A stretch of 64,000 nucleotides of DNA. Origin: Nitrospira lenta (lineage in GTDB: Bacteria; Nitrospirota; Nitrospiria; Nitrospirales; Nitrospiraceae). The stretch is taken from contig NZ_OUNR01000012.1 in the NCBI RefSeq assembly GCF_900403705.1, forward strand, positions 558,001 to 622,000, written 5' to 3'. Position numbers and translations under genes: made by a program. Shown here piece by piece: positions 1 to 64,000 of this stretch. The notes under the pieces are model-generated. The model had not been told where the DNA came from, ran no database searches, and saw only the letters and a program-made list of their open reading frames with translations. Numbering within the stretch: the first letter of the stretch is position 1; each line of letters starts with the position of its first letter.

Positions 1-3000
1 CACCAGTTCGTAGGCAGTTCCTTTCAGGAACAGGGCGAGGAGCTCTCGATTGTCTTCGAGGTCTTCAACCAGCAGGATTCGCTTTGGAGCAAGTGGTTCG
101 GTTTGCCGGCAGGACTCCAGCGCCGTCGTTGCCGGGATGGGGATGACCGGTTGGTTCGGCAGGAGGCGGCCGTTGCTGAGCGCGGTCTCGACGAGGTTGA
201 GCAGGGCGGCTTGGCGGATGGGTTTATTGATGTGCCTCATACTTCCCAACGCCTTTGCGCGCGCGGCATTCCCGTTCCTGCTGTCCGATGTGAGTATGAC
301 GATGGGGGTGTCGGCGAAGTGGGGAGCCGCCTGGATCGCCTCTGCGATGGAGACGCTGTCCATCGTGGGTCTGTAACAGTCGAGAATCACGAGGTGCATC
401 GGGGCCCCGTTGCTGTAGGCGGCCTGCAACGCGGCCAGGGCGGCAGGACCGTCGGAGGCTTCAACGATCCGCGCACCCGATCCACTGAGGATGTCGCGGC
501 AGACAAGACGTTGGGCCTCGTGATCGTCGATCACCAAGATCCGCGTTCCGGTCAAGAGCGCAGCAGGTTCGTCCGCTACGGCCGTGTCCGGCACGACCTG
601 CGGAAGGCATAGGATGACATGCATGGTGCTTCCTGCGCCCAGCGTGCTTTCGGCCCAGATCCGTCCGCCCATCAGTTCGGCGAGACGTCGGCAAATGCTG
701 AGCCCAAGGCCGGAGCCGCCGTACTTTCTCGTGGTGGAGGAATCGACTTGTATGAAGTTCTCGAAAATCGTATCCAACTTGTCTTTCGGAATTCCGATCC
801 CGCTGTCCGTCACACTGAGGTGGAGCTGATCCTTCGAATCGGGGCCGTGGCGTTGTACGTGGAGAGTGACGTCGCCGTGATGGGTAAACTTGATGGCATT
901 GCCGAGAAGATTGATCAGAATTTGTCGGAGGCGTGTCGGGTCGCCGTTCACGAGGCGCGGAACATCGGAGTCGATGCGGATGATGAGTTCGAGGCCTTTG
1001 GTATGCGCGCGCTCCGCCATGAGCTCCCCCGTGGTTTCCGCGAGCTCTCGAAGATCAAACGGGATATCTTCCAGCTTGAGATGGCCGGACTCGATTTTCG
1101 AAATGTCCAGGATGTCGTTGATCAGATTCAGCAAGGCATGTATCGCGCGGTTAAAGCGGTGAACGTACTCGGTCTGTTCTTCCGTCAGCTGTGTTTCCAA
1201 GAGCAGCTCGGACATGCCCATGATGGCGTTCATAGGCGTGCGGATTTCATGACTCATGGTCGCCAGGAAGGCGCTCTTGGCGTGAGTCGCCGCTAACGCC
1301 TGGTCCCGCGCCTGTTCCAGTTCGTGGTTTTTCGATTCAAGATGGTCGGCGGCGAGGCGCAGCGCTTCTTCAGATTTCTTGCGGGCCGTGATGTCCCGGA
1401 CAAATCCGGTAAAGAACCGGCTGTCGGCGAGCCGGACTTCGCTGACGGTGAGATCGATCGGAAAGACGGTGCCGTCTTTCTTGACCCCGGCGACTTCGAC
1501 TTCTTTCCCAATGACGTTGGCGTGACCGGTCTGGCGATAGTGTTGGAGATAGCCGTCATGGGCTGATTGGTACGGCTCCGGCATGAGGCGGGAGATGTTG
1601 GTGTGAATGATCTCGTCGGCGGTGTAGCCGAAAATCCGTCCCGCCGCGGGATTGAACGAGGTGACAACGCCGCGCTCGTCGATGGTGATGATGCCGTCGG
1701 CGGCATGGTCCAGGATGGCCCGTATCCACGCGGTGTGCCGCGTCAACGCGTGCTCAGCGGTTTGTCGCTGCATCGTGTTCCGATGGGATTGCAGGATCTG
1801 ACCGCAGGTTTGAAGAAACGGGTTCAGGTAGTCGATGAATGACGCGGGATAGCCGTCCGGTCGTCCCGCCACGGCCACAATGCCGACGACCTTGTCGCCT
1901 TCCAGCAGCGGGAGGCCGAGGAATGTTCGGAATGACGAGTGGGGGGAATCATTGACCAGAACGGGCTCTCCGGTCGCCAGGATCCGTTTCAGATATTGTT
2001 GAATGCCCTTGTCTGGTCGGTGTGGCGACGTGTCCGAATCGGCGGCCGCGGCAATCGTGTGGGCATGGATGCGGAGAGATGGGGGCGCATCGTTGGCGAG
2101 CTCCGTCTCCCCGACGATTCCGTAGGGACTTCGTGTGAGGGTTTGCAGTCGGGTGAGCAGTCTGGCAAACATCTCGTCGGTCCGAATGTCTGAGATAAAC
2201 GCCTTCTGCACGTCGGAGATCGCGGATAATAATTCTTGCTGGGCTTCCGTCTGGAGTGTCGCCTGTTTCAAGGCGGTGACATCTTTCGCAATCCCGAGGA
2301 AGCCCGTCAGCGTACCGTCGGGCCCGCGCACGGGCGTGACGACCAGGTTGACGGTGATGTCGTCGCCGTCTTTGCGCAGGTACGTCCATTCCCGCTCTTC
2401 GTAGCCTCCCATGCGTGCGGCTTCAACCAGAACATCGGCCCCGGCCAGGGGGCGTCCGAATCGTGCGGACAACTGTTGCCCGCGTTCGGCTATTTCCGAT
2501 GGAAGGTGGAAAAATTCGAGGGTGCGCTGTCCGATCACTTCATCCGCCCGGTAGCCCAGCAGACGTTCGGCGCCGAAGTTAAAGAGGGTAATGGTGCCCT
2601 GTGGATCGGTGGCGATGATGCCGATTTCCGTGGCGGAGTCGAGGACGGTTTGCAGCCGCGCCCGGGTATCGGCGATTTCCTTCAGCACCTGTTTTTGCCT
2701 GGTGATGTTGCTGCAGGTCCAGATCAGCCACTGTTCTTCATGGTGCCGTTCCGGGAGCGTCCTCAAGGAGGCTTCGACCCAGATGGATTCGCCGGATTTC
2801 GTGCGGCCGACCAGGTCTCCCTGCCAGGTGCCGTGCTGTCGCAGAAGCGGGAAAAACAGGTCGTCAAGTTTGGCGACCCATTCGGGTGGATACAACGCCG
2901 TCCAGGACTGCCCGATGAGATCGATGGGACGGAAGCCATGCATGGCGGCAAAGGCGTCGTTGACGAATGTATAGCGGCCTTCTTTGGTCAGGAGAGCGAC

Positions 3001-3597
3001 ACCTTCGGTGCTGTGTCCCAACGCCAGGAGCATGCGCTCATGCATCGCTTCGGTTTGCCGCTGGGCCTGTGCGCTGTGGAGGAGTTGTCTCGTGCGGTGG
3101 CGGAGCTCTACTTGGCTCATGACTTGCCGTGCCAGAGCGGTGAGCGCCTGCTCCTGCTTGGGGCTGACATGGCGGGGATGACGGTCGAGCACGCAGAGGG
3201 TGCCGATCGCATGGCCGTCGGCAGTGAGGAGTGGTATTCCCACATAGAATCGAATGAACGGCTCTCCCGTGACCATGGGATGATTCGCGAATCGAAGATC
3301 GGCCAAGGCGTTCGGCAGCACGATGGGATGCGATTGCATAATGGCATGTGCGCAGAGCGAGCGGTCTCGCGGTAGTTCGGTCTGAGGGATGCCAATGCTG
3401 GATTTGAACCAGAGGCGGGTGTGATCCATGAAGCCGATGTAGGCCATGGGGGCTCCGCAGATCTGCGTCGCAAGCTGGCACAGATCGTCGAAGGCCTGCT
3501 CAGTTTCGGAGTCCAGGATGCCATAGCGCAGCAGGGCGTCCTGGCGTCGGTATTCATCGTGCGGTTGCAGGATAGGCTTCATGACATTCAGTGGCAT
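1..3597 (-). CDS. multi-sensor hybrid histidine kinase (3' end outside window)
   Basis: The minus frame is open from an ATG at 3597 (or an in-frame ATG at 3582) to the left edge, so the C-terminus is missing. The order read from the translation is GAF, PAS, PAS, GAF, PAS, HisKA, HATPase, receiver, start of a second receiver. The HisKA motif is intact (SHEIRTPMN, phospho-His present), as are the ATPase boxes (NLLGNAIKF, DSGIGIP, GGSGLGLSI). Receiver 1 keeps its Asp (LVILDCYRP) and its Lys (INKPI). Receiver 2 begins with ILLVEDLEDN. No membrane segment is seen, so this is a soluble sensor that probably reads small ligands or redox state through GAF/PAS. Neither start has a clear ribosome site. 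It is divergent from the PBP1A gene. The signal is unknown. Confidence 0.9.
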   Translation of the reverse strand, partial: MPLNVMKPILQPHDEYRRQDALLRYGILDSETEQAFDDLCQLATQICGAPMAYIGFMDHTRLWFKSSIGIPQTELPRDRSLCAHAIMQSHPIVLPNALADLRFANHPMVTGEPFIRFYVGIPLLTADGHAIGTLCVLDRHPRHVSPKQEQALTALARQVMSQVELRHRTRQLLHSAQAQRQTEAMHERMLLALGHSTEGVALLTKEGRYTFVNDAFAAMHGFRPIDLIGQSWTALYPPEWVAKLDDLFFPLLRQHGTWQGDLVGRTKSGESIWVEASLRTLPERHHEEQWLIWTCSNITRQKQVLKEIADTRARLQTVLDSATEIGIIATDPQGTITLFNFGAERLLGYRADEVIGQRTLEFFHLPSEIAERGQQLSARFGRPLAGADVLVEAARMGGYEEREWTYLRKDGDDITVNLVVTPVRGPDGTLTGFLGIAKDVTALKQATLQTEAQQELLSAISDVQKAFISDIRTDEMFARLLTRLQTLTRSPYGIVGETELANDAPPSLRIHAHTIAAAADSDTSPHRPDKGIQQYLKRILATGEPVLVNDSPHSSFRTFLGLPLLEGDKVVGIVAVAGRPDGYPASFIDYLNPFLQTCGQILQSHRNTMQRQTAEHALTRHTAWIRAILDHAADGIITIDERGVVTSFNPAAGRIFGYTADEIIHTNISRLMPEPYQSAHDGYLQHYRQTGHANVIGKEVEVAGVKKDGTVFPIDLTVSEVRLADSRFFTGFVRDITARKKSEEALRLAADHLESKNHELEQARDQALAATHAKSAFLATMSHEIRTPMNAIMGMSELLLETQLTEEQTEYVHRFNRAIHALLNLINDILDISKIESGHLKLEDIPFDLRELAETTGELMAERAHTKGLELIIRIDSDVPRLVNGDPTRLRQILINLLGNAIKFTHHGDVTLHVQRHGPDSKDQLHLSVTDSGIGIPKDKLDTIFENFIQVDSSTTRKYGGSGLGLSICRRLAELMGGRIWAESTLGAGSTMHVILCLPQVVPDTAVADEPAALLTGTRILVIDDHEAQRLVCRDILSGSGARIVEASDGPAALAALQAAYSNGAPMHLVILDCYRPTMDSVSIAEAIQAAPHFADTPIVILTSDSRNGNAARAKALGSMRHINKPIRQAALLNLVETALSNGRLLPNQPVIPIPATTALESCRQTEPLAPKRILLVEDLEDNRELLALFLKGTAYELV

Positions 3598-3812
3598 CCG
3601 GTTTCGAATGCGGGGGTTCCGTTTGTTAGGCGATATTCCTTACGGCAATGATGGGCTGCAGGAGCGCAGAACTGTCCCACATCTCCAGCTATCTTCTCGG
3701 TAAAATCCTGTGTAATCTTGAGCGGTTGGTGCGTGGGCCGGCCGGCAGGTGTCTGCTCTACGTGTTCTGGAGGGAACGCCTCTGGTGTGTCGAGTCTGAT
3801 TGACTGGTCTGC

Positions 3813-3841
3813 TTGAGTTTTGGGGGGATGCATTGTAAGGT
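3813..3841 (+). promoter_or_regulatory. predicted sigma-70 promoter for PBP1A
   Basis: TTGAGT (3813-3818), a 17-base spacer and TAAGGT (3836-3841) lie about 47 bases before the PBP1A start, within the 291-base divergent gap 3598-3888. The -35 is good and the -10 keeps only the TA...T frame. Nothing else was recognised in the gap. Confidence 0.4.
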
Positions 3842-3888
3842 GACGGGGCGATCCTGCCGAATTCTTTTTCCCTTTGGAGCGTGTCTGA

Positions 3889-6297
3889 ATGCCTGGCGAC
3901 GACCGGTTCGTTGAAATACAGCAGCCTTCGCGTCGTCCTTGGCGTTGGTGGCACATCACCCTGTTGACGTTGTGTGCGCTCGGCATCGTGGGCGTCACGG
4001 CTGCAGCCGGCGTGATCTGGCATTTGGCTCAGGATCTTCCTCCCTTAGATTTGTTGCAGGGATACCAACCGAGTTTGGTCACGACGGTGTATGCCGACGA
4101 TCGCCAGCCGATCGGCCAGTTTTTTATCGAGCGGCGGACGCTGACTCCGCTGGACCGCATCCCGAAAACATTGACGCAAGCCGTGATTGCGACGGAAGAC
4201 GTGCGATTCTTCGAGCACCCCGGGCTGGACTATATCGGGATTCTGCGAGCCGCGTGGACCAACATTCGCCATGGCGGGAAGAAGGTGGAAGGGGCGAGCA
4301 CGATTACGCAGCAGCTGGCGCGGTCCCTCTTCTTGTCCGCGGAGCGATCGTATGATCGGAAGCTGCGGGAGTTGATCCTGGCGTATAAGATGGAAGCGGT
4401 GTCCACGAAAGAGCAGATTCTTGAAACCTATTTGAACCAGATTTATTTCGGTCAAGGGTCCTACGGAGTAGCGTCTGCGGCGCAATCGTATTTTGGGAAA
4501 GAGATTGAAAAACTCACGCTCGCCGAATCCGCGTTTTTGGGCGGCCTGCCGAAGTCGCCGAGCCGGTTCTCCCCGTTTACGAACTACGAGCGGGCGAAAA
4601 AGCGTCAGGAGCATGTGCTCTCGCGGATGGAAGAGGCGGGCTTCATTTCCGTCGCGGAGCGCGATGCCGCGATCGCCGAGGAGCTGAAGTTCCGTCGGCC
4701 CGGCAGCGAGCACGTGGCGCCCTACTTCGTGGAGCATGTGCGCCAGCAATTGGTGGCGAAATATGGCGAATCCATGGTGTACAAGGGCGGGTTGCAGATC
4801 TTCACCACGCTGAACCTGGAGATGCAGCGGGCCGCGGAGAGCGCGTTTCTTGCGGGAGTACGGGATCTCGACAAACGCCAGGGGTGGCGCGGGCCGAAGA
4901 AGACGGTTGATCTTGCGACGGTGCAGATTCCCGGGGCTCCGCTTTCGGATCAGCCGATCAAGGCGGGAGATTTTCTCGACGGAATCGTGTTGAAGCAGGC
5001 TAAAGATCACTATGTGGTCCAACTCGGGGACCAGACGGCGAAGCTGCTCTTCGATGACATGGCTTGGGCCAAACGCGTCTTGAAGGGGACTGATCCGACG
5101 CAGGACGCGGTAATGGTACCTGACGTCAAGAAAACGTTGCGGCCGGGCGATGTGATCGAGGTCAGCGTCAAGAAGCCCGCCAAGGACGGGATGCAATTGA
5201 CCTTGGAGCAGACACCGCTTGTCGAAGGCGGACTGATCGCGGTTGATCCCCGGACGGGGGCCATCCGCGCAATGGTCGGCGGCTATGATTTTTCCCGCAG
5301 CGAATATAACCGGGCGATCCAGGCCCGTCGTCAGCCAGGCTCAGCGTTTAAGCCGGTGATCTATGCCACGGCCATGGCGCAGGGGATGAGTCCTGCGACG
5401 CAAATTCTTGATGCGCCGGTGGTGTACGAGCAGGAGGCAGACGACAAGATCTGGAAGCCGGAGAACTATGGACGGAAATTCCACGGGATGGTGACGTTGC
5501 GCGATGCGCTGGCGCATTCGCACAATCTGGCCACGGTGCGATTGTTGGACAAAGTGGGCGTCAAGAACGTCATTGAGTTTGCGCGAACGGTCGGTGTCAC
5601 GAGTCCGCTTCCCGCAGATTTATCCCTGGGGCTGGGATCGTCCTCTATCGGGCTGTTGGAATTGACCTCGGTCTATGGCGTCTTTCTGAACAAAGGGACG
5701 AGAGCGGAGCCGTTTGTCATCAAGATGGCCAAGGACAGTACCGGCAAGACGTTGGAGACCACGGAGGATCAGCCGCACGAGCTGATCGCAAAGGAGACGG
5801 CCTATCTGATCACCAACATGATGGAAGATGTGATTCAGAAAGGGACCGGCCAGGCGGCGAAAGTGATCGATCGACCAATCGCGGGGAAGACCGGCACGAC
5901 GAACGAATATATCAATGCCTGGTTTATCGGCGGGGCTCCGAACCTGGTGACGGGGGTGTATGTCGGGTTTGACGATCGCCGCCCCTTGGGAGAGAGCGAG
6001 ACCGGCGCTCGTTCGGCGCTGCCGATTTGGATTCAGTTCATGAAGGAGGCGTTGCTCCAATTGCCGGTGGTGCCGTTTGAAATTCCTGAAGGCATCACGT
6101 ATGTGAAAGTCGATCCGACCACCGGGCTGCTGGAGTCAGAACAAGAAGGAGATGGCGAAAAAGGCTCCGTCGAGCTGTTTGCCAGAGGAAGCGAGCCGAC
6201 GCAATCGGCTGCCCGCCGTCTCGGGCCGACTGATTTTTATAAGCTGGATCAGATTCCTGAAGGAGGGCCAGTCGGGGAGGGGATGACGTCGCCGTGA
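3889..6297 (+). CDS. mrcA: bifunctional penicillin-binding protein 1A
   Basis: Class A PBP (802 aa) that polymerises and cross-links peptidoglycan in the periplasm. A short cytoplasmic tail and one membrane anchor (about residues 22-46) precede the GT51 glycosyltransferase domain, with EDVRFFEHPG (catalytic Glu about 103) and GASTITQQLAR. A linker follows, then the transpeptidase with SAFK (Ser about 485), SHN (about 544) and KTGTTN (about 667). All catalytic motifs are intact and the length is normal for the family. The ATG at 3889 has GGAG nine bases upstream. The stop lies four bases from the convergent iscX stop, so the two transcripts probably run into each other. Other class A PBPs (1B, 1C) are less likely given the motif order and the inserted OB-like region about residues 330-430. 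Confidence 0.95.
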   Translation: MPGDDRFVEIQQPSRRPWRWWHITLLTLCALGIVGVTAAAGVIWHLAQDLPPLDLLQGYQPSLVTTVYADDRQPIGQFFIERRTLTPLDRIPKTLTQAVIATEDVRFFEHPGLDYIGILRAAWTNIRHGGKKVEGASTITQQLARSLFLSAERSYDRKLRELILAYKMEAVSTKEQILETYLNQIYFGQGSYGVASAAQSYFGKEIEKLTLAESAFLGGLPKSPSRFSPFTNYERAKKRQEHVLSRMEEAGFISVAERDAAIAEELKFRRPGSEHVAPYFVEHVRQQLVAKYGESMVYKGGLQIFTTLNLEMQRAAESAFLAGVRDLDKRQGWRGPKKTVDLATVQIPGAPLSDQPIKAGDFLDGIVLKQAKDHYVVQLGDQTAKLLFDDMAWAKRVLKGTDPTQDAVMVPDVKKTLRPGDVIEVSVKKPAKDGMQLTLEQTPLVEGGLIAVDPRTGAIRAMVGGYDFSRSEYNRAIQARRQPGSAFKPVIYATAMAQGMSPATQILDAPVVYEQEADDKIWKPENYGRKFHGMVTLRDALAHSHNLATVRLLDKVGVKNVIEFARTVGVTSPLPADLSLGLGSSSIGLLELTSVYGVFLNKGTRAEPFVIKMAKDSTGKTLETTEDQPHELIAKETAYLITNMMEDVIQKGTGQAAKVIDRPIAGKTGTTNEYINAWFIGGAPNLVTGVYVGFDDRRPLGESETGARSALPIWIQFMKEALLQLPVVPFEIPEGITYVKVDPTTGLLESEQEGDGEKGSVELFARGSEPTQSAARRLGPTDFYKLDQIPEGGPVGEGMTSP

Positions 6298-6301
6298 ATG
6301 A

Positions 6302-6514
6302 CTAGGCTTGTGAGTCCTGGTATTCCTCGTGCCAGGCCATCTGAATCGCTTCGAGGATCTTCTCGTTCGACTTCTTCGGATCATCCTTAAAATCAGGCAG
6401 CGCCACGATCCAGGCGTGCATATCCGTGAATCGAACGGTCAGCGGATCCGCATCCGGATGCTCTTCGACCAGTCGGATCGCAATATCTTCTGTATTCTGC
6501 CACTTCAAATCCAT
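6302..6514 (-). CDS. iscX: IscX, Fe-S assembly accessory protein
   Basis: Small acidic protein (70 aa) matching the IscX/YfhJ family along its whole length: LKWQNTEDIA near the N-terminus, then PLTVRFTDMHAWI and SNEKILEAIQ. Known IscX binds the cysteine desulfurase IscS and iron and tunes Fe-S assembly. The ATG at 6514 is preferred because GAGG sits seven bases upstream; a GTG at 6517 is also possible. It is the last gene of the isc operon, 22 bases after hscA, as in enterobacteria. Confidence 0.93.
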   Translation of the reverse strand: MDLKWQNTEDIAIRLVEEHPDADPLTVRFTDMHAWIVALPDFKDDPKKSNEKILEAIQMAWHEEYQDSQA

Positions 6515-6536
6515 CACTCGTCCTCGTTTTCAGGAT

Positions 6537-8357
6537 TTATGTAATCTCAGAGACCTTTTTCCCTTGTAGCCCTCGTTTGAGAGAGTCGTTCAACATGGCC
6601 ACGGTCAAGCTTTTTGCGGCCTGTTCAAGCTCAGACATTCGCGCCCGGATAGTGCGTGTGTCGTTCCCATCCTTGGCCGCGGCCAGTACTGAGAGTGCCT
6701 GACGGATGGCGGTGGCCTCGTCGGTTGAGATGAGCGGTGCGCCGTCGGTCAACGATTTTTCCGTGGTGATGATCAGGGCTCCGGCGTCGAGCCGGGCTTC
6801 AATCAATTTTCTCGCGCTGACATCGTCCGCGGCAAACTTGAACGAATCGTCGATCATCCGCTCGACTTCTTGATCCGACAACCCATAAGACGGCTTGACC
6901 TCGATGGACTGGGTGTCTCCCGTTCGCATGTCTTTGGCCATGACATTGAGGATGCCGTTGGCATCGATCAGGAAGGTTACTTCAATGCGGGGAACTCCCG
7001 CGGGCAGCGGGGGGACTTTCAGCCGGAAACGGGCCAGGCTGCGGTTGTCTTTCGCCAGCTCCCGTTCGCCTTGCAGAATGTGAATATCGACACCCGTCTG
7101 TCCGTCCACATACGTCGTGAACATTTCCTTGGCGCTGGCCGGGATCGTGGTATTGCGGCGAATCAGGCTGCTCATCACGCCGCCCATCGTTTCGATGCCG
7201 AGCGAGAGGGGCGTCACGTCGAGGAGGAGCATGTCGGTTGTGCCGCCGCTCAGAATGTCGGCCTGCACTGCGGCACCGAGGGCCACGACTTCGTCCGGGT
7301 TGAGCTCGCAGTGGGGCTGGGTGCCAAAGAGCGCCTGCACACGTTGCCGGACCAGCGGCATACGGGTCGAGCCGCCGACAAGCACCACTTCGTCGATGCC
7401 GGTTGCATTCAGCCCCGCATCTTTGAGGGCCAGGCGGCAGGGGCCCAGCGTACGTTCCACCAAGGCGTCGCAGAGCGACTCCAGTTGCTCGCGGGTGAGT
7501 TCGCGGGTGAAGAGACCCTTGCCGTCAGGAAGTTCCAGGCTCACGGTGGTCGTGAGTGTGTCCGAGAGGCGAATCTTTGCCTGTTCGGCTTCGAGGCGAA
7601 TTGCCTGCATGTGGTCGGGATAGGCATTCAGATCGAGTTCGAACTGCTTCTGAATCTCTCCGAGAAACAGATCGGCAATGATCCGATCGATGTCGTCGCC
7701 GCCCAGATGGGTGTCTCCGTTGGTGGCAAGGACTTCAAAGATGCCGTTCTTGAGCTTGAGAATGGAAATGTCGAAGGTCCCTCCGCCCAGGTCGTAGACG
7801 GCGATCGTGCCCTGCGTTTTTTCTTGGAGCCCATAGGCCAGCGAGGCGGCGGTGGGTTCGTTGATGATGCGCAAGACTTCAAGCCCGGCGATCATGCCGG
7901 CGTCCTTGGTGGCCTGTCGCTGACTGTCGTTGAAGTATGCGGGTACGGTGATGACGGCTTTGGTAATGCTCTCCCCGAGAAAGGCTTCCGCCCGGAGCTT
8001 CAGCTCCTTCAGGATCATGGCCGAGATTTGCGGAGGCGAATAGGTCTTCTCGCCGAGCTTAATGCGGATGACTCCGCCTTTCTCGGTAAGGGTATAGGGG
8101 AAGTAGGCCAGTTCGTTCTGAACGTCGGCCAGGCCCTTGCCCATGAAGCGTTTGACTGAATAGACCGTACGCTCAGGATTTCTAGTCAGATGTTCTTTGG
8201 CCGGATCGCCGACAATGAGTCCGTTGTCGGTCAGCGCGACGACGGAAGGAACCATTGCCCGCTCATGGCGGCCTGCGATGACGCGGGGTACGCCGTTGTC
8301 CATATAGGCGACAAGGGAGTTTGTTGTTCCGAGGTCTATGCCGACGATGCGTGCCAT
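6537..8357 (-). CDS. hscA: Fe-S assembly Hsp70 chaperone HscA
   Basis: Hsp70-type ATPase (606 aa) that, with HscB, releases Fe-S clusters from the scaffold IscU. The N-terminal nucleotide-binding domain starts [14 protein letters not shown] and contains [16 protein letters not shown] and [14 protein letters not shown]. The C-terminal substrate-binding domain contains [16 protein letters not shown]. The shortened C-terminal lid and the operon position between hscB and iscX point to HscA rather than DnaK. It starts five bases after the hscB stop. IscU in this operon carries the LPPVK motif that HscA recognises. Confidence 0.95.
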
Positions 8358-8362
8358 GGTGA

Positions 8363-9082
8363 TTACGCGATGGTGGCGACGAGGTCGTTGACGATGTTCT
8401 TGACGTAGGTGCGGTTGGAGAGTGTGTCCCGCATGTCTTTCAGGATACGGTCTCGTTCAGCGCGTGCCTGGTCGGTCGCGTCACCGCGGTCTTGCAGGCT
8501 ATCCCATCGACCGAAGAGTTGTTGGAGTTGGGTTTCCATGTCTCGTTGCCGACCCTCAAGTGCGGTGCGTTCGGATTGGAGTTGTGAACGGAGCGCAGCG
8601 GCAGCGTCGGAGGTTCGGTCACTGGCGCGGAATTCATCGAGCGTATCCTGCAGCTCAAGAATTTCTTCGAAGAGGTCGGCCGGCGGTGTCGTTCGGATCT
8701 CTTTCACGGAGCCGGCTTCGAGGTCCAGCAGGTACTCGGCGCGCTGAATCGGGTCTCGCAGTGTGCGATAGGCGGTGTTCAACATGGCCGAGTTGCCGAG
8801 GCTGATGGTCTGCTCGGCGTCGCTTTTATTCTGGTAAAAGTCGGGATGGAATGCCCGGCTTAATTCGTAGAATTTGGTTTCCAGCTGTTGCTGATCGAGG
8901 GCCAATCGGCGAGGAATGCCGAAGCAGGTGAAGTAATCCAGTTCCTTCGACACCGGCTGGACTTTCACGCAGCGATCGCAAAAGTATTCCCCGGAGACCT
9001 CGGACTGGCAGTGCCAGCACATGCTGCGAGCCATTTGCAGCTCGCGCCGGTCGTTGGTGTGATGATGTGTGTGTCCATCCAT
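8363..9082 (-). CDS. hscB: Fe-S co-chaperone HscB with N-terminal zinc finger
   Basis: J-domain co-chaperone that delivers IscU to HscA. After a His-rich stretch (HTHHHTND) comes a four-Cys motif (CWHC...CDRC), then a J-domain (YFTCFGIPRR...FHPDFYQNKS, with the HPD triad) and a C-terminal coiled helical domain that in this family binds IscU. The N-terminal zinc finger is absent from E. coli HscB but resembles that of eukaryotic HSCB. The start is uncertain: ATGs at 9118 (overlapping the iscA end), 9082 and 9034 are all in frame, and none has a strong ribosome site; 9082 was chosen because it gives a complete protein just after iscA. Confidence 0.9.
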   Translation of the reverse strand: MDGHTHHHTNDRRELQMARSMCWHCQSEVSGEYFCDRCVKVQPVSKELDYFTCFGIPRRLALDQQQLETKFYELSRAFHPDFYQNKSDAEQTISLGNSAMLNTAYRTLRDPIQRAEYLLDLEAGSVKEIRTTPPADLFEEILELQDTLDEFRASDRTSDAAAALRSQLQSERTALEGRQRDMETQLQQLFGRWDSLQDRGDATDQARAERDRILKDMRDTLSNRTYVKNIVNDLVATIA

Positions 9083-9095
9083 GCGCGTCACTCGT

Positions 9096-9452
9096 TTAAG
9101 CGGAGAACGATTCTCCACAGCCGCAAGTCTTGTTGGCGTTCGGATTGACGAACTTGAAATTCCCGCCCATCAAGTCTTTATGGTAATCCAATTGGGTGCC
9201 CTGCAAGTAGATCGCACTCTTGGTATCCACAATGATCTTCACGCCGTCGAATTCATAAACCTGGTCGTGCTGGCCTATTTTCTCGTCGAAGTTGATGGTG
9301 TAACTCAGGCCGGAGCAGCCGCCGCCCTTCACGCCGAGGCGAAGACCGCCTTCTTCGATGCCTTGGACGTTGATCAGGCGCTTAACTTCTTTCAGAGCTG
9401 CGTCCGTGAGCGAAATGACCGGGGCCTGGGCTTCGGTATTCGTGGCATCCAT
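9096..9452 (-). CDS. iscA: A-type Fe-S carrier protein
   Basis: A-type carrier (118 aa) that receives and passes on Fe-S clusters. The three conserved ligands are visible: one Cys in GGGCSGLSY and two in the C-terminal CGCGESF. The body matches HesB/IscA/ErpA (VISLTDAALKEVKRLI, GGNFKFVNPNA). Its place between iscU and hscB supports the name IscA, though the sequence alone cannot separate IscA from ErpA. The iscU-iscA gap is 23 bases. Confidence 0.93.
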   Translation of the reverse strand: MDATNTEAQAPVISLTDAALKEVKRLINVQGIEEGGLRLGVKGGGCSGLSYTINFDEKIGQHDQVYEFDGVKIIVDTKSAIYLQGTQLDYHKDLMGGNFKFVNPNANKTCGCGESFSA

Positions 9453-9475
9453 AGTGCGTGCGCTCCTTTCCGCTG

Positions 9476-9859
9476 TTACTTTGTGTCGGCTTTCTTCTGA
9501 TAGTCGGCCAACGCCGCTTTGATCGCATCCTCCGCCAGCACCGAGCAGTGAATTTTTACCGGCGGCAGATTCAACTCCTGAACGATGTCAGTGTTCTTGA
9601 TCTTCTGGGCTTCTTCGATGGTTTTGCCCTTGAGCCATTCGGTCGCCAGGCTGGAGCTGGCAATGGCGGAGCCGCAGCCAAACGTTTTGAACTTGGCATC
9701 GACGATGGTGTCGTTCTGGACCTTAATCTGGAGTTTCATGACGTCGCCGCACTCGGGTGCGCCGACCATACCGGTCCCCACGCCGTCTTCGTCTTTCTTG
9801 AAACTTCCCATGTTTCTGGGATTGTTGAAATGATCGACGACTTTGTCACTGTATGCCAT
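9476..9859 (-). CDS. iscU: Fe-S cluster scaffold IscU
   Basis: Scaffold (127 aa) on which new Fe-S clusters are built with sulfur from IscS. The cluster ligands are present: Cys37 with Asp39 (GAPECGDV), Cys62 (FGCGSAIASSS) and Cys105 (KIHCSVLAEDA). The LPPVK motif for HscA binding is at residues 98-102. The length equals that of typical IscU. It lies directly after iscS in the operon. Confidence 0.97.
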   Translation of the reverse strand: MAYSDKVVDHFNNPRNMGSFKKDEDGVGTGMVGAPECGDVMKLQIKVQNDTIVDAKFKTFGCGSAIASSSLATEWLKGKTIEEAQKIKNTDIVQELNLPPVKIHCSVLAEDAIKAALADYQKKADTK

Positions 9860-9887
9860 GATGCGTCCTCCTTGTGTCTATCTGAGA

Positions 9888-11105
9888 TCAGTGAGCGGCC
9901 CACTGAACGGATTTCAAATCGACTCCTTCTTTCGCCATTTCATACAACGGCGACATCTCACGCAGCTTCGTCACGATCTCAATAACCTTCTTGATCGTGT
10001 AGTCAATCTCTTCGTCCGTATTGAAACGGCCCAAGCCGAAGCGGATAGAGGAGTGAGCGAGTTCGACGCCCACGCCCAGGGCCCGCAGGACGTAGGATGG
10101 CTCCAGCGTCGCCGAGGTGCAGGCGGAGCCGGACGAGAGCGCAATGTCTTTCATGCCCATCAAGAGCGATTCACCCTCGACGTAGGCAAAGGAAATATTC
10201 AGGTTATGCGGCAAGCGCTGGGTCGGATGGCCGTTGAGGTAGGCTTCGTCGATCTCTTTCATGATGCCGGCTTGTAGGCGGTCGCGCATTGTGGCGAGGC
10301 GTACGGACTCCGCAGCCATTTCCTGGTCGCACAATTCGCAGGCCTTGCCGAATCCGACGATCAACGGAACCGGCAGGGTGCCTGACCGCATGCCGCGTTC
10401 GTGCCCGCCGCCGTCCATTTGGGCCGCAATCCGCACACGGGGGTTCTTCTTTCTGACATAGAGCGCGCCGACACCCTTCGGGCCATAGATCTTATGGGCC
10501 GAGAATGACATCAGATCGATGCCCATATCCTGCACATCGACAGGAATCTTGCCGACGCCCTGAGTGGCATCGCAGTGGAACAGGATGCCCTTTTCCTTGG
10601 CGATCTTGCCGATTTCCTTCACCGGGTTGATTGTGCCGATTTCATTGTTGGCGAGCATCACGGAAATCAGGACCGTCTTGTCCGTGATCGCGTTCCGCAC
10701 GTCTTCCGGATTCACCATTCCGTACTTGTCGACAGGCAGGTAGGTCACGGTCGCCTTGCCCTTCGCTTCAAGCGCTTTGGCGGTATCGATCACGGCGCGG
10801 TGTTCCGTAGACGACGTAATGATATGGTCGCCTTTTTCCTTGTACATCTCTAAGACGCCCTTGATCGCGAGATTGTCCGATTCAGTGGCGCCGCTGGTGA
10901 AGACGATTTCTTTGGGGTCCGCCTTGATCAGCTTGGCGATCTGCTTCCGGGCATTTTCAACGGCTTCTTCAGCCGCCCAACCGAAGGCATGATTGCGGCT
11001 GGCGGCGTTGCCGAACTTCTCTACGAAGTAGGGCAGCATGGCGTCCAGCACTCGGGGGTCCATCGGGGAGGTTGAGTGGTTATCTAGAAAAATAGGGAGC
11101 TTCAT
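9888..11105 (-). CDS. iscS: cysteine desulfurase IscS
   Basis: PLP enzyme (405 aa) that removes sulfur from L-cysteine for Fe-S clusters and thiolated tRNA. The N-terminus [14 protein letters not shown], the PLP-lysine region [10 protein letters not shown] (Lys205) and the mobile active-site loop [14 protein letters not shown] (Cys329) mark group I desulfurases. The start ATG overlaps the iscR stop by four bases (ATGA), indicating translational coupling. Confidence 0.97.
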
Positions 11106-11575
11106 TGTGCGACTCCTTGTGCCGAGGGAGACTGAATCGTGATGAGGGGCGTGCCGCCCATCATGTCTTGCAACGTCATATTATTGAGGAGCTGATAAAT
11201 ACTATCTTGAACCTTGAGCAGCGGCGTGCGGATATTACAGTGTTCCCGCTGGAGGCAGAGTTCACCTTCTTTTTCATGCGAGCAATCTGTAATGCCCAGC
11301 GGGCCCTCGATACCTTCGAGAATCTGCGCGATCGTGATCTGCCTCGTACTGCGAGCCAAGAGGTAGCCGCCTTTGGGACCGTTGTGGCTTTCAATCAACC
11401 CGTTCTTGGCAAGGGTTTGAAGGACCTTCGCCAGGAGTTCGAGAGGAATGTTATATTCCTCCGCGATTTCTTTGGTATTGACGACGCGGCCCGGTGTCAC
11501 ATCTCCGAATTGCACCAAGGCAATGTGTTGGAGTGCCATCAGGGCGTAATCGGCTTTTTTTGAAATCTTCAACAT
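11102..11575 (-). CDS. iscR: Rrf2-family Fe-S regulator IscR
   Basis: Rrf2-type winged-helix regulator (157 aa). The helix-turn-helix is N-terminal ([39 protein letters not shown]). Three Cys (98, 107, 113) could hold a 2Fe-2S cluster. Their spacing is C-x8-C-x5-C, longer in the first gap than the C-x5-C-x5-C of E. coli IscR. First gene of the isc operon. The upstream palindromes at 11584-11633 are its likely binding sites, so autoregulation is expected. Confidence 0.93.
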
Positions 11576-11580
11576 AGCTA

Positions 11581-11610
11581 TTGCCGATCAATAGGATCGG
11601 AGACTATAAT
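11581..11610 (+). promoter_or_regulatory. predicted promoter for ferredoxin (divergent to iscR promoter)
   Basis: TTGCCG (11581-11586), an 18-base spacer and a perfect TATAAT (11605-11610) on the plus strand. On the minus strand the same AT-rich core gives TATAGT (11608-11603) as the candidate iscR -10, with no clear -35. The two promoters would therefore overlap back to back. Confidence 0.5.
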
Positions 11611-11633
11611 GATCTCCGATCAATAAGGTCGGA
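11584..11633. promoter_or_regulatory. twin palindromic operator, probably for IscR
   Basis: Two copies of one palindrome: CCGATCAATAGGATCGG (11584-11600; perfect 6-base arms, 5-base spacer) and CCGATCAATAAGGTCGG (11616-11632; one mismatch). Centres are 32 bases apart, about three helical turns. They flank the shared AT-rich -10 core of the divergent iscR and fdx promoters. The geometry is that of a dimeric Rrf2-type regulator. Assignment to IscR is inference from position. Confidence 0.7.
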
Positions 11634-11713
11634 CTAAAGATACCACGCAGCTTTTGGGGCTGTCAACATCGGAATCTTGGATCTCTCGCATAGAAATAGA
11701 AAGGACGCCGCGT

Positions 11714-12130
11714 ATGGGAGGCACTAATCCGTATATCGAAAAAGCAGCGCACGAACTCCCTCAGGTCCCTTATACCATCACCTATATTGAGCCGGATGGC
11801 ACGGTGACCAAAGTTGCCGTCGACCCCACGAAGATTCCCTATGGGCCCACCGGTTTGCCCGGAAGCATTCTTGATGTGGCGATGGCCAATGGGGTTGATT
11901 TAGAACATGTCTGTGGTGGCGTGTGCGCCTGCTCGACCTGCCATGTGATCGTCAAGCAAGGGCTTGAGAGCTGTAGTGAGGGGACCGACGACGAATTCGA
12001 TCAGCTGGATGAGGCTCCGATCACGACATTGCAGTCTCGCCTCGGATGCCAATGTGTGCCGAACGGCACGAAGGACATCGTAGTAGAGATTCCAGCCGTC
12101 AACAAAAATCTCGTGAGGGAAGGGCACTAA
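11714..12130 (+). CDS. fdx: 2Fe-2S ferredoxin (ISC type)
   Basis: Adrenodoxin-like ferredoxin (138 aa) that supplies electrons for Fe-S assembly. Cluster Cys are seen in HVCGGVCACSTCHV and GCQCVPNG; acidic helix residues EGTDDEFDQLDE follow the binding loop. The ATG at 11714 is chosen over a longer frame from 11654 because AAGGA lies eight bases upstream. In enterobacteria fdx sits between hscA and iscX; here it is divergent from iscR but shares its control region. Its stop overlaps the stop of the convergent reductase gene by four bases. Confidence 0.92.
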   Translation: MGGTNPYIEKAAHELPQVPYTITYIEPDGTVTKVAVDPTKIPYGPTGLPGSILDVAMANGVDLEHVCGGVCACSTCHVIVKQGLESCSEGTDDEFDQLDEAPITTLQSRLGCQCVPNGTKDIVVEIPAVNKNLVREGH

Positions 12131-12831
12131 TCGAAGGTCTCTGTCTTTACTTCTTTCCGGTCATAGCCGAATTCCATCAACCCGGTACGTAATGGCCGGA
12201 CAAATCCTTTTGTTACACTGATCATCGGGATGACTTTAGGCTGCCCTTCTACAAGGGGACGCAGCATGGCCAACGTTCGTTCAATCGCTTCGGCTTCTCC
12301 GCCGGGTATGACCAAGGGCAGGTATCGGAAGGAGGGGGATTGAACAGCCAAGGTAAGCAGTTCCTGGTGAAACAATAACTCGTCCTCCGACGGGGCAACT
12401 GCGATGAGGAGGACCGGGGTACTGGTATGAGCTTCGGCCAGTTGTTTCAGGAGGCAGCGAATCGGAACCAGGCCGGTATAGCGGGCAATAAAGAGAAGTT
12501 CCCGATCTAAGGGCATCGGCAGCACAAAGTTCCCATAAGGGCCAGAGATCGGAACCTCATCGCCGGATTTCAGGCGATAGAGGTAGCTTGAGCCGACCCC
12601 TTCAGGTATCCGGTCAAAAACCAGCGTCAACTCTCCATAGGGAGAAGAAGGATCGGCCATCGAGTAGGCACGATTAAGCGGCGGCTTGTCCCCGACTGGC
12701 AGTTTCAGCGAGACCCATTGCCCCGGTTGAAATAGAATTTTCTGCTGGAGCGGGCGAAGGACCAGTTGCCGCACATGGGGTGTCAGATCGAGTGTGGAAA
12801 GCACGACTGCTGGTTGGGTAAGTTCTGCCAT
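12127..12831 (-). CDS. FAD-binding ferredoxin reductase-like oxidoreductase
   Basis: FNR-superfamily flavoprotein (234 aa from the ATG at 12831; a longer frame begins at 12852). The FAD motif RAYSM and the following GELTLVFDRIPEGVGSSYL and SGPYGNFVLP are typical. The nucleotide-binding motif is altered to ARYTGLVPIR, where a GGTG(I/L)xP form is usual, so the NAD(P)H preference is unclear. It is convergent with fdx and overlaps it by four bases. The likely role, by inference, is to reduce the neighbouring ferredoxin. Confidence 0.82.
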   Translation of the reverse strand: MAELTQPAVVLSTLDLTPHVRQLVLRPLQQKILFQPGQWVSLKLPVGDKPPLNRAYSMADPSSPYGELTLVFDRIPEGVGSSYLYRLKSGDEVPISGPYGNFVLPMPLDRELLFIARYTGLVPIRCLLKQLAEAHTSTPVLLIAVAPSEDELLFHQELLTLAVQSPSFRYLPLVIPGGEAEAIERTLAMLRPLVEGQPKVIPMISVTKGFVRPLRTGLMEFGYDRKEVKTETFD

Positions 12832-12936
12832 ACAACCGATATCTATCCTCATAGCAGAACCGGTCTGATTCTGTACAACACTTTTCCGTGCGTGTTATAG
12901 ATACCGGCCTTTCCCTACTAAACATGAGATGAACGC

Positions 12937-14349
12937 ATGACTCAAGTACGTGTCCGCTTCGCACCCAGTCCGACCGGGTTTCTTCACATTGGAGGAGTCC
13001 GGACTGCCCTGTTCAACTGGCTGTTCGCCCGGCAGCAGAAGGGCGTCTTTGTGCTGCGTATCGAAGACACGGACCAGGACCGTTCGACCGATGAGTCCAT
13101 TCAGGCCATCATTGAAGGCATGAAATGGGTCGGGCTCGATTGGGACGAGGGCCCTTTCCGTCAAACCGAACGTATGGAGATCTATCGCAGCCATGCCCTC
13201 GCGCTGCTGGACAAAGGACAGGCCTACTGGTGTGTCTGTAAGGCTGAAGAGCTGGAAGCCCGCCGCAAAGAAGCTGAGGCGAAAGGACTGTCGCCTCGAT
13301 ACGACGGTCGCTGCCGGACTCTTGGGATTACGAACCCGCCGGGCGATGCCGCGCTGCGATTCAAGGCGCCGCAAGAAGGTCAGATCGTGGTCGATGATTT
13401 GATTAAAGGGAAGATCACGTTTGACAATAGTGCGGCAGACGATCTGATCATCCTCCGCTCAAACGGATACCCAACCTACAATTTCTCCGTCGTGGTCGAC
13501 GATGCTCTTATGAATATCACCCACGTCATCCGTGGGGATGACCATTTGACCAACACCCCACGTCAAATTCCGATCTTTCAGGCCTTGGGATTTCCGGTCC
13601 CGCAGTTTGGCCACTTGCCGATGATTCTGGGGTCGGACAAGTCCCGGCTGTCCAAGCGACACGGGGCCACGTCGGTCATAGCTTACAAAGATATGGGTTA
13701 TCTGCCCGAGGCGATGGTGAACTACCTCGTTCGGCTCGGTTGGTCGCACGGGGATCAGGAGTTATTTAGCAGGCAGGAACTTATTGAAAAGTTTTCTTGG
13801 AAGAACGTCCAGTCCTCACCGGCCGTGTTCAATCCTGAGAAGCTGCTGTGGATCAATGCCGAATACATCAAGACGACCCCGCCGAGCCAGGTGGCGCAGG
13901 CACTCGTTCCGCTGTTGGACCAAGCCGGTTTGCACGAACAGGTGAAGGCGGTATCGCTGGAGTGGCTGGCGCAGCTGGTGGTATTGGTCAAGGAACGTGC
14001 AAAGACCCTGGTCGAGATGGTGGAGTGGGTACGACCCTACTTTGGCGAGTCCGTCGTCCTCGAAGAGGAGGCCGCCAAGAAGTTTCTCACGCCGGCCATC
14101 GCGCCGGTGTTAGACAAGTTGCTCGCGCGGTTCGCGGCGCTGCCTGCGTTTTCGAAGCCGGTGTGGGAAGAGTCGTTCAAGAAGTTCGTGGAAGAAGAAG
14201 GCATCAAGATGGGCCAGATTGCTCAGCCGGTCCGGGTCGCCTTGACCGGCAGGACTGCCAGTCCAGGACTGTTTGAGGTGATGGAGGTCCTGGGCCGGGA
14301 CCGGACTCTCCTCCGTCTTCGGCAAGGGCTTGCACGGGCCACGGCCTAA
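12937..14349 (+). CDS. gltX: glutamyl-tRNA synthetase
   Basis: Class I aminoacyl-tRNA synthetase (470 aa) charging tRNA-Glu. HIGH-type signature FAPSPTGFLHIGG at the N-terminus, Rossmann fold with IEDTDQDRST, KMSKS-type loop SRLSKRHGA, and a C-terminal anticodon-binding helical domain. A weak promoter candidate (TGTACA-N18-TATAGA, 12872-12901) lies just upstream. Two tRNA-Gln genes follow directly. A separate GlnRS is encoded at 21988-23688, so this GluRS need not mischarge tRNA-Gln. Confidence 0.96.
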   Translation: MTQVRVRFAPSPTGFLHIGGVRTALFNWLFARQQKGVFVLRIEDTDQDRSTDESIQAIIEGMKWVGLDWDEGPFRQTERMEIYRSHALALLDKGQAYWCVCKAEELEARRKEAEAKGLSPRYDGRCRTLGITNPPGDAALRFKAPQEGQIVVDDLIKGKITFDNSAADDLIILRSNGYPTYNFSVVVDDALMNITHVIRGDDHLTNTPRQIPIFQALGFPVPQFGHLPMILGSDKSRLSKRHGATSVIAYKDMGYLPEAMVNYLVRLGWSHGDQELFSRQELIEKFSWKNVQSSPAVFNPEKLLWINAEYIKTTPPSQVAQALVPLLDQAGLHEQVKAVSLEWLAQLVVLVKERAKTLVEMVEWVRPYFGESVVLEEEAAKKFLTPAIAPVLDKLLARFAALPAFSKPVWEESFKKFVEEEGIKMGQIAQPVRVALTGRTASPGLFEVMEVLGRDRTLLRLRQGLARATA

Positions 14350-14383
14350 TCATCCGAATTCTGGCGATAATTCCGCATCGATC

Positions 14384-14410
14384 TTGACGGAATCACAAGC
14401 CGTGTATTAC
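14384..14410 (+). promoter_or_regulatory. possible promoter of the tRNA-Gln pair
   Basis: TTGACG (14384-14389) and TATTAC (14405-14410) with a 15-base spacer, ending 13 bases before the first tRNA-Gln. The spacer is shorter than usual. Confidence 0.35.
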
Positions 14411-14423
14411 TGTGTCCGTCGGT

Positions 14424-14497
14424 TGGGGGATCGTCTAGCGGTAGGACGTCAGTCTCTGGATCTGACTACCTAGGTTCGATTCCTAGTCCCCCAGCCA
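14424..14497 (+). tRNA. tRNA-Gln (anticodon CTG)
   Basis: A 74-base cloverleaf with acceptor TGGGGGA/TCCCCCA, D arm GTCTAGCGGTAGGAC, anticodon loop CTCTGGA (CTG, reads CAG), T arm CCTAGGTTCGATTCCTAGG-like, and encoded CCA. The top pair of the anticodon stem (31:39) is a T-T mismatch. The rest matches the second tRNA-Gln closely. Confidence 0.93.
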
Positions 14498-14551
14498 AAA
14501 ATTCTTTCCCACGCCGTACTCTCAGGCCGCTGTCTTCGTTTCGTACCGCGC

Positions 14552-14625
14552 TGGGGGATCGTCTAGCGGTAGGACGCCGGCCTTTGGAGCCGGCTACCTA
14601 GGTTCGATTCCTAGTCCCCCAGCCA
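14552..14625 (+). tRNA. tRNA-Gln (anticodon TTG)
   Basis: A 74-base cloverleaf, identical to the preceding tRNA-Gln except in the anticodon arm. Stem CCGGC/GCCGG is fully paired; loop CTTTGGA gives anticodon TTG (reads CAA and CAG). CCA is encoded. A T-rich run follows (14626-14634) and may end transcription. The pair probably arose by tandem duplication. Confidence 0.95.
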
Positions 14626-14706
14626 CTTTTTCTTTCTATCTCTCAGCTGAGTCAGAACTGTGCAGTCGGTCGACTGTTGAGGTGGCTGCGTGGGTTGATC
14701 GGCGGA

Positions 14707-15372
14707 CTATTGCCCGCCGTGAGGCGACTGACGGTTGCTGCTGCTCTGTAGATCCATTTCCAACACAACAGGACTGTTCGGATTCTTGGGATCCAGGCGA
14801 TGAGGCATCTGATCGACCGCCAATTTGCTGAGGGGCACGGCGACGATGTGCGGGGCCTTCTCCGTTGGATTGGAATAGAGCGCCAGCCTGACGTTCTTGG
14901 GGCGTAGCTGCGGCGTCAGTTGCGGCTTCAGGTCCGCGCTCACGAACCCGACCACCAGGGCGCTGCCGTCGGCTAATTTGTGGATCTCGTAAGCATTGGC
15001 GGCTGGCGCGGTCCGCTCCAAAGGCATATCCGGGCTCTGTGAGACCAAGGCTAACCCAAGTCCCTGCTGCGGCGTGAATCCGAAGCTGCCGACCGGCGCC
15101 ACGGAATAACGGGTCTGGGGGATTTCGGCGCTGAGTTCCACCACACCGGTTTTGAGCCGAAGTTGTCGGCGCAGGTCGGCTTCAGTTCCCTGGGTATCCA
15201 GAAACACAGCGGCCGGGGCCGCTTTCTGGGACGGCAACACTTCCATCTTTCCCCCGCTCCCGCCTCCGCGTGCGGCATGGAGTGAGGCAGGAAGCAGGCT
15301 GAGGAGCAGCAGGCTCAATAGTGCATGAGTCAGGACACGGCGGTCGGTGCGAAGGGAAAGTCGGAATGACAT
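14707..15372 (-). CDS. exported hypothetical protein
   Basis: Not recognised. From the ATG at 15372 (221 aa) it has a textbook signal peptide: RRVLTHALLSLLLLSL then a cut near SLHA-ARG. A Gly/Ser-rich start and a mature part rich in Pro, Leu and Gln follow, with no Cys and no membrane helix, so it is probably periplasmic. Longer starts (TTG 15420, ATG 15411) lack a ribosome site. It is followed, in the same direction, by nothing before the tRNA genes. Confidence 0.7.
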   Translation of the reverse strand: MSFRLSLRTDRRVLTHALLSLLLLSLLPASLHAARGGGSGGKMEVLPSQKAAPAAVFLDTQGTEADLRRQLRLKTGVVELSAEIPQTRYSVAPVGSFGFTPQQGLGLALVSQSPDMPLERTAPAANAYEIHKLADGSALVVGFVSADLKPQLTPQLRPKNVRLALYSNPTEKAPHIVAVPLSKLAVDQMPHRLDPKNPNSPVVLEMDLQSSSNRQSPHGGQ

Positions 15373-15454
15373 GGTCGTCAGATGCTCCGGTAGTGAGTTT
15401 GTCTGACTCATCTTTATCAAGGCGAGGCAGTCCGGTGCAATGGGTGTCAGCCTG

Positions 15455-16477
15455 TTAGGGGCTTACCGGGTTCAGATTCGCCGGAGGGGTGGCCGTATGT
15501 GCAAGGCAACCAATACGGTTAGTGGCGAGGACTACGTGATCGAAGAGGGCTGCGCCTGCATATCCTGTGGGATCGGCCGTGGCATAGTGCTGGAGCCAGA
15601 ACCAATTGAGCGCGAGCCCGGCGTCGTGGCGCCACTGAAACCCTTCGAACGGTTCACCGGATCTGTCGGGCGTAAAGATGCCTCCGGTCCAGTGGCCAGC
15701 AGGAAACCTAGCCCCAAGATGGCTCACGAGTGTATCGTCAACCCACAAGGCCAGTTCGCCATTGAAGGCTGAGACCGGATCGTTCATCTTGGCCATCACT
15801 TCAATGCAGGTCCATCGGTCCCGCGAAAAGACGAGCGAGGGGTCGTGGATCAAGAAGTTCCCCCAATACTCGACCGGTCCTCCGTGCATGCCCATCCAGT
15901 AGGTGTAGAAATCGAGCCGCCCATTCGCATCGACCGGCTCTGCCGCAATGGACAAGCGGTCGTTCCCGCTGGGCCTGATGCCAGCGTGGCCTTGCGGCCA
16001 ATCCGTCGGCGGGTTATAGCCCCCAAGCCATCCGGCGGTGTGATGGTAGGTGCCTCCTGAGGGATATTTCACGTAATAGCGAAAATACAGGAGATCGTAA
16101 TTCTTCGCGAGCCGTTTGTAGAGCGTTCCCCCGGTGCTGACTCCGCCTACGGACGCGATCTTGAGGGCGTACTGGCCGGGACTTACCGAGGGCCCATCGT
16201 GTGCCAGCGAGAAACTGGCGGGGCGTTTCCGATCGCTAAAGCGCGCAAGAATGGCAGTCAGCGGGGCATGGTCAAAATCCTCCGCGAAGAGCACAGCAGG
16301 ATCCCGCTCAATCCCCGCATCCCCAGGATACTGCGCGGCGAGTCCCACCTGGGCCGCAAGCGGATCTTGAGGCAGCGGGCGGTCACTCGTGCAGCTGCCG
16401 AGGAGCATGGCAAGCAGAAGAGCTGGAAGAATTTTCAACAAAGGCTCTCTGGGTCTCACACGCGGCGCATCCATCAT
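15455..16477 (-). CDS. lipoprotein with polysaccharide-lyase-like fold
   Basis: A 340-aa lipoprotein: hydrophobic stretch then lipobox LLGSC (Cys about 29). The body (FYTYWMGMHG, RDRWTCIEVMAKMND, GELALWVDDTLVSHLG, NWFWLQHY) resembles the concanavalin-like jelly-roll of alginate/glucuronan lyases (PL14-type) and related LamG-like domains. A role in binding or cutting an acidic polysaccharide at the envelope is inference. It starts inside the stop of the upstream small membrane protein (ATGA overlap at 16474-16477), so the two are co-translated. Confidence 0.72.
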   Translation of the reverse strand: MMDAPRVRPREPLLKILPALLLAMLLGSCTSDRPLPQDPLAAQVGLAAQYPGDAGIERDPAVLFAEDFDHAPLTAILARFSDRKRPASFSLAHDGPSVSPGQYALKIASVGGVSTGGTLYKRLAKNYDLLYFRYYVKYPSGGTYHHTAGWLGGYNPPTDWPQGHAGIRPSGNDRLSIAAEPVDANGRLDFYTYWMGMHGGPVEYWGNFLIHDPSLVFSRDRWTCIEVMAKMNDPVSAFNGELALWVDDTLVSHLGARFPAGHWTGGIFTPDRSGEPFEGFQWRHDAGLALNWFWLQHYATADPTGYAGAALFDHVVLATNRIGCLAHTATPPANLNPVSP

Positions 16478-16683
16478 GAATTCCGTTGTCGCCTGATCGC
16501 GAGAATCGCAATCACGGAGGTTATCGCTATCAATGGGCCGCCGACAAATGCGCTGGTCATCGCGGCTTCCATGGACTTGTCGTGAGTGTTGGAAGAGAAG
16601 AGTTCAATCGCGGCCATCGTTCCGAATAACCCGACGACATAGCCGAGGATTGCCGCTAGCAGACCCACTCCAAAGGTTTTCAT
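16474..16683 (-). CDS. small two-helix membrane protein
   Basis: A 69-aa protein with two membrane helices (VGLLAAILGYVVGLFGTMAA and AFVGGPLIAITSVIAILAI), a short polar loop with SSNTHDKS, and a basic tail RRQRNS. Function unknown. Its stop overlaps the start of the following lipoprotein gene, which suggests they act together. Confidence 0.7.
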   Translation of the reverse strand: MKTFGVGLLAAILGYVVGLFGTMAAIELFSSNTHDKSMEAAMTSAFVGGPLIAITSVIAILAIRRQRNS

Positions 16684-16865
16684 AGGCCCCTACAGTGCCG
16701 CCATTTTTCTCGATCCTAGACGTCGCCTTGGTTTTTCAGCCACTGACGCCTCTCATTGGGTACGCGCGATATCGTCTCTCGATCTTGAAGAAGCCCTTCG
16801 TCGCAGCGAGGGATTTGCCGCGCGGTCCAGCGAAAGCAGCCGCGCGGCAGTACGCTGCCACGTTG

Positions 16866-17909
16866 CTAGCGCAGCGAGGCCATATCGATGACGAAGCGAA
16901 AACGCACGTCTCCCTTGAGGACGCGCTCGTACGCTTCGTTGACCTGCTGGATTGGAATCACTTCGACGTCGGACTCGATCTTGTGTTCCGCGCAGAAGTC
17001 GAGCATTTCCTGAGTTTCCCGGATGCCGCCGATAATGGAGCCGGCGATGCGCCGCCGCTGCAGGAGCAAGGGGAAGGGTTCGAGCGGGCTCGGCTGTTCC
17101 GGTGCTCCGACGAGAATCAGGGTGCCGTCGGTCTTTAGGAAGTTGACGAGGGTGGTGTAGTCATGCGGGGCTGACACCGTATCGAGAATGAAGTCGAAGT
17201 GTCGCTGCAGTTTCGTGAGCGTGCCGGGCTGCGAGGTGATCTCGAAATGATTGGCTCCCAGTCGCATGGCATCCTGCCGCTTCTTCTCCGAGGTGCTCAA
17301 GACGGTCACTTCGGTGCCGAGCGCCCGCGCGATCTTCACGGCCATGTGGCCCAGTCCGCCTAAGCCAACCACCGCGAGTTTGTGATATTTGCCGACACCC
17401 CAGTGACGGAGCGGAGAATAGGTCGTGATGCCTGCGCATAGGAGCGGCGCGGCGCCGGCGGCTGAGAGGGTCTGGGGAATCCGCAACGCATACTGCGCGT
17501 CGACCACGATCTGGTTAGAGTAGCCGCCCTGCGTAATCTGGCCGGCCTGATCGCGTGCGCTGTAGGTGAACAGCATGCCGGCTTCGCAATATTGCTCCTG
17601 CCCTTCCTTGCAGGCGCTGCAGTTTCGACAGGAATCGACAAAACAGCCGACTCCCGCACGGTCGCCTATCTTGAACGTCTTAACCTCTGCTCCGATGCGC
17701 GCCACGGTCCCGACGATTTCATGCCCCGGTACCATGGGGAAGAGCGAGCCGCCCCATCCGTCCCGGGCTTGGTGGATGTCGGAGTGGCAGATGCCGCAAT
17801 GGGTGATGGTGATCAAAATGTCGTGAGGGCCGACCTCGCGCCGTTCAAATGAGAAGGGGGTCAGTGCCGCTTTGGCGGTCATCGCCGCGTAGCCTTTGGT
17901 CTGTAGCAT
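16866..17909 (-). CDS. zinc-dependent alcohol dehydrogenase (YahK/CAD-like)
   Basis: Medium-chain dehydrogenase (347 aa). Catalytic zinc site CGICHSD...GHEIVG; structural zinc site CRNCSACKEGQEQYC; Rossmann motif VVGLGGLGHMAVKIA. This pattern is that of NADP-dependent broad-substrate aldehyde reductases such as YahK and cinnamyl-alcohol dehydrogenases. The likely job is reducing aldehydes to alcohols; the substrate is unknown. No clear operon partner. Confidence 0.9.
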   Translation of the reverse strand: MLQTKGYAAMTAKAALTPFSFERREVGPHDILITITHCGICHSDIHQARDGWGGSLFPMVPGHEIVGTVARIGAEVKTFKIGDRAGVGCFVDSCRNCSACKEGQEQYCEAGMLFTYSARDQAGQITQGGYSNQIVVDAQYALRIPQTLSAAGAAPLLCAGITTYSPLRHWGVGKYHKLAVVGLGGLGHMAVKIARALGTEVTVLSTSEKKRQDAMRLGANHFEITSQPGTLTKLQRHFDFILDTVSAPHDYTTLVNFLKTDGTLILVGAPEQPSPLEPFPLLLQRRRIAGSIIGGIRETQEMLDFCAEHKIESDVEVIPIQQVNEAYERVLKGDVRFRFVIDMASLR

Positions 17910-18077
17910 CGTGGGTGCTCCTGGTTCTAAATAATAAGCAGGGAAGGCTATAAATTTAGCAAAATGGGTATACGGATGCCAACTTGGAAATGTTCGTGAG
18001 CGATCGGTTCGTCAACCAGGGAGGCCTCCGTGCGTTGTACGATGCAGTGCCTGGTTCGATATGAAGGAGTGTTGGCG

Positions 18078-19412
18078 ATGCCCATGACCTTTCAGGATGC
18101 GCGGCATCTGTTGTCCCGCACGGGATTCGGCGGGACTCCCGCCGATATTCGTGAACTGACCGGGCTCGATCGTGAGGTCGCCGTCGATCAACTTCTCGCC
18201 GGGGTGGGCAGGACTGCTAGGACAACCCCTCCCTCCCACCTGCTCAATGCCCTGCCGCCGGCCGAGGGGATGACGGGGAAGGGATTGAGCGTTGAGCAGA
18301 AGCAGGCGCTCAAGCAGGAGCGGCGAGAGGACGTCTTCGAGCTGAAGGGCTGGTGGTATCAGGAATTGCTCGCTACGCCGTCTCCCTTGACCGAACGGTT
18401 GACGCTGTTCTGGCACAACCACTTCACGTCCAGCTTCCACAAGGTGAAATGGCCGGCGCTGCTATACCACCAGAATGTGCTACTTCGCCACCATGCGCGG
18501 GGATCATTCCGGGATCTGCTCTTCCAGATCGCGAAGGATCCGGCGATGGTGCTGTATTTGGATACGCAGTCGAATCACCGAGACCATCCGAATGAAAACT
18601 TCGCCCGCGAGCTCTTCGAGCTGTTCACGCTCGGGGAAGGGCACTATACCGAAACCGATATCAAGGAAGCAGCGCGCGCCTTTACCGGCTGGCATGTGGC
18701 GCTGCGTCACGGCGGCGGGTTTGCGTTCAATCGGCGTCAGCATGATGCGGGCGTCAAGCATGTCTTGGGAAAGACCGGTGCCTTCGGCGGCGACGACATT
18801 CTGGCGATTGCGTTGGACCAACCGGCCTGCGCTCGGTACATCACGGCAAAGCTGTGGCGGGAGTTTGTTTCGGATGAGCCGGATGCGCGTGAGGTCGAGC
18901 GGCTTGCGGTGCAGTTTCGCAACGGTGGTTATCAGATTGCGCCGTTGCTACGCGGGTTGCTGACGCTGCCGCAATTCTGGGCGCCAGAGACGCGCGGGTT
19001 GCTTGTGAAGTCGCCGGTTGAATTGTTGGTCGGTACCGTCCGCCTCCTAAATCTGCCGATCAAGGACACGGCCATGCTCGCGAAGTATGGGAAACGTCTG
19101 GGGCAGGATCTCTTCGATCCGCCCAACGTGAAGGGCTGGCCCGGGGGGACTCGCTGGATTACCAGTGCGACCCTGCTAAATCGCTGGCAACTCTTACAGC
19201 GGGGCCTGCGGGGCGCAGACATGGGCGGACCTATGCATACTCATGCAGGTACGGGTGAGATGCACGGCGCCGCCTGGGTTACGGAGGAAGCGGCGGAGAC
19301 TGTGCAGGCGGTCTTGGTGCCGGTGCCGCCGGTGAATCCGGTTCCGACGGGAGAAGACCGGTGGCAGATGGTCCATCACTTGGTGATGGATCCAACCTTC
19401 CAGCTGAAATGA
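18078..19412 (+). CDS. DUF1800 family protein
   Basis: Matches DUF1800 (444 aa): DARHLLSRTGFGGTP, LTERLTLFWHNHFTSS, DHPNENFARELFELFTLG, TEDIKEAARAFTGW-type core and CPPNVKGWPGG-type end (FDPPNVKGWPGGTRWI). Members are usually encoded next to a DUF1501 protein, as here; the function is not known. The ATG at 18078 is chosen because GAAGGAG lies eight bases upstream; a longer frame starts at 18030. No signal peptide is evident. Confidence 0.88.
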   Translation: MPMTFQDARHLLSRTGFGGTPADIRELTGLDREVAVDQLLAGVGRTARTTPPSHLLNALPPAEGMTGKGLSVEQKQALKQERREDVFELKGWWYQELLATPSPLTERLTLFWHNHFTSSFHKVKWPALLYHQNVLLRHHARGSFRDLLFQIAKDPAMVLYLDTQSNHRDHPNENFARELFELFTLGEGHYTETDIKEAARAFTGWHVALRHGGGFAFNRRQHDAGVKHVLGKTGAFGGDDILAIALDQPACARYITAKLWREFVSDEPDAREVERLAVQFRNGGYQIAPLLRGLLTLPQFWAPETRGLLVKSPVELLVGTVRLLNLPIKDTAMLAKYGKRLGQDLFDPPNVKGWPGGTRWITSATLLNRWQLLQRGLRGADMGGPMHTHAGTGEMHGAAWVTEEAAETVQAVLVPVPPVNPVPTGEDRWQMVHHLVMDPTFQLK

Positions 19413-19422
19413 GGGACGTGAG

Positions 19423-20607
19423 ATGCTTCGCCGGGATGTGTTGAAATTCGCAGCGACGTTGCCATTACTGTGGCTGGCACCACGGCCGTTTGACCTTCTT
19501 GCGGCTTCGTCTGCGTCCGCCCAGGGCCGCTGGGATCGCATCCTGATCCTAGTCGAACTGCATGGAGGCAATGACGGCCTCAACACGCTTGTGCCGTATT
19601 CCGACGAACGGTATTACCAGGCCCGTCCTCATTTGGCGATTCCTCGTGAGCGAGTGCTGCAGCTCTCGCCATCAGTCGGGTTTCATTATGCGCTGGAGCC
19701 GCTGATGCCTCTGTGGGAGAAGCGGCAGTTGGCGATTATCCAGGGTGTCGGCTATCCCGATCCGAACCGGTCGCATTTTCGATCGATTGAAATCTGGGAC
19801 ACGGCGTCGGCCAGCCAGCAAGTATTGGATGAAGGTTGGCTCGCCCGTTTGTTTGAGGCGTATCCGTTGCCGGAGACCTTTGCTACCGACGGGATTCTGC
19901 TTGGTCAGCGGGACGGCGGGCCGTTGAGTGGAAAGACGGTCCGGACGATCGCGCTGCACGATCCGCAGCGGTTTCTCCAGCAGGCCAGCCACGTCAAGGC
20001 GGTGGAACAGTCGAGTACCAACCGCGCACTGGCTCACATCCTTCAGGTGCAACGGGAACTCACCCATGCTGCAGGCGATTTGGCTGCGCATCTGCAACAG
20101 GCCCCGCCGTTGCCGACGGCTTTTCCGGCCTCGTCGATCGGACACCAGCTGGAAACGGTGGCGCAGCTGCTGACGGCCAAGGTGCCGGTGGCAGTACTGA
20201 AAATTTCACAGACGGGTTTCGATACCCATGCCGGTCAGTTAGGGCACCATGAGCGGCTGTTGAAGGAGTTAGCTGAGGCTCTGGTGGCGTTCCGTCAGGC
20301 GATGGTTCAAGCCGGGCTCTGGGACCGCATTTTGCTGATGACCTATTCAGAATTCGGACGGCGGGTCGGTGAGAATGCCAGTGCGGGAACGGATCATGGG
20401 ACTGCGGCTCCGCATCTGTTCCTAGGCGGATCTGTGAAGGGGGGCTTGTATGGAAGTGCGCCGTCGCTAAGCGATCTTCAGGAGGGTGATCTGAAACATC
20501 GGATCGATTATCGGAGTCTGTATGCCACGCTGATGCGATCGTGGTGGGGGATTCCAGGAACGACGATTGTGGGACCAGAGTACCAGGCGATCAATTGTCT
20601 GGCGTGA
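19423..20607 (+). CDS. DUF1501 family protein, Tat-exported
   Basis: A 394-aa DUF1501 protein (sulfatase-like alkaline-phosphatase fold). The N-terminus MLRRDVLKFAATLPLLWLA carries a twin-arginine-type signal. Core motifs: VELHGGNDGLNTLVPY, QGVGYPDPNRSHFRS, QTGFDTHAGQLGHH, YSEFGRRVGENAS, GTDHGTAAPHLFLGG. It begins ten bases after the DUF1800 gene, so the two form an operon. Its end overlaps the convergent yacG by 17 bases. Biochemical role unknown. Confidence 0.88.
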   Translation: MLRRDVLKFAATLPLLWLAPRPFDLLAASSASAQGRWDRILILVELHGGNDGLNTLVPYSDERYYQARPHLAIPRERVLQLSPSVGFHYALEPLMPLWEKRQLAIIQGVGYPDPNRSHFRSIEIWDTASASQQVLDEGWLARLFEAYPLPETFATDGILLGQRDGGPLSGKTVRTIALHDPQRFLQQASHVKAVEQSSTNRALAHILQVQRELTHAAGDLAAHLQQAPPLPTAFPASSIGHQLETVAQLLTAKVPVAVLKISQTGFDTHAGQLGHHERLLKELAEALVAFRQAMVQAGLWDRILLMTYSEFGRRVGENASAGTDHGTAAPHLFLGGSVKGGLYGSAPSLSDLQEGDLKHRIDYRSLYATLMRSWWGIPGTTIVGPEYQAINCLA

Positions 20608-20800
20608 TGGATCCGGTTTGTGGCGGGTCCGGGTCTTCGTCAATTGGTCTCTCCGAATCAATTGTCAGCGGCGTGCCCGGGATACGATAGCCTCCGGTGG
20701 CCCAGGTGCCCAGGTCCGTGAGTTGACAACGTTCTGAGCAGAACGGCCGCCAGGGATTGTTTTTCCACTCGGTAGGTGTGCGGCAGATCGGGCATGTCAT
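20591..20800 (-). CDS. yacG: YacG-type zinc protein (DNA gyrase inhibitor family)
   Basis: A 69-aa zinc-binding protein with CPIC...FCSERCQLTDLGTWATGGYRIP-type motifs (two CxxC/CxxxC pairs). E. coli YacG binds GyrB and inhibits gyrase. The acidic, Pro-rich tail is usual for the family. Converges on, and overlaps, the DUF1501 gene. Confidence 0.9.
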   Translation of the reverse strand: MTCPICRTPTEWKNNPWRPFCSERCQLTDLGTWATGGYRIPGTPLTIDSERPIDEDPDPPQTGSITPDN

Positions 20801-20854
20801 GCCGGAAGTCTACCATTCTCCCTGTTCGGTTAGGCAAGAGGGGCGAGCGTTTCG

Positions 20855-21184
20855 CTAGGAATTCGTCTGCGGTTTGGCGACGTGTAGAAAGCGTTGCAGG
20901 CGGCTACGGTCTAGATCGGACAAATTCAAGAACTCGACGCCGAATTCACCATGATCGGCCCAGCGGACGGCGGCCGAGTGGACGGTAATCGGCGAACCCA
21001 GATCGGTGGCCCGAATGAGGAGCCGGACACCTGATCCGGGACTGATCGGGGCCGTGCTGGTGACGGCGCAGCCTCCGGCGGAGATGTCGAACATCGTGCC
21101 TTCGCGGATTTCGGTCTGCGTGGTTGTGGAGAAGAAAACTTGGAGCTCGACAGGAATACGGTGATGCTCGCGGCACTCGATCAT
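20855..21184 (-). CDS. PilZ domain protein
   Basis: A single PilZ domain (109 aa), expected to bind cyclic-di-GMP. The two binding motifs are present: RxxxR (REHHRIPV) and DxSxxG (DISAGG). The ATG at 21184 has GGGAG six bases upstream; the open frame runs much further upstream to 21811, but that part is antisense-frame shadow of mlaC. It lies 20 bases after mlaC and is probably co-transcribed with it. Confidence 0.9.
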   Translation of the reverse strand: MIECREHHRIPVELQVFFSTTTQTEIREGTMFDISAGGCAVTSTAPISPGSGVRLLIRATDLGSPITVHSAAVRWADHGEFGVEFLNLSDLDRSRLQRFLHVAKPQTNS

Positions 21185-21204
21185 GACGGTCTCCCGGCGG
21201 TGGA

Positions 21205-21891
21205 TTAGCGGGTGGAGGGGTGTTCGAAGAGCTTCACGGAGACGGCGTTCTGTTTCATCTTCTTGACGAGCCCGACATAGGACACGTCGCGAATGATGCT
21301 CGTGAACTGCGCGCGGTAGTTGCTCACGATGCTGGCTCCATCCACCACCACATCGTAGACCAGCCATTCCCCCGATTGAAGGAATAACCGAAAATCCACC
21401 TGGGTATCGACTTTCGGATTCGTCAGGTGCGTTTTGACTTCGGCGAAGTGTGCCTCCTGCCGCTCGCTGAGATACGACACGGCCGCGGCGGAATGTTCGC
21501 TGATCCGTCCGGCAAAATTGTCTCGAAGCAATTGGACGAAGAGCTCGACGAATTCCCGGCGATCGGTTTCGGGGAGTTCCGCCCAGGCTGTGCCGAGCGT
21601 GCGCTTGGCCATTTCCTCGTAGGAGACCCGCTGCATAATGATCTGCTCGATCGCTTGCCGTCGCTCGTCCGATCGATCCGGCTGCTTCAGCGCGGACTCG
21701 TCCAATATGCGCTGCAGTTCTGTAATGGTGTGTTTGACGGCGTCGGTTGCGGAACCGATGGAAGGGGAGACCATCGGTTCTGCGGCCCAGAGGGTCTGTC
21801 CCGTGCCGCATGCGATCACGAGTCCCACCGTGAGGAACAGGCGCCGGATCAGGGGGCGCGTCACATCGTATGTAAAAAGGGTATTCAGCAC
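21205..21891 (-). CDS. mlaC: MlaC/Ttg2D-type phospholipid-binding periplasmic protein
   Basis: MlaC family (about 228 aa): carries phospholipids between outer and inner membrane. An N-terminal signal (RPLIRRLFLTVGLVIACG, cut near WA-AEP) precedes the domain with RRQAIEQIIMQRVSYEEMAKRTLG, EFVELFVQLLRDNFAGRI and WLVYDVVVDGASIVSNYR. The start is unsure: GTG at 21891 or 21864, or TTG at 21930. The rest of an Mla system (mlaD, E, F) is not next to it; only the PilZ gene follows. Confidence 0.87.
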   Translation of the reverse strand: MLNTLFTYDVTRPLIRRLFLTVGLVIACGTGQTLWAAEPMVSPSIGSATDAVKHTITELQRILDESALKQPDRSDERRQAIEQIIMQRVSYEEMAKRTLGTAWAELPETDRREFVELFVQLLRDNFAGRISEHSAAAVSYLSERQEAHFAEVKTHLTNPKVDTQVDFRLFLQSGEWLVYDVVVDGASIVSNYRAQFTSIIRDVSYVGLVKKMKQNAVSVKLFEHPSTR

Positions 21892-21987
21892 CTCACAAGC
21901 GTAGCAGGGATAGACGGGATGTAAAGACAAGCGAAACTAGCTGGAAACAGAGGGCAATGAGAGCAGGTGGAACCCTGCACTCGGAGT

Positions 21988-23688
21988 TTAGCCAGACTTC
22001 TGCGCTTTTTCGAGTTTGGCCCAGGCGTCTTTCAATGACACGGTTCGATTGAAGACCAGGCTGCTTGGTGAGGTATCTGGGTCAACACAGAAGTAGCCGG
22101 TTCGCTCAAACTGATAGCGCGCGCCGACCGGCGCCTGTTGCAGGCTGGGTTCGACCAGGCAGCCGGTCAATCGTTCGAGCGATTGCGGATTGAGCGACTG
22201 TGTCCAGTCCTGATCAGGTGAAACCTTCGCCAGGTCGGTCGTCAGTAACGGATTGTACAGGCGCACTTCGGCTGGGATGGCGTGTGCGGCGGATACCCAA
22301 TGAATGGTCGCTTTGACCTTTCGCTGCTCCTGGGACGATCCGCTCTTGGTGTCGGGATCGTAGGTACACCGCAATTCGGTGATGGCGCCGGTCTGCGGAT
22401 CCTTCACGACCCCGGTACATTTCACAATGTAGGCGTAGCGCAGGCGGACTTCGCGCCCGGGTGCCAGCCGAAAGAATTGCTTGGGCGGATCTTCACGGAA
22501 ATCATCCTGCTCGATATACAACACGCGCGAAAAGGGCACGCGCCGGGTTCCTGCCGTCGAGTCTTCCGGATTGTTCACGGCCTCCATGTCCTCGACCATC
22601 CCCTCAGGATAGTTTTCGATGACGACCTTCAAGGGGTTGAGCACGGCCATCACACGCGGCGACCGCTTGTTCAAGTCTTCGCGAATGAAGAATTCAAGCA
22701 ATTGCATCTCCACGATTGCATCGCGCTTGGCTACGCCGATGTGTTCGCAGAAAGCGCGAATGGCCTCCGCGGTATAGCCGCGCCGCCGCAGTCCCTTGAT
22801 CGTCGGGATGCGGGGATCGTCCCAGCCTGTGACCAATTTCTTCGTCACGAGTTCCAACAGTTTTCGCTTGCTCATGACCGCGAAGGTCAGGTTCAGCCGG
22901 GCGAATTCGATCTGTCGCGGCCGATGGGCTGCCTCTGATTCTGCGACGACCCAGTCGTAGAGTGGACGATGGTCTTCAAACTCCAGCGTGCAGAGGGAGT
23001 GGGTGATGCCTTCAATAGCGTCCGACAGCGGGTGGGCGAAGTCGTACGCTGGATAGATGCACCACGCGGTGCCGGTCCGGTAGTGGGCGGCATGGCGGAT
23101 GCGATAGAGCACGGGATCGCGCAGGTTGATGTTCGGCGATGCCATGTCGATCTTGGCCCGCAGGACATGCGTCCCGTCGGGGAATTCGCCCGCGCGCATC
23201 CGGCGAAAGAGATCCAGACTTTCATCGACCGGTCTGGTGCGGTACGGGCTATTCTTGCCGGGCTCGGTGAGCGTGCCCCGATACTCGCGCATCTGGTCGG
23301 CCGTCAGGCTATCGACGTAGGCGTTGCCTTTTTGAATGAGGTGCACGGCAAACTCGTAGAGTTGCTCGAAATAATCCGAGGCGTAAAACTTCTTGTCGTG
23401 CCAGTCGAATCCCAGCCAGCGCACGTCGTCCTGAATGGACTCAACGAATTCCGGATCTTCTGTGGTGGGGTTCGTGTCGTCGAAGCGCAGATGGCAGATT
23501 CCCCCGGGATTTTCGTTGGCGAGGCCGAAATTGAGATAAATGGATTTTGCATGGCCGATGTGGAGATAGCCGTTCGGTTCCGGTGGGAAGCGGGTCACGA
23601 CGCGGCCGCCGTGCTTGCCGGCGGCTTGATCGGCTGCCACGATCTCACGGATGAAATCTGAAGGCCCTGTGGATGCTAGGTCAGTCAT
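21988..23688 (-). CDS. glnS: glutaminyl-tRNA synthetase
   Basis: Class I GlnRS (566 aa) from the ATG at 23688; a GTG frame extension to 23754 looks non-coding. HIGH motif [15 protein letters not shown], GlnRS-type [19 protein letters not shown]-type MSKRKLLEL, and a C-terminal two-barrel anticodon domain ([26 protein letters not shown]). Its presence means glutamine can be charged directly, beside the tRNA-Gln genes at 14.4-14.6 kb. Confidence 0.96.
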
Positions 23689-23794
23689 TGGCTTGTCGCT
23701 CGCAGTTTCAATAGTTATGCGCAGAGCAGTCGGATCGCGGCGTAGTTGTACCACAGTCCGGTGTGTGCGAGAAACGGGGAGAGGGCGGCGTTGA

Positions 23795-24238
23795 TTAGGA
23801 GAGCGGCTCGGAGGGTTCCTGGGTCTGACGGGAGGACATCAGAATGACATGGAAGTCCTTTTGCGCGATGAGATGCCCTTCCATTCGAAGCCGGAATTCG
23901 TAGCGGCCGGGAGCGGGAAACATCAGTGACGGAATATTGATGCCGAAATCTGAGATCTGTAGCCGGTCGGCGATGACGATATTGGGAAGGGTGGCGCGAC
24001 AGACCAGCTGCTCCGTGTTGATGTAGGCCAGATCGATATCGAAATGGTACGTGCCCTCTGCGTCGGTAAGGCAGAAATACAGGCCCATCTGATTGTGCTG
24101 AAACGGGAAGGAGGCGGCCTGTAAGTGGGTGAAGATGCCGATGAGACTCTTCTTCTTGGTCTGACTGTCTTCGATGACTTGGTCACATACCAAGAAGGCT
24201 TGCACGCTGGGGGCGGGAATGTCTGGCATGAAGGTCAT
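23795..24238 (-). CDS. DUF6941-like conserved hypothetical
   Basis: A 147-aa soluble protein: [26 protein letters not shown], then a beta-rich body ending in [20 protein letters not shown]. This pattern matches a widespread family of unknown function (DUF6941). No signal peptide or metal site. Starts at 24238 or 24229; no clear ribosome site. It precedes glnS in the same direction, with a gap of 106 bases. Confidence 0.72.
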
Positions 24239-24354
24239 TCTATGAGATCAGGGGAGATTCTCAAAGGACTCTTCCAAATGAGGCGCGGAAGTTTGAACCG
24301 GGGGTTATTTCGATTTGAAGGAGAATGCACACACGCGGATTGATCCGCGCAACG

Positions 24355-24891
24355 TCAGCCGAGCACCACGGTCCCGCCTTTGTTTTCACTGACGTCGCCG
24401 AAGAGGGTCGTGCCGGAACCAATGCGACAGTAATGGGGCGTGATGTCCACGAGCATGCCTTTATGCGAGTAGAATTTTCCCAGCGCCACCTGGATTTTCT
24501 TGTGCGCCACGACGCAGGCTTCCAGCACCGTCTGGCCGGTGGATTGATCGGTCACGCGGACCCACGGAAGGTCGGCGGTCACGCTGTCGTCCGCGCGATG
24601 CACGTCGACGCTGAACTGTTCGGTCGGATTCAGCACCAGGACATTGCGGCGAAGATGGCCGATGTGTGTGCCCGCATTACCGTACAGATCGATTGTGACG
24701 AGAAGTAAGCCTTGCTCCGGTTTCGATTCCAAAAACAGCTGTTCTTTTCCCTGGATCCGAACCACCCCGTTGGTATTGCGGAACTTATTTGAACCGATGA
24801 GCAGTTCGAGGCCTTGCCGCGAGGATTCTGCCTCGGCTGGATCGGGCGCGGAAGCGCCGATTGTGCGTTGTGGGGCAAGCGATTCTGACAT
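24355..24891 (-). CDS. hypothetical protein, beta-rich
   Basis: Not recognised (178 aa). The ATG at 24891 has GAGGA five bases upstream. The first 25 residues are polar and look disordered, followed by alternating beta-type segments (LLLVTIDLYGNAGTHIGHL, VLVLNPTEQFSVDVHR) and a Gly-rich end (IGSGTTLFGDVSENKGGTVV). No membrane helix or Cys cluster beyond two scattered Cys. Probably cytoplasmic. Confidence 0.62.
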   Translation of the reverse strand: MSESLAPQRTIGASAPDPAEAESSRQGLELLIGSNKFRNTNGVVRIQGKEQLFLESKPEQGLLLVTIDLYGNAGTHIGHLRRNVLVLNPTEQFSVDVHRADDSVTADLPWVRVTDQSTGQTVLEACVVAHKKIQVALGKFYSHKGMLVDITPHYCRIGSGTTLFGDVSENKGGTVVLG

Positions 24892-25231
24892 CGTAATCCT
24901 CGTTCCGATATGTCCGTTAGCGGACGTACGTGCGTGCTGATGGGAAGGTGTGAGGCTAGGCTTTGGGCACCCTCCCTGTCAAGACGGTTCAGAGGAAATC
25001 GATGGGGATATAGATGGCTCGGCTTGAGTCGAGGGTGCTTCAACAGATTCTGAAGAATATAGCCAGATTCTCTCTGTCGGAGTCTGCTCATCGGGCGGTA
25101 TGTAAGAGTGGAGCCCACGGATCTGTTTGCAAACCAGAAAGTCACTGTGATACCGTTCCACCCTCGATTTGGCAGTCCTGCCTGGTAGTGCTGTAGTTAG
25201 AGGCGCACAGGAGGGCCGACATGTCCCGGAT
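24892..25231. other. 340-base gap without a recognised gene
   Basis: Short open frames exist on both strands but have low-complexity or atypical composition and no ribosome site. It must contain the promoter of tRNA-Glu and that of the 24355-24891 gene. No repeat or conserved RNA was recognised. Confidence 0.5.
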
Positions 25232-25308
25232 GGTCCCATCGTCTAGCCCGGTCAGGACGGAGCCCTCTCAAGGCTTAAACACGGGTTCAAATCCCGTTGG
25301 GACCACCA
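25232..25308 (+). tRNA. tRNA-Glu (anticodon CTC)
   Basis: A 77-base cloverleaf: acceptor GGTCCCA/TGGGACC, D arm GTCTAGCCCGGTCAGGAC, anticodon stem GAGCC/GGCTT with loop CTCTCAA (CTC, reads GAG), T arm CGGGTTCAAATCCCG, encoded CCA. Confidence 0.93.
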
Positions 25309-25527
25309 ACTGATTTCCTTCCGTTGTTTTTCCGTTCTTCCTGCTTGTCACCTCACCGGCTGTCTGTCGAATGTGTAATCTGGTCGTGCGTCTCTATTGA
25401 TGGCGACTCGGCACCCACTTAATGGAATGAACTGATTCTTTCTCCGCCTCGGCGCACTTGTATTGGTACACGTATGCGCGGAGTAGGGAGCGCGCTTGGC
25501 GGCAAGTGGGTCACGGCGCTCGCTTCA

Positions 25528-25557
25528 TTGACGCCTCTAGCGCCGGTTGTGTATAAG
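25528..25557 (+). promoter_or_regulatory. predicted sigma-70 promoter of the polyamine gene run
   Basis: TTGACG (25528-25533), an 18-base spacer and TATAAG (25552-25557), 42 bases before the DHS-like start. Both hexamers are one or two bases from consensus. Confidence 0.55.
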
Positions 25558-25599
25558 GAATGCGCCTTTTGTAATCATATTGTTGGATGGTGATGGGCT

Positions 25600-26706
25600 A
25601 TGGCGACGCGCGAATTTCATGACGGCGGGAAAGATGGCTTAGAGGCCCTCGAGCCGCTCGACCCGGATAAAATCGGTTCGTTTAGCGAGCTGCTGGTTGC
25701 GATGGGCAAGACGGCGTTCGGCGGCCGGCGGTTGGGCGAAGCGTTCGAAGTCCTCGATGCGATGATCAAGGATGTCGACTGCAAGGTCGTGTTGACCCTT
25801 TCCGGGGCTATGACCATCGCCAAGATGGGCAAGATCATCAGCACGATGGTGGATCGGGGGATGGTCCACTGTATCATTTCCACCGGTGCGCTGATCGCGC
25901 ACGGCTTGAGCGAGTCGATCGGCAAGACGCATTATCGCGTCAACCCGGCGATGTCTGATGAGGAATTGTTCGAGAAGGGGTACAACCGCGTCTACGATAC
26001 GCTGGAGATGGAGTCCAATCTCAACTATGTTGAGCAGGTGGTTTCGCAGACGTTGAAGCGCGTGAATTATGATACGCCGCTCTCTTCTGAAATCCTGACA
26101 CGTGAGTTGGGTAAGACGTTGGCAGAAGAGTATGAAGGGGACGGGATTCTCAAGAGCGCCTATCTGAAGAAGGTCCCGGTTTATATCCCCGCGTATACTG
26201 ATTCGGAAATGGGATTGGATGTGGGGACCTGGGCTATGGGCCGTGCCCTTGATAAGGCCCGCGCTCAAGTGAAACCGGGCGATGACCTGGAGGTGCTGCG
26301 CAGCATCCATCTGGCCCTCCCGTCCTTCAACCCCTATCTTGACCTCAATAGTTATGCCGGTCAGATCTTGTCTGCCAAGAAGATCGGGATTTTTACGATC
26401 GGCGGCGGGGTCCCGCGGAATTGGGCACAACAGGTTGGCCCTTATGTCGAGATCGGCAATCATCGGCTGGGGCTCAATGTGAAGCCGCCGCGTTTTCAAT
26501 ACGGCGTGCGAATCTGCCCCGAACCGGATTATTGGGGCGGCCTGAGCGGCTGCACCTATCAAGAAGGTATCTCGTGGGGCAAGTTCGTTCCACCGGCCGA
26601 CGGGGGGCGGTTTGCCGAAGTGCTCAGCGATGCGACAGTGGTGTGGCCTCTGTTGATGATGGGTTTGCTGGAGCGGCAGCGGGCGCGGGACAAGCGACCG
26701 TCATGA
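25600..26706 (+). CDS. deoxyhypusine synthase family protein
   Basis: A 368-aa homologue of eukaryotic/archaeal deoxyhypusine synthase (NAD-dependent aminobutyl transfer from spermidine). Family motifs: LTLSGAMTIAKMGKI, ISTGALIAHGLSES, FTIGGGVPRNWAQQ and EGISWGKF, which holds the catalytic Lys position. Bacteria have no known hypusine-bearing eIF5A, so a different polyamine product, for example homospermidine, is more likely. The arginine decarboxylase and agmatinase genes downstream support a polyamine role. The last bases overlap the next start (ATGA). Confidence 0.88.
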   Translation: MATREFHDGGKDGLEALEPLDPDKIGSFSELLVAMGKTAFGGRRLGEAFEVLDAMIKDVDCKVVLTLSGAMTIAKMGKIISTMVDRGMVHCIISTGALIAHGLSESIGKTHYRVNPAMSDEELFEKGYNRVYDTLEMESNLNYVEQVVSQTLKRVNYDTPLSSEILTRELGKTLAEEYEGDGILKSAYLKKVPVYIPAYTDSEMGLDVGTWAMGRALDKARAQVKPGDDLEVLRSIHLALPSFNPYLDLNSYAGQILSAKKIGIFTIGGGVPRNWAQQVGPYVEIGNHRLGLNVKPPRFQYGVRICPEPDYWGGLSGCTYQEGISWGKFVPPADGGRFAEVLSDATVVWPLLMMGLLERQRARDKRPS

Positions 26707-27443
26707 AGAGCCTGCGGCAGGGCATGACGACGGCGGGCTTGCTGGTGATGGCGTGTCTCGCCCTATTTTCGCCTGAGGCAGGCGCCAAGAATGAGTCCGG
26801 CCAGACCGATAACCGTATGAGGGGCCAGGCCAACGCGCCGGTGACGCTGATCGAGTATTCGGACTTCACCTGCGGCTATTGTTTGAAGTTTTTTCGCGAG
26901 ACTTGGCCGAGAATCCAAGCGCGGTATGTGGATACCGGCAAAGTGAAGTTTCTCTACCGCGATTATCCGCGCGCCGATCAAGGGCCTGGTCTCGATGCGG
27001 CGCTGGCAGCGCGTTGTGCCGGGGGCCAGGGGAAGTATTGGGCAATGCATGATCGCCTGTTTGCAGAGGGTGGGCGGATCGATCAGGCGGTCATTCTGCG
27101 GCACGCCGTTGCCATCGGGTTGACCCAAGCGACATTTGAACGCTGCCTCAAAGACAAGTCTCACGTCGCGTCGATTTTTGAAGATCGGGAAGAAGCCAAT
27201 CGCTGGGGATTTCACGGAACCCCCGGATTCATTCTGATCCGGACGGCGAGCGGCCCTACGGAGAAAGAACCTGCGATCGCGATTCCCGGAGCGTTTCCGT
27301 TCGAAATGTTTGCCGAAGAAATCGATCGATTGCTCGCGAGTGCTCCGCAATCACGCGGAGGGATAGAGCGCGAATCTCTCATCCGACCCGTGCGGTCCGT
27401 TGAAGGCTCGACGCCGCTGGTTCGTGATCCACACGTGCCATAA
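26703..27443 (+). CDS. exported DsbA-family thioredoxin-fold protein
   Basis: A 246-aa thiol oxidoreductase with a signal peptide (cut near EAGA-KN) and a thioredoxin-like domain: LIEYSDFTCGYCLKFF (CGYC active site), KVKFLYRDYPR, and the cis-Pro loop GFHGTPGFIL. This is the DsbA/DsbG-like family with an inserted helical domain. A Ser/Arg-rich tail of about 40 residues follows the domain. The start overlaps the stop of the DHS-like gene by four bases, so expression is coupled. Confidence 0.88.
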   Translation: MKSLRQGMTTAGLLVMACLALFSPEAGAKNESGQTDNRMRGQANAPVTLIEYSDFTCGYCLKFFRETWPRIQARYVDTGKVKFLYRDYPRADQGPGLDAALAARCAGGQGKYWAMHDRLFAEGGRIDQAVILRHAVAIGLTQATFERCLKDKSHVASIFEDREEANRWGFHGTPGFILIRTASGPTEKEPAIAIPGAFPFEMFAEEIDRLLASAPQSRGGIERESLIRPVRSVEGSTPLVRDPHVP

Positions 27444-27456
27444 CGTAGGAGTAACT

Positions 27457-27720
27457 ATGGCTTCCACGCAATCATTCTGGTCGGTTCCTCAGCAGGAGGG
27501 AACGGCTGAGTTTTGGGTTTGTATGTCCTGTCTGGGAGAAGTGTTTTACCGGAAAGTGCCGATGCCAGACTGTCCGTCCTGCCACGGGGTGTCCACGTAT
27601 GAGAGCTTTACGTTGGACGCAGTGCGTGATTGGGGGACGGACGAACTTATTGCCAAGGCGGGTGCTGAACAGAAGGCCGCCGAGGCGGATCAGCCTGCCT
27701 CTATTCCTGCCTCGTCCTAG
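27457..27720 (+). CDS. small zinc-ribbon protein
   Basis: An 87-aa protein with one zinc ribbon (CMSCLGEVFYRKVPMPDCPSC), then a helix with DWGTDELIAKAG and an Ala-rich acidic tail. The ATG at 27457 has GGAG six bases upstream; the longer frame from 27400 is the upstream gene read in another frame. Family unknown; rubredoxin-like metal binding is expected. Confidence 0.72.
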   Translation: MASTQSFWSVPQQEGTAEFWVCMSCLGEVFYRKVPMPDCPSCHGVSTYESFTLDAVRDWGTDELIAKAGAEQKAAEADQPASIPASS

Positions 27721-27735
27721 AGGGAGATCGCGCGT

Positions 27736-29178
27736 TTGCAGGAACCACGTCCGTTTCTCGTCCACGGAGTCTGGAAGCGCAGCGCCACCACGGTCGGCGT
27801 GACGAATCCATTTACGGGAAACGTCTTTGCGGAAGTCTGTCAGGCCGGTGAGAGCGACGTAGAAGAGGCCATTGCCTCCTCAGTGGTTGCCGCGCCTGTC
27901 ATGGCGAAGCTGCCATCCCATGCCCGCTATAATATTCTCCAGGATATGGCTGCCCTGCTCTATCGCCGGCGGGATGAGTTTGCCCAAACCATCACGGCAG
28001 AAGCCGGCAAGCCGATCGCCGACGCGAAGCGCGAGGTCAACCGCGCGGTGCAGACGTTGACGATCGCGGCTGAAGAGGCCAAGCGTATCCCCGGCGAAGT
28101 GGTTCCGCTCGATTGGACGCCCCAGACCGAATCCTATCTGGGGATGGTTCGCCGATTTCCACTGGGTCCCATCGTCGGCATCACGCCGTTTAATTTCCCG
28201 CTCAATCTGGTCGTTCACAAGGTCGCGCCGGCGTTGGCCGCCGGCAATCCGATTCTGATCAAGCCCGCGCCGCAGACCCCATTGACCGCGTTACTCCTGG
28301 GTGAAGTCGCCTTGGAAGCCGGACTCCCTGCCGGCGGACTGAACGTGGTGCCCTGTGAGAATGCGCTCGCGGAACGGCTGGTGATCGATCCTCGCTTCAA
28401 GCTGCTGAGCTTTACCGGTAGTGCGCCGGTCGGCTGGATGTTGAAAGCCAAATGCGGCAAGAAAAAGGTGACGCTCGAACTCGGGGGGAACGCTGGCGTG
28501 ATCATCGAGCCGGATGCCGATCTTGATCTGGCGGCCAAGCGGTGCGCCAGCGGCGGCTTTGGCTATGCCGGACAGACGTGTATTTCGGTCCAGCGCATCC
28601 TCGTGCATCATTCGGTGGCCGATACGTTTACCACCAAATTGTTGCTGCAAGTCGCCCGGCTGAAAGCCGGCGATCCGACGGATGAGACGACGACCGTCGG
28701 TCCGTTGATCGATCCTGTGGCCACGCAGCGCGTTGAGGGATGGATTGAAGAGGCCGTGTCGCAAGGAGCCCGGGTATTGCTCGGTGGCAAGCGCTTAGGA
28801 ACGGTCTTGGAAGCCACGGTGCTCACGAATGTGAAGCTGGAAATGAAGGTGTCTTGCCAGGAAGTATTTGGTCCGGTAGTGACGGTGTCGTCCTATCGGC
28901 AGTTCAGCGATGCGATTGCGGCGTTGAATCAATCTGACTACGGATTGCAGGCCGGTGTGTTCACGCAGGATATCAATAAGGTCTTTCATGCCTTTCGTCA
29001 TTTGGAAGTGGGCGGCGTGCTTGCCAACGAAATTCCCACGTTTCGAGCGGATCACATGCCCTATGGCGGCGTGAAGGATTCCGGCTTGGGGAGAGAAGGC
29101 GTACGAGCGGCCATTGAAGATATGACCGAACCGCGGTTGTTGGTTCTGAATCTGAAAGAACCGGCCGGGGGATCGTAG
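27736..29178 (+). CDS. NAD(P)-dependent aldehyde dehydrogenase
   Basis: ALDH superfamily (480 aa). Cofactor and active-site motifs are present: GITPFNFPLNLVVHKVAPAL, LLSFTGSAPVGW, the general base in LELGGNAG, and the nucleophile in GYAGQTCISVQR. The start is TTG at 27736 with GGGAG nine bases upstream. Substrate unknown. In this polyamine gene run an aminoaldehyde (such as 4-aminobutanal) is one option; glyceraldehyde-3-phosphate or other small aldehydes are alternatives. Confidence 0.9.
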   Translation: MQEPRPFLVHGVWKRSATTVGVTNPFTGNVFAEVCQAGESDVEEAIASSVVAAPVMAKLPSHARYNILQDMAALLYRRRDEFAQTITAEAGKPIADAKREVNRAVQTLTIAAEEAKRIPGEVVPLDWTPQTESYLGMVRRFPLGPIVGITPFNFPLNLVVHKVAPALAAGNPILIKPAPQTPLTALLLGEVALEAGLPAGGLNVVPCENALAERLVIDPRFKLLSFTGSAPVGWMLKAKCGKKKVTLELGGNAGVIIEPDADLDLAAKRCASGGFGYAGQTCISVQRILVHHSVADTFTTKLLLQVARLKAGDPTDETTTVGPLIDPVATQRVEGWIEEAVSQGARVLLGGKRLGTVLEATVLTNVKLEMKVSCQEVFGPVVTVSSYRQFSDAIAALNQSDYGLQAGVFTQDINKVFHAFRHLEVGGVLANEIPTFRADHMPYGGVKDSGLGREGVRAAIEDMTEPRLLVLNLKEPAGGS

Positions 29179-29300
29179 AAATAATCCCGTGAGGATATTG
29201 CGAACCACGCCCAATCTTGGTACAACAGCGGCCCAATACAACTGTACGTCAATATAGCGCGATAGCGCGGTTAGCCTGCGGATAGATAAGGGAGACGACG

Positions 29301-29870
29301 ATGGTACCTACACAGATGTTTCTGACGCGAGGAGTGGGAGTTCATAAGGAGAAGCTGGCGTCCTTTGAACAAGCCCTCCGTAGTGCCGGTGTGGCCTACT
29401 GCAATCTGGTGACGGTCTCGTCGATCCTTCCCCCAAACTGCAAAATTATCCCGCGCAAGCGGGGTGAAAAAATGTTAAATCCCGGCGAAATCACCTTTTG
29501 CGTGATGGCCCGATCCGAAACGAATGAGCGCAACCGCCTCGTATCTGCATCCATCGGACTCGCGATCCCAACCGACCGCCAAACCTACGGCTATCTCTCC
29601 GAGCACCATGCTCACGGCGAAACCGATGAGGAGACTGGCGAGTATACTGAAGATCTCGCCGCGCAAATGTTGGCGACCACGCTGGGAGTGGAGTTCGATC
29701 CGAACATCGCGTGGAAAGAGCGTGAGCAGGTTTTTAAAATGGCCGGACAAATCGTGCGCACATTGAATATCACGCAGTCGGCTGTCGGCAAACCGGATCG
29801 ATGGACGACGGTCATTGCCTTGGCCGTCTTTATCCCCGAAGAAAATATCCCCAAGCGTTCCCGCCGCTAG
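29301..29870 (+). CDS. pdaD: pyruvoyl-dependent arginine decarboxylase
   Basis: Converts arginine to agmatine with a self-made pyruvoyl group. The 189-aa proenzyme carries the cleavage site in [13 protein letters not shown] (between Ser40 and Ser41), followed by [14 protein letters not shown] and a C-terminal beta sheet. GGGAG six bases before the ATG. With agmatinase just downstream it gives a two-step route from arginine to putrescine. Confidence 0.92.
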
Positions 29871-29935
29871 TTCGGCGTGCGCGGATTGCCCAGGGTCAGG
29901 CACTGCATGCCGGCGTTTGTGGCGGAAGAACAGCA

Positions 29936-30868
29936 ATGACACTGCCTGCTGGGTGGGAAGGCCCTGACCACAACTTCCTGGGGATTGATGAGCCCTGGTG
30001 CCATCCTGACCGGGCCGGCGTCTATGTCCTGCCGGCTCCATACGAACATACCTCCAGCTATATTCTCGGATCAGACCGCGGCCCCTCCGCTATTTTAGAG
30101 GCATCCGCTCAGGTGGAGTTTTACGATGAGCAGCTCGGGTGTGAGCCGTTCCGTGAGTGGGGCGGCATTGCGACCGCGACCACGCTCGATCTGCAAGGGC
30201 GCGTGGACGGGCAGGCGGTCGATGCGATTCAGTCATTTGTCGCCCCGCATGTCGGGACCGGACGGTTTCTCGTCACCCTCACCGGCGAGCATACCGGCGC
30301 GCTCGGGGCAATCCGGGCCCATGCGAAACGCTACCCCGATTTATGCGTGGTGCAGATCGACGCGCATGGCGATTTACGCCAGGCCTATGGAGGCAATCCG
30401 TTCAGCCACGCGAGTGTCATGGCCCGAGTCGTGGATGACGGGCATCGCCTCGTGCAAGTTGGGATCCGGTCGATCTGTCCGGAAGAAATCCAACGGATCA
30501 AGACAACCAAGAGCATCTCGACATTCTTTGCCGCCACGATTCTCGATCCGTCAGGTCCGTACGAGGGGCGGGCGGCGCGGTGGGTGCCGGAGGTGGTGGC
30601 GGCCTGCACCGGGCCGGTGTATCTGACGTTCGATTGCGACGGGCTGGACAGCGCTATTATCCCTGCCCTGGGTACGCCGGAACCGGGCGGCCTCGGCTGG
30701 TACGATACTCTGCATCTGGTCACAGCCTTGGCTAACGGGCCGGGGATTGTCGGGATGGATATTAGTGAGATTGCTCCGATCGAAGGGTTCGTGGCGCCGC
30801 AATTTGCGATTGCCCGTCTAATCTATCGCATGCTCGGCCGGATCAAAGCCGGCCGCCGGGTTCATTAA
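29936..30868 (+). CDS. speB: agmatinase (ureohydrolase)
   Basis: Manganese ureohydrolase (310 aa) that splits agmatine into putrescine and urea. Metal motifs DAHGDLRQAY and FDCDGLDSAIIP are intact. The first motif is TGEHTG where family members usually have GGDH, so one acidic residue differs, but the metal-binding His is kept. The ATG at 29936 has GGAAG upstream; a longer open frame from 29801 runs back into pdaD in another frame. Confidence 0.9.
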   Translation: MTLPAGWEGPDHNFLGIDEPWCHPDRAGVYVLPAPYEHTSSYILGSDRGPSAILEASAQVEFYDEQLGCEPFREWGGIATATTLDLQGRVDGQAVDAIQSFVAPHVGTGRFLVTLTGEHTGALGAIRAHAKRYPDLCVVQIDAHGDLRQAYGGNPFSHASVMARVVDDGHRLVQVGIRSICPEEIQRIKTTKSISTFFAATILDPSGPYEGRAARWVPEVVAACTGPVYLTFDCDGLDSAIIPALGTPEPGGLGWYDTLHLVTALANGPGIVGMDISEIAPIEGFVAPQFAIARLIYRMLGRIKAGRRVH

Positions 30869-30881
30869 GGCGTTCGCCACG

Positions 30882-31619
30882 ATGCTGCGCGACAGTCAGC
30901 CCGCGCCTGCCTCTCCCATCCGCATCAATAAATTTTTTACCGAGCATGGCATTTGTTCCAGGCGTGAGGCGGACCAGCGCGTCGACGCGGGCCGAGTGAC
31001 GATCAATGGAGTCGTCGCGACGCTGGGCGATCGCGTGCGTCGAACGGATGTCGTCGCTTGCGACGGGGCAGTGATCCCATGGGGTCACGCCTTCATTTAC
31101 ATCAAGTATCACAAGCCGGTCGGAGTCACGACGACGAGCGAGTCGCACGTGCCTCGGAATATTATCGCAGAAATCGGCCATCCCGAACGGATTTTCCCCA
31201 TCGGACGGCTGGATAAAGATTCATCCGGCCTGATCTTGCTCACCAACGACGGAAATATCGTCAACGACATTCTGCGCGTAGAGTTTGGCCATGAACGGGA
31301 ATACGTCGTGGATGTTGAGCGGCCGTTCGATGAGGCGTTCCTTGCGCACATGGCGGAGGGCGTTGTGATTCTCGGCAGTAAGACGCGGCCGTGCCGCATG
31401 GAGCGCGTGCGGCCGAACCGGTTCCGCATCATCTTGACGGAGGGGCGCAATCGCCAGATCAGACGGATGTGTCAGGCGCTGGGCTATCGGGTGACCGGGT
31501 TGCACCGCGTCAGAATCATGCACATTGGAATCGCCGGATTGGGAGTGGGGAGTTGGAAAGCACTCTCGGCCGACGAATGGGCTGAACTGCTTCGGGCGGT
31601 TGGGCGGATGCCAACCTAG
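30882..31619 (+). CDS. rluF: 23S rRNA pseudouridine synthase, RluF type
   Basis: RsuA/RluB/RluF family (245 aa). S4 RNA-binding domain (INKFFTEHGICSRREADQRV) then the catalytic domain with GRLDKDSSGLILLTND (catalytic Asp) and GRNRQIRRMCQALGY. Its length and details are closest to E. coli RluF, which modifies U2604. Thirteen bases after speB, so probably in the same transcript. It ends on the convergent gene at 31616 with a four-base overlap. Confidence 0.9.
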   Translation: MLRDSQPAPASPIRINKFFTEHGICSRREADQRVDAGRVTINGVVATLGDRVRRTDVVACDGAVIPWGHAFIYIKYHKPVGVTTTSESHVPRNIIAEIGHPERIFPIGRLDKDSSGLILLTNDGNIVNDILRVEFGHEREYVVDVERPFDEAFLAHMAEGVVILGSKTRPCRMERVRPNRFRIILTEGRNRQIRRMCQALGYRVTGLHRVRIMHIGIAGLGVGSWKALSADEWAELLRAVGRMPT

Positions 31620-32407
31620 CGGACATCGCTTGAGACGACGGGCGAAGCGGGTGGCCCCCCGATAGGTTCACGATCCGTCGTGTCAGAAGGGAGATCGTCG
31701 GCCGCGTCAATATCGTCGTCGACCGGTTTTCTGCGTGTGCCCAGGAATAGGTTGAGCAACGCGATAAAGAAACTCCCACCCACCAATGTCATGCTGCTGG
31801 CTTTGATCGTTTTCGTTCCCTCATCGCGCATATCTTTTGCCACATCGGCGACGGTATCCAGCAAGTGATCGAGCGACAGGCTTACCTGAATCATTTTAGG
31901 GCCGGCATTGTCGGAGGCATGCTCTTCCGCTTTTCTGCGCAGGGATTCGCGCTCGGCGGGAGAGGTCGCCGTCCACTCCTGAGTCAGGAGCTGAACTGTC
32001 GTGCTCGCGACGGAAAAATATTGATCGAGGCTGCGCCGAACGGACTCAATGTCTTCGGGCTCGCTCCGTCCGCTGCGGGAGACGCGCAGACCTGCCGCCG
32101 CGTACCGGTCGATGGCGTGTTGAATCTTCGCCCGCTGAACGGGAAGCGATTCCGTGATGCGTTCGAAGTCCGTTTGACTGTGGGCTTCCAAGGCTCGAAT
32201 AATCGTATTGCGGTAGCGCATCGTGTCGGCCGAAATGTGCGCGAGGTCGGTCGCCCCGAGTGTGTACTCCGTATACATGATGCGCAGGTCTTGGTCGACT
32301 TGGCTCAGGGTCTGTCCGCTATACCAGCCGATCCCGGCAATGAGGGCGCTGATCAGAAGCTGGGGGCCGGTCGGCTTTGGAATGGAGAGGCGATTGAGCA
32401 GTCCCAC
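31616..32407 (-). CDS. membrane sensor-like protein, no output domain
   Basis: A 263-aa protein with two membrane helices (about 17-30 and 203-223) around a roughly 170-residue helical periplasmic domain that looks like the four-helix-bundle sensor of MCPs. The cytoplasmic tail is only a short acidic, Ser/Pro-rich stretch, so there is no kinase or MA domain. GTG start at 32407 with AAGGA seven bases upstream. Last gene of the HlyD-TolC-ABC operon, 14 bases after the ABC gene. Confidence 0.72.
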   Translation of the reverse strand: MGLLNRLSIPKPTGPQLLISALIAGIGWYSGQTLSQVDQDLRIMYTEYTLGATDLAHISADTMRYRNTIIRALEAHSQTDFERITESLPVQRAKIQHAIDRYAAAGLRVSRSGRSEPEDIESVRRSLDQYFSVASTTVQLLTQEWTATSPAERESLRRKAEEHASDNAGPKMIQVSLSLDHLLDTVADVAKDMRDEGTKTIKASSMTLVGGSFFIALLNLFLGTRRKPVDDDIDAADDLPSDTTDREPIGGPPASPVVSSDVR

Positions 32408-32421
32408 AGCGGTGTCCTTGG

Positions 32422-34089
32422 TTAATCGATGATGATCCGACGGTCGACGTGGGACGTCAGTGTGGGATCGTTGGAGACGAACACCACTGACCAGGGCTCA
32501 TCTTTCGAACAGAGGCGACGGAGAATCGTCTCCCGCATCGTCGGGTGCAGGTTGTGAATGATGCCGTCAAAAATGAGAATCTGCGGCCTGGCGAGGATGG
32601 CGCGCGCGAGCAGGATTCGCGCAATGTGAGTCGGGCCCAACACTCTGCCGGGTGTGCGTACGTGAGACTTAATGCCTTGCGGTAAGGCATCGATCTCGTC
32701 TTCCAGCTCGGTGAAGCGAAGCGCCCAGCGGACATCGCTGTACGGCACATAGGACCGGCCTAACACGATGTTCTCTTCGATGGTGCCTTCGAACAGGGTG
32801 AGTTGAGAGTCGAGCATAAATCCGCGGCAGCGATTGACGGTCGTTCGATCCAGATGCCGGAGATCCACTCCGTTGTAGCGGAGGACGCCATGAGTCGGCG
32901 CGCTCAGCCCAGCGAGGACGCGGGCCAAGGCGGTTTTTGCGGTAGTCGTGCTGGCATAGATGCCGACTTTTTCACCCGGCATGACCTCCAGGTCGAAGTT
33001 CGAGAAGATGGGCGCGGTGCCAGGATGCGCAACCGCCAGATCCTTGCAAGTCAGGCGAATTCCGTGGATGGTGGGATCCGGTAACGGAACGGACAGCGTT
33101 GTGGACTCCTGGTCTTTGGGCAGCGAAAAAAACTGGTCGAGTTCTGTCACGGCGGTCAGGAAGTAATAGACATGGCCCATCCGCTTGACGACGGCCTCGA
33201 AACTATTGAGGAGTCCTGCGACAACCACCTCGGCCGCGACCAGCTGTCCGATCGTCAATTGACCGATCGAGAGGAGCCACCCGGCGGTGGCGATCAGACT
33301 GCTGTGGGCGATTGCCTGCCAGCCGACGGCGCCCAGGTATTGCCGCGCGAGAACGGCAAAACGCGCGCGTCTGGTCGCAACGTAGTTGTCGACCAACATA
33401 TCGGATTTGTGCATGAGCAGGGGCTGACTATCGGTCGCCTTGAAATGCAGCAAGTTGTAGGAAATTTCCTGTATCCAGTGCAGCGTCTCGTATTTGGCAT
33501 GGGAGACTTCAATGGTCGTTCGAAGGCCGCCATGCGACAGGAGGAAAAACACCACATTGAACCCCGTGAGCAGCAATACGTCGTACAGCAGGAAATACGG
33601 GTGGTAGAAGACGAGGATCGACATTCCCACGGCGCCGCCGACGACCACATTGATCATGTCGACAAGCAACACGGAGAGCGCGCGTTGCATCAACACCGTT
33701 TCAAGAAAGTAGTTGGCGTAGCGCGGCTTGAACTTCTGATATTGCATGAGCGGCAGCTGCTGCGTCATGGCGAGGGTGATGCGCGCGTACACCCGGCGCT
33801 CCAGTACTTCGACGGCATAATATTGGAGTGTTTTGAAGACGCCGACAAAGGCCAAGGCCAAGGCCATGACGACGGCGAGAGTCACGATGGTGATGGGCTG
33901 AATCGCGAAGGCGAAGGTGTTGACGAGCTCCTGAACCGTCAACGGCACAATCAGCGAGAACAGACCGATGGCCAGTGAATAGGAGAAGATCAGCCCGAGG
34001 ACTTTCTTCTCAAGGCTGAAGAGGAGCCCCAGGTGTCCCAGCATAGCCTGGAAGAGGTTCGGCTGCGTATCCGAATGGCCTTCGGCCAT
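32422..34089 (-). CDS. ABC exporter-like protein with degenerate ATPase domain
   Basis: A 555-aa membrane-NBD half-exporter: about six helices in residues 30-310, then an ABC domain. Every ATPase motif is altered. Walker A is ASTTTAKTAL (residues 379-388: all Gly lost, Lys385 kept), the Q-loop Gln is replaced, the signature is LGPTH (484-488) in place of LSGGQ, Walker B ends IFDG (catalytic Glu to Gly509), and the H-loop His is Asn540. The frame is intact and the fold looks kept, so this is not a decayed pseudogene. Ribosome site AAGGACC. It follows TolC and HlyD genes; ATP hydrolysis is not expected. Confidence 0.88.
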   Translation of the reverse strand: MAEGHSDTQPNLFQAMLGHLGLLFSLEKKVLGLIFSYSLAIGLFSLIVPLTVQELVNTFAFAIQPITIVTLAVVMALALAFVGVFKTLQYYAVEVLERRVYARITLAMTQQLPLMQYQKFKPRYANYFLETVLMQRALSVLLVDMINVVVGGAVGMSILVFYHPYFLLYDVLLLTGFNVVFFLLSHGGLRTTIEVSHAKYETLHWIQEISYNLLHFKATDSQPLLMHKSDMLVDNYVATRRARFAVLARQYLGAVGWQAIAHSSLIATAGWLLSIGQLTIGQLVAAEVVVAGLLNSFEAVVKRMGHVYYFLTAVTELDQFFSLPKDQESTTLSVPLPDPTIHGIRLTCKDLAVAHPGTAPIFSNFDLEVMPGEKVGIYASTTTAKTALARVLAGLSAPTHGVLRYNGVDLRHLDRTTVNRCRGFMLDSQLTLFEGTIEENIVLGRSYVPYSDVRWALRFTELEDEIDALPQGIKSHVRTPGRVLGPTHIARILLARAILARPQILIFDGIIHNLHPTMRETILRRLCSKDEPWSVVFVSNDPTLTSHVDRRIIID

Positions 34090-34235
34090 GTCTATCAGGT
34101 CCTTACTCTAAATCGCCGAGGGGCGGTGCGGAGGGGGGCTCGTCGCGAGGACACTCGCCGTCGTGACGGTGCCGAATCCACGTTGCTAGGGCCACCCTAG
34201 CAAATATCGGCTGTAAATTCCACGTTTACATGGAC

Positions 34236-35717
34236 TTAGTCGCGAGACCGGTAACTGACTGGAACCACACTCGGACTGCTTTTGGCCCAGGCGCCAATGG
34301 CCCATTGATAGAGGGCCTGGGCTTTCTGGTAGTCGGCTTTGGCCCGAATGACCTGCGCTTCGGAGTCCACGGAATTGCGCTCGCGGAGATTGACAAACAG
34401 CACGCTGGTTGCGCCGAGGCCAAACCGGAATCGTTCGCCCTCTTCAAGCGTTCTCGCGAGCTTCAAGGACTGCACGGCTGCTTCCATTCGCTCCTTGGCT
34501 CGCTCGATCGCCGAGAGGGCGTTATCGACATCGACGACCACTTGCTGCTCACGGAACTTTTGGACCATGACAAAGCGGTCTGCTTTGCCCTGAGCCTCAA
34601 GCACTTCGCCGCGGCTTCGGCGCTGGAGAATGGGGATTCTGAGTTCAAGCCCAAAGCGGTATCCGAGGCCGAGTACGAATTTCTCCGGGGCGCGGGCCGG
34701 GGCCGCTTCGGCGTCCAGGCTCGGGAGTAAGTTGTTTTTGGCGAGCTCCAGGTCGATATCGTTCATTTTCGCTTCGATTCCGATTTCTCTAATTTCAGGC
34801 CGCTCGGCTTTCGCTTGGACTTTATGGGCCTTCACGGCGTCAGGTGTCGGAGAAAGCATTTGCGCCGGGAAGTCCGGGACTCGGTCGAGGGCGGGAAGCG
34901 AGGGGACGTTGTTCTCCCACAGGAACATCGAGAGTTTGAACTGTTCCTGCTCCACCTGGCGTTGCGCGGCAATGGAGATTTCTCGACGGCGCTGGACCTC
35001 CTGGTTGGCTTCGACGACGTCTAACGGCGCAACGGCTCCGGCCTTCGCCCGCCCGTCCACCTGCTTAAACCGATCCTCTGCCACTTTGAGGGCTTTGCGC
35101 TGAACTTCGACATAGCGGACGGCGGCGACCCAATCCCAGAACTGTGTGGCTGCGGCGAGGAACAAGTCCTGCCGGGTCTGTGCAATACGGATATCCGCTC
35201 GGGGATCGGCCAGCTCCGACCGCTGCAGTTCGGCATTCTCAGGATTGATCATCAAGCCTTTCAGGAGGGGAAAGAACCCTCCTAACAGGACCTGCTGGTT
35301 TCCGTTTCCAAAAGAAAGGTCAGGAATCTTGGCATCGCCGATGGCTTGGCGAACCCCTGCGCTGTACCGAAATCCCATCGGATTCCGGGCTTCGATGAGG
35401 GTGTCGTTGAAGCCCACCGATTGGGTGCCGAACTTATCCTTTGAGACGAACCGTTCGATTTCGGTGTCATTGACGAAGATGGGCTCAAAGGCTCCAAGGG
35501 CTTTGAGCATTCGGCCGCGTGCCATCACTTTCTCAGTCCCGGCTCCTTTGAGCAACGGGTGTGAACGATCGATCCAGGCGTGGATTTCATCCAGGCTCAA
35601 GGGAATTGCGGGGAGCCCTTTTGCCGCGTCTCCCTCGGCTGCGGCGGCGCTGAACGGAACCGCTGCCGCAGACAGAACGAGTGCCCCAAGCACGAGGCCG
35701 AACCGTAAGAATATCAT
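34236..35717 (-). CDS. TolC-family outer membrane efflux protein
   Basis: A 493-aa OMF channel protein. The ATG at 35717 has AAAGGAG five bases upstream and opens a clear signal peptide (IFLRFGLVLGALVLSAAAVP); the longer frame to 35957 is not supported. Long helical coiled segments (VAPLDVVEANQEVQRRREIS, ALSAIERAKERMEAAVQSLKLAR) in two repeats are typical of TolC. It should provide the outer-membrane exit for the HlyD-ABC pair encoded on either side. Confidence 0.88.
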   Translation of the reverse strand: MIFLRFGLVLGALVLSAAAVPFSAAAAEGDAAKGLPAIPLSLDEIHAWIDRSHPLLKGAGTEKVMARGRMLKALGAFEPIFVNDTEIERFVSKDKFGTQSVGFNDTLIEARNPMGFRYSAGVRQAIGDAKIPDLSFGNGNQQVLLGGFFPLLKGLMINPENAELQRSELADPRADIRIAQTRQDLFLAAATQFWDWVAAVRYVEVQRKALKVAEDRFKQVDGRAKAGAVAPLDVVEANQEVQRRREISIAAQRQVEQEQFKLSMFLWENNVPSLPALDRVPDFPAQMLSPTPDAVKAHKVQAKAERPEIREIGIEAKMNDIDLELAKNNLLPSLDAEAAPARAPEKFVLGLGYRFGLELRIPILQRRSRGEVLEAQGKADRFVMVQKFREQQVVVDVDNALSAIERAKERMEAAVQSLKLARTLEEGERFRFGLGATSVLFVNLRERNSVDSEAQVIRAKADYQKAQALYQWAIGAWAKSSPSVVPVSYRSRD

Positions 35718-35838
35718 GGCTACTCCTTTGCTCTCCTGGAGATGAGCACGTTGCCGCCCGTCGACTCGTGGGCGCAGGGCACGACCGGACATGCGGTGGA
35801 GAAGTGAACCAGCGAGAAACCGATACTGGTGGGAGCGG

Positions 35839-37275
35839 TTACTTCGCACCTCGTCCCGCTTTCGGTAAGAGCGTATCGATGAGGCTTGGCGGACGCTCTT
35901 GGTAATCAGGCGGGAAGAGGTTAAAGCGCCGCCAGAGTTCATACCAGAGCGGAACACGATTGAGGATGACCCAGCCCATGACTTTGGTGCCTTGCCGCAC
36001 GTGATTCTGCTCGGGCCACATCCGATCTTCGGGGTCCGGCACCACCCAGAAACGGAAATTCCCCTTGCCGTCGTCTACTTGGTCGATCACTTTGATCACA
36101 CCGGCATAGGTGCCGTACATGGCGTCGGGCCAGGCGGGAAGCGGAATAGCCGGAATGCCGTAAAAGAGAATTTTGACTTTCCGCCCGACGTTGAGCAACG
36201 GAGCATCGATGCCGTCCGCGGTCATTTCAATGGCTTTGTCGATGCTGCTCGGCGAGATACGAACGATCTTGTCGCCCTGGCGAACCGTTTCACCGGCGCC
36301 CGCTTGTACCATCTTGACGACCGTCCCATCGATGGGAGCCAGAACTTTGCTGGCGTTTCGCCGTTGAGTCGCATTCGACATGCGGAGCGAGACGTCAGCC
36401 AATTGATCCGCCGCTTTGGCAGCCTCGCCGACGGAGGCATCCCACGCCGCTTCAGCGTCCAGTAATCGTTGCAATACCTCGGCGCTGACCTGCTCTCGTC
36501 CAAAGCCGATGGCTTTCATCGATTGCTCGGCTGCTCTCAGATTGGCCTGCGCCCCTTCGAAATCGGCCTTGCTGACGATCGAGGATTGGATGGTCAACTC
36601 CAATTCCCGTTGAGACACCAGGCCCTGTTCGGCCAGTTGTTTGTGACGGTCAACATTTAAGGTTGCGGTCGTGACGGCAATCTTGGCGGATTCCACTTTC
36701 TGGTAGGCCTCGCGCACTTTATTCTCGGCTTCGACGACGCGGGCCTGAGCCGAGGGAATGGCGGCTTTGACCAGGTTCTGCATTTCCTTGATGCGTTTGT
36801 CGAGTTGGTCCGCTCGCGCCATGGCGGCTTGGCGGGTTTGTTCGAGCGCTTTTTTGCGTTGGTCGAGGAAGGATAAGAGATCCGGGGCCATGAAGTTCGG
36901 ATCGTAATCCTCCAACTCCACAATCAGGTCCCCTTGTTTGACGCGGACGCCTTCGAAGACGTGCCATTTTTGGATCCGTCCCGTGATCTGGGCTTCAATA
37001 TCTTGCGGACGTTCATAGGGCGAATAGGCGGAGAGTTGACCCGTGACGGTGATCGTCTGTGTCCAAGGCACAAAGGCAATGATGAGGAGGAACAGGACAA
37101 CGAGCGTAATGGCCAGCCGGGAAGAAAACTTCAAGCGTTCCGGGATCTGTACCGCTTCCCATGACTGGAGCTTGCTGGATGTGGCCAGATCATCGATCGC
37201 AATCTCGCTCAGGCCGCTGTCCCTCGTGATGAGCGAGCGGACTTTGTGTTTCAGACCTGACACAAGGCGAGCCAC
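35839..37275 (-). CDS. HlyD-family membrane fusion protein
   Basis: A periplasmic adaptor (478 aa). A GTG start at 37275 is preferred, with GAGGAG nine bases upstream; a longer frame opens at 37374. A cytoplasmic part (about 55 aa), one membrane helix (LAITLVVLFLLIIAFVPW), a split biotinyl-lipoyl domain (GRIQKWHVFEGVRVKQGDLI ... LAPIDGTVVKMVQAGAGE), a long coiled coil between them and a beta-barrel end follow. First gene of the operon; partner for TolC (next gene) and the degenerate ABC protein. Confidence 0.88.
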   Translation of the reverse strand: MARLVSGLKHKVRSLITRDSGLSEIAIDDLATSSKLQSWEAVQIPERLKFSSRLAITLVVLFLLIIAFVPWTQTITVTGQLSAYSPYERPQDIEAQITGRIQKWHVFEGVRVKQGDLIVELEDYDPNFMAPDLLSFLDQRKKALEQTRQAAMARADQLDKRIKEMQNLVKAAIPSAQARVVEAENKVREAYQKVESAKIAVTTATLNVDRHKQLAEQGLVSQRELELTIQSSIVSKADFEGAQANLRAAEQSMKAIGFGREQVSAEVLQRLLDAEAAWDASVGEAAKAADQLADVSLRMSNATQRRNASKVLAPIDGTVVKMVQAGAGETVRQGDKIVRISPSSIDKAIEMTADGIDAPLLNVGRKVKILFYGIPAIPLPAWPDAMYGTYAGVIKVIDQVDDGKGNFRFWVVPDPEDRMWPEQNHVRQGTKVMGWVILNRVPLWYELWRRFNLFPPDYQERPPSLIDTLLPKAGRGAK

Positions 37276-37406
37276 GACGGTGATCTCCTCAGGCGACGGC
37301 AGTGTAGAAATCGGACACCGCCCATCATAAGAGAAACATTGGGCGGAGGTCAATTTGAAGCGCAGAACCGGCATACGTGGAGCTGCGTATGGTGAGCGGG
37401 TTCACC

Positions 37407-37435
37407 TTGACCCGTTCCCGCAGAATCGCTAAGGT
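37407..37435 (+). promoter_or_regulatory. predicted promoter of purEK
   Basis: TTGACC (37407-37412), a 17-base spacer and TAAGGT (37430-37435), 57 bases before purE. The same -10 variant TAAGGT appears at the PBP1A promoter. No purine riboswitch fold was seen. Confidence 0.45.
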
Positions 37436-37491
37436 GGCGCTCTGTTTTTCAGGCTGTGGTGGCTGTGGAATGAAGGAAGGAGTGCGCTGGT

Positions 37492-38061
37492 ATGGCTGGA
37501 ACAGGACGATCTTCTCGCCGGGTAAGTAAGGCGCACGGTCCGCTCATCGGAATTCTCGGGGGCAGCAAATCCGATTTTCCGATTCTGGAGAAAGCCGGCG
37601 CGCTGCTCTCGGAGTTTGAAATTCCCTATGAACTCTTAGTCGTGTCCGCTCATCGGACACCGGACCGGCTGTTTGAATATGCCGAGACCGCACCGGGACG
37701 CGGCATCGAGGTCATCATTGCAGGCGCCGGCGGGGCGGCCCATCTTCCGGGCATGCTGGCCGCCAAGACCCATCTGCCCGTTATCGGTGTTCCCATTCCC
37801 ACGGAAAACCTTCGAGGCCTGGATTCGTTGCTGTCGATCGTTCAGATGCCGAAAGGCATTCCTGTGGCGACGGTTGCCATCGGGGGGGCGGAAAATGCCG
37901 CCTTGTTGGCTGCCCAAATTCTGGCGGGCCGGTATTCCTGGATTGCTGATCGTGTGAAGGCGTTCCGCACGGCTCAAACGGATAGTGTCCTCAATTCTCC
38001 GGAGGCTCAGGGAACTAGCGTGGGGAGTCTCCAGGCGGATGGGACGAGTCTGCGGCCGTGA
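37492..38061 (+). CDS. purE: N5-carboxyaminoimidazole ribonucleotide mutase
   Basis: Class I PurE (189 aa), purine synthesis step from N5-CAIR to CAIR. Signature [42 protein letters not shown] and [26 protein letters not shown]-terminal 15 and C-terminal 30 residues extend beyond the core. Overlaps purK by four bases (ATGA-type coupling). Confidence 0.96.
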
Positions 38062-39218
38062 CCATGCAGCCCCTCGGACCCGGTGCGACTCTTGGAGTAT
38101 TGGGCGGCGGGCAGCTCGGTGCGATGTTCACCCGTGCGGCGCTGCAGCTTGGGTATCATGTCGCCGTCTGGGATCCGGATCCCGATGCGCCGGCGCATGG
38201 TTTCGCGAGCCGGTCTTTCTCGGCCGCGTTTTCAGATCCTGCTGCCTACCAGGACTTCAGCCGACTGGTGTCTGCCGTCACGTTCGAATGGGAAAATGTG
38301 CCGGCATCGCTCTGTGAGCAGTTGAGCCAGATCTGCCCCGTCCGTCCGTCTGCTGCCGTTCTGCGAGTCATCCAAGACCGAATCGATCAAAAACAATTTT
38401 TGCAGGCACAGGGACTTCCTGTTCCGTCGTTTTCGGTAGTGACGAATCCTGCTCAGCTTGCCGGCGCCGTGCATGCCTTCGGGTGTGCCGTGATCTGCAA
38501 AACGGCTACCGCGGGGTACGACGGGAAGGGTCAGTGGCCTATCAGGCAGCCGGCGGACATCGCGGAGGCGGAGGCGGCACTTCGGACAATGGTACCGACC
38601 GGTGCGCGGTGGATTGTCGAGTCCATGGTGGATTATGTGCGGGAGCTATCGGTGCTGGTCGTTCGGGGTGCAAATGGAGAGCACCGCCTGTATCCGGTCG
38701 TTGAAAACCGGCATGAGGCCGGGATTCTTCGAATGACGGTGGCGCCGGCGGTGATCTCCTCCGAGGTGGCCACGCAGGCGAAGGATGTGGCGCTTCGTGC
38801 CGTGGAAGCGCTTGGCGGTATCGGGGTGTTTTGTGTCGAGTTGTTCCAGCTTCACGGGGATCGTCTGTTGATCAACGAAATCGCGCCGCGTCCGCATAAT
38901 TCCGGACACTACACGTTGGATGCGTGTACCGTGTCACAATTCGAGCAGCAAGTGCGGGCCTTGTGTGGAATGCCGCTCGGAGAAGTCAGATTGTTGAGTC
39001 CTGCCGTTATGGTGAATCTGATCGGTCATGACGTTGAGAAGGTCGCGAGTTCTACTGGTTGTGGAGACCTCTTGGCCATTCCTGGGGCCACGCTCCATCT
39101 GTATGGGAAGCACAGGGTCAGGCCAGGCCGAAAAATGGGGCATGTCACCTTCCTTGCAGAGTCGGGCGACGAAGCGGCGGGCCGCGCCAGCCAGTGTATG
39201 AAGTTGCTGGCTGTGTAA
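38058..39218 (+). CDS. purK: N5-carboxyaminoimidazole ribonucleotide synthase
   Basis: ATP-grasp enzyme (386 aa) that makes N5-CAIR from AIR, bicarbonate and ATP, feeding PurE. Motifs: [39 protein letters not shown], and [17 protein letters not shown]. Translationally coupled to purE. Confidence 0.96.
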
Positions 39219-39470
39219 GTAAGGGCGAAAAGAATCGGTATTGCCAGATCCCGCACGTGTATGGATGCCTCACCAATGGGGCACAATCGATAGACCCTCC
39301 TGTGAATTTCCAGACAGCCGTTCGATTTTGTAAGGATCGTACGGTTCACTCTTCGTGCTGATTCACGGAAAGACCGCTGGATTACCATGCCAATCGGCAG
39401 ATTCTGATCCCTCGATAGGGTACAGAAGTTGCTGCCCTTATGCGTGGTCTATCACCACGAGGGCTATCCT

Positions 39471-41318
39471 ATGAATACAGCGGCGGCATCAGCTGTACCT
39501 CCAACCAACAATCGCTTTCACCAATTCCTTACGCATCCCCGCTCACGGCTGATTCTCCTGCAATGCCTGGTGAGCGTGATCCTATCCTATGAGCTGCTTT
39601 TCGGAACGGAGTCGGTCATCAGCCGTGTGCACAGCGACGGGATGATCGTTGGAATGTGGGCATTCGTGAGCATGCTCGTTTTGTTGCCGAGTGTCTGGTT
39701 TGAGTTAGCTTGGGTCAATGGCGCGCTTGTGGCGGTTGATACTGTTTTGGTAACGGGGACGATCTATCTGTCAGGGAACGCGCGCCCGGATCTCTATACC
39801 GCATACTTTATCGTGATGCTGGTGGCGGCCTCAGTGCGGCGTCTGAGTCATAGGATGGGGCTGTGTCTTTTCCTTTGCGTCGGGTATGCCGCACTGTTGT
39901 ATGAGGGTATTGTCCTCAGTGAAACCGTTGCGGTCGGCCATTTACTTGGCGTACCGGTACTTCTGGTGATGGCGGTATTTTATGGGTTGGCGCTGGAAAC
40001 CGTGACCGTTGTCCAAGAAGAGAAGTCGACGTTGTTGAAAGACATCGAATCATTGAAGCGTACCGAAGAGCAATTGGCAGTGAGCAAGGTGCAGTTGGAA
40101 GCCCGCATTGCTGGATTGAATAAGGACCTGACGCAGTCCCAGGACAAGTTGCAGCAGGGACTGGCTGTGCGACAAGGGTTAGAACGGCGCTTGCGCGAGG
40201 CGCAGAAGATGGAGGCTGTCGGACGGATGGCGGCTGGGATTGCCAAGGAGTTCGGCGAGTTGTTTGTGGTGATTGGGAAGCAGACCGGGGTGCTGCTGGC
40301 CCAGTTGCCGTCCAACGATCCTCTGCGAGTGGCAACGGACGAGATCTTTACAACCGGTGAGAAAGCCGCCGCATTGACGGCCCAACTGATCGCGCTCAAT
40401 TTGGAGGAGGGGCAGGTCCGACAGGTGCTTTCGGTACAGACGGTTTTGGCGGATCTTCAGGGCGCGATCAAGAGCGTACTCCCGGGGCAGATTGATCTCG
40501 CGATTCATCAAGACGAATCCCCGATTTATGCGGAGGTCGATCGTGAGGGGCTGGAAAAGGTTCTGCTCCAGCTGGTGGTCAATGCGCGGGATGCCATGCC
40601 AAACGGCGGACAACTCGTGATTGAGGCTCGCTCGGGGGCAGGCCTGCCGGGCGCTACTCATGCCAGCGGGATTGGTAAGAAGCCGGCTCATGATGTGTTG
40701 GTGCAGATCAGCGACACCGGAACGGGAATGAATCTGGATACGCAGGCGCGGATGTTTGAACCGTTTTTTTCGACGAAAGAAACCAATATCGGACTCGGAC
40801 TGACGGCGGTGTACGGGATTGTCAAACAAAACGGGGGAATGGTCGAGGTGGATAGCCGGCCCGGGCAAGGGACAGTGGTTCGAGTCTGGCTGCCAGGCGC
40901 ACGAGCTGTCACGGCGCATGAGGAACCGGTTCCCAAGTCGACGCAGGCGAAGGGAGACGAGACGATTCTACTGGTTGAGGAAGATGAGATTCGGCGCAAG
41001 CTGGTCGGCTCGACGCTGGTCCGGCACAAGTACCGCGTGCTGGAGGCCGCGTCTTCCGTTGAAGCATTGATGCTGACCCAGCGGTACCAAGGTGTTGTGC
41101 ATTTAACGGTGAGTCCTTTGGTCATGACCGAGATCGGTGGTCGGGAATTGGCTCGCCGGCTCCTCAACCATCACCCCGCGATGAAAGCGCTGTTTGTGTC
41201 GAGCTATGACGATGAGACGATTGCGCATCATCGGATCAATCGACGATGGGTGCTGCAGCACCCCTATCGGCAAGTCGGATTGGTGGAGAAAGTCAGAGAG
41301 ATGCTCGATGCTGCCTAA
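39471..41318 (+). CDS. membrane hybrid histidine kinase lacking phospho-sites
   Basis: 615 aa from the ATG at 39471 (GAGGG eight bases upstream; frame opens at 39429). About six membrane helices (residues 25-180), a coiled coil, then a kinase region. The phospho-acceptor box reads GRMAAGIAKEFGELFVVI: the His of the usual GIAHDFNN is Lys259. The HATPase domain keeps its N box (NARDAMPNGG), DTGTGM and IGLGLTAVYGI, so ATP binding looks possible. In the C-terminal receiver (ILLVEEDEIRRKL) the phospho-Asp position is Pro549 (TVSPLVMTE) and the conserved Lys is His (QHPYRQ). It is probably a scaffold or allosteric partner rather than a working phosphorelay. Confidence 0.85.
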   Translation: MNTAAASAVPPTNNRFHQFLTHPRSRLILLQCLVSVILSYELLFGTESVISRVHSDGMIVGMWAFVSMLVLLPSVWFELAWVNGALVAVDTVLVTGTIYLSGNARPDLYTAYFIVMLVAASVRRLSHRMGLCLFLCVGYAALLYEGIVLSETVAVGHLLGVPVLLVMAVFYGLALETVTVVQEEKSTLLKDIESLKRTEEQLAVSKVQLEARIAGLNKDLTQSQDKLQQGLAVRQGLERRLREAQKMEAVGRMAAGIAKEFGELFVVIGKQTGVLLAQLPSNDPLRVATDEIFTTGEKAAALTAQLIALNLEEGQVRQVLSVQTVLADLQGAIKSVLPGQIDLAIHQDESPIYAEVDREGLEKVLLQLVVNARDAMPNGGQLVIEARSGAGLPGATHASGIGKKPAHDVLVQISDTGTGMNLDTQARMFEPFFSTKETNIGLGLTAVYGIVKQNGGMVEVDSRPGQGTVVRVWLPGARAVTAHEEPVPKSTQAKGDETILLVEEDEIRRKLVGSTLVRHKYRVLEAASSVEALMLTQRYQGVVHLTVSPLVMTEIGGRELARRLLNHHPAMKALFVSSYDDETIAHHRINRRWVLQHPYRQVGLVEKVREMLDAA

Positions 41319-41330
41319 CGCTCAGGGCCA

Positions 41331-42035
41331 TCAGTACCGTCCGGAGTGGTCTGGGGAGAAGAAGGGCACATCCCGTTGTTTGAAGATTCCTACCAAGGCC
41401 ATGCCTGCCACGAATCCTCCAATGTGAGCGAAGAACGCGATCCCTCCGCCGCGTGACCCCAGTGACATTCCTCCGCTGTACAGCTGTCCCAAGAACCACA
41501 AGCCCAAGACGATGACGGCCGGTACCGAGGTGGTTCCAAAGAAGGGAGGTGGGATCAGCACCAGTACGCGGGCTTTGGGATAGAGCAGGAGATAGGCTCC
41601 TAGAATTGCGGAAATGGCGCCACTGGCGCCGACCATGGGGATTTGAGAGGACGGGTCGGTGAATGCGTGACTGAGGGCTGCCAGGACTCCGCAGAGCACA
41701 TAGAAGACCGCAAACTTAAGATGACCCATCGCATCTTCGATATTGTTGCCGAAGATCCAGAGATAGAGCATGTTGCCGAGCAAATGCATCCAGCCGCCAT
41801 GGAGAAACATGCTCGTGATCAGGGTCAGTGTGGCCGGAATAGAGACAATGTCGTTTGGGAGCGCCGCATGGTTAAAAATGACGGCAGGTATGGCCCCATA
41901 CTGAAAAGCAAATGCTTCGCCGAGCTTGTCAGGAAGCGTGAACTGGTAGGCAAATACCATCACGCAGACTGCAATGATGGCACTCGTCACGATCGGGGGG
42001 CGCTCAGTCGGGTTATCGTCGCGCAGGGGGAGCAT
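41331..42035 (-). CDS. rhomboid-family intramembrane serine protease
   Basis: A 234-aa rhomboid with about six membrane helices. The catalytic dyad is visible: Ser in VGASGAISAILGAYLLL and His in FFAHIGGFVAGM. The HGGWMHLLGNMLYLWIFG loop, which stabilises the oxyanion region, is also present. Starts nine bases after the DHH gene and is probably co-transcribed with it. The substrate is unknown. Confidence 0.92.
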   Translation of the reverse strand: MLPLRDDNPTERPPIVTSAIIAVCVMVFAYQFTLPDKLGEAFAFQYGAIPAVIFNHAALPNDIVSIPATLTLITSMFLHGGWMHLLGNMLYLWIFGNNIEDAMGHLKFAVFYVLCGVLAALSHAFTDPSSQIPMVGASGAISAILGAYLLLYPKARVLVLIPPPFFGTTSVPAVIVLGLWFLGQLYSGGMSLGSRGGGIAFFAHIGGFVAGMALVGIFKQRDVPFFSPDHSGRY

Positions 42036-42044
42036 GGGAGCCCG

Positions 42045-42917
42045 CTAAGGCGTTCGACGACGATCAATGAGAGGCCGAGGTAGATCCGGGTTTGACGGAA
42101 GCGATCCATCGCCGTTGAGAGGCACGGAAAACCCGGCCGCATGGGTATGGCCCCCGCCGCCAAAAGAAGCCGCAATGCTTCCCACATCGGTGCCGTCTTC
42201 ACGTGATCGCATGCTGAAGTATCGACGGCTGTCTCGGTCGTGCCAGATCAGGCAAAATGGATGGTCCGGAGAAAGGCGCTCTCCGATTTGACTGGTGAGG
42301 ATGGCGCTGTGTACGGCTGGGATAACGGCGCCTTGAAACTCGACCATCACGGCCTGAGCGGCAAGCTTTCCGACGAGCTCCTGTTCATATCGAAGGATCG
42401 CGCGGCCTTCCTGTTCCAACTCGAGTTGGGTGAATCGGTTCCATCGATCAAACTCGAATGGATAGGAGGCAATGGCGGCGTTGATTTCGCGGCTGCCCGG
42501 CAGCGCCCAATTCCAGAGGTCTTTATCCTGGATATATTGCAGTAGCCACGGAGCCGACGTGCCGTGCGCCCATTCCCATCCCAGGACCGCGCCGGACTTC
42601 TTCATGTCAAAGTAGGCGTAGGGGAGGTCGGCAAGGGCTTGTTCGGCGGTAATATGGTGATCGAGGATCAGCAGGTTTTTCGTTTCAGCGGCCATCGCTT
42701 CGAGCACCGGTCGCGAATAGCTGAAATCGACGATAACGACGTGCTGATCCTTGATATCGGGTGGAGGTGGATTCCCATGCTTGACGGGAATGAATCGAGC
42801 CGCCGGATATTGCGTCCAGATGGCCCAGGCTGCGCCAAATCCATCCGCACAGTCGGCATGATAGAGGACGGTGCTTGGGGGGGTGCTGAACTGGCGGCTG
42901 CGTGGCGAATCACTCAT
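42045..42917 (-). CDS. DHH-family phosphoesterase
   Basis: A 290-aa DHH/DHHA1 protein from the ATG at 42917 (frame opens at 42938). Metal motifs: YHADCADGFGAAW, VDFSY, LILDHH, and C-terminal GGGGHTHAAGF (DHHA1). Related proteins cleave short oligonucleotides or cyclic dinucleotides; there is no DisA-like or membrane sensor part. Followed by the rhomboid gene. Confidence 0.88.
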   Translation of the reverse strand: MSDSPRSRQFSTPPSTVLYHADCADGFGAAWAIWTQYPAARFIPVKHGNPPPPDIKDQHVVIVDFSYSRPVLEAMAAETKNLLILDHHITAEQALADLPYAYFDMKKSGAVLGWEWAHGTSAPWLLQYIQDKDLWNWALPGSREINAAIASYPFEFDRWNRFTQLELEQEGRAILRYEQELVGKLAAQAVMVEFQGAVIPAVHSAILTSQIGERLSPDHPFCLIWHDRDSRRYFSMRSREDGTDVGSIAASFGGGGHTHAAGFSVPLNGDGSLPSNPDLPRPLIDRRRTP

Positions 42918-42986
42918 AGTAGTTCGCCACAATACCATGTGTATGGGGGTGGACTAAAGGGGCGGTTGCAGCAATGGGCGTGATCG

Positions 42987-44048
42987 TCAAAGACTATTCA
43001 CATAGTCGATGAGTTGTCGAAGCCGTCCGGCGCTCCGGCGGTTGGATGGAAAAACCAGTCGGGGCAGGTTGACGATGGCTGGTTCGTCCAGTTCTTCTTC
43101 CAAGGCCGCACGCAGTTCAAAACGTCCTTCAGAGAGGAGGTCGCTGAATTGAGTCTGGATGTGCTCGAGATGTTCCGCTGAGATGGGAGAATTCAACCGC
43201 ATCGCCATCAATCTTCCGACGAATCGAATGGAGTGGTAGCGGCGATAGAACGTTGAAATCTCCTCCACGGCGGCCTCTGCTGAGTTCACGACTTTGAAGA
43301 GGCTGAGATCTTCTTGATTGATCAGCCGTCGCTTCAGGAGTTGCTTCACAATAAAGGCGGACCAGTCATCCCAGTAATCGCATCCGGGGGCTTGGATGCA
43401 GACAATCGGTTGCGGGTCGCTCTTGCCGGTTTGCGCCAGCGTCAGGATCTCGAAGCCTTCGTCGTGCGTCCCGAAGCCGCCTGGGAACAGAGCAATCGCG
43501 TTGGCTTCTTTTTGGAACATCAGTTTGCGGGTAAAGAAGTATTTGAAGGTGATCAGCTTGGGATCGTTGGCAATCGTAGCGTTCGCGCCCTGCTCGAACG
43601 GGAGCATGATGTTGACCCCAAAGCTGTTCTCGCGTCCGGCCCCTTCTTGTGAGGCGCGCATGATGCCGTCTGCGCCGCCGGTGATCACCATGTAGCCGGC
43701 TTTCACCACTTGTTCCGCGAAGCGATGGGCTAACTGATAATTGGGATCATCGGAGGGTGTACGCGCAGAGCCGAAGATGCTGACTTTTCGCCGATCGTGA
43801 TAACCGTTAAAGACGGCAAACGCGTGGCGGAGTTCCTTGATTGCGCGGTTAATGATTTTCAGATCCAAGAGGTCGAGATGCGAGTCATGGAACTTCAGCA
43901 CTCCCGTCAGCAGTTCCCTCATCAGCGTGGCATGAAGGTCGTCTTCAGGACTATCCAGGAGGCCGCGAACCTGGTTCAGGACCTCATCGTTGGAAAGGAT
44001 TGTGCGCGGTCGATTTTGTGTCGATTTCATAGGGGAGTCCATAGGCAC
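42987..44048 (-). CDS. LOG-family nucleotide monophosphate nucleosidase-like protein
   Basis: A 353-aa Rossmann-type protein of the LOG/TIGR00730 group (PpnN-like). Motifs: SIFGSARTPSDDP, ITGGADGIMRASQEGA and FPGGFGTHDEGFE (PGGxGTxxE catalytic motif). Family members remove the base from nucleoside 5'-monophosphates. The N- and C-terminal extensions resemble those of PpnN-type enzymes. Start codon unsure (GTG 44048, ATG 44042 or 44030). Confidence 0.85.
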   Translation of the reverse strand: MPMDSPMKSTQNRPRTILSNDEVLNQVRGLLDSPEDDLHATLMRELLTGVLKFHDSHLDLLDLKIINRAIKELRHAFAVFNGYHDRRKVSIFGSARTPSDDPNYQLAHRFAEQVVKAGYMVITGGADGIMRASQEGAGRENSFGVNIMLPFEQGANATIANDPKLITFKYFFTRKLMFQKEANAIALFPGGFGTHDEGFEILTLAQTGKSDPQPIVCIQAPGCDYWDDWSAFIVKQLLKRRLINQEDLSLFKVVNSAEAAVEEISTFYRRYHSIRFVGRLMAMRLNSPISAEHLEHIQTQFSDLLSEGRFELRAALEEELDEPAIVNLPRLVFPSNRRSAGRLRQLIDYVNSL

Positions 44049-44134
44049 CGTTAGGTCGAGTGAACAAGAGTCAGTGAAAAAATTCTACCAGTCGCGGTTC
44101 TCGCGGTCAAAGAAGATCGTGAGATGCGCGACGA

Positions 44135-44905
44135 TTAGGCGAGATCGGTTGATTTGGGCGAGTTCTGAAGGACCCAGGCCTTAATGCGTGATTGATCGGC
44201 TGGAGAGAGCCCGGTGAATTGCACATCGACACTGGGGCTTCCCGTCGTTCCGGCTCTTCCGGATTCGTAGACCGGGTCATAGTCCTCGAGGATCGTTCCA
44301 GTCACGGTCAGAGGAGCGGTGAGATCGGGAAGGGTGAATCTGAGGAAGACGCGCGTGCCGGGTAATAAAAGGGTTGCGGTCTGGACCATGGCCCCGACAT
44401 GGCTGAGCTGTACGATGATGGCTTGGTGTTGCGCGCCGGGTGAGTGGGAATCCATGACGCCAATCGTCGCGGGGACTCGAGTCTGACAGCGTTTAGGGGA
44501 TAAGACGAGATCCCGCGCAGTCAACACTCCGACCGGCTGTTCCTGTTTGGTGACAATGAGAATGGGGGCGCCCGAAGACATCATGAGAGTCGTGGCCTCA
44601 TCCGCCGCGCGGTCGTATTCAATAAAGTGCACCGGGTGAGACATGATTGCTCGAACTTCGATATCATCCGGGGCAAGGCCCAGCGCGACCACCTTTTTCA
44701 CAATGTCTGCAGGTGTCATCAAGCCGAAGTGCAGCTCCGTGTCTTTCACCAGCAGGCAGGGCATTTGTTCACGCTCTAAGAGCGTGGCCGCTTCGGTCAC
44801 GGAAATGTCACCGGGAATTTGAACGACACCTGGAGTCATCATGTGTGCGACCACTGTAAGTTTGGGGTTTGGCGTTTTCGGTTGTTGATCGTTTGGATGT
44901 ATCAT
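44135..44905 (-). CDS. CBS-pair protein with C-terminal PilZ-like domain
   Basis: A 256-aa protein: two CBS repeats (about residues 18-135; MMTPGVVQIPGDISVTEAA, IMSHPVHFIEYDRAADEA, GVLTARDLV), then a PilZ-like domain (RCQTRVPATI as RxxxR, QLSHVGAMV in place of DxSxxG, VDVQFTGLS). It could join adenine-nucleotide sensing (CBS) to cyclic-di-GMP binding (PilZ); the weakened second PilZ motif makes the latter uncertain. Confidence 0.85.
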   Translation of the reverse strand: MIHPNDQQPKTPNPKLTVVAHMMTPGVVQIPGDISVTEAATLLEREQMPCLLVKDTELHFGLMTPADIVKKVVALGLAPDDIEVRAIMSHPVHFIEYDRAADEATTLMMSSGAPILIVTKQEQPVGVLTARDLVLSPKRCQTRVPATIGVMDSHSPGAQHQAIIVQLSHVGAMVQTATLLLPGTRVFLRFTLPDLTAPLTVTGTILEDYDPVYESGRAGTTGSPSVDVQFTGLSPADQSRIKAWVLQNSPKSTDLA

Positions 44906-45084
44906 CGCATCGCCAGGGTGTTCAGGGTGACCGGTGCGTATCCTGGCTGCAGCGGTGTATGGGAAGTATAGCAGACGAATGCGAGTTTCCCTGTCTCCGC
45001 CAAAGCCTTGTCAGACAACAGTTTATCGGCATACACTGAGTCTGATTGATGTTGGGGATGGTGCCGGAGTGGAAGGGTGGGAGG

Positions 45085-46584
45085 ATGACCCTGTCGCGTG
45101 ATGTGTGTCATGATTTTCAAGGCCGAGTGGACCGGATCCCGGTTCACGGGCTTGGGCTGTCGGTGGATGTCTATTCACCAGACCTTCATAGCTTGCTCGC
45201 CGATCTGACCAGCCGTCAAGTCCTTCCGATGTATTTGGAGGTGTTTCATGCGACCTCCAGTGCGCTGGCCGCGGTTCGTGATCAGACGAATTTGCCACTT
45301 CCCTATCATGGAGAAGGGCTCTGGGTGACGCAACCGGGGGCTGGGAATGATCCGTTGTTTCAAGAAGAAGCGCGGATGTTAGCTTCCAACCTTTCTTTGC
45401 TTCGGAGCGCCTGGTCGAATCATGAATGTGCGACGAAGCATATCGCCGGGTATTCGTTCGGGACCTATCTCCCGCCGTTGTACACGACCGCGAGCGCGGA
45501 CATTGTGGCTAAGAACATCAATATGGTTCAGGCGATCTTTGATCAATCAGCTGCGCTGCCGGGCGGCGGCTCTCCGCTCTTTCTGCTGGAGATGCCGCCA
45601 TTGACATTTTTTGTCGCCGGGACCCTTTCGATTCCAGCCTACTTTCGTTGCGTCACCGAGCAAGCCGCCTGTGGGCTGGTGTTGGATGTCGGGCATCTAT
45701 GGACCGTCTATCGCTATTCTGGAGCCTGGCGGACTCAGTCCCTCATGCAATTCGTCGATGACTTCCTGCGCGAGTTTCCGGTCGAGCGGGTCGTGGAGAT
45801 TCATGTCGCGGGGCTGGCCGTTCACGAGTCTCTGGTCGGCGAGGCGGGTATCGCGAAGAGTGCGGACCCGAATCTGCTTCCGCGATGGACGGATGCCCAT
45901 GCCGCGCCGATTCCCTCGGTGTTGTTCGAGATGTTGGATCAGATTCTTCGGTGCGGGCGGTTGGAGCAATTGCGTGGGATGGCGCTCGAAGTCGATACGA
46001 AGCCCAACGGTCTCATCGCAGACGAACTGGCCTGGTTTTTAGAACGATATAAACAGGTGTTCGATCAACCTGTGTTGCAAGGTTCGGTCGCCGGTGTATC
46101 TTCCTCCCTGCCGGTCCACGCACGGTTCTCGACAGATAGCGGCGTAGTATCGAAGACCGAGTCTCTGGCTGAGGCCTATGAAGCGTATGCGCAGATTGTA
46201 TCGGGCCGGGCCGAGCCGGTCGGACCGAATTGGATGGCGGCAACGGCCTGTGCCGAGGATCTTGACTGGTATCGAACGAAGTACCTTCCCTATGAAATTC
46301 TCCACTGGGGCGGCGATGTCGAAGCGATGTTCCCTGAAACCTGTCGGGAATTGGCTGGTCGGCAAATCGTCACGGACAGTTTTGTGTCCTATTGGTTTCA
46401 CCGGCCGCATCCGGTGACTCGGTCCTATGATTTTTTTGACGTGAAGATCGATCGGTTCGTGGAGTTTATCAGTGAGAACGCTTCGGAGCTGACACTGCTG
46501 GTACAACGGGAAGCCACTGAATTGCGCCTGGCCTATCAGGCTGCCAACGAGGCGTCTTCGCAGTCGACGGGTGTGCACCGATGA
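45085..46584 (+). CDS. DUF692/MNIO-like protein with extra C-terminal domain
   Basis: A 499-aa protein (ATG at 45085 after GGAAGGG; frame opens at 45046). Residues about 20-330 follow the DUF692 TIM-barrel pattern, with likely metal ligands in PYHGEGLW, WSNHECATKHI, LLEMPPLTFF, LVLDVGHLW, VVEIHVAGLAVHES, TDAHAAPIPS and GMALEVDTKP. MNIO enzymes of this family use several iron ions to modify Cys in peptides, as MbnB does. A C-terminal region of about 160 residues (YEAYAQIVSG, YLPYEILHWGG, YWFHRPHPVTRSYDFF) is not assigned. No precursor peptide was found nearby. It overlaps the Dus gene by four bases. Confidence 0.75.
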   Translation: MTLSRDVCHDFQGRVDRIPVHGLGLSVDVYSPDLHSLLADLTSRQVLPMYLEVFHATSSALAAVRDQTNLPLPYHGEGLWVTQPGAGNDPLFQEEARMLASNLSLLRSAWSNHECATKHIAGYSFGTYLPPLYTTASADIVAKNINMVQAIFDQSAALPGGGSPLFLLEMPPLTFFVAGTLSIPAYFRCVTEQAACGLVLDVGHLWTVYRYSGAWRTQSLMQFVDDFLREFPVERVVEIHVAGLAVHESLVGEAGIAKSADPNLLPRWTDAHAAPIPSVLFEMLDQILRCGRLEQLRGMALEVDTKPNGLIADELAWFLERYKQVFDQPVLQGSVAGVSSSLPVHARFSTDSGVVSKTESLAEAYEAYAQIVSGRAEPVGPNWMAATACAEDLDWYRTKYLPYEILHWGGDVEAMFPETCRELAGRQIVTDSFVSYWFHRPHPVTRSYDFFDVKIDRFVEFISENASELTLLVQREATELRLAYQAANEASSQSTGVHR

Positions 46585-47765
46585 GTTTCTGGTCGACATT
46601 GCCGCGTCCGATCATGGGCCTCTCTCCGATGGATGGAGTGACGGATGCGACGTTTCGTCGAGTGATTGCCCAGCACGGCTTGCCGGATGTGACCTTTACC
46701 GAGTTCACGCACGTGCATGATGTGTGTCGGGGGCCGGAGTTTTTGCTGAACACGCTGATCTATAGTGAATTGGAACGGCCGGTCGTCGCACAGTTGTATG
46801 GCAAGGATCCGGCGTTGTTTTACCAGGCCACGCATGCGGCCTGTGAGTTAGGGTTTGACGGGATCGATATTAATATGGGGTGTCCGTCGAAGAACGTCGC
46901 CTCATCCGGATCGGGGGCCGGCCTGATTAAGACTCCTGAGGTGGCCCATGCCATTATGCAGGCAACGCGTCGTGCGATTCAGGATTGGGCGAACGGGCAG
47001 ACGTTGGAGCAGGTCGGATTTAAGCCGGCCAGGATTGCGGCGATTCAGGCGATGAATGTTGGGCGTCAAGGGGCGGCCACGGTGCCGCGGCGCGAGCTGC
47101 CGCTGTCAGTGAAGACTCGGCTGGGATACGATTCCGTGATTGTAGAAGACTGGGTGTCGCATCTGATTCAAGAAAAGCCTGTGGCGATCACGCTGCACGG
47201 GCGCACGCTCCAGCAAATGTACCGCGGCGAAGCGGATTGGTCGGCGATTGCCAGGGCCGTCGAGTTAGCCCGAGGGACCGGCATCTTGATATTGGGGAAC
47301 GGCGATGTGCAAAGCCTCAGTGAGGTGGTAAGCCGTGTCCACTCCACGCAGGTGGACGGAGTCCTGGTCGGACGAGCCGTGCTTGGAGCCCCGTGGTTTT
47401 TTCACGCCAAGGAGCAGGCTCGGACGTTGGCGAAGGCGGTCGCGTCCGGCGCTCACGTCGAAACCTTGCCGATAGAGCTTGCCGCGCGCTTCGCGCTGAT
47501 GCTCGACCACGCGCGGCAGTTTCAGGCGACCTGCGGCCCGGGACAATTTCATCGCATGCGGAAACATTTGGGATGGTATTGCAAAGGCTTCCCCCATGCG
47601 GCGGCGTTGCGCGGCCAGATGTTCCGTGTGTCATCCGCGGAGGATGTGGAGGCCATGATCGCCCGCTATCAGGCCAATCAGATCGTTGATAGTCCGGCCA
47701 CCGATGGCGTGTCCGGCGATGATCAGTCGAATGAGACCCAGGCCCTTGTCTCGCGATGCAGTTAA
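46581..47765 (+). CDS. dus: tRNA-dihydrouridine synthase
   Basis: FMN enzyme (394 aa) reducing uridine in tRNA. Motifs: GLSPMDGVTDATFRRV, QLYGKDPALFYQA, INMGCPSKNVASSGSGAGL (catalytic Cys), TLHGRTLQQMYRGEADW, GNGDVQS and VGRAVLGAPWFF. An insert of about 30 residues follows the catalytic region (DWANGQTLEQVGF). Subtype not settled. The start overlaps the DUF692-like gene (ATGA) and its end overlaps maf by ten bases. Confidence 0.92.
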   Translation: MSFWSTLPRPIMGLSPMDGVTDATFRRVIAQHGLPDVTFTEFTHVHDVCRGPEFLLNTLIYSELERPVVAQLYGKDPALFYQATHAACELGFDGIDINMGCPSKNVASSGSGAGLIKTPEVAHAIMQATRRAIQDWANGQTLEQVGFKPARIAAIQAMNVGRQGAATVPRRELPLSVKTRLGYDSVIVEDWVSHLIQEKPVAITLHGRTLQQMYRGEADWSAIARAVELARGTGILILGNGDVQSLSEVVSRVHSTQVDGVLVGRAVLGAPWFFHAKEQARTLAKAVASGAHVETLPIELAARFALMLDHARQFQATCGPGQFHRMRKHLGWYCKGFPHAAALRGQMFRVSSAEDVEAMIARYQANQIVDSPATDGVSGDDQSNETQALVSRCS

Positions 47766-48391
47766 TTCTCGCCTCGACCTCTCCCCGCCGCCGCGAACTC
47801 CTCGCGCTGCTCGGTCTTCCCTTTGAGATTGTTGCTCCAGATTTTGAAGAAGTGCCTCAGCCGGGATGGAGTCCGAGGCAACAGGTCGAGCATTTTGCGC
47901 GTGAAAAGGCCCGGTCCATTGCGACTACGCGATCGGCTGCTTTGGTACTCGGCAGCGATACCGCAATTGAACTGGACGGACAGATGCTGGGCAAGCCGGT
48001 GGATCTGGCCGATGCGCGTGCGATGCTGACGAGCTTGGCGGGGCGGCCGCATTCTGTCCATACGGCGGTGGCCCTCTGTCGGCAGACCCCTCATCATGAA
48101 GCCGTCGCGATCGAGACGGCCACGGTGCAGATGAACGCCTACGACGAAGCCGCCATCGAGCGATACCTGGCGACTCAAGAGCCGATGGGGAAAGCCGGCG
48201 CCTATTCCATTCAGGGCATGGGTGGGGAGTTCATCGAGACGATCTGCGGCGATTTTCTTGGCATCGTCGGGTTGCCGTTGCGTAAGGTGGCGACCTTACT
48301 TGCCGATACTGGCGTCCCTGTGCCCGTCGATATCGAGGCCCTCTATCGGGCGAAGCCCTATCCAAACTGGGCGCGGTTTTCGCGCGATTGA
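47756..48391 (+). CDS. maf: Maf nucleotide pyrophosphatase
   Basis: Maf/YhdE-type house-cleaning enzyme (211 aa) that removes non-canonical or modified nucleoside triphosphates. LILASTSPRRRELLALLG, SDTAIELDGQMLGKP and GKAGAYSIQGMGGEFIE are typical. Third gene of the overlapping operon. Confidence 0.93.
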   Translation: MQLILASTSPRRRELLALLGLPFEIVAPDFEEVPQPGWSPRQQVEHFAREKARSIATTRSAALVLGSDTAIELDGQMLGKPVDLADARAMLTSLAGRPHSVHTAVALCRQTPHHEAVAIETATVQMNAYDEAAIERYLATQEPMGKAGAYSIQGMGGEFIETICGDFLGIVGLPLRKVATLLADTGVPVPVDIEALYRAKPYPNWARFSRD

Positions 48392-48456
48392 AATGCCCCG
48401 GCGCTTCCCCTACAATACATCATTCTTTTCTTGGCTTTATCTTCAGGGAGGCGGTT

Positions 48457-49119
48457 ATGCAGAGCAGTACCCATCGGCGTCAAGGAATGGTGGCGATTGC
48501 GAGTCTCTTGGGAATTCTGTCGCTCGTCGGACCACCGGCAGCGTCAGCCATTGATGTGAAGCTGTCCGTAGATGACGCGCAGAAGGCTCTGGAAGCCGGC
48601 CGTATTCCGATGGACAAAGCCAATTCTCCTGAAGACGTCAAGAAGGTCCTGCAGCAAGCGTCCTTGGCCACCCGGGTCGGGTCCGATCCTGAGAAAGATC
48701 CCTGCGGTGCGAGCGCCATCCTCCGTACGAAGCGATTCCGGCTCGAAGCTTTCGGGCGCCAGGAAGCGGCGGAATCCAAGAAGCAGAAGAAAGAGATCCG
48801 CATGCCGGATGAGTTCATCAAGAAAGTCGTCGACATGCCGAACATGGAAGTGGAAGTGCAACTTTGCGGGGACGACGAATACTTTGCCGAAGGCGCGCAG
48901 GTTGCGTTTCAGCAAGGGAACAAGAATATCAAGGCCATTGATGTGAGCCCTGCGGAAAAGGGCCGTAAAAACGATGGGCAGGGCCCCGCGTTCCGATCGC
49001 GATTTACCGCACGGTTCGCCTACGATAGTTTCGATCCGAACGGGAAGACGAAGATCATCGTGTTCTTCCCGGACGGGAAGACCAGCGAATTCGACGCGGA
49101 CTTTTCCAAAGTGCGATAA
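48457..49119 (+). CDS. exported hypothetical protein
   Basis: Not recognised. 220 aa from the ATG at 48457 (GGGAGG six bases upstream; open frame from 48388). Signal peptide GMVAIASLLGILSLVGPP, cut near ASA-ID. The mature part has a helical start, a Lys-rich stretch (ESKKQKKEIRM) and a beta-rich end (FDPNGKTKIIVFFPDGKTS). Two Cys (DPCGAS, QLCGDD) may form a disulfide. It follows maf by 65 bases. Confidence 0.68.
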   Translation: MQSSTHRRQGMVAIASLLGILSLVGPPAASAIDVKLSVDDAQKALEAGRIPMDKANSPEDVKKVLQQASLATRVGSDPEKDPCGASAILRTKRFRLEAFGRQEAAESKKQKKEIRMPDEFIKKVVDMPNMEVEVQLCGDDEYFAEGAQVAFQQGNKNIKAIDVSPAEKGRKNDGQGPAFRSRFTARFAYDSFDPNGKTKIIVFFPDGKTSEFDADFSKVR

Positions 49120-49128
49120 GGATTTCCT

Positions 49129-49157
49129 CAGGGGATTGCGCGTTCTCGAATCCCCTG
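49129..49157 (+). terminator. strong hairpin, possible terminator
   Basis: CAGGGGATT (49129-49137) and AATCCCCTG (49149-49157) form a perfect nine-pair stem with an 11-base loop, ten bases after the stop at 49119. There is no T-run behind it, so a factor-assisted terminator or an RNA-stability hairpin is equally possible. Confidence 0.45.
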
Positions 49158-49516
49158 TGAAGGCCGGTCTTGGTTTCTGACCTATCCATTTCTGCAGCCG
49201 AGTGAGCGGTTTGCTCTTCTCCCCTTTCCCCTCGCGTATATCCATACAGATAGTCTGGTCAGGCTGACTCATCCCCTGTGAAGGGCGACCGCCTTCCCCA
49301 TCCCTGGGAGCCGTTGGATTGGTTATATATGAGCAATCCGAATGCCGCGCTCAAATCTATTTGCCCGCGCATAGCGTCCCCCCTGTGAGTTCGGACATGC
49401 CCTTGGGGCAGGCGTGCATGTCAGACGAAATCTGACAGAGTAACGGAATGTAGAGGGTCGCGGTCGCGTCGATCATGGCTTTGTGAGGCTCGGGTCACTT
49501 TCGTTTGGTATCTCTA

Positions 49517-49543
49517 TCAAGTTTGGACTTGGTGGGCCGATAA
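49517..49543 (+). promoter_or_regulatory. sigma-28 (FliA) type promoter of the chemotaxis operon
   Basis: TCAAGTTT (49517-49524), exactly 11 bases, then GCCGATAA (49536-49543). The FliA consensus is TAAAGTTT-N11-GCCGATAA, so 15 of 16 bases match. It points at the MCP-like gene 62 bases downstream, and through it the whole che operon. Confidence 0.8.
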
Positions 49544-49604
49544 CAGTTGCGCAAGTAGCTGCAATAGCTGTTGAACAACTCACCTTCGAGTGTTTGGAAT
49601 CACA

Positions 49605-50786
49605 ATGAATGCAACGGTGAATCACCATCGACTCATTCCTTTTGGGCTCGGTGTCCTTGGATCTGCGCTGCTCATGGCGCAGCACGAATGGCATTGGGGT
49701 ACGGTGGCGGCGGCCGCCGGCTTTCTTGGCCTTGGGTTCTTGGCTGGGATGAAGTTGTCGGTTGATCGCGATCGAATGGTGGCGGCGGCGCTGCGGGACC
49801 GTGAGGTGCAGGAGCTTCAGGCGCGGGATGCTGCGATCGATCAAGTCAACGCCATTATGCAGAAGCTGGCCTCCCAGGTGATCGCGGTTTGGGGGAAACA
49901 GATCGAATCCTCCCGGACAAAAATGGAAGAGGCGTTCGTCGGGCTGACTGTTCGATTTGCAGAGATCGTCCAGAAGTTGCACGACGCCGTAGAGTCCTCT
50001 CGTACGGTTGTGGGCGCGGCGGCAGATCAACAGGGGAGGAATGGACTTGTCGTCATGCTGTCGTCTACGGAAGCGCGCCTCAATACCATTGTCACGGCAC
50101 TCAGTGAAGCGCGTCAGGATAAAGAACACCTGCTGAATGAAACACGGAAGATGGTGGAGGTGATTCGTGAGCTGAGGCAGATGGCGGCAGAGGTCGAAGG
50201 GATCGCGGACCAAACGAATTTATTGGCGCTGAATGCCGCCATCGAGTCCGCCCGCGCCGGGGAAGCCGGACGCAGTTTCGCTGTGGTGGCGGACGAAGTG
50301 CGCAAATTGTCCACGAGGGCGGGCGAAAACGGCAAGCGGATCAACAGCAAGGTTGAAATGATCAACCGGGCCATTCTGAGTTCAACGGCCATGGTGGAAT
50401 CGTCCGCAGAGCGGGATACGCGGGCGCTCGAATTTTCCATGGCGAAGATTCGAGAAGTCCTCGATGAGTTCGGCTCGGCGGTCAAAGGCTTGGAGCAGTC
50501 GACGGGGCTGCTGCAGCAGGAGACAGAGCGCATCTCGCTCGAGGTGTCCGAAGCGCTCGTCCAGCTGCAGTCCCAGGACCGAGTCAATCAAGTGTTGATG
50601 CATGTGCAGACGAACATCGATCAGCTCTGCAGCAAGTTGGTTCCGCCACATGGACTGCTCCAATCGGAAGACGTCGTGGAGGTGGCAGGGGCACTCCGGA
50701 GTTCCTACACCATGGAAGAGGAAATGACGGCTCATGGTGGTGGGGCACCGGCTCAGGCGAAAGCCGCAGAGATCACTTTCTTCTAG
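49605..50786 (+). CDS. MCP-like signalling protein without a sensor domain
   Basis: 393 aa from the ATG at 49605 (frame opens at 49590). One or two N-terminal membrane helices (about residues 10-50) lead directly into a coiled coil and the MA domain, with the hairpin tip [35 protein letters not shown]. No periplasmic sensor and no HAMP are seen. The C-terminus has a [15 protein letters not shown] helix and a Gly/Ala-rich tail. First gene of the che operon and nearest the FliA-type promoter, so it may receive input from partners rather than ligands. Confidence 0.85.
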
Positions 50787-50794
50787 GGGGCACT

Positions 50795-51163
50795 ATGGCA
50801 AAGACAGTGTTGGTCGTCGATGATTCGGCTTCGTTGCGACAGGTGGTGAGCATTGCGCTGAAGGGCGCCGGCTACGAGGTTCTTGAGGGCTGTGACGGCA
50901 AGGATGCCCTGTCCAAGCTGACGGGCCAGAAGGTCCACCTCATTATCAGCGATGTGAACATGCCGAACATGGACGGGATCACGTTCGTCAAAGAAGTGAA
51001 GAAACTGGCGAACTACAAGTTCACGCCGATCATCATGCTGACCACGGAGTCGCAAGAGTCCAAAAAGAGTGAAGGCCAGCAAGCCGGCGCCAAGGCCTGG
51101 GTGGTGAAGCCCTTCAAGCCGGAAGCGATGTTGCAGGCGGTGTCCAAATTGATTCTTCCATAA
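50795..51163 (+). CDS. cheY: CheY-type response regulator
   Basis: Single receiver (122 aa): [12 protein letters not shown], phospho-Asp in LIISDVNMPNMDG, Thr in IIMLTTES, and Lys in WVVKPFKPE. In this operon it is the likely flagellar-motor effector. Starts eight bases after the MCP-like gene. Confidence 0.92.
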   Translation: MAKTVLVVDDSASLRQVVSIALKGAGYEVLEGCDGKDALSKLTGQKVHLIISDVNMPNMDGITFVKEVKKLANYKFTPIIMLTTESQESKKSEGQQAGAKAWVVKPFKPEAMLQAVSKLILP

Positions 51164-51196
51164 GGGCCGGGCTGATCCGAAGAACAGGAGTGGCGC

Positions 51197-51496
51197 ATGG
51201 ACGTTCAAGAAGAAGTTGCCGGAACGGTTTGTCGGTTGCACGTGGCCGGAGAGATGACCATCTATTCGGCGCTCGAACTCAAAGAGCGCTTGCTGGGATC
51301 GCTGGCCCGGTATGCCGAGGTGGACGTGGACAGTTCAAGCGTGACCGAAGTGGATTCAGCCGGATTGCAGCTGCTCCTGCTGGCCAAGCGTGAGGCGCGG
51401 TCGGCCGGGAAGCGGATGCAGGTGTCCGCTCCGAGTCCGGCCATGCAGGAAGCGTTGCAGCAGTTTTCTCTCAGTCCAGCGTTGGAGAGTCTCTAG
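51197..51496 (+). CDS. STAS domain protein
   Basis: A 99-aa STAS protein like SpoIIAA-type anti-anti-sigma factors. A phosphorylatable Ser lies in EVDSAGLQLLLLAKR. In several chemosensory operons a STAS protein sits beside cheA; its role there is not settled. No switch-kinase (anti-sigma) gene is adjacent. Confidence 0.87.
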   Translation: MDVQEEVAGTVCRLHVAGEMTIYSALELKERLLGSLARYAEVDVDSSSVTEVDSAGLQLLLLAKREARSAGKRMQVSAPSPAMQEALQQFSLSPALESL

Positions 51497-51555
51497 AAGC
51501 ATGGCGACGCCGTTGCGTAGGGTAGACGTCGGACAATCACAACAGGGATTGCCTT

Positions 51556-53808
51556 ATGAATCTTGATTCAGCCGCACAGACATTTCTGGCAGAAAGCCGC
51601 GAGCTTCTCGATGTCATGGAAGAACAGCTGCTCCAGCTCGAAGCAAATCCTGACGGGGGGGCGGACATCGATGCCATTTTCCGAGCCGCCCATACCATCA
51701 AGGGCTCGGCCGGGCTCTTCGGTTTCGACGACGTGGTCCGGTTCACGCATCGAGTGGAAAATCTTCTTGACCGAATCCGCGGGAAACAATTGAGCTTGGA
51801 TGCGGATTGCGTTGCGCTCTTGCTGACCTGCTGCGATTTTATTCGCGCCCTGATCGAAGCCATCTCAACCGGTGAACCGCTGACTCCCGACGCAAAGCAG
51901 ACAGGGGATGGATTGGTCTCGCGATTGGATATCCAGCTTGGGGTCACGCCTGCGGCGGCGCTCGCTCCGGTGCATACCGCACCGGCGGCTCCGGCACCCG
52001 CGACCTCGGTGGGAGATCGTTCTGAACAGAATCCGGCCGACTCTGCCTGGCATATCTCGCTGCGATTCGGCTCAGAGGTGCTCAGGAACGGCATGGATCC
52101 GCTGTCGTTTCTCCGGTTCTTGGGCACGCTGGGCGATGTGCTGCATCTTACGGTGATCACGGACGCCCTTCCGTCCGTCGACAAAATGGATCCCGAGAGT
52201 TGTTACCTCGGATTTGAAATCAGGCTGCGCAGTCAGGCGGACAAGGCGCAGATCGAGAACGTCTTCGAGTTTGTGCGCGATGATTGCCAGATTCGCATCC
52301 TTTCTCCGCGCAGCAAGCATGCCGAGTACGTGCAGTTGATTCAGGCACTGCCGGAAGACTCCATGCGCCTGGGGGAAATCCTCATCAAGAGCGGAGCCCT
52401 GACCAAGGCGGAATTGGAGCAGGCGCTGGCTCAGCAAAGCGTCGGCGGTCCTTCACAGACGACGGAGGCGGCCCCTCCTCCCGGCAACCCTCAGTTGGGA
52501 GATCTTCTCATCCAGCAGGGCGTGGTCGCGCCGGGACTGGTGCACGCCGCACTAGAGAAGCAGCAGCAAGTCAAAGAGCATAAGTCACAGGAAACCCGGT
52601 TCATTCGTGTCGAGGCGGACAAGCTGGATCAGCTCATCAACCTGGTCGGAGAGCTGGTGATTGCGGGAGCGGGCACGCAGTTGCTCGCGAAGCGGGCCGG
52701 GTTGGGCGATGTGCTCGAATCGACCTCGACCGTCTGCCGTTTATTGGAAGAAGTCCGCAACAACGCACTCGGCTTACGGATGGTGCAGATCGGCGCGACC
52801 TTCCAACGGTTTCAACGGGTGGTGCGTGATGTGAGCCTCGAGCTTGGGAAAGACATCGAGTTAACGATCACCGGCGGCGAGACGGAGCTGGATAAGTCGG
52901 TCGTGGAGCGCATCGGAGATCCGCTGATGCATCTGGTCCGGAACTCCATGGATCACGGGATCGAACCGCGCGAGTTGCGGCTGGAGCGAGGCAAGCCCGC
53001 GAAGGCCCATATCACGCTCAATGCCTATCACGATTCGGGCAGCGTCGTCATCGAAGTCACGGACGACGGCGGCGGCTTGAACCGTGAGCGCATTCTGAAG
53101 AAAGCACGAGAGCGCGGATTGATCGGAGAGACCCAGGTGCCGACGGAGGCTGAGATCTACAACCTGATTTTCGCGGCGGGGTTCTCGACGGCGCAGCAGA
53201 TATCCAACCTCTCCGGAAGAGGCGTGGGGATGGACGTCGTCAAACGGAATATCGAAGCGCTCCGAGGGACGGTGGAGTTGCTCAGCAAGGAAACGGTGGG
53301 GACCACCGTGCAAATTCGCCTACCCCTGACCTTGGCGATCATCGACGGGTTCCTCGTCGGGGTCGGGCAGAGCCGCTACGTGATTCCGTTGGATATGGTG
53401 TTGGAATGCGTGGAAATGCCCGAGGCCGAGAAACAACTTGCCGGGCGCGAAGGCCATATCAGCCTGCGCGGGCAGGTGCTTCCCTTTATCCGTCTCCGCA
53501 GTCTGTTTGTCTTGGGCGGGGAAGCGGGGCTGCGCGAGAATATTGTGGTGGTGCAGTACGGCGGGCAGAAGATCGGGTTGGTGGTGGATTCACTGCAGGG
53601 AGAGTTTCAAACCGTCATCAAGCCGCTCGGTCAGCTGTTTGCGCAACTCAAAGGGTTCGGCGGGTTTACGATTCTCGGGAGCGGCGACGTCGCACTGATT
53701 CTCGATGTGCCGGCGTTGATCTATGCGGTGACTCATAGCGGATACAGCCCTGGCGGGGCGGGCGTTTCCGAGGCGGCGAGGCAAGAGATGTATGAACAGG
53801 CGGCATGA
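51556..53808 (+). CDS. cheA: chemotaxis histidine kinase CheA
   Basis: A 750-aa CheA. Hpt domain at the N-terminus (AAHTIKGSAG, phospho-His46); a divergent P2-like region about residues 165-265; then two repeats (LGEILIKSGALTKAELEQAL about 272 and LGDLLIQQGVVAPGLVHAAL about 314) that resemble the MshEN/GspE-N fold; P3 dimer helices (FIRVEADKLDQLINLVGELV); HATPase (HLVRNSMDHGIEP, DDGGGLNRE, GRGVGMDVVKRNI); and a CheW-like C-terminal domain. All catalytic boxes are intact. The repeat insert is not part of ordinary CheA. Confidence 0.95.
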   Translation: MNLDSAAQTFLAESRELLDVMEEQLLQLEANPDGGADIDAIFRAAHTIKGSAGLFGFDDVVRFTHRVENLLDRIRGKQLSLDADCVALLLTCCDFIRALIEAISTGEPLTPDAKQTGDGLVSRLDIQLGVTPAAALAPVHTAPAAPAPATSVGDRSEQNPADSAWHISLRFGSEVLRNGMDPLSFLRFLGTLGDVLHLTVITDALPSVDKMDPESCYLGFEIRLRSQADKAQIENVFEFVRDDCQIRILSPRSKHAEYVQLIQALPEDSMRLGEILIKSGALTKAELEQALAQQSVGGPSQTTEAAPPPGNPQLGDLLIQQGVVAPGLVHAALEKQQQVKEHKSQETRFIRVEADKLDQLINLVGELVIAGAGTQLLAKRAGLGDVLESTSTVCRLLEEVRNNALGLRMVQIGATFQRFQRVVRDVSLELGKDIELTITGGETELDKSVVERIGDPLMHLVRNSMDHGIEPRELRLERGKPAKAHITLNAYHDSGSVVIEVTDDGGGLNRERILKKARERGLIGETQVPTEAEIYNLIFAAGFSTAQQISNLSGRGVGMDVVKRNIEALRGTVELLSKETVGTTVQIRLPLTLAIIDGFLVGVGQSRYVIPLDMVLECVEMPEAEKQLAGREGHISLRGQVLPFIRLRSLFVLGGEAGLRENIVVVQYGGQKIGLVVDSLQGEFQTVIKPLGQLFAQLKGFGGFTILGSGDVALILDVPALIYAVTHSGYSPGGAGVSEAARQEMYEQAA

Positions 53809-53833
53809 AGGTCTTACATAGAGGAGGCGGGCG

Positions 53834-55492
53834 ATGGGAAAGCAGATGAAGTTAGGCGTGCGATTAGGGTTGGGGTTTGCCACGGTCTTGGTGCTGCTGG
53901 TGATCGCCTGCGGCATCGGCATCTACAATCTGAGTAATTTCAAGGATGTGACCAGCGTAATGGTCAATCAAGTAGTGCCGAAGGTGGCCTTGGCCAATGA
54001 GGTCATCAAGAACACCCTCGACAACGGCCGGACCGTCCGCAATATCGCGCTCGCCACCACGCAGGTGGAAATAGACGAGCTGTTTAAGCGGATGGAGGCC
54101 GTGCGGGCCAAAAACGGAGAAGCCCTCGAAAAGCTCGATAAGCTGCTGACGTTGCCGCGCGGGCGAGAACTGTTCAAGGCCATTACGGAGAAGCGGACGG
54201 CCTTGGGGACGAAGTATGCCGCGCTCGGACAATTGATCAAATCCTCGGATCGGCAGGCGCTGACGTTGTTCATCAAGCAAGAGTTCGGGCCGGCCAACAA
54301 CGCATTCTGGGAATCGCTCGAAGTCATGGCGAAATTCCAGTCGGAACTGATGGACAAAGAAGCGAAGACGATGGCGGATACCTATGAGAGCGCCCGCAAC
54401 GTCCTCGTGGCGGTCATGGTGATCGCGCTCGTCATGGGCGCTGGGGTCGGCCTCTGGATCACACGGTCGATTCTCACCGACATTGGCGGTGAGCCGGCGT
54501 ACGCGCGGGACAGTGTCCGCCGGATTGCCGAGGGCGATTTAACGCTCGACATTCAGGTGGGTGACCGGGACAAGAGCAGCCTCTTATTTGCGCTGAAGGG
54601 CATGGTCGTGAGTTTGACGCAGGTGATTGGGCAGGTCCGGCAATCGGCCGACGCCCTGGCCAGCGCGTCGGAAGAAGTGAGCGCCACGGCGCAGTCTTTG
54701 AGCCAGGGGTCCAGCGAGCAGGCGTCGAGTGTGGAGGAGTCTTCGGCGTCGATCGAACAGATGACGGCTTCGATCAACCAGAACAGCGAGCATGCCAAGG
54801 TCACCAACAACATGGCGACCCAGGCATCGAAGGAAGCGAATGACGGCGGGCAGGCCGTGCAAGAAACCGTGACGGCCATGAAGCAGATCGCGGGGAAGAT
54901 CGGCATCATCGACGACATTGCCTATCAAACCAATCTGCTCGCGCTGAATGCGGCGATCGAGGCCGCGCGGGCCGGCGCGCACGGCAAGGGATTTGCGGTC
55001 GTGGCGGCGGAGGTACGCAAGCTGGCTGAGCGGAGTCAAGTCGCGGCCCAGGAAATCGGCAATCTGGCCGGCGACAGCGTGAGCATGGCGGAACGGGCCG
55101 GCAAACTACTCCAGGAAATGGTTCCCGCGATCCAGAAGACATCCGACCTGGTCCAGGAAATCGCCTCGGCCTCCAGCGAACAGGCGTCCGGTGTGTCGCA
55201 GATCAATACGGCGATGACGCAGCTGAGCCAGACGACTCAGCAGAACGCGTCAGCGTCGGAAGAGCTTGCGGCCACTTCGGAAGAAATGAGCGGCCAGGCG
55301 CAGCAACTCCAGCAGGCCATCGCGTTCTTCAAGGTCAGCAGTCAAACCCCCGGCGCGAGTTCCGCGCGGCCAGCCAACGACAAACCGCGACAGGCGTTCA
55401 AGCCGGGGAACCGGAAGGAGTCGTCGCCGGGTGTTCCCTCCCAGGCGGAGACCGTTGCGCAGCCCGATCCGGCACAGTTTGTCCGATTCTAG
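53834..55492 (+). CDS. methyl-accepting chemotaxis protein
   Basis: A 552-aa MCP. Membrane helix (about 8-32), a four-helix-bundle periplasmic sensor (about 35-185), second helix ([20 protein letters not shown]), HAMP ([19 protein letters not shown]) and MA domain with tip [21 protein letters not shown]. Methylation helices are Gln/Glu-rich. GAGGAGG just before the ATG. Directly between cheA and cheW. Confidence 0.93.
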
Positions 55493-55501
55493 GAGGTCGT
55501 T

Positions 55502-56071
55502 ATGGGAACCGCATTGTCATCGCAGGAACCGGCCGGCGTGGACGAGGCCGGAGAAGAACAGCATCAATACCTGACCTTTCTCTTGGGAAAGGAACTCTTT
55601 GCCATCGGGATCTTGGGGGTGAAGGAGATCATCGAATACGGCACCCTCACGGCGGTGCCGATGATGCCGCCGTGCGTGCGAGGCGTGATCAACCTCCGCG
55701 GGCGCGTGGTTCCGGTGGTCGATCTGGCGGTACGGTTTGGGCGGCCGCTGACAGAGCCGGGGCGGCGCACCTGTATCGTGATCGTCGAAGTGGCCACCGA
55801 GGGGGATCATCGAGACATCGGCATTATTGTCGATGCCGTTAATCAGGTGATCGAGATCCTTCCGGAAGAAATCGAGCCGGCGCCCAGCTTTGGGGCGAAC
55901 CTTCGCGGCGAGTTCATCCAGGGCATGGGGAAGGTGGATGGCCGTTTTGTGATCATTCTCGAAATCACGCGGGTGCTCTCGATCGACGAAATGGCGCAGC
56001 TCCGGAGCGGACAGGATGCGCTGACTTCGGCCAGCGGGCCAGCGGCTTCGGCATTGCAAGTGGCCGGGTAG
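55502..56071 (+). CDS. cheW: chemotaxis coupling protein CheW
   Basis: CheW adaptor (189 aa) linking MCP to CheA: YLTFLLGKELFAIGILGVKE, MPPCVRGVINLRGRVVPVVDLAVRFG, IGIIVDAVNQVIEI. N- and C-terminal extensions (about 20 and 25 residues). Perfect ribosome site TAGGAGGT upstream. A 147-base gap without a gene follows. Confidence 0.93.
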   Translation: MGTALSSQEPAGVDEAGEEQHQYLTFLLGKELFAIGILGVKEIIEYGTLTAVPMMPPCVRGVINLRGRVVPVVDLAVRFGRPLTEPGRRTCIVIVEVATEGDHRDIGIIVDAVNQVIEILPEEIEPAPSFGANLRGEFIQGMGKVDGRFVIILEITRVLSIDEMAQLRSGQDALTSASGPAASALQVAG

Positions 56072-56218
56072 CGCGCGGACCGGATCGGGCGCGAACGCGA
56101 GCCGTGGAGCGGGGCGACCACGAGGTCGTGTCTTGTCTTTCCGGGCGGTGCGCTCGAACGGAGTCGATCATCTTCACCCAGATATTTTGGAGCGGCGTGG
56201 GCGACGCCGAGGAACATC

Positions 56219-57052
56219 GTGGACGTGTCTGCCTCGAATGCCTCTACCGGCGAGATTGCGATTTCCGATCAGGAATTCGCCGACTTTCAGAAATTTGTCC
56301 ATCACAGCGCGGGAATCACCCTTTCCGCTGCCAAGAAAGCGCTGGTGTCCGGGCGGTTGCTCAAGCGGTTGCGCCACTATCAGCTGGCGTCCTACCGCGA
56401 ATACTTTCAGTTGATCATGAACGGGCAGGAACCCGCCGAACTGCAAACGGCACTCGATCTTCTCACGACCAACGAGACCTATTTTTTCAGAGAGCCGAAG
56501 CATTTCGAGTATCTTCGCACGACGATCCTGCCTGCCCGAAAGCCGGGAGAAGCCTTCCGGATTTGGAGCGCGGCCTGTTCGAGCGGAGAAGAGCCCTACA
56601 CCCTGGCGATGGTATTGGCGGATAGTCTGGGGACGACGCCCTGGAACATCCTGGCGTCGGACATCAGCTCGCGAGTCTTGGCCGCCGCACAAACCGGCCA
56701 GTACAACATGGAGCGCGCCGAAAAAATCCCGCAGGCCTATCTCAAGGCCTATTGCTTGAAAGGGGTCGAGGAGCAGGCGGGAACCTTTCTGATCGATCCG
56801 AAGCTCAGAAGCCGTATTCGGTTTCTGTCGGTCAACTTGAATGCGTCGTTGCCGGAGACCGGGACCTTCGATGTGATTTTCCTTCGCAACGTCATGATCT
56901 ATTTCAATGCGGAGACGAAGCGGCAAGTCGTGGATCGGTTGCTTTCCGTGCTGAAGCCCGGAGGGTATTTCATCATCAGCCATTCGGAAAGCCTGCATGG
57001 TATTACCGATCACCTGAAGATGGTCCGGTCATCGATCTATCGTAAGGCCTAG
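56219..57052 (+). CDS. cheR: chemotaxis methyltransferase CheR
   Basis: SAM-dependent MCP glutamate methyltransferase (277 aa). GTG start at 56219 with GAGG six bases upstream. N-terminal helical domain (LLKRLRHYQLASYREYFQL, TNETYFFREPKHF), then the SAM-binding domain (FRIWSAACSSGEEPYTLAMVL, VIFLRNVMIYFNAETKRQVV, YFIISHSESL). Confidence 0.93.
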   Translation: MDVSASNASTGEIAISDQEFADFQKFVHHSAGITLSAAKKALVSGRLLKRLRHYQLASYREYFQLIMNGQEPAELQTALDLLTTNETYFFREPKHFEYLRTTILPARKPGEAFRIWSAACSSGEEPYTLAMVLADSLGTTPWNILASDISSRVLAAAQTGQYNMERAEKIPQAYLKAYCLKGVEEQAGTFLIDPKLRSRIRFLSVNLNASLPETGTFDVIFLRNVMIYFNAETKRQVVDRLLSVLKPGGYFIISHSESLHGITDHLKMVRSSIYRKA

Positions 57053-57055
57053 GCG

Positions 57056-57577
57056 ATGGCACTGCCTGCGAACGTCACGGAGGTGTTTTTGCAGCCGGGA
57101 GAGTTTCATTTCGGCCATGCGAAGACGCGGATCAAGACCATCCTGGGTTCGTGCGTGGCGATTACGATGTGGCATCCGATCCTGCACATCGGCGGCATGT
57201 GCCACTTTCTCCTGCCGTCGCGGGACACCCGCGCCTCGGAGCGATTGGATGGGCGCTACGGAAGCGATGCGCTGCAATTGTTTTTGCAGGAGATGGCCAG
57301 GAAGGGGACGACGTTGAAGGAGTATCAGGTCAAGGTCTTCGGCGGCGGGGACATGTTTCCCTCGCTCGATAAGCGGGGAAAGGCGTTGGAGATCGGCATG
57401 CGCAACGTCGAGCTGGCCCGGAAGGCGCTGGAAGATTTGGGCGTGCCCGTGGCGGCGGAGCATGTCGGCGATGTCGGACATCGCCAGGTGATTTTCGATG
57501 TCTGGAGCGGAGACGTGTGGGTGAGGCATCAACGGATTCCCGCCAATGGCGGGCCAAATGTGGTGGGGGTCGCATAG
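57056..57577 (+). CDS. cheD: chemoreceptor glutamine deamidase CheD
   Basis: CheD (173 aa) deamidates receptor Gln to Glu. The family catalytic residues are seen: Cys in [12 protein letters not shown] and His in [11 protein letters not shown], with VFGGGDMF nearby. It lies three bases after cheR and one base before cheB. Confidence 0.93.
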
Positions 57578-57578
57578 G

Positions 57579-58646
57579 ATGAAAACGATCAATGTGCTTG
57601 TCGTGGACGATTCAGCCACCGTGCGGCAGGTGATGACCGACCTGCTCAAGAAAGATCCGGAGATCCGCGTGATCGGCGCGGCCTCCGATCCGCTCTTTGC
57701 CATGGAGCATATGAAGAAGCAGTGGCCGGACGTCGTGACTCTGGATGTCGAAATGCCTCGCATGGACGGGATTTCGTTTCTGAGACATCTCATGGCGACC
57801 CATCCGACGCCGGTCGTCATCTGTTCGTCATTGACGGAAAAGGGAGCGGAAACGACCATGCAGGCGCTGGCCGCCGGCGCGGTCAGCATTGTCACGAAAC
57901 CGCAGCTTGGGGTGAAGAAGTTTCTGGAAGATTCGTCGTCTCAATTGATCGAGGCGGTCAAGGCCGCGGCTCAGGCCAACATGAAATGTATGAAGGGAGG
58001 GACGCCTCCCGCTGTTCCCGTGGCGCAGAAGCTGACCGCCGATGCGGTCTTATCCGCCAGCACCCATGCGATGGCTCAGACGACCGATCGGCTGGTGGCG
58101 ATCGGCACCTCCACCGGCGGCACGCAAGCGCTTGAAGTGGTGCTGACCGGAATCCCGCGCGTGTGTCCGGGCATTGTCATTGTCCAGCACATGCCCGAGA
58201 AGTTCACCGCTGCGTTTGCCGAGCGGTTGAACAGTATCTGTCAGATCGAGGTCCTGGAAGCGAAGACCGGCGACCGCGTCATTCCAGGCCGCGCGCTGAT
58301 CGCGCCGGGCGGCCGGCACATGCTGCTCAAGCGAAGCGGTGCGCAATACCATGTGGAAGTGGTTGAGGGCCCGCTGGTGAACCGCCATCGCCCGTCGGTC
58401 GATGTGCTGTTTAGATCGGTTGCGAAATTTGCCGGGCGAAACGCACTGGGGATCATCATGACCGGCATGGGAGACGACGGGGCTGCGGGGCTGCTTGAGA
58501 TGCGGCAGGCAGGCGCCCGCACGGTGGGGCAGAATGAGGCCACGTGCGTCGTCTATGGGATGCCCAAAGAAGCCATGAAGCGCGGAGCGACCGAACGGGA
58601 AATTCCTTTGACGTCCATCTCGCACGAGATTCTGGCCTATGGATAA
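57579..58646 (+). CDS. cheB: chemotaxis methylesterase CheB
   Basis: CheB (355 aa): receiver ([25 protein letters not shown]) and methylesterase ([10 protein letters not shown] Ser, [16 protein letters not shown] His, MGDDGAAGL Asp). The ATG at 57579 directly follows the cheD stop; the open frame from 57546 is longer. Completes the adaptation set CheR/CheD/CheB and ends the operon. Confidence 0.95.
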
Positions 58647-58826
58647 CCGGCTACGGTTTTTCTGTTCGCGTCTGTCTGTGCTTTCCGCATGCGACCGGCT
58701 CAACTCATCCTACCTCAGTGCCCATATTCTACCGAGACTCTCTGGCAACTAGTGTAGACGCAGGCGAAGCCGGTATAGTCCCCTGGGGCTTGAGTGGAGG
58801 CTCAGGGGGAATCCGGAGACCTAGGC

Positions 58827-59903
58827 GTGCCGAGGATCATCGTACATTTCGATATGGATGCGTTTTATGCTGCGATTGAGGAGCGGGATACGCCTGCGTT
58901 TCGTGGGCTTCCTCTTGTGGTAGGGGCCGATCCGGCGCAGGGGCGGGGGCGTGGAGTTGTCTCGACCGCGAATTACAAGGCGCGCGCGTACGGGATTCAT
59001 TCGGCCACGCCGATTTCCACAGCCTGGCGTTTTTCGGAAGAAGCTCGTCGAAGGGGGCAGCCTCCGGTCACATTTGTCTCCGTCGATATGCGCAAGTACG
59101 CCGGCGTATCTTCCGCAGTGATGGCCATTGCCCGCCGTGCCGTTCCTGTGCTTGAGCAGGCGAGCATCGATGAGGCCTACGGGGATGTCTCCGGCGCCGG
59201 ATCCTTCGAGGCCGCGTCTGAGTTGTGCCGTTCGATCAAGGCGGCAATTCTCTCGGAGGAACGATTGACGGCGTCGGTCGGGATTGGACCCAATAAATTG
59301 ATCGCCAAGATTGCCTCCGGTATGCACAAGCCGGACGGGTTTACGGTCGTCACAGAGGCTGAGGCGGAAGCGTTTCTTGCGCCGTTGTCGGTACGGGCGA
59401 TTCCGGGAATCGGGCCAAAGACGGAAGCGCTGCTGGCCGCGCAGCATATTCGTCTGGTTGAAGAGCTGAAACAGCTGAGCCCGGCTGAGATGGACGCGCG
59501 CTTCGGCAAGCGGGGGCGTGAATGGTATGCCAAGATTCGCGCACAGGACGACTCGCCGGTGGAGGAGCATTGGGAGCCGAAGTCAATCAGCGAGCAAGAG
59601 ACCTTTGATGAGGATACGTTGGATTCACAGATTTTGGTGGAGCGGTTGTCGCAGTTAGGCGATGGGGTGTTTGCGCGACTGGTGGAGGAGGGATTCGACG
59701 CCTGCAGGACGGTTGCGATTACCGTGCGGTTCGCGGACTTCACCACAGTCACCAGGGCCCACACCTTTCCTGACCCGGTGCGGGATGGGCCGGCGGTGCG
59801 CCGCGAGTTGCTTAAGCTGCTGCTCCCGTTCCTCGATCGGCGGGAGAACCCGCGTCGTCAACGGATCCGGCTCTTAGGCGTGCGGGTGGAAAAACTGCAG
59901 TGA
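58827..59903 (+). CDS. dinB: DNA polymerase IV (Y-family)
   Basis: A 358-aa translesion polymerase. GTG start at 58827 with GGAG eight bases upstream (frame opens at 58794). Motifs: VHFDMDAFYAAIEERD, STANYKARAYGIHSATP, SIDEAYGDVS, ASVGIGPNKLIAKIAS, and helix-hairpin-helix AIPGIGPKTEALL. The catalytic acidic residues are kept. In SIDEAYGDV the position after Tyr is Gly, where Leu is usual. No SOS box was seen upstream. Confidence 0.92.
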   Translation: MPRIIVHFDMDAFYAAIEERDTPAFRGLPLVVGADPAQGRGRGVVSTANYKARAYGIHSATPISTAWRFSEEARRRGQPPVTFVSVDMRKYAGVSSAVMAIARRAVPVLEQASIDEAYGDVSGAGSFEAASELCRSIKAAILSEERLTASVGIGPNKLIAKIASGMHKPDGFTVVTEAEAEAFLAPLSVRAIPGIGPKTEALLAAQHIRLVEELKQLSPAEMDARFGKRGREWYAKIRAQDDSPVEEHWEPKSISEQETFDEDTLDSQILVERLSQLGDGVFARLVEEGFDACRTVAITVRFADFTTVTRAHTFPDPVRDGPAVRRELLKLLLPFLDRRENPRRQRIRLLGVRVEKLQ

Positions 59904-59936
59904 GTGAGCGGCGGGGCCGGGTCGTGGCGGACGGGG

Positions 59937-61703
59937 CTAGGGTGCTTGTTCGCTAAACCTGATGGTGTAGAGGTAGTGATAGAGACCTTTGCGCTCCAGG
60001 AGTTGCACGTGGGTGCCTGCTTCGACGACGTGGCCCTTGTCCAGGACGAGGATGCGGTCTGCACGCTGAATCGTGGAGAGTCGGTGGGCGACGACAAAGG
60101 TCGTCCGTCCGTCCATCAGTCGCTCCAGTGCTTCCTGAACCAGCCGTTCCGACTCGGTGTCGAGCGCCGATGTGGCTTCGTCGAGCAGCAGGACGCGAGG
60201 GTTTTTGAGAATTGCCCGGGCAATGGCGATACGCTGCCGCTGGCCGCCGGACAGGTTGATCCCCTTCTCTCCCACCACAGTCAGGTATTGGTCAGGAAAG
60301 GCTGAGACAAATTCGTGCGCGTGCGCTGCCTTGCTCGCTTCCTGCACCTCCGCCTCGCTCGCCTCGGGGTTCCCATAGCGAATATTGTCGAGGATGGTTC
60401 CGCCAAAGAGGATGGTTTCTTGCGGAACGAGCGCGACTTGCCGATACCAGCTATCCACCGTGACCTGTTTCAGATCGTGCCCATCCACGGTGATGCGGCC
60501 GTCGACGGGATCGTAGAAGCGATGGAGTAGATTGATGATGGTGGTTTTACCGGCTCCCGTCGGTCCGACAAAGGCAACGAGTTCGCCCGGTTGTGCTTCG
60601 AACGACAGGTGCGACAGCACCGGGGTGCGCGGGTCGTAACTGAAGCTGACCTGTTCCGCCCGCACGTGGCCCCTGACGGTGGAGAGGACGTGCGCATTCG
60701 GGGCATCTTGGATGTCCGGTTGTGCGTCGAGTATTTCAAATACGCGCTGGGTGGCGCCCTGAGCCTCTTTGATTTGGGCGAAGACGCGGGCGGCCGAACT
60801 GAATGGCCCGATCAGAATTCCTGCGAAGAGGACGAAAGCGAAGAGATCGCCCGGTGTGACGGTGCCTTCGATCACTTGGGTGCCGCCGTACCACAGCACG
60901 GCGGCGGCGGCTGAAAATGTCAGCAGGCTGATGACAGGGATGAAGAGGGCCATGATGCTGGCCCGTCTCAGTGAGAGTGATAGGCCATATTGGACCGCGG
61001 TTAAGAAACGGTCTTCTTCCCGTTTTGTTTGCACGAACGACTTCACAATGCGTATGCCGGAAATGACTTCTTCCAGTAGGGTGCTGAGCGCTGCGGTTTG
61101 ATCCTGGATTGAGGTCGAAAGGAGTTTCAGCTTACGTCCAAAAAACTTGGCGACGAGCACCAGCAATGGGAGGAGCAGCAGGATCAGGAGGCAGAGCCGC
61201 CAGTTCATGGCCAACAAGAAGCCGATGCCGCCTATGAACGTCACCACTTGCTTAGCCGTGTCGATGGGGGTCTCCGTGACAATGGACTGAACGACGGTGA
61301 CATCGTTCATCAGCCGGGACAGTAATTCTCCCGTTCGCCTTCTGGAGAAAAAACTGACCGCGAGGCTTTGTAAATGCGCAAAGAGATGGGTGCGGAAATC
61401 GGCGACAACCCGTTGGGAGATCCAGGCGGTGAGGTAGCTGTGCCCCATCGAGCAGAGGCCTTGCAGGAGAACCAGGCCGATGAATATCCCGATCAATTCC
61501 GTCATGCGGTCACGATCGTGTTGGACGGTAATGACGTCCCAGAGCGTGCCGGCCAGGCGCAGTAGGGCCAGATTGATGGCGGCGACCCCCATCACGAGAA
61601 GTCCCGCGAGGATCATTCGTGGGAAGTAGGGCCGTACAAATGGAAGAAAGCGTCTAAAGGGTGACATGGGCGCGGGAGTATCGATGTGAGAGCCTAATCC
61701 CAC
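59937..61703 (-). CDS. MsbA-like ABC exporter (lipid/multidrug)
   Basis: Half-exporter (588 aa; start GTG 61703 or ATG 61667) with six membrane helices in residues 25-320 and an intact NBD: Walker A GPTGAGKTTIINLL, signature LSGGQRQRIAIARA, Walker B VLLLDEATSALD, H-loop VAHRLSTIQRADR. It resembles MsbA and relatives; the substrate is not determined. This is a useful contrast to the motif-dead ABC gene at 32422. Confidence 0.9.
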   Translation of the reverse strand: MGLGSHIDTPAPMSPFRRFLPFVRPYFPRMILAGLLVMGVAAINLALLRLAGTLWDVITVQHDRDRMTELIGIFIGLVLLQGLCSMGHSYLTAWISQRVVADFRTHLFAHLQSLAVSFFSRRRTGELLSRLMNDVTVVQSIVTETPIDTAKQVVTFIGGIGFLLAMNWRLCLLILLLLPLLVLVAKFFGRKLKLLSTSIQDQTAALSTLLEEVISGIRIVKSFVQTKREEDRFLTAVQYGLSLSLRRASIMALFIPVISLLTFSAAAAVLWYGGTQVIEGTVTPGDLFAFVLFAGILIGPFSSAARVFAQIKEAQGATQRVFEILDAQPDIQDAPNAHVLSTVRGHVRAEQVSFSYDPRTPVLSHLSFEAQPGELVAFVGPTGAGKTTIINLLHRFYDPVDGRITVDGHDLKQVTVDSWYRQVALVPQETILFGGTILDNIRYGNPEASEAEVQEASKAAHAHEFVSAFPDQYLTVVGEKGINLSGGQRQRIAIARAILKNPRVLLLDEATSALDTESERLVQEALERLMDGRTTFVVAHRLSTIQRADRILVLDKGHVVEAGTHVQLLERKGLYHYLYTIRFSEQAP

Positions 61704-61716
61704 CGCCCTGGGTTAT

Positions 61717-61728
61717 CCCCATATGGGG
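61717..61728. repeat. 12-base perfect palindrome
   Basis: CCCCATATGGGG, 14 bases upstream of the possible GTG start of the MsbA-like gene. It could be an operator; no copy was noticed elsewhere in the window. Confidence 0.35.
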
Positions 61729-61774
61729 TACGCAGGTCGATGAGATGCAGCCGAGATGGCGGAAAGACAAGGCG

Positions 61775-61993
61775 CTAGAGCTGCGAGATAGACTCGATCA
61801 GGTTCTTATTGAGGGCCACATAGTCAGAACGATCAGTATCGTTAATGACCACGTCCGTCAGGCTGATAAAGAGCCGCACTTCCTCGTTGATCGCGTCCGA
61901 GACGCGATGACGCATTGGCGGAACGAGAAAGTCCCCCACGTAGGTGCAATTCACCGTACGGACGCGGATGCGAACCTTCTTGCCTTCCGGCAC
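61775..61993 (-). CDS. small conserved hypothetical protein
   Basis: A 72-aa protein with GTG start and a strong GGGAGGAGG six bases upstream. KVRIRVRTVNCTYVGDFLVPPMRHRVSDAINEE-type sequence suggests a short beta-rich fold followed by a helix. Family of unknown function. It lies between the COX24-like gene and the MsbA-like gene, all on the minus strand. Confidence 0.72.
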   Translation of the reverse strand: MPEGKKVRIRVRTVNCTYVGDFLVPPMRHRVSDAINEEVRLFISLTDVVINDTDRSDYVALNKNLIESISQL

Positions 61994-62023
61994 AATGTCC
62001 TCCTCCCGGTAAACGGGGTGAGC

Positions 62024-62119
62024 TTAGCTCTTACGACGTAAGAATTTTTGGCGTCTGCGCAACTTCTTGTACTTGTGCTTGCGCATTTTTTTCCGCCGCT
62101 TTTTTAACACGCTCGACAT
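62024..62119 (-). CDS. COX24/AURKAIP1-type micro-protein (ribosomal)
   Basis: A 31-residue, extremely basic protein read from the ATG at 62119, ending at a TAA at 62024: MSSVLKKRRKKMRKHKYK, then KLRRRQKFLRRKS. GGAG lies nine bases upstream. The KKMRKHKYKKLRRR core matches the AURKAIP1/COX24 domain, known as a small protein of mitochondrial ribosomes (mS38) and found in some bacterial small subunits. Too short for standard gene finders. Confidence 0.8.
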   Translation of the reverse strand: MSSVLKKRRKKMRKHKYKKLRRRQKFLRRKS

Positions 62120-62285
62120 GCAATGAATCTCCAAAGACGCGGGAGTCTAGAGACTTTTAGGTCAAAAAGCAAGCCTGTCGATGACTGGCTGCGAATGCAT
62201 AATTGTGATGCGGCTGTTCCCCGATTGGTTCGACGGCATCGCCGCGCCTTGACCGATCCCCAGGACGTTCCTATACTGCAAGCCT

Positions 62286-62813
62286 ATGGATACGAATCTT
62301 CCGGTATCTCCGTTTTATCTGCGCATGCTCCGTTGGTGCGGAGTGGCGGTATTACTGACTGCCGTGGCCTGTTCATCGAAGACGCTTCAGTATCCTGAGG
62401 ATCATGAGCGTTTTATCCATATCGATCGGGCGGTGGAAGCGCTACGGGAGGCGTATCAGCATCGAGACCGTTCTGCGTTTCAGGACGTGATGCTGCCCGC
62501 GGAGTCGTTAGAGCAAATCCAAGCTGAAGCCGCGCAGGACTTCGAATTATTTCAATCCATTCAGCTGGACTTCAAGACCGAGCGCATCATGATCGACGGG
62601 GAGAATATTGACGTATATGTGCATTGGCAGGGGGTCTGGAAGAAAAATCCGGACGATGCCGGCATTCGTCAACGTGGACATGCCCGTCTACAGTGGATAG
62701 GTAAACAGTCGATTCTTCTCCGTGGTGTACAGGGTGATTTGCCGTTCGGGATGAAAGTGCGCCAGGCGTTATCCGACCTCCCCGCAGCGCCGCAGAAATC
62801 GCTTCCCCAATGA
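62286..62813 (+). CDS. lipoprotein of unknown function
   Basis: 175 aa with lipoprotein signal (VAVLLTAVACSS, Cys at about 29). A shorter start (ATG 62325) is possible. The mature part is helical then beta (AVEALREAYQHRDRSAFQDVM, IQLDFKTERIMIDGENIDVYVHWQGVW), like small SnoaL/NTF2-type domains. Its stop overlaps the nadB start. Confidence 0.75.
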   Translation: MDTNLPVSPFYLRMLRWCGVAVLLTAVACSSKTLQYPEDHERFIHIDRAVEALREAYQHRDRSAFQDVMLPAESLEQIQAEAAQDFELFQSIQLDFKTERIMIDGENIDVYVHWQGVWKKNPDDAGIRQRGHARLQWIGKQSILLRGVQGDLPFGMKVRQALSDLPAAPQKSLPQ

Positions 62814-64000
62814 AACCATCAGCTTCGCGGTCGCGAAAATCTTCTACTAGCCCTCAAGCTGACTTCCTCGTCATCGGGAGCGGTGTTGCCGGGTTGCGTG
62901 CGGCACTGGAGTTGAGCCGTGAAGGCCGTGTCATCATGCTGACGAAGGGGCATCCACTGCAGAGCAATTCGATCTACGCGCAAGGGGGCGTGGCGGTGGC
63001 CCTCAGTGAAGAGGATGATGTCGCGATTCACCGGACCGATACGTTGAGGGCCGGCCACGGGCTGTGTCGTCCCGAGGCGGTTCGGGTGCTGGTGGAGGAA
63101 GGGCCGGCGCGGATTCAGGAGTTAATCCGGTGGGGCGCAAAATTCGACAAGACGGATGGGAAGTTTGCCTTTGCCCGAGAGGCGGCGCATAGCCGGAGCC
63201 GCATTTTGCGTGCGCGCGGAGATGCCACGGGCAACGAAATGGTGCGCGCGCTGATGGCGCAGGTCGCGCGGCAGAAGCGCATCCAACGGCTCGACTATCA
63301 TTTCACGGTTGATCTGGTAGTTGAAGAGGGACGTTGTTGCGGGGCTGTTGTGCTTGATGAGGCATCGTCGAAGCAGTTCATCATCCCCGCAAAAGCCGTT
63401 GTATTATCGACAGGCGGCGCCGGGCAGATTTACGCCCGGACGACGAACCCTCCCAACGCCACCGGTGACGGCATGGCGATGGCGTTTCGGGCGGGAGCCA
63501 TGCTGCAGGATATGGAGTTCGTCCAGTTTCATCCGACCTCGCTCTATCTCCCTTCCAGTCCGCCGTTTCTCCTGTCCGAAGCAATGCGCGGCGAAGGCGG
63601 GCAGTTGCGCAACAACAAGGGCGAACTGTTTATGCAGCGATACCATCCGCTCGGGGCCCTTGCCCCGCGGGATATCGTCTCGCGGGCAATCTGGGCTGAG
63701 ATGGCGGCGACGCGTGCCCGGCATGTGTACCTTGATGTCACACATCTGGGGGCCGAGTTCATCAAGCGCAGATTCCCAACAATCTATGCCACCTGTCTGC
63801 GGTCCGATATTGATATCACGGAAGAGTGGATTCCTGTCTCGCCTAGCGCCCACTACATGATGGGCGGGGTGTGGACCGACATAAACGGGGCTACTACACT
63901 GCCAGGGCTATTCGCGGCCGGCGAAGTGGCTTGTAGTGGTGTGCACGGAGCCAATCGTCTGGCGAGCAATTCGTTATTGGAAGGACTGGTCTTTGGTATG
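62810..64000 (+). CDS. nadB: L-aspartate oxidase (3' end outside window)
   Basis: FAD enzyme of NAD synthesis turning aspartate into iminoaspartate. From the ATG at 62810: FAD-binding FLVIGSGVAGLRAALEL, SNSIYAQGGVAVA, AHSRSRILRARGDATGNE, DMEFVQFHPTSLY, SEAMRGEGG, and APRDIVSRAI. 397 residues are visible before the edge. The N-terminal 17 residues are a Ser/Arg-rich extension. Overlaps the lipoprotein gene by four bases. Confidence 0.94.
   Translation, partial: MKPSASRSRKSSTSPQADFLVIGSGVAGLRAALELSREGRVIMLTKGHPLQSNSIYAQGGVAVALSEEDDVAIHRTDTLRAGHGLCRPEAVRVLVEEGPARIQELIRWGAKFDKTDGKFAFAREAAHSRSRILRARGDATGNEMVRALMAQVARQKRIQRLDYHFTVDLVVEEGRCCGAVVLDEASSKQFIIPAKAVVLSTGGAGQIYARTTNPPNATGDGMAMAFRAGAMLQDMEFVQFHPTSLYLPSSPPFLLSEAMRGEGGQLRNNKGELFMQRYHPLGALAPRDIVSRAIWAEMAATRARHVYLDVTHLGAEFIKRRFPTIYATCLRSDIDITEEWIPVSPSAHYMMGGVWTDINGATTLPGLFAAGEVACSGVHGANRLASNSLLEGLVFGM

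Follow-up and report, generated by a model that had tools for sequence, protein, structure and literature searches.

A putative three-box operator hosting the face-to-face promoters of the isc operon and the ferredoxin gene in Nitrospira

The isc-fdx locus and its control region

In the window (the whole 64,000-nucleotide stretch of Nitrospira lenta DNA analysed here) an isc operon, headed by a gene in the iscR position, runs leftward, and a ferredoxin gene diverges from it:

6302-6517, minus strand: iscX, the gene that fdx adjoins within the operon in outgroup lineages
6537-8357, minus strand: hscA
8363-9031, minus strand: hscB, start codon uncertain
9096-9452, minus strand: iscA
9476-9859, minus strand: iscU
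9888-11105, minus strand: iscS
11102-11575, minus strand: regulator gene in the iscR position, coding for a 157-residue Rrf2 family protein, apparently RisR/NsrR-like, with a cysteine trio and Asp9
11714-12130, plus strand: fdx, coding for a probable ISC-type [2Fe-2S] ferredoxin, best model fdx_isc

The fdx product recovers TIGR02007 (fdx_isc) as its top-scoring model, with 85.4 bits against a cut-off of 132.1, and the isc context is present. The nearest named loci belong to Nitrospira sp. CG24D and WB-IL-20, with N. moscoviensis also among the matches. A gene for a FAD-binding reductase-like protein (12127-12852, minus strand) lies tail to tail with fdx and overlaps its stop codon; in family f2 this pair is likewise adjacent and convergent (L053 and L057). 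The reductase-like protein may be the electron donor of the ferredoxin, and its gene may have been relocated together with fdx. In one genome of the same genus, G054, which is about 99% complete, neither the regulator nor fdx had a strong match. We considered it as a natural knock-out and set it aside, an assembly gap being possible instead of a true loss of the isc locus.

The region between iscR and fdx contains a candidate operator of 49 bp (11584-11632), made up of three overlapping boxes of the form GAY-N7-RTC at a pitch of exactly 16 bp. An earlier note on this DNA had described two near-identical 17-base palindromes with centres 32 bases apart; both are there as boxes A and C (89% identity over 18 nt, centre to centre 32 bp), and a third box, B, which had been missed, lies exactly midway between them in what was then described as an AT core. 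Promoter elements for both genes are interleaved with, or adjoin, these boxes:

11581-11586, plus strand: fdx -35 hexamer TTGCCG, whose CCG is also that of box A
11584-11600: box A, CCGATCAATAGGATCGG, with its core GATCAATAGGATC at 11586-11598; its left arm overlaps the fdx -35
11600-11616: box B, with its core GACTATAATGATC at 11602-11614; its 7-bp centre contains the fdx -10
11605-11610, plus strand: fdx -10 hexamer TATAAT, after an 18-bp spacer, filling the centre of box B
11616-11632: box C, CCGATCAATAAGGTCGG, with its core GATCAATAAGGTC at 11618-11630; it starts 4 bp past the iscR -10, and the predicted starts of both genes lie within it
11617-11630: predicted 5'-end overlap, judged from the -10 positions, with the fdx start at about 11617 (rightward) and the iscR start at about 11630 (leftward)
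11637-11645, minus strand: iscR extended -10 TGG-TATCTT, with the hexamer at 11637-11642, TG at 11644-11645 and an 18-bp spacer
11661-11666, minus strand: iscR -35 hexamer TTGACA, 96-98% conserved

Thus, the two genes are divergent and their promoters appear to point toward each other, with both predicted starts (placed about 7 bp past each -10) falling within box C; the fdx and iscR transcripts should accordingly have about 14 complementary 5' bases in common. Taking 10.5 bp per turn, successive boxes would be 1.5 helical turns apart, which would put A and C on one face of the DNA and B on the opposite face. The tandem arrangement of two boxes at 16-bp pitch occurs only at this locus in the 3.76-Mb genome (two overlapping matches, with 0 for the reversed-pattern control). 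The lone palindrome is not rare in itself: allowing up to two mismatches, there are 13 in the window as against 7.85 expected. When extended, box B becomes a perfect inverted repeat of 9 bp (GATCGGAGA / TCTCCGATC, with a 9-nt loop, 11595-11621); in the RNA of the predicted iscR leader this repeat would fold as a hairpin.

Conservation and distribution of the boxes in Nitrospirota

To define the constraints on these elements we used 91 unique intergenic sequences of Nitrospira, drawn from 130 rows. Across this set the box arms are near-fixed; of the centres, that of box A is free to drift and that of box C takes various A/T-rich forms. Where the arms vary, the exchange is mostly C/T in the GAYY half and A/G in the RRTC half, which fits the expectation for a degenerate protein site; the right arm of box B is purine-purine (RRTC) in 91 of 91 sequences, and the TATTG immediately outside box A does not vary. 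The fixed centre of box B is explained by its being the -10 hexamer; this centre varies in f2 and basal f1, which lack an fdx promoter at this position. Part of the invariance of boxes A and B could reflect promoter constraint alone, since both overlap promoter elements. In the iscR promoter the TG, the TA, the final T and the bases of TTGACA are each 96-98% conserved over the 91 sequences, the first three of them 97-98%. When up to two mismatches are allowed, nearly all genomes of the genus have the composite pattern TTGACA-N18-TAnnnT-N4-CCGAY-N7-RTCGG at iscR, with reversed controls near zero. The palindromes, whose possible absence from related intergenic regions had earlier been raised, are present in 130 of 130 genus rows. 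The form with the embedded fdx promoter is found in 144 of the 235 genomes of the order, belonging to seven genera of family f1 (Nitrospira and six allied genera) and nowhere else.

The boxes at the iscR promoter have a far wider distribution. Nearly every Nitrospirota isc operon examined has an operator of one to three boxes, mostly 5-7 bp downstream of the iscR -10, and the combination of TTGAC-N17/18-TAnnnT, mostly TG-extended, followed by a box recurs in nearly every family examined. The boxes are usually repeated at 16-bp pitch (f1-f4 and the outgroups); a single clear box is seen in f13 and in most f3 loci, and two loci (L061 and L229) do not fit the promoter-box search expression. The iscR promoter keeps its outer position in basal f1, f2 and the outgroups, where the core differs from TATA(A/G)T. 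The tandem pattern with one mismatch is recovered from 54 of the 56 phylum genomes with a strong regulator match as against 25 of the 62 without one; we rejected it as a presence/absence test for the phylum, its background being too high and the pattern only moderately specific.

The position of fdx varies considerably across these lineages. In all 15 outgroup loci examined (f5, f6, f13, f14 and f18) fdx is inside the operon, beside iscX or at the operon end, and outgroup loci of this kind also carry the boxes at the iscR promoter. As the operator is present where fdx is still within the operon, it is older than the divergent position of fdx. Thirteen basal f1 loci have a divergent fdx and a usually triple operator, with a gap of about 185-475 bp and without the fdx hexamers. 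In f2 it is gltX, not fdx, that is divergent from iscR, and the DNA upstream of fdx has no box in the two genomes of this family where it could be read. In the sister family f3 the fdx promoter is back-to-back with that of iscR and has its own boxes over and after the fdx -10 (GACTAAAATGGTC, with a second box 16 bp further); these fdx-side boxes are recovered by the search expression from 8 of 11 loci, and the three that it misses diverge at the -10. The order of acquisition shown by the sequences thus has the operator first, followed by the move of fdx to its side; co-control took shape in at least two layouts, with the fdx start signal of Nitrospira and its allies apparently written into the ancient boxes later. 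The earlier idea that fdx stays co-regulated after leaving the operon is borne out to the extent that fdx has left and now has a promoter lying within the operator, an arrangement that would explain continued co-regulation; relocation alone did not guarantee it, as the two f2 genomes and the basal f1 loci illustrate.

The embedded promoter may have come at a price. The iscR leader (11576-11586, minus strand) has little Shine-Dalgarno complementarity across the genus, and its anti-Shine-Dalgarno pairing has a median of -1.7 kcal/mol in the genus as against -6.6 in basal f1 (values uncorrected for phylogeny, with f2 and f4 also weak). The fdx -35 sits where many basal f1 genera have GGAG(G) beside box A. 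This suggests a trade-off between the fdx -35 and the ribosome-binding site of iscR.

A search for further sites recovered the promoter-plus-tandem-box module upstream of the gene for the Mrp/NBP35 Fe-S carrier in three f2 genomes (L177/G068, L178/G065 and L179/G059), and by this token Mrp/NBP35 is apparently a second member of the regulon in f2. No conserved box was found at mrp in Nitrospira. Within the present genome the palindrome search that the earlier note had proposed gave seven strict single-box matches, including the two known ones, as against four for the reversed control. The remainder were rejected as targets, having mostly GC-rich centres, with the AT-rich one lying within a coding sequence; hence, from this genome-wide single-box search we claim no second target here. 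In the f4 genome G067 (L181:1640-1730) a gene for a sigma-70 family (RpoD-like) protein has upstream of it a TTGACA promoter and, after this, a pair of GAY-N7-RTC boxes spaced at 16-bp pitch.

The regulator encoded at the iscR position

The regulator is a member of the Rrf2 superfamily (PF02082, 116.9 bits, cut-off 30; TIGR00738, 109.7 bits, cut-off 73.3). It falls below the cut-offs of the IscR equivalog models (TIGR02010, 69.7 vs 207.55 bits; PRK10857, 54.9 vs 275) and of the NsrR model PRK11014 (53.1 vs 182 bits). A phylum-wide alignment revealed that three cysteines and Asp9 are kept without exception, outgroups included, and that the histidine ligand of IscR (His107) is absent, with an arginine at +3 after the third cysteine throughout Nitrospirota. 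The position of E. coli Arg59 holds neither arginine nor lysine in this protein, unlike in most Rrf2 proteins, and the positions equivalent to E43 and Q44 in the recognition helix of IscR hold alanine and lysine, as in NsrR. Its apparent targets are isc, fdx and mrp, and the NO-detoxification genes by which NsrR is recognised are not among them. Together, these features place the regulator closer to RisR/NsrR than to true IscR and disfavour the annotation "IscR". The published statement that Rrf2 group IS6 includes Nitrospirae (PMC9973013), along with the residue features and the isc context, makes it a candidate member of that group. The proposal that one Rrf2 regulator, IscR, switches both transcripts is hence retained as regards the single operator and a regulator of the Rrf2 type, which is plausible, and is not supported as regards the name IscR, on account of the model cut-off, the missing histidine and the resemblance to RisR/NsrR-type members. 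The genome codes for five Rrf2 proteins, namely this regulator and four paralogs; the genes of two of the paralogs are separated by about 2 kb, at G000:C2:20640-23096.

A proposed two-gene switch, its alternatives and its relation to known systems

We consider it quite probable that the three-box unit is the autoregulatory operator of the regulator and that it hosts the fdx promoter, thereby forming one switch for isc and fdx. At the sequence level the case for joint control of the two is strong. Regulator binding, repression by the holo form, cluster sensing, mutual exclusion of the promoters and the start sites are all inferred from sequence. In this model the regulator, which most likely acts with its Fe-S cluster loaded, would occupy the DNA from a few bp past the iscR -10 to about +45, covering the iscR start site and blocking RNA polymerase. 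The fdx promoter would have arisen inside this operator, with its -35 in box A, its -10 in box B and its start in box C, such that a single occupied operator silences both promoters and loss of the cluster releases the isc operon and fdx together. Moreover, the face-to-face promoters would have overlapping polymerase footprints, so that at most one of them could be occupied at a time. One sensor protein, therefore, probably controls the isc operon and fdx together.

The alternative that survives best, though improbable, is that the operator serves iscR-isc only and that the fdx promoter merely overlaps it, fdx being constitutive or set by polymerase competition. The operator does predate the fdx promoter, and the two f2 genomes have an fdx without any box; yet the -35, the -10 and the predicted start of fdx all lie within boxes, where a bound protein would exclude polymerase, and f3 puts boxes over and after its own fdx -10. 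Very unlikely, in our estimate, is the originally proposed layout, in which two IscR palindromes flank a common AT core that supplies TATAAT as the fdx -10 and TATAGT (minus strand, 11603-11608) as the iscR -10. Both hexamers are literally there and nearly invariant in the genus, and the first assignment holds: 89 of 92 unique genus sequences have the fdx promoter, with TATAAT at 11605-11610, as their top sigma-70-like site on the plus strand. The second does not: TATAGT has no good -35 (the best is CCGACC) and scores 5.1, below the mean best score of 6.3 in shuffles, whereas TTGACA-18-TATCTT at 11637-11666 is conserved and scores 13.1, and this position is the top minus-strand site in 87 of the 92 sequences (the weights are approximate E. 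coli frequencies, making the ranking more meaningful than the scores). In addition, the core is filled by the third box, and the outer iscR promoter is kept in basal f1, f2 and the outgroups.

We give equally little credence to the use of the boxes by a different DNA-binding protein, be it one of the four other Rrf2 paralogs or an unrelated factor: the presence of five Rrf2 genes leaves candidates, but the boxes follow the promoter of the regulator's own gene across the phylum set and recur in f2 at an Fe-S carrier gene. Least likely of all, the inverted repeats would not form a DNA operator but would act in the iscR leader as RNA hairpins. This would suit the position of the perfect repeat of box B in that leader but goes against the fixed, non-covarying arms, the maintained 16-bp pitch, a box C that spans the start sites, the boxes that also occur at mrp and the f3 fdx promoter, and the match of GAY-N7-RTC to a known Rrf2 DNA site (PMC9973013).

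Returning to the two-promoter operator, we also offer, as a tentative and rather doubtful extension, that the phased triple operator became a two-gene switch as the fdx promoter evolved inside the iscR operator, partly at the expense of the iscR ribosome-binding site, and that in these nitrite oxidisers the balance between ferredoxin and assembly machinery is set jointly by a single Fe-S repressor of the Cys3-Asp type, perhaps responsive to NO, and by mutual exclusion of polymerases. Autoregulation of isc by Rrf2 proteins is known; what appears new is a triple phased operator hosting two face-to-face promoters, and our literature searches on Fe-S regulation in Nitrospira and on face-to-face promoters found nothing directly relevant. 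The analysis provides a candidate operator for Fe-S homeostasis in Nitrospirota, a phylum on which those searches yielded no comparable study, and an apparent case of a gene that left its operon being re-coupled to it via a promoter built into the regulator's own operator. The different layouts with which f1 and its sister family f3 seem to address the same problem offer a natural comparison.

The E. coli system is similar in having a feedback regulator as the first isc gene and a type 1 site with a GAC-N7-GTC core (GACTGATTTAGTC, upstream of iscR). It differs in that fdx lies inside the isc operon, that the sole further sequence resembling a box (GAGTAAATTGGTC) starts at a distance of 25 bp, with no 16-bp array, and that IscR uses Cys3-His ligation of a [2Fe-2S] cluster, whereas the Nitrospira regulator fails the IscR model. 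Streptomyces coelicolor NsrR is comparable in its cysteine trio, its N-terminal aspartate (Asp8, a cluster ligand (PMC5411485), which aligns with Asp9) and the Ala/Lys pair at the E43/Q44 positions, but it controls NO-stress genes, not isc. In NsrR the cysteines and Asp8 ligate a [4Fe-4S] cluster, and the equivalent residues are present and invariant in the Nitrospirota set. The Pseudomonas aeruginosa iscR promoter resembles that of Nitrospira in having several regulator sites, in its case two of type 1; the part of PMC6599224 drawn on here describes two IscR-type sites and no common divergent fdx promoter. The closest parallel in mode of action is Myxococcus xanthus RisR, the characterised member of IS6, which in its holo form binds GAC-N7-GTC across the -10 and start of isc and thereby represses it (PMC9973013). 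Like RisR, the Nitrospira protein is an Rrf2 protein and putative regulator of an isc operon, with three cysteines and a GAC-N7-GTC-type site at the isc -10/start, and the operator expected of the RisR/IS6 group is seen in nearly all loci as GAY-N7-RTC boxes 5-7 bp from the -10. The RisR system has one palindrome per promoter (PMC9973013), whereas Nitrospira has three boxes and two face-to-face promoters.

Follow-up and report, generated by a model that had tools for sequence, protein, structure and literature searches.

The window, by which is meant the whole 64,000-nucleotide stretch of Nitrospira lenta DNA that was analyzed, carries an operon of four genes in the order HlyD, TolC, ABC and 4HB (Table 1). 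The adaptor and the outer membrane factor of this cluster were recognized with Pfam (HlyD_3, 3.3e-9; OEP, 1.1e-31) and are conserved neighbors of the ABC gene. The TolC reading frame, as called mechanically, reaches 35957, and the ATG at 35717 was taken as its start. The gene for the four-helix-bundle (4HB) membrane protein lies 14 bases after the ABC gene and is conserved only where the genes are arranged as in the window.

Table 1. Features of the HlyD-TolC-ABC-4HB operon, in window positions; residue numbers are those of the ABC protein.
Feature	Position	Strand	Residues	Remarks
HlyD-family periplasmic adaptor	35839..37374	-		Cassette-specific C-terminus WYELWRRFNLFPPDY; translation may begin at GTG 37275
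TolC-family outer membrane factor with signal peptide	34236..35717	-		AAAGGAG before ATG 35717
ABC exporter, predicted ATPase-dead (type IV TMD and degenerate NBD)	32422..34089	-	555 aa	ATG at 34089, stop at 32422
Transmembrane domain (TMD)	33085..34089	-	1-335	Retained by every member, including those without an NBD
Glu287 in TM6	33229..33231	-	287	Glu in 68/75 cassette proteins and Gln in the other 7; 6 canonical exporters have a non-acidic residue here
Degenerate nucleotide-binding domain (NBD)	32425..33069	-	341-555	
Walker A remnant	32926..32958	-	378-388	YASTTTAKTAL
Q-loop region	32791..32820	-	424-433	FMLDSQLTLF
Signature remnant	32617..32643	-	483-491	VLGPTHIAR
Walker B / D-loop remnant	32545..32580	-	504-515	ILIFDGIIHNLH
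H-loop remnant	32461..32487	-	535-543	VVFVSNDPT
Four-helix-bundle (4HB_MCP-like) membrane protein without signaling domain	31616..32407	-	263 aa	

ABC_tran is still detected by Pfam in the NBD of the ABC protein (34.1 bits against a cut-off of 25). The AlphaFold model is that of a full exporter (pLDDT 76.7), and its top Foldseek match in the PDB is HlyB in the HlyB/HlyD complex (E 2e-20, TMq 0.66). Comparison with known structures by VIA-align gave Z values up to 26.2 (rmsd 3.4 over 399), and the NBD could be superposed on that of TAP1 at 2.1 Å over 222 residues (Z 25.1). The predicted model thus has the type IV ABC exporter fold, a six-TM TMD joined to an NBD fold.

The catalytic motifs were read by alignment with PrtD and canonical exporters. 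The canonical P-loop GPSGSGKS is ASTTTAKT in the window protein, with no glycine left, and the signature LSGGQ has become LGPTH. Walker B reads ILIFDG, with Gly509 in place of the catalytic glutamate (DE to DG); the D-loop is HNLH, and the H-loop is SNDP, with Asn for His. A serine is aligned with the glutamine of the Q-loop, where a one-residue gap makes this the least certain of the five motif losses. The original prediction had described these replacements (Walker A glycines, signature, catalytic Glu, Q-loop and H-loop) in a full-length frame with a retained fold; the alignment bears out the first point, and the Pfam match and the HlyB match to the AlphaFold model bear out the second. It did not mention that Lys385 and Thr386 of Walker A and Asp508 of Walker B are retained.

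At E ≤ 1e-30 the window protein (P0001) is matched in 147 of the 175 genomes of its own family, and there are further matches in a second family within the order; MAGs make up most of the genomes. Among the 89 distinct full-length Nitrospirales members, the position of the catalytic glutamate is Gly in every one. The H-loop His and the first Walker A glycine are present in none, any one member has at most one of the three glycines, and an NBD fit for ATP hydrolysis, with Walker A, signature, Walker B Glu and H-loop His intact, was found in 0/89. Two residues beside the dead motifs, His512 at Walker B and Asp541 at the H-loop, are invariant (56/56 non-redundant members). Among close relatives the NBD has a dN/dS of 0.03-0.13 and the TMD one of 0.03-0.09, ratios that indicate strong purifying selection on both. 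Deeper members with a mixed profile were sought in the rest of Nitrospirota; the matches in 52 genomes were all canonical-looking ABC proteins and were made through the NBD region.

The simultaneous loss of many motifs looks like decay. However, the frames are open family-wide, the same replacements are fixed in 89/89 members and dN/dS is far below 1, by which a pseudogene, random decay or an assembly error is ruled out; the probability left to such an origin is negligible. The claim that this is a conserved pseudo-ATPase was open to the objection that orthologues with intact motifs might exist. Since Gly is fixed at the catalytic position and the H-loop His is absent throughout, that objection does not hold within Nitrospirales, where none of the 89 members has intact motifs and the selection on the NBD agrees with the claim.

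The three-gene cassette was also found by tblastn of plasmid records in Bacteroidota (Persicobacter, Aureibacter and Riemerella) and in Sphingomonadales. The sample beyond Nitrospirota consists of plasmid records only, four from Bacteroidota and 12 from sphingomonads, and intact relatives elsewhere are possible; in a scan of genome contigs the best 80 loci were all from Nitrospirota. All 16 of these ABC proteins are dead, through different substitutions. The sphingomonad proteins lack the Walker A Lys and the acidic pair at Walker B; those of Persicobacter and Riemerella retain much of Walker A, but neither the signature nor the acidic pair of Walker B is left in them. Novosphingobium aromaticivorans DSM 12444 is one carrier of the cassette (SARO_RS19820-19810). 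Near-Walker A sequences in some Bacteroidota members are GYNNSGKN and GDTASGKS.

Several lines of evidence join the cassettes of the three phyla. An invariant C-terminal pattern, YE[LIM]WRxxNxFPx, is common to the HlyD of the window and those of the other phyla, and the 20 plasmid records found with the window HlyD at E < 1e-12 are all among the 30 best ABC records. Scored against the Nitrospirales profile, cassette ABC proteins reach at least 207 bits and canonical ABC proteins at most 119. In an ML tree, to be read with the caveats of long branches and midpoint rooting, a branch with 100/100 support parts the cassette proteins from 19 canonical ABC exporters. Identities in TMD and NBD are 0.19 and 0.41 for canonical exporters, compared with 0.71 and 0.56 in sphingomonads, 0.50 and 0.31 in Bacteroidota, 0.25 and 0.17 between these two groups, and 0.57 and 0.56 within Nitrospirota. 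By this measure the order of conservation in the cassette is the reverse of that in canonical exporters, and across phyla the constraint falls on the TMD. Four of its residues, Q53, H163, Y236 and Q250, are invariant (75/75 cassette proteins).

The Walker A Lys is retained in 75/89 Nitrospirales members and the Walker B Asp in 79/89. Since the Lys and an acidic Walker B residue (Asp/Glu) are mostly retained, and Walker A survives for the most part in two Bacteroidota genera, nucleotide binding is possible; the NBD, which is conserved within Nitrospirota, might bind nucleotide without hydrolysis and act as an ATP-sensing switch or clamp. Yet the glycine losses extend to all 89 Nitrospirales members, the sphingomonads are without the Lys as well, and the NBD is dispensable in one genus. 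A role of this kind would be quite surprising.

The genus in question belongs to the sister family, and in three of its genomes (L128-L130) the ABC gene ends after the TMD (337-346 aa). HlyD and TolC are intact upstream, the same gene follows downstream in all three, and tblastn found no trace of an NBD. The predicted model of an NBD-less member (pLDDT 69) matches ABC TMDs with Z up to 18.5 (rmsd 4.1 over 296). Because these members come from one genus and are nested inside the Nitrospirota clade of the ML tree, they are counted as one loss event. As the sequences show, the catalytic motifs are all replaced throughout the members read, and the NBD has been dispensable at least once; the dead relatives in three phyla and this deletion add to the case for a conserved pseudo-ATPase.

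The original prediction also allowed that a second ABC protein from elsewhere is needed. An active ABC protein, or some other ATPase, encoded elsewhere could energize the dead protein in trans, in mixed dimers or a ring with active units; other intact ABC exporters are encoded in the genome of the window, and TM287/288 and TmrAB, known heterodimers with one degenerate site, are among the Foldseek matches in the PDB. These exporters and TAP resemble the cassette protein in having a degenerate NBD within a full-length exporter. Heterodimers of this type retain one working site, whereas the cassette copies are all dead and there is no adjacent consensus site. Their partners are normally adjacent, yet in the several genomes in which two ABC copies stand in tandem both are dead, which rules out the neighboring copy as the source of a partner NBD. 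Nor does an ATPase recur by the cassette beyond lineage-specific synteny, and an NBD-less version exists. The proposal is weakened by these findings, and we consider energization in trans improbable.

Three arrangements of the cassette were seen: HlyD-TolC-ABC(-ABC)-4HB, as in the window; TolC-ABC with a convergent HlyD; and TolC-TolC-TolC-ABC-HlyD (type C; for example L069, L075-L082 and L087). The triple TolC paralogues could possibly form a heterotrimeric outer membrane channel. Several flanking genes (L051-L090) recur at both window-type and triple-TolC cassettes in Nitrospira, and the same chromosomal position may therefore be occupied by either. The recurrent neighbors are a syntenic block, housekeeping-looking to judge by the genes of the window (agmatinase-, RluB- and PurE/PurK-like), together with NhaR and DabAB. 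No conserved accessory ATPase was recognized among them, and no recurrent candidate substrate gene was noticed in the comparison of neighboring genes.

In the sister family and in two Nitrospira arrangements, a gene beside the cassette encodes a LysR regulator of the NhaR type and is often divergent (L075:2330-3253, L134:4741-5667, L128:210-1139 and similar loci); the three regulators tested all scored above the curated cut-off. In E. coli, NhaR is a regulator of the response to high salt and high pH (PMC6307784). Genes for the inorganic-carbon transporter DabA/DabB adjoin the cassette in three arrangements and two phyla, downstream at L128-L130 and upstream at L137:14978-18232 (DabA alone) and L245:1-3911.

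These neighbors are a weak hint of ion-coupled secondary export, in which the TMD would alternate by means of H+ or Na+ and deliver its substrate through HlyD and TolC. The precedent is SbmA/BacA (SLiPT), a proton-driven ABC-type TMD that works without ATP and is thought to have descended from an ABC transporter by loss of the NBD (PMC13316013). The cassette likewise has an ABC-type TMD with no working NBD, or with none at all, and one conserved acidic residue in TM6, E287. SLiPTs, however, import their substrates, have a glutamate ladder and a TM0, and lack coupling helices, whereas the cassette usually retains a dead NBD (only L128-L130 being without one), has no ladder, and has HlyD and TolC as fixed partners. 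E287 stands alone as a conserved, cassette-specific acidic residue inside the membrane, and it is Gln in 7/59 Nitrospirota members; neighboring genes are weak evidence of mechanism, and NhaR is absent from the window's own genome. SbmA was not among the VIA-align matches listed for either the window model or the NBD-less model, which is uninformative either way. Coupling to the proton motive force is possible, though without the glutamate ladder of SbmA, and we hold ion-coupled export to be rather unlikely. The same doubt attaches to the broader proposal that the cassettes are a cross-phylum class of ABC exporters turned into ion-gradient-driven pumps for the HlyD-TolC duct, with the dead NBDs as intermediates on the way to full loss.

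The nearest known systems are those of type I secretion, together with ABC exporters of the PCAT and PrtD types. HlyB/HlyD/TolC has the same trio of ABC exporter, HlyD adaptor and TolC; the predicted fold of the window ABC protein is closest to that of HlyB in its complex with HlyD, and the NCBIfam matches of the window proteins belong to type I secretion and bacteriocin exporters. The cassette differs in having no working NBD motif (0/89 and 0/16 intact), and the window proteins fall far short of the cut-offs of the T1SS models, scoring 126 bits against 693 for the LssB-type model, 69 against 209 for HlyD and 42 against 225 for TolC. Kamneva et al. (2015) described loci for HlyD, OEP and peptidase M50 with a secondary SecA_DEAD protein and no ABC homologue (PMC4452313). 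These HlyD loci are likewise type-I-like and operate without an ABC engine, but they have a SecA-like ATPase of their own in place of an ABC protein. Among the neighbors in the window gene list no SecA-like gene was seen, and identity with that system was rejected given the presence of the ABC gene. No published description of a dead-ABC/HlyD/TolC family was found in the open literature, to which the search was confined.

The HlyA system combines three HlyB dimers with six HlyD (PMC11026475), and an ABC TMD is therefore able to serve as a structural platform. By analogy, dimers of the cassette TMD would form a docking ring and a gate for HlyD and the TolC duct, and the window protein would be the inner-membrane member of a distinct HlyD-TolC complex. 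In Nitrospira the NBD may have turned into a structural or interaction module. Since the catalytic motifs are replaced and the NBD is lost in one genus, the window protein would act in transport or gating without hydrolyzing ATP. We therefore lean, with a little more confidence than doubt, towards a cross-phylum HlyD-TolC envelope complex built around an ABC exporter that does not hydrolyze ATP and acts as a docking module or gate. The scaffold, gate or ATP-independent conduit named in the original prediction fits this anatomy; as a function it is still argued from analogy. If the complex is powered at all, the energy more likely comes from an ion gradient, or from a substrate moving down its own gradient, than from an ATPase acting in trans.

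Hydrolysis of ATP is the defining activity of ABC exporters. An entire family beside HlyD and TolC has lost it, the dead NBD being mostly maintained by selection and discarded in one genus, and a conserved dead engine in this position suggests that the envelope-spanning machine works without ATP. Such a natural system bears on which parts of a tripartite machine need ATP, on the purpose of a retained dead NBD, and on whether ion gradients can re-power ABC TMDs, which has so far been argued mainly from SbmA. Some genes beside HlyD and TolC that are annotated as "ABC transporter ATP-binding protein" probably do not encode ATPases.

The Persicobacter proteins (L226:5500-7683 and L241:3488-5683) have about 150 extra N-terminal residues with no Pfam match; in many T1SS exporters a C39-like domain occupies the same place. 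PADLOC gave no match with the window proteins; the C-terminus of the Persicobacter ABC protein weakly matched a mads_3 model. The genome of the window also encodes a distant paralogue (45% identity; G000:C12:520069-521703), likewise dead and without an adjoining HlyD or TolC. This copy (L050:9067-10839) and a second orphan (L147:8664-10394) adjoin two genes that, on inspection of the ORFs by eye, resemble those of a glycosyltransferase and an ArnT-type transferase, and these neighbors suggest a lipid or envelope role for the orphan dead copies.

Follow-up and report, generated by a model that had tools for sequence, protein, structure and literature searches.

A single-chain DUF692/MNIO protein with two altered metal-ligand positions and a helical C-terminal domain is a core feature of Nitrospira and its family

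The locus and the encoded protein

The window, by which we mean the whole 64,000-nt stretch of Nitrospira lenta DNA that was analysed, carries a gene for a 499-aa protein of the MNIO (DUF692) family, followed on the same strand by genes for a tRNA-dihydrouridine synthase (Dus), a Maf nucleotide pyrophosphatase and a conserved protein of 243 aa (Table 1). A preliminary description of this DNA had reported an ATGA overlap between the first gene and Dus, with Maf behind, and we found both: the MNIO stop and the Dus start share ATGA at 46581–46584, and the Dus and Maf frames overlap by 10 nt (47756–47765). The MNIO start at 45085 was not singled out by any well-spaced ribosome site, and the frame is open upstream to a TTG at 45046, which would give 512 aa; two ATG codons, 45049 and 45058, lie in between. 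Dus is a single gene in the source genome, matched by its profile in two pieces that lie in the same frame; the approximately 36 residues between them (about 135–170) form an insertion relative to PF01207, and the protein fell below the NCBIfam DusB cut-off. A gene for a CBS-pair protein with a C-terminal PilZ domain (44135–44905) lies divergent from the MNIO gene.

Table 1. Positions of the MNIO gene, the parts of its product and the genes that follow it in the window
Feature	Position	Strand	Basis
MNIO (DUF692) single-chain protein, 499 aa	45085..46584	+	PF05114 match, AlphaFold2 model, PDB matches
TIM barrel, residues 1–328	45085..46068	+	VIA-align to MNIO structures; nine ligand positions
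Low-confidence linker, residues ~329–353	46069..46143	+	pLDDT <50 at 330–353
Helical C-terminal domain, residues 354–488	46144..46548	+	All-helical in both models
tRNA-dihydrouridine synthase (Dus)	46581..47765	+	PF01207, 180 bits
Maf nucleotide pyrophosphatase	47756..48391	+	PF02545, 190 bits; TIGR00172 above cut-off
Conserved 243-aa protein, without Pfam match	48388..49119	+	Next in the same block

The Pfam model PF05114 matched residues 54–290 of the MNIO protein at 51.5 bits, about twice the cut-off of 25, and among the models of barrel families this was the only one matched above its cut-off. The gene is the sole PF05114 gene of the source genome (3.76 Mb, 99.98% complete), and the same cut-off was also passed by the distant members L039 and L036. 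None of the NCBIfam equivalog cut-offs for BufB, HvfB, ChrH and MbnB was reached (BufB, 34.8 bits against 310; HvfB, 24.8 against 360), and the score for ApyH, which is not a Cys-type MNIO, was likewise far below its cut-off (37.2 against 400). A PDB search with a profile built from 19 homologues returned the DUF692 protein 3bww (E = 3.6e-5), TglH (E = 0.0034) and, weakly, MbnB, and an hhalign comparison of the window family with a profile of five plasmid MNIOs gave a match at 99.6% (E = 1.5e-23).

We modelled the whole chain with AlphaFold2 on an alignment of 76 sequences, those of the window protein and of 75 of the 80 contig-scan loci, which gave a mean pLDDT of 86.6 and a pTM of 0.88. The barrel of the model ends near residue 328 and is followed by a linker of low confidence at 330–353 and by seven helices in 354–488; taken by itself, this pTM suggests a fixed arrangement of the barrel and the C-terminal domain. 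When the barrel model was compared with known structures using VIA-align, it fitted TglH (8hi7) at Z = 25.5 (2.8 Å over 267 residues), MbnB (7dz9) at Z = 24.3 (2.5 Å over 256 residues) and 3bww at Z = 20.6, the five MNIO proteins spanning Z 20.6–25.5, while the first non-MNIO barrel followed at Z = 16.9 and endonuclease IV and sugar isomerases stood at about 15–17. The earlier assignment to the DUF692/MNIO barrel is thus upheld, with TglH and MbnB as the best folds rather than a barrel of some other kind.

Members of this MNIO family were found in 108 of the 295 genomes of the phylum. Within the window's own taxonomic family, 78 of the 79 listed genomes matched, made up of all 40 of the same genus, counting the source genome, and 38 of the 39 remaining ones, one of which (G286) was represented by a fragment only, and the single-chain architecture is a core trait of that family. 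Elsewhere in the order 7 of 19 listed genomes matched, one class relative (G270) gave a strong match, and the distant family f20 contributed 21 matching genomes at 30–41% identity, which is a count of matches without a denominator, 167 non-matching genomes of the phylum standing outside the listing. The near relatives recovered in the contig scan were Nitrospira, N. moscoviensis among them, and 80 of its 326 matches included none outside Nitrospira-like loci.

Metal-ligand positions and the C-terminal domain

The nine MNIO ligand positions are occupied in the window protein by H75, E114, E169, D201, H204, H240, D270, H272 and E302, and all nine residues are invariant in the 114 distinct members of at least 400 aa (the window's included), as are C115 and K118, with H113 present in 109 of the 114. 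For comparison, the cited part of PMC8888699 gives the iron ligands of VcMbnB as His55, His91, Glu135, Asp165, Asn168, His194, Asp209 (with His211) and Glu238, and that of PMC10880893 gives those of TglH as His71, His107, Glu151, Asp184, Asn187, His216, Asp229, His231 and Glu258. Two of the nine window residues differ in kind from those of MbnB and TglH, the second Fe1 His being replaced by Glu114 and the Fe3 Asn by His204. The DUF692 ligand pattern noticed in the preliminary description was therefore correct in that every position is filled and none has been lost in the 114 members, a loss that it had named as grounds for refutation, but the pattern is not the usual one at two of the nine positions.

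The pairing of E114 with the ligand His was obtained both by MAFFT and in a HMMER alignment to TglH, the latter placing Glu114 on His107 and the next Cys on Cys108 within a low-scoring stretch, whereas hhalign with the five-plasmid-MNIO profile disagreed and set R107, not E114, on the ligand His. In the AlphaFold2 model, E114, E169, D201 and E302 each lie at strand ends.

We also compared the residues found at the two variable positions in other MNIOs. All ten bufferin-type MNIOs in the alignment, of which four are plasmid-borne and six come from Nitrospirota genomes, had His and Asn; one of the Nitrospirota proteins (L165) was scanned and scored 369.7 bits for BufB against the cut-off of 310. 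Asp and His were present in a Piscinibacter plasmid MNIO near carbamoyltransferase and TfuA-like genes, and again in a 533-aa Streptomyces plasmid MNIO (L137:2021-3622). The setting of the former resembles the std cluster, whose MNIO StdE bis-hydroxylates homocitrulline according to the cited part of PMC13174530. The Piscinibacter plasmid MNIO (L182), from a betaproteobacterium, also has a DUF6445 gene nearby, and the Streptomyces protein has a long C-terminal extension of its own and adjoins genes for an acyl-protein synthase, an acyl-CoA reductase and an MBL-fold protein.

The ligand pattern of the window protein, with Glu in place of Asp, equals that of the Phe hydroxylase PbsC, for which the cited part of PMC12257519 gives the authors' AlphaFold3-predicted ligands as His97, Asp133, Glu178, Asp213, His216, His247, Asp260, His262 and Glu290. 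Only in the window MNIO family did we observe Glu as the second Fe1 residue, and the cited portions of the MNIO ligand accounts contain no description of it. From a small sample (the window family, L132, L137 and PbsC), we infer that an acidic/His pair may mark hydroxylating MNIOs; because the ligand set equals that predicted for PbsC, the Glu114/His204 combination appears to favour C–H hydroxylation over Cys heterocycle formation. The preliminary description had assumed a Cys substrate, and a ligand set matching the one predicted for a Phe hydroxylase leaves that assumption unsupported.

Behind the barrel, the roughly 160 residues previously left unassigned correspond to the linker and helices described above, and Pfam found no family in the window's own C-terminal domain. 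Modelled alone, this domain gave a pLDDT of 80.9 and a pTM of 0.71 and was again all helical with no strands; an RRE requires a three-stranded sheet and three helices (cited part of PMC11117315), and the domain, lacking a sheet, is therefore not an RRE. Four of its residues, G410, F416, D449 and K454, are invariant in all 114 members.

By eye, the helices succeed one another as in DUF2063: YR and FP motifs are present, as is a Pro-rich turn, and the final helix ends in AY..A. The DUF2063 model PF09836 matched none of 68 C-terminal domains, even at an E-value of 10, and Pfam over the same 68 gave no more than 11 matches, which fell into five stray families. An hhalign comparison of 90 C-terminal with 27 DUF2063 sequences gave a borderline score of 18.0 (P = 0.026), against 9.5 and 10.3 for reversed controls; none of 100 column shuffles reached 18.0 (best 17.9), and three of 56 unrelated families scored at least 18, over just 13–16 columns. 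The match covers 50 columns and is colinear to 122 when extension is forced, and a circular-shift control carried no information, since a local match of 50 columns persists under every shift. An earlier hhalign run, with 68 against only 4 sequences, had produced no match. Using the C-terminal domain model, we obtained no Foldseek match at E < 0.001 and a best VIA score of Z = 5.1 to an unrelated chain, with NGO1945 (3dee), TglI and MbnC absent among the matches listed for these searches. A PDB profile search with the domain yielded chance matches only, tblastn against plasmids nothing convincing, and viral contigs no match. The structural comparison with MbnC and DUF2063 that had been proposed earlier returned an all-helical domain with no Foldseek relative and with MbnC not among the matches listed, while the profile match to DUF2063 was borderline; a partner domain of DUF2063 type that has diverged is one possible identity for it.

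In the distant genome G270, separate ORFs that overlap at TTGA encode the barrel and the C-terminal part, the split falling at the linker, although a linker frameshift or an assembly error would look identical. The preliminary description had suggested that the C-terminal part replaces the separate partner protein. This is plausible because an engineered HvfB–HvfC fusion is active (cited part of PMC13419390), a single natural DUF692–DUF2063 fusion was noted in 2009 (cited part of PMC2954202) and G270 has the split ORFs, and the source genome contains no DUF2063 partner gene (PF09836); Pfam, Foldseek and hhalign leave homology to such a partner unproven.

Proposed reaction and competing explanations

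We propose, with a probability of about one half, that the window gene encodes a single-chain multinuclear non-haem iron oxygenase, most likely a C–H hydroxylase of a peptide or protein encoded elsewhere. The barrel would activate O2 at two or three bound irons, with H75/E114/E169, D201/H240/E302 and H204/D270/H272 as their ligands. The helical domain, flexibly linked and predicted to pack on the barrel, would probably take over the function of the separate partner by keeping the iron centre in its active state and contributing to substrate binding. The most likely reaction would be hydroxylation of a C–H bond, the target being a peptide or protein from another locus of the genome, because the ligands are of the PbsC type and not of the type found in Cys-modifying MNIOs.

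An alternative that we consider unlikely, though one with precedent, is an ordinary RiPP enzyme acting on a small precursor, secreted or cytosolic and with or without Cys, that is encoded at an unlinked site. The characterised MNIOs act on RiPP precursors in the cited parts of the papers, and many bufferin precursors lie away from any MNIO gene (cited part of PMC12452194). The C-terminal domain, however, lacks an RRE-like sheet, and the source genome contains neither PF10048 nor the double EGKCG motif, a result that is limited to known precursor types. Furthermore, this is a core gene that sits in differing neighbourhoods, and among the MNIO neighbours called at 70 aa or longer in 16 loci there was no gene, small or otherwise, common to the clades. 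It is over these same searches, covering neighbours of at least 70 aa, PF10048 and the double EGKCG motif, that the earlier statement that no precursor could be found holds. A canonical bufferin-type system was rejected, given the lack of PF09836, PF10048 and the double EGKCG motif and the missed NCBIfam cut-offs.

A DUF2063 gene was present in 21 of the 295 phylum genomes. In six loci examined it lay directly behind a second, standard MNIO, the one scanned being above the BufB cut-off; four loci were inspected further, and each has a Cys-containing ORF immediately upstream. These MNIO–DUF2063 loci of Nitrospirota are an accessory bufferin-like cluster that is missing from the source genome. 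A 2025 MNIO survey describes MovX with a winged helix, MNIO–nitroreductase fusions and two partner types, and its main text, as cited here, contains neither "Nitrospir-" nor "dihydrouridine" (PMC12452194). In the open-access literature, a scope outside which most subscription papers lie, we recognised no paper on the Nitrospira single-chain MNIO.

It is improbable, in our judgement, that the protein is a non-oxidative metal enzyme, such as a hydrolase or isomerase that uses Zn or Mn. With His204, the third site (His, Asp, His) is similar to the one that binds zinc in endonuclease IV, and the barrel fold is common to that enzyme and to sugar isomerases, but the MNIO structures score well above those barrels (Z 20.6–25.5 against about 15–17), and no barrel model other than that of the MNIOs was matched above its cut-off.

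The gene order invites a further explanation, in which the MNIO would act on tRNA or the translation machinery together with Dus, and we see little prospect of this being correct. Dus directly follows the MNIO gene in 117 of the 118 own-family loci, a set that includes some genomes present in two collections, and the remaining locus ends at a contig end. At all 77 distinct own-family junctions the gap, measured to the start codon nearest the MNIO stop, is at most 17 nt (−4 in 32, +1 in 32 and ≤17 nt in 13), and in L049 and L125 Dus and Maf have been retained despite rearrangement of the genes upstream of the MNIO gene. However, the block from a rhomboid gene through the 243-aa gene is usually intact in the own family, the 243-aa gene adjoining Maf in most of the loci that extend far enough, and synteny of this whole block explains the MNIO–Dus overlap. 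In addition, Dus adjoins the MNIO gene in none of the 13 loci from other families (131 loci in all). The neighbours identified there are, in f2, a metallo-beta-lactamase gene and a GltD-like gene (glutamate synthase small subunit), in f20, genes for CheZ, TPR proteins and type II secretion and, in G270, siroheme and SPFH genes. One Nitrospira genome (L073) carries the rhomboid–DHH–LOG genes twice in tandem upstream of the MNIO gene.

Because the Dus–Maf link is confined to the own family, it tells little about the substrate, and Dus and Maf were rejected as substrate guides, being neighbours within one family only. Conservation of the Dus neighbourhood, proposed earlier as a check, is thus near-complete in the own family and absent from the 13 loci of other families. 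The preliminary description had read the operon as a sign of a housekeeping substrate; this argument is weakened, Dus and Maf being limited to one family and lying within a larger conserved block, and a non-RiPP role has better support in the core distribution of the gene and in the lack of a linked precursor among neighbours called at 70 aa or longer. Finally, a regulatory or pseudo-enzyme role, in which the barrel would bind a target without catalysis as the existing MNIO-like PesX does, is highly improbable, since PesX is without iron-binding residues (cited part of PMC13060819) and in the window MNIO all of them are invariant (114/114).

Significance and comparison with known systems

The proposal of a hydroxylating oxygenase can be extended, tentatively, to an MNIO outside the RiPP world, that is, a single-chain, partner-independent, Glu-ligand oxygenase that would belong to the core genes of Nitrospirota that oxidise nitrite and, probably, iron, and would hydroxylate a conserved cellular protein. 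To our knowledge, no other MNIO serves basic physiology instead of a dedicated precursor peptide, and this one, if the extension is correct, would be the first. MNIOs perform hard oxidations, and what the partner protein and the third iron contribute is still debated; a natural one-chain MNIO with altered ligands and no leader-binding RRE fold could provide a stoichiometric test system for both questions. Nitrospira are major nitrite oxidisers, and the near-universal presence of the gene in this genus suggests an undescribed oxidative modification within their normal physiology. More generally, a sequence rule contrasting His/Asn with Asp or Glu/His may separate Cys-oxidising MNIOs from hydroxylases.

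TglH and MbnB are the best fold matches to the window MNIO and have seven of the nine ligand residues in common with it, but they differ in their His and Asn ligands, their separate partners TglI and MbnC, and their known precursors. PbsC, which carries out Phe ortho-hydroxylation in a biphenomycin-type system, is similar in having an acidic second Fe1 residue and His at Fe3, but that residue is Asp rather than Glu, and the cited part of PMC12257519 describes a separate RRE-containing partner, PbsD, and precursor peptides, PbsA. The BufB–BufC and HvfB–HvfC pairs and the HvfBC fusion resemble the window MNIO in the order of an MNIO followed by a partner, here a partner-like domain; for HvfB–HvfC, the partner is required for the mixed-valent diiron state (cited part of PMC13419390). 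In contrast to HvfBC, the fusion described here is natural, and its partner-like domain is unrecognisable as DUF2063 and is without the RRE half. The fusion noted in 2009 likewise has DUF692 at the N-terminus with a partner-type domain behind it, although, as far as its cited description goes, the DUF2063 part is recognised by Pfam there and not here. The cited descriptions of MovX and of PflD, an MNIO–nitroreductase fusion that hydroxylates Asp (PMC12636437), also show an extra domain in one chain, this being a winged helix in MovX and a nitroreductase in PflD, whereas the helical domain of the window MNIO is of another kind.
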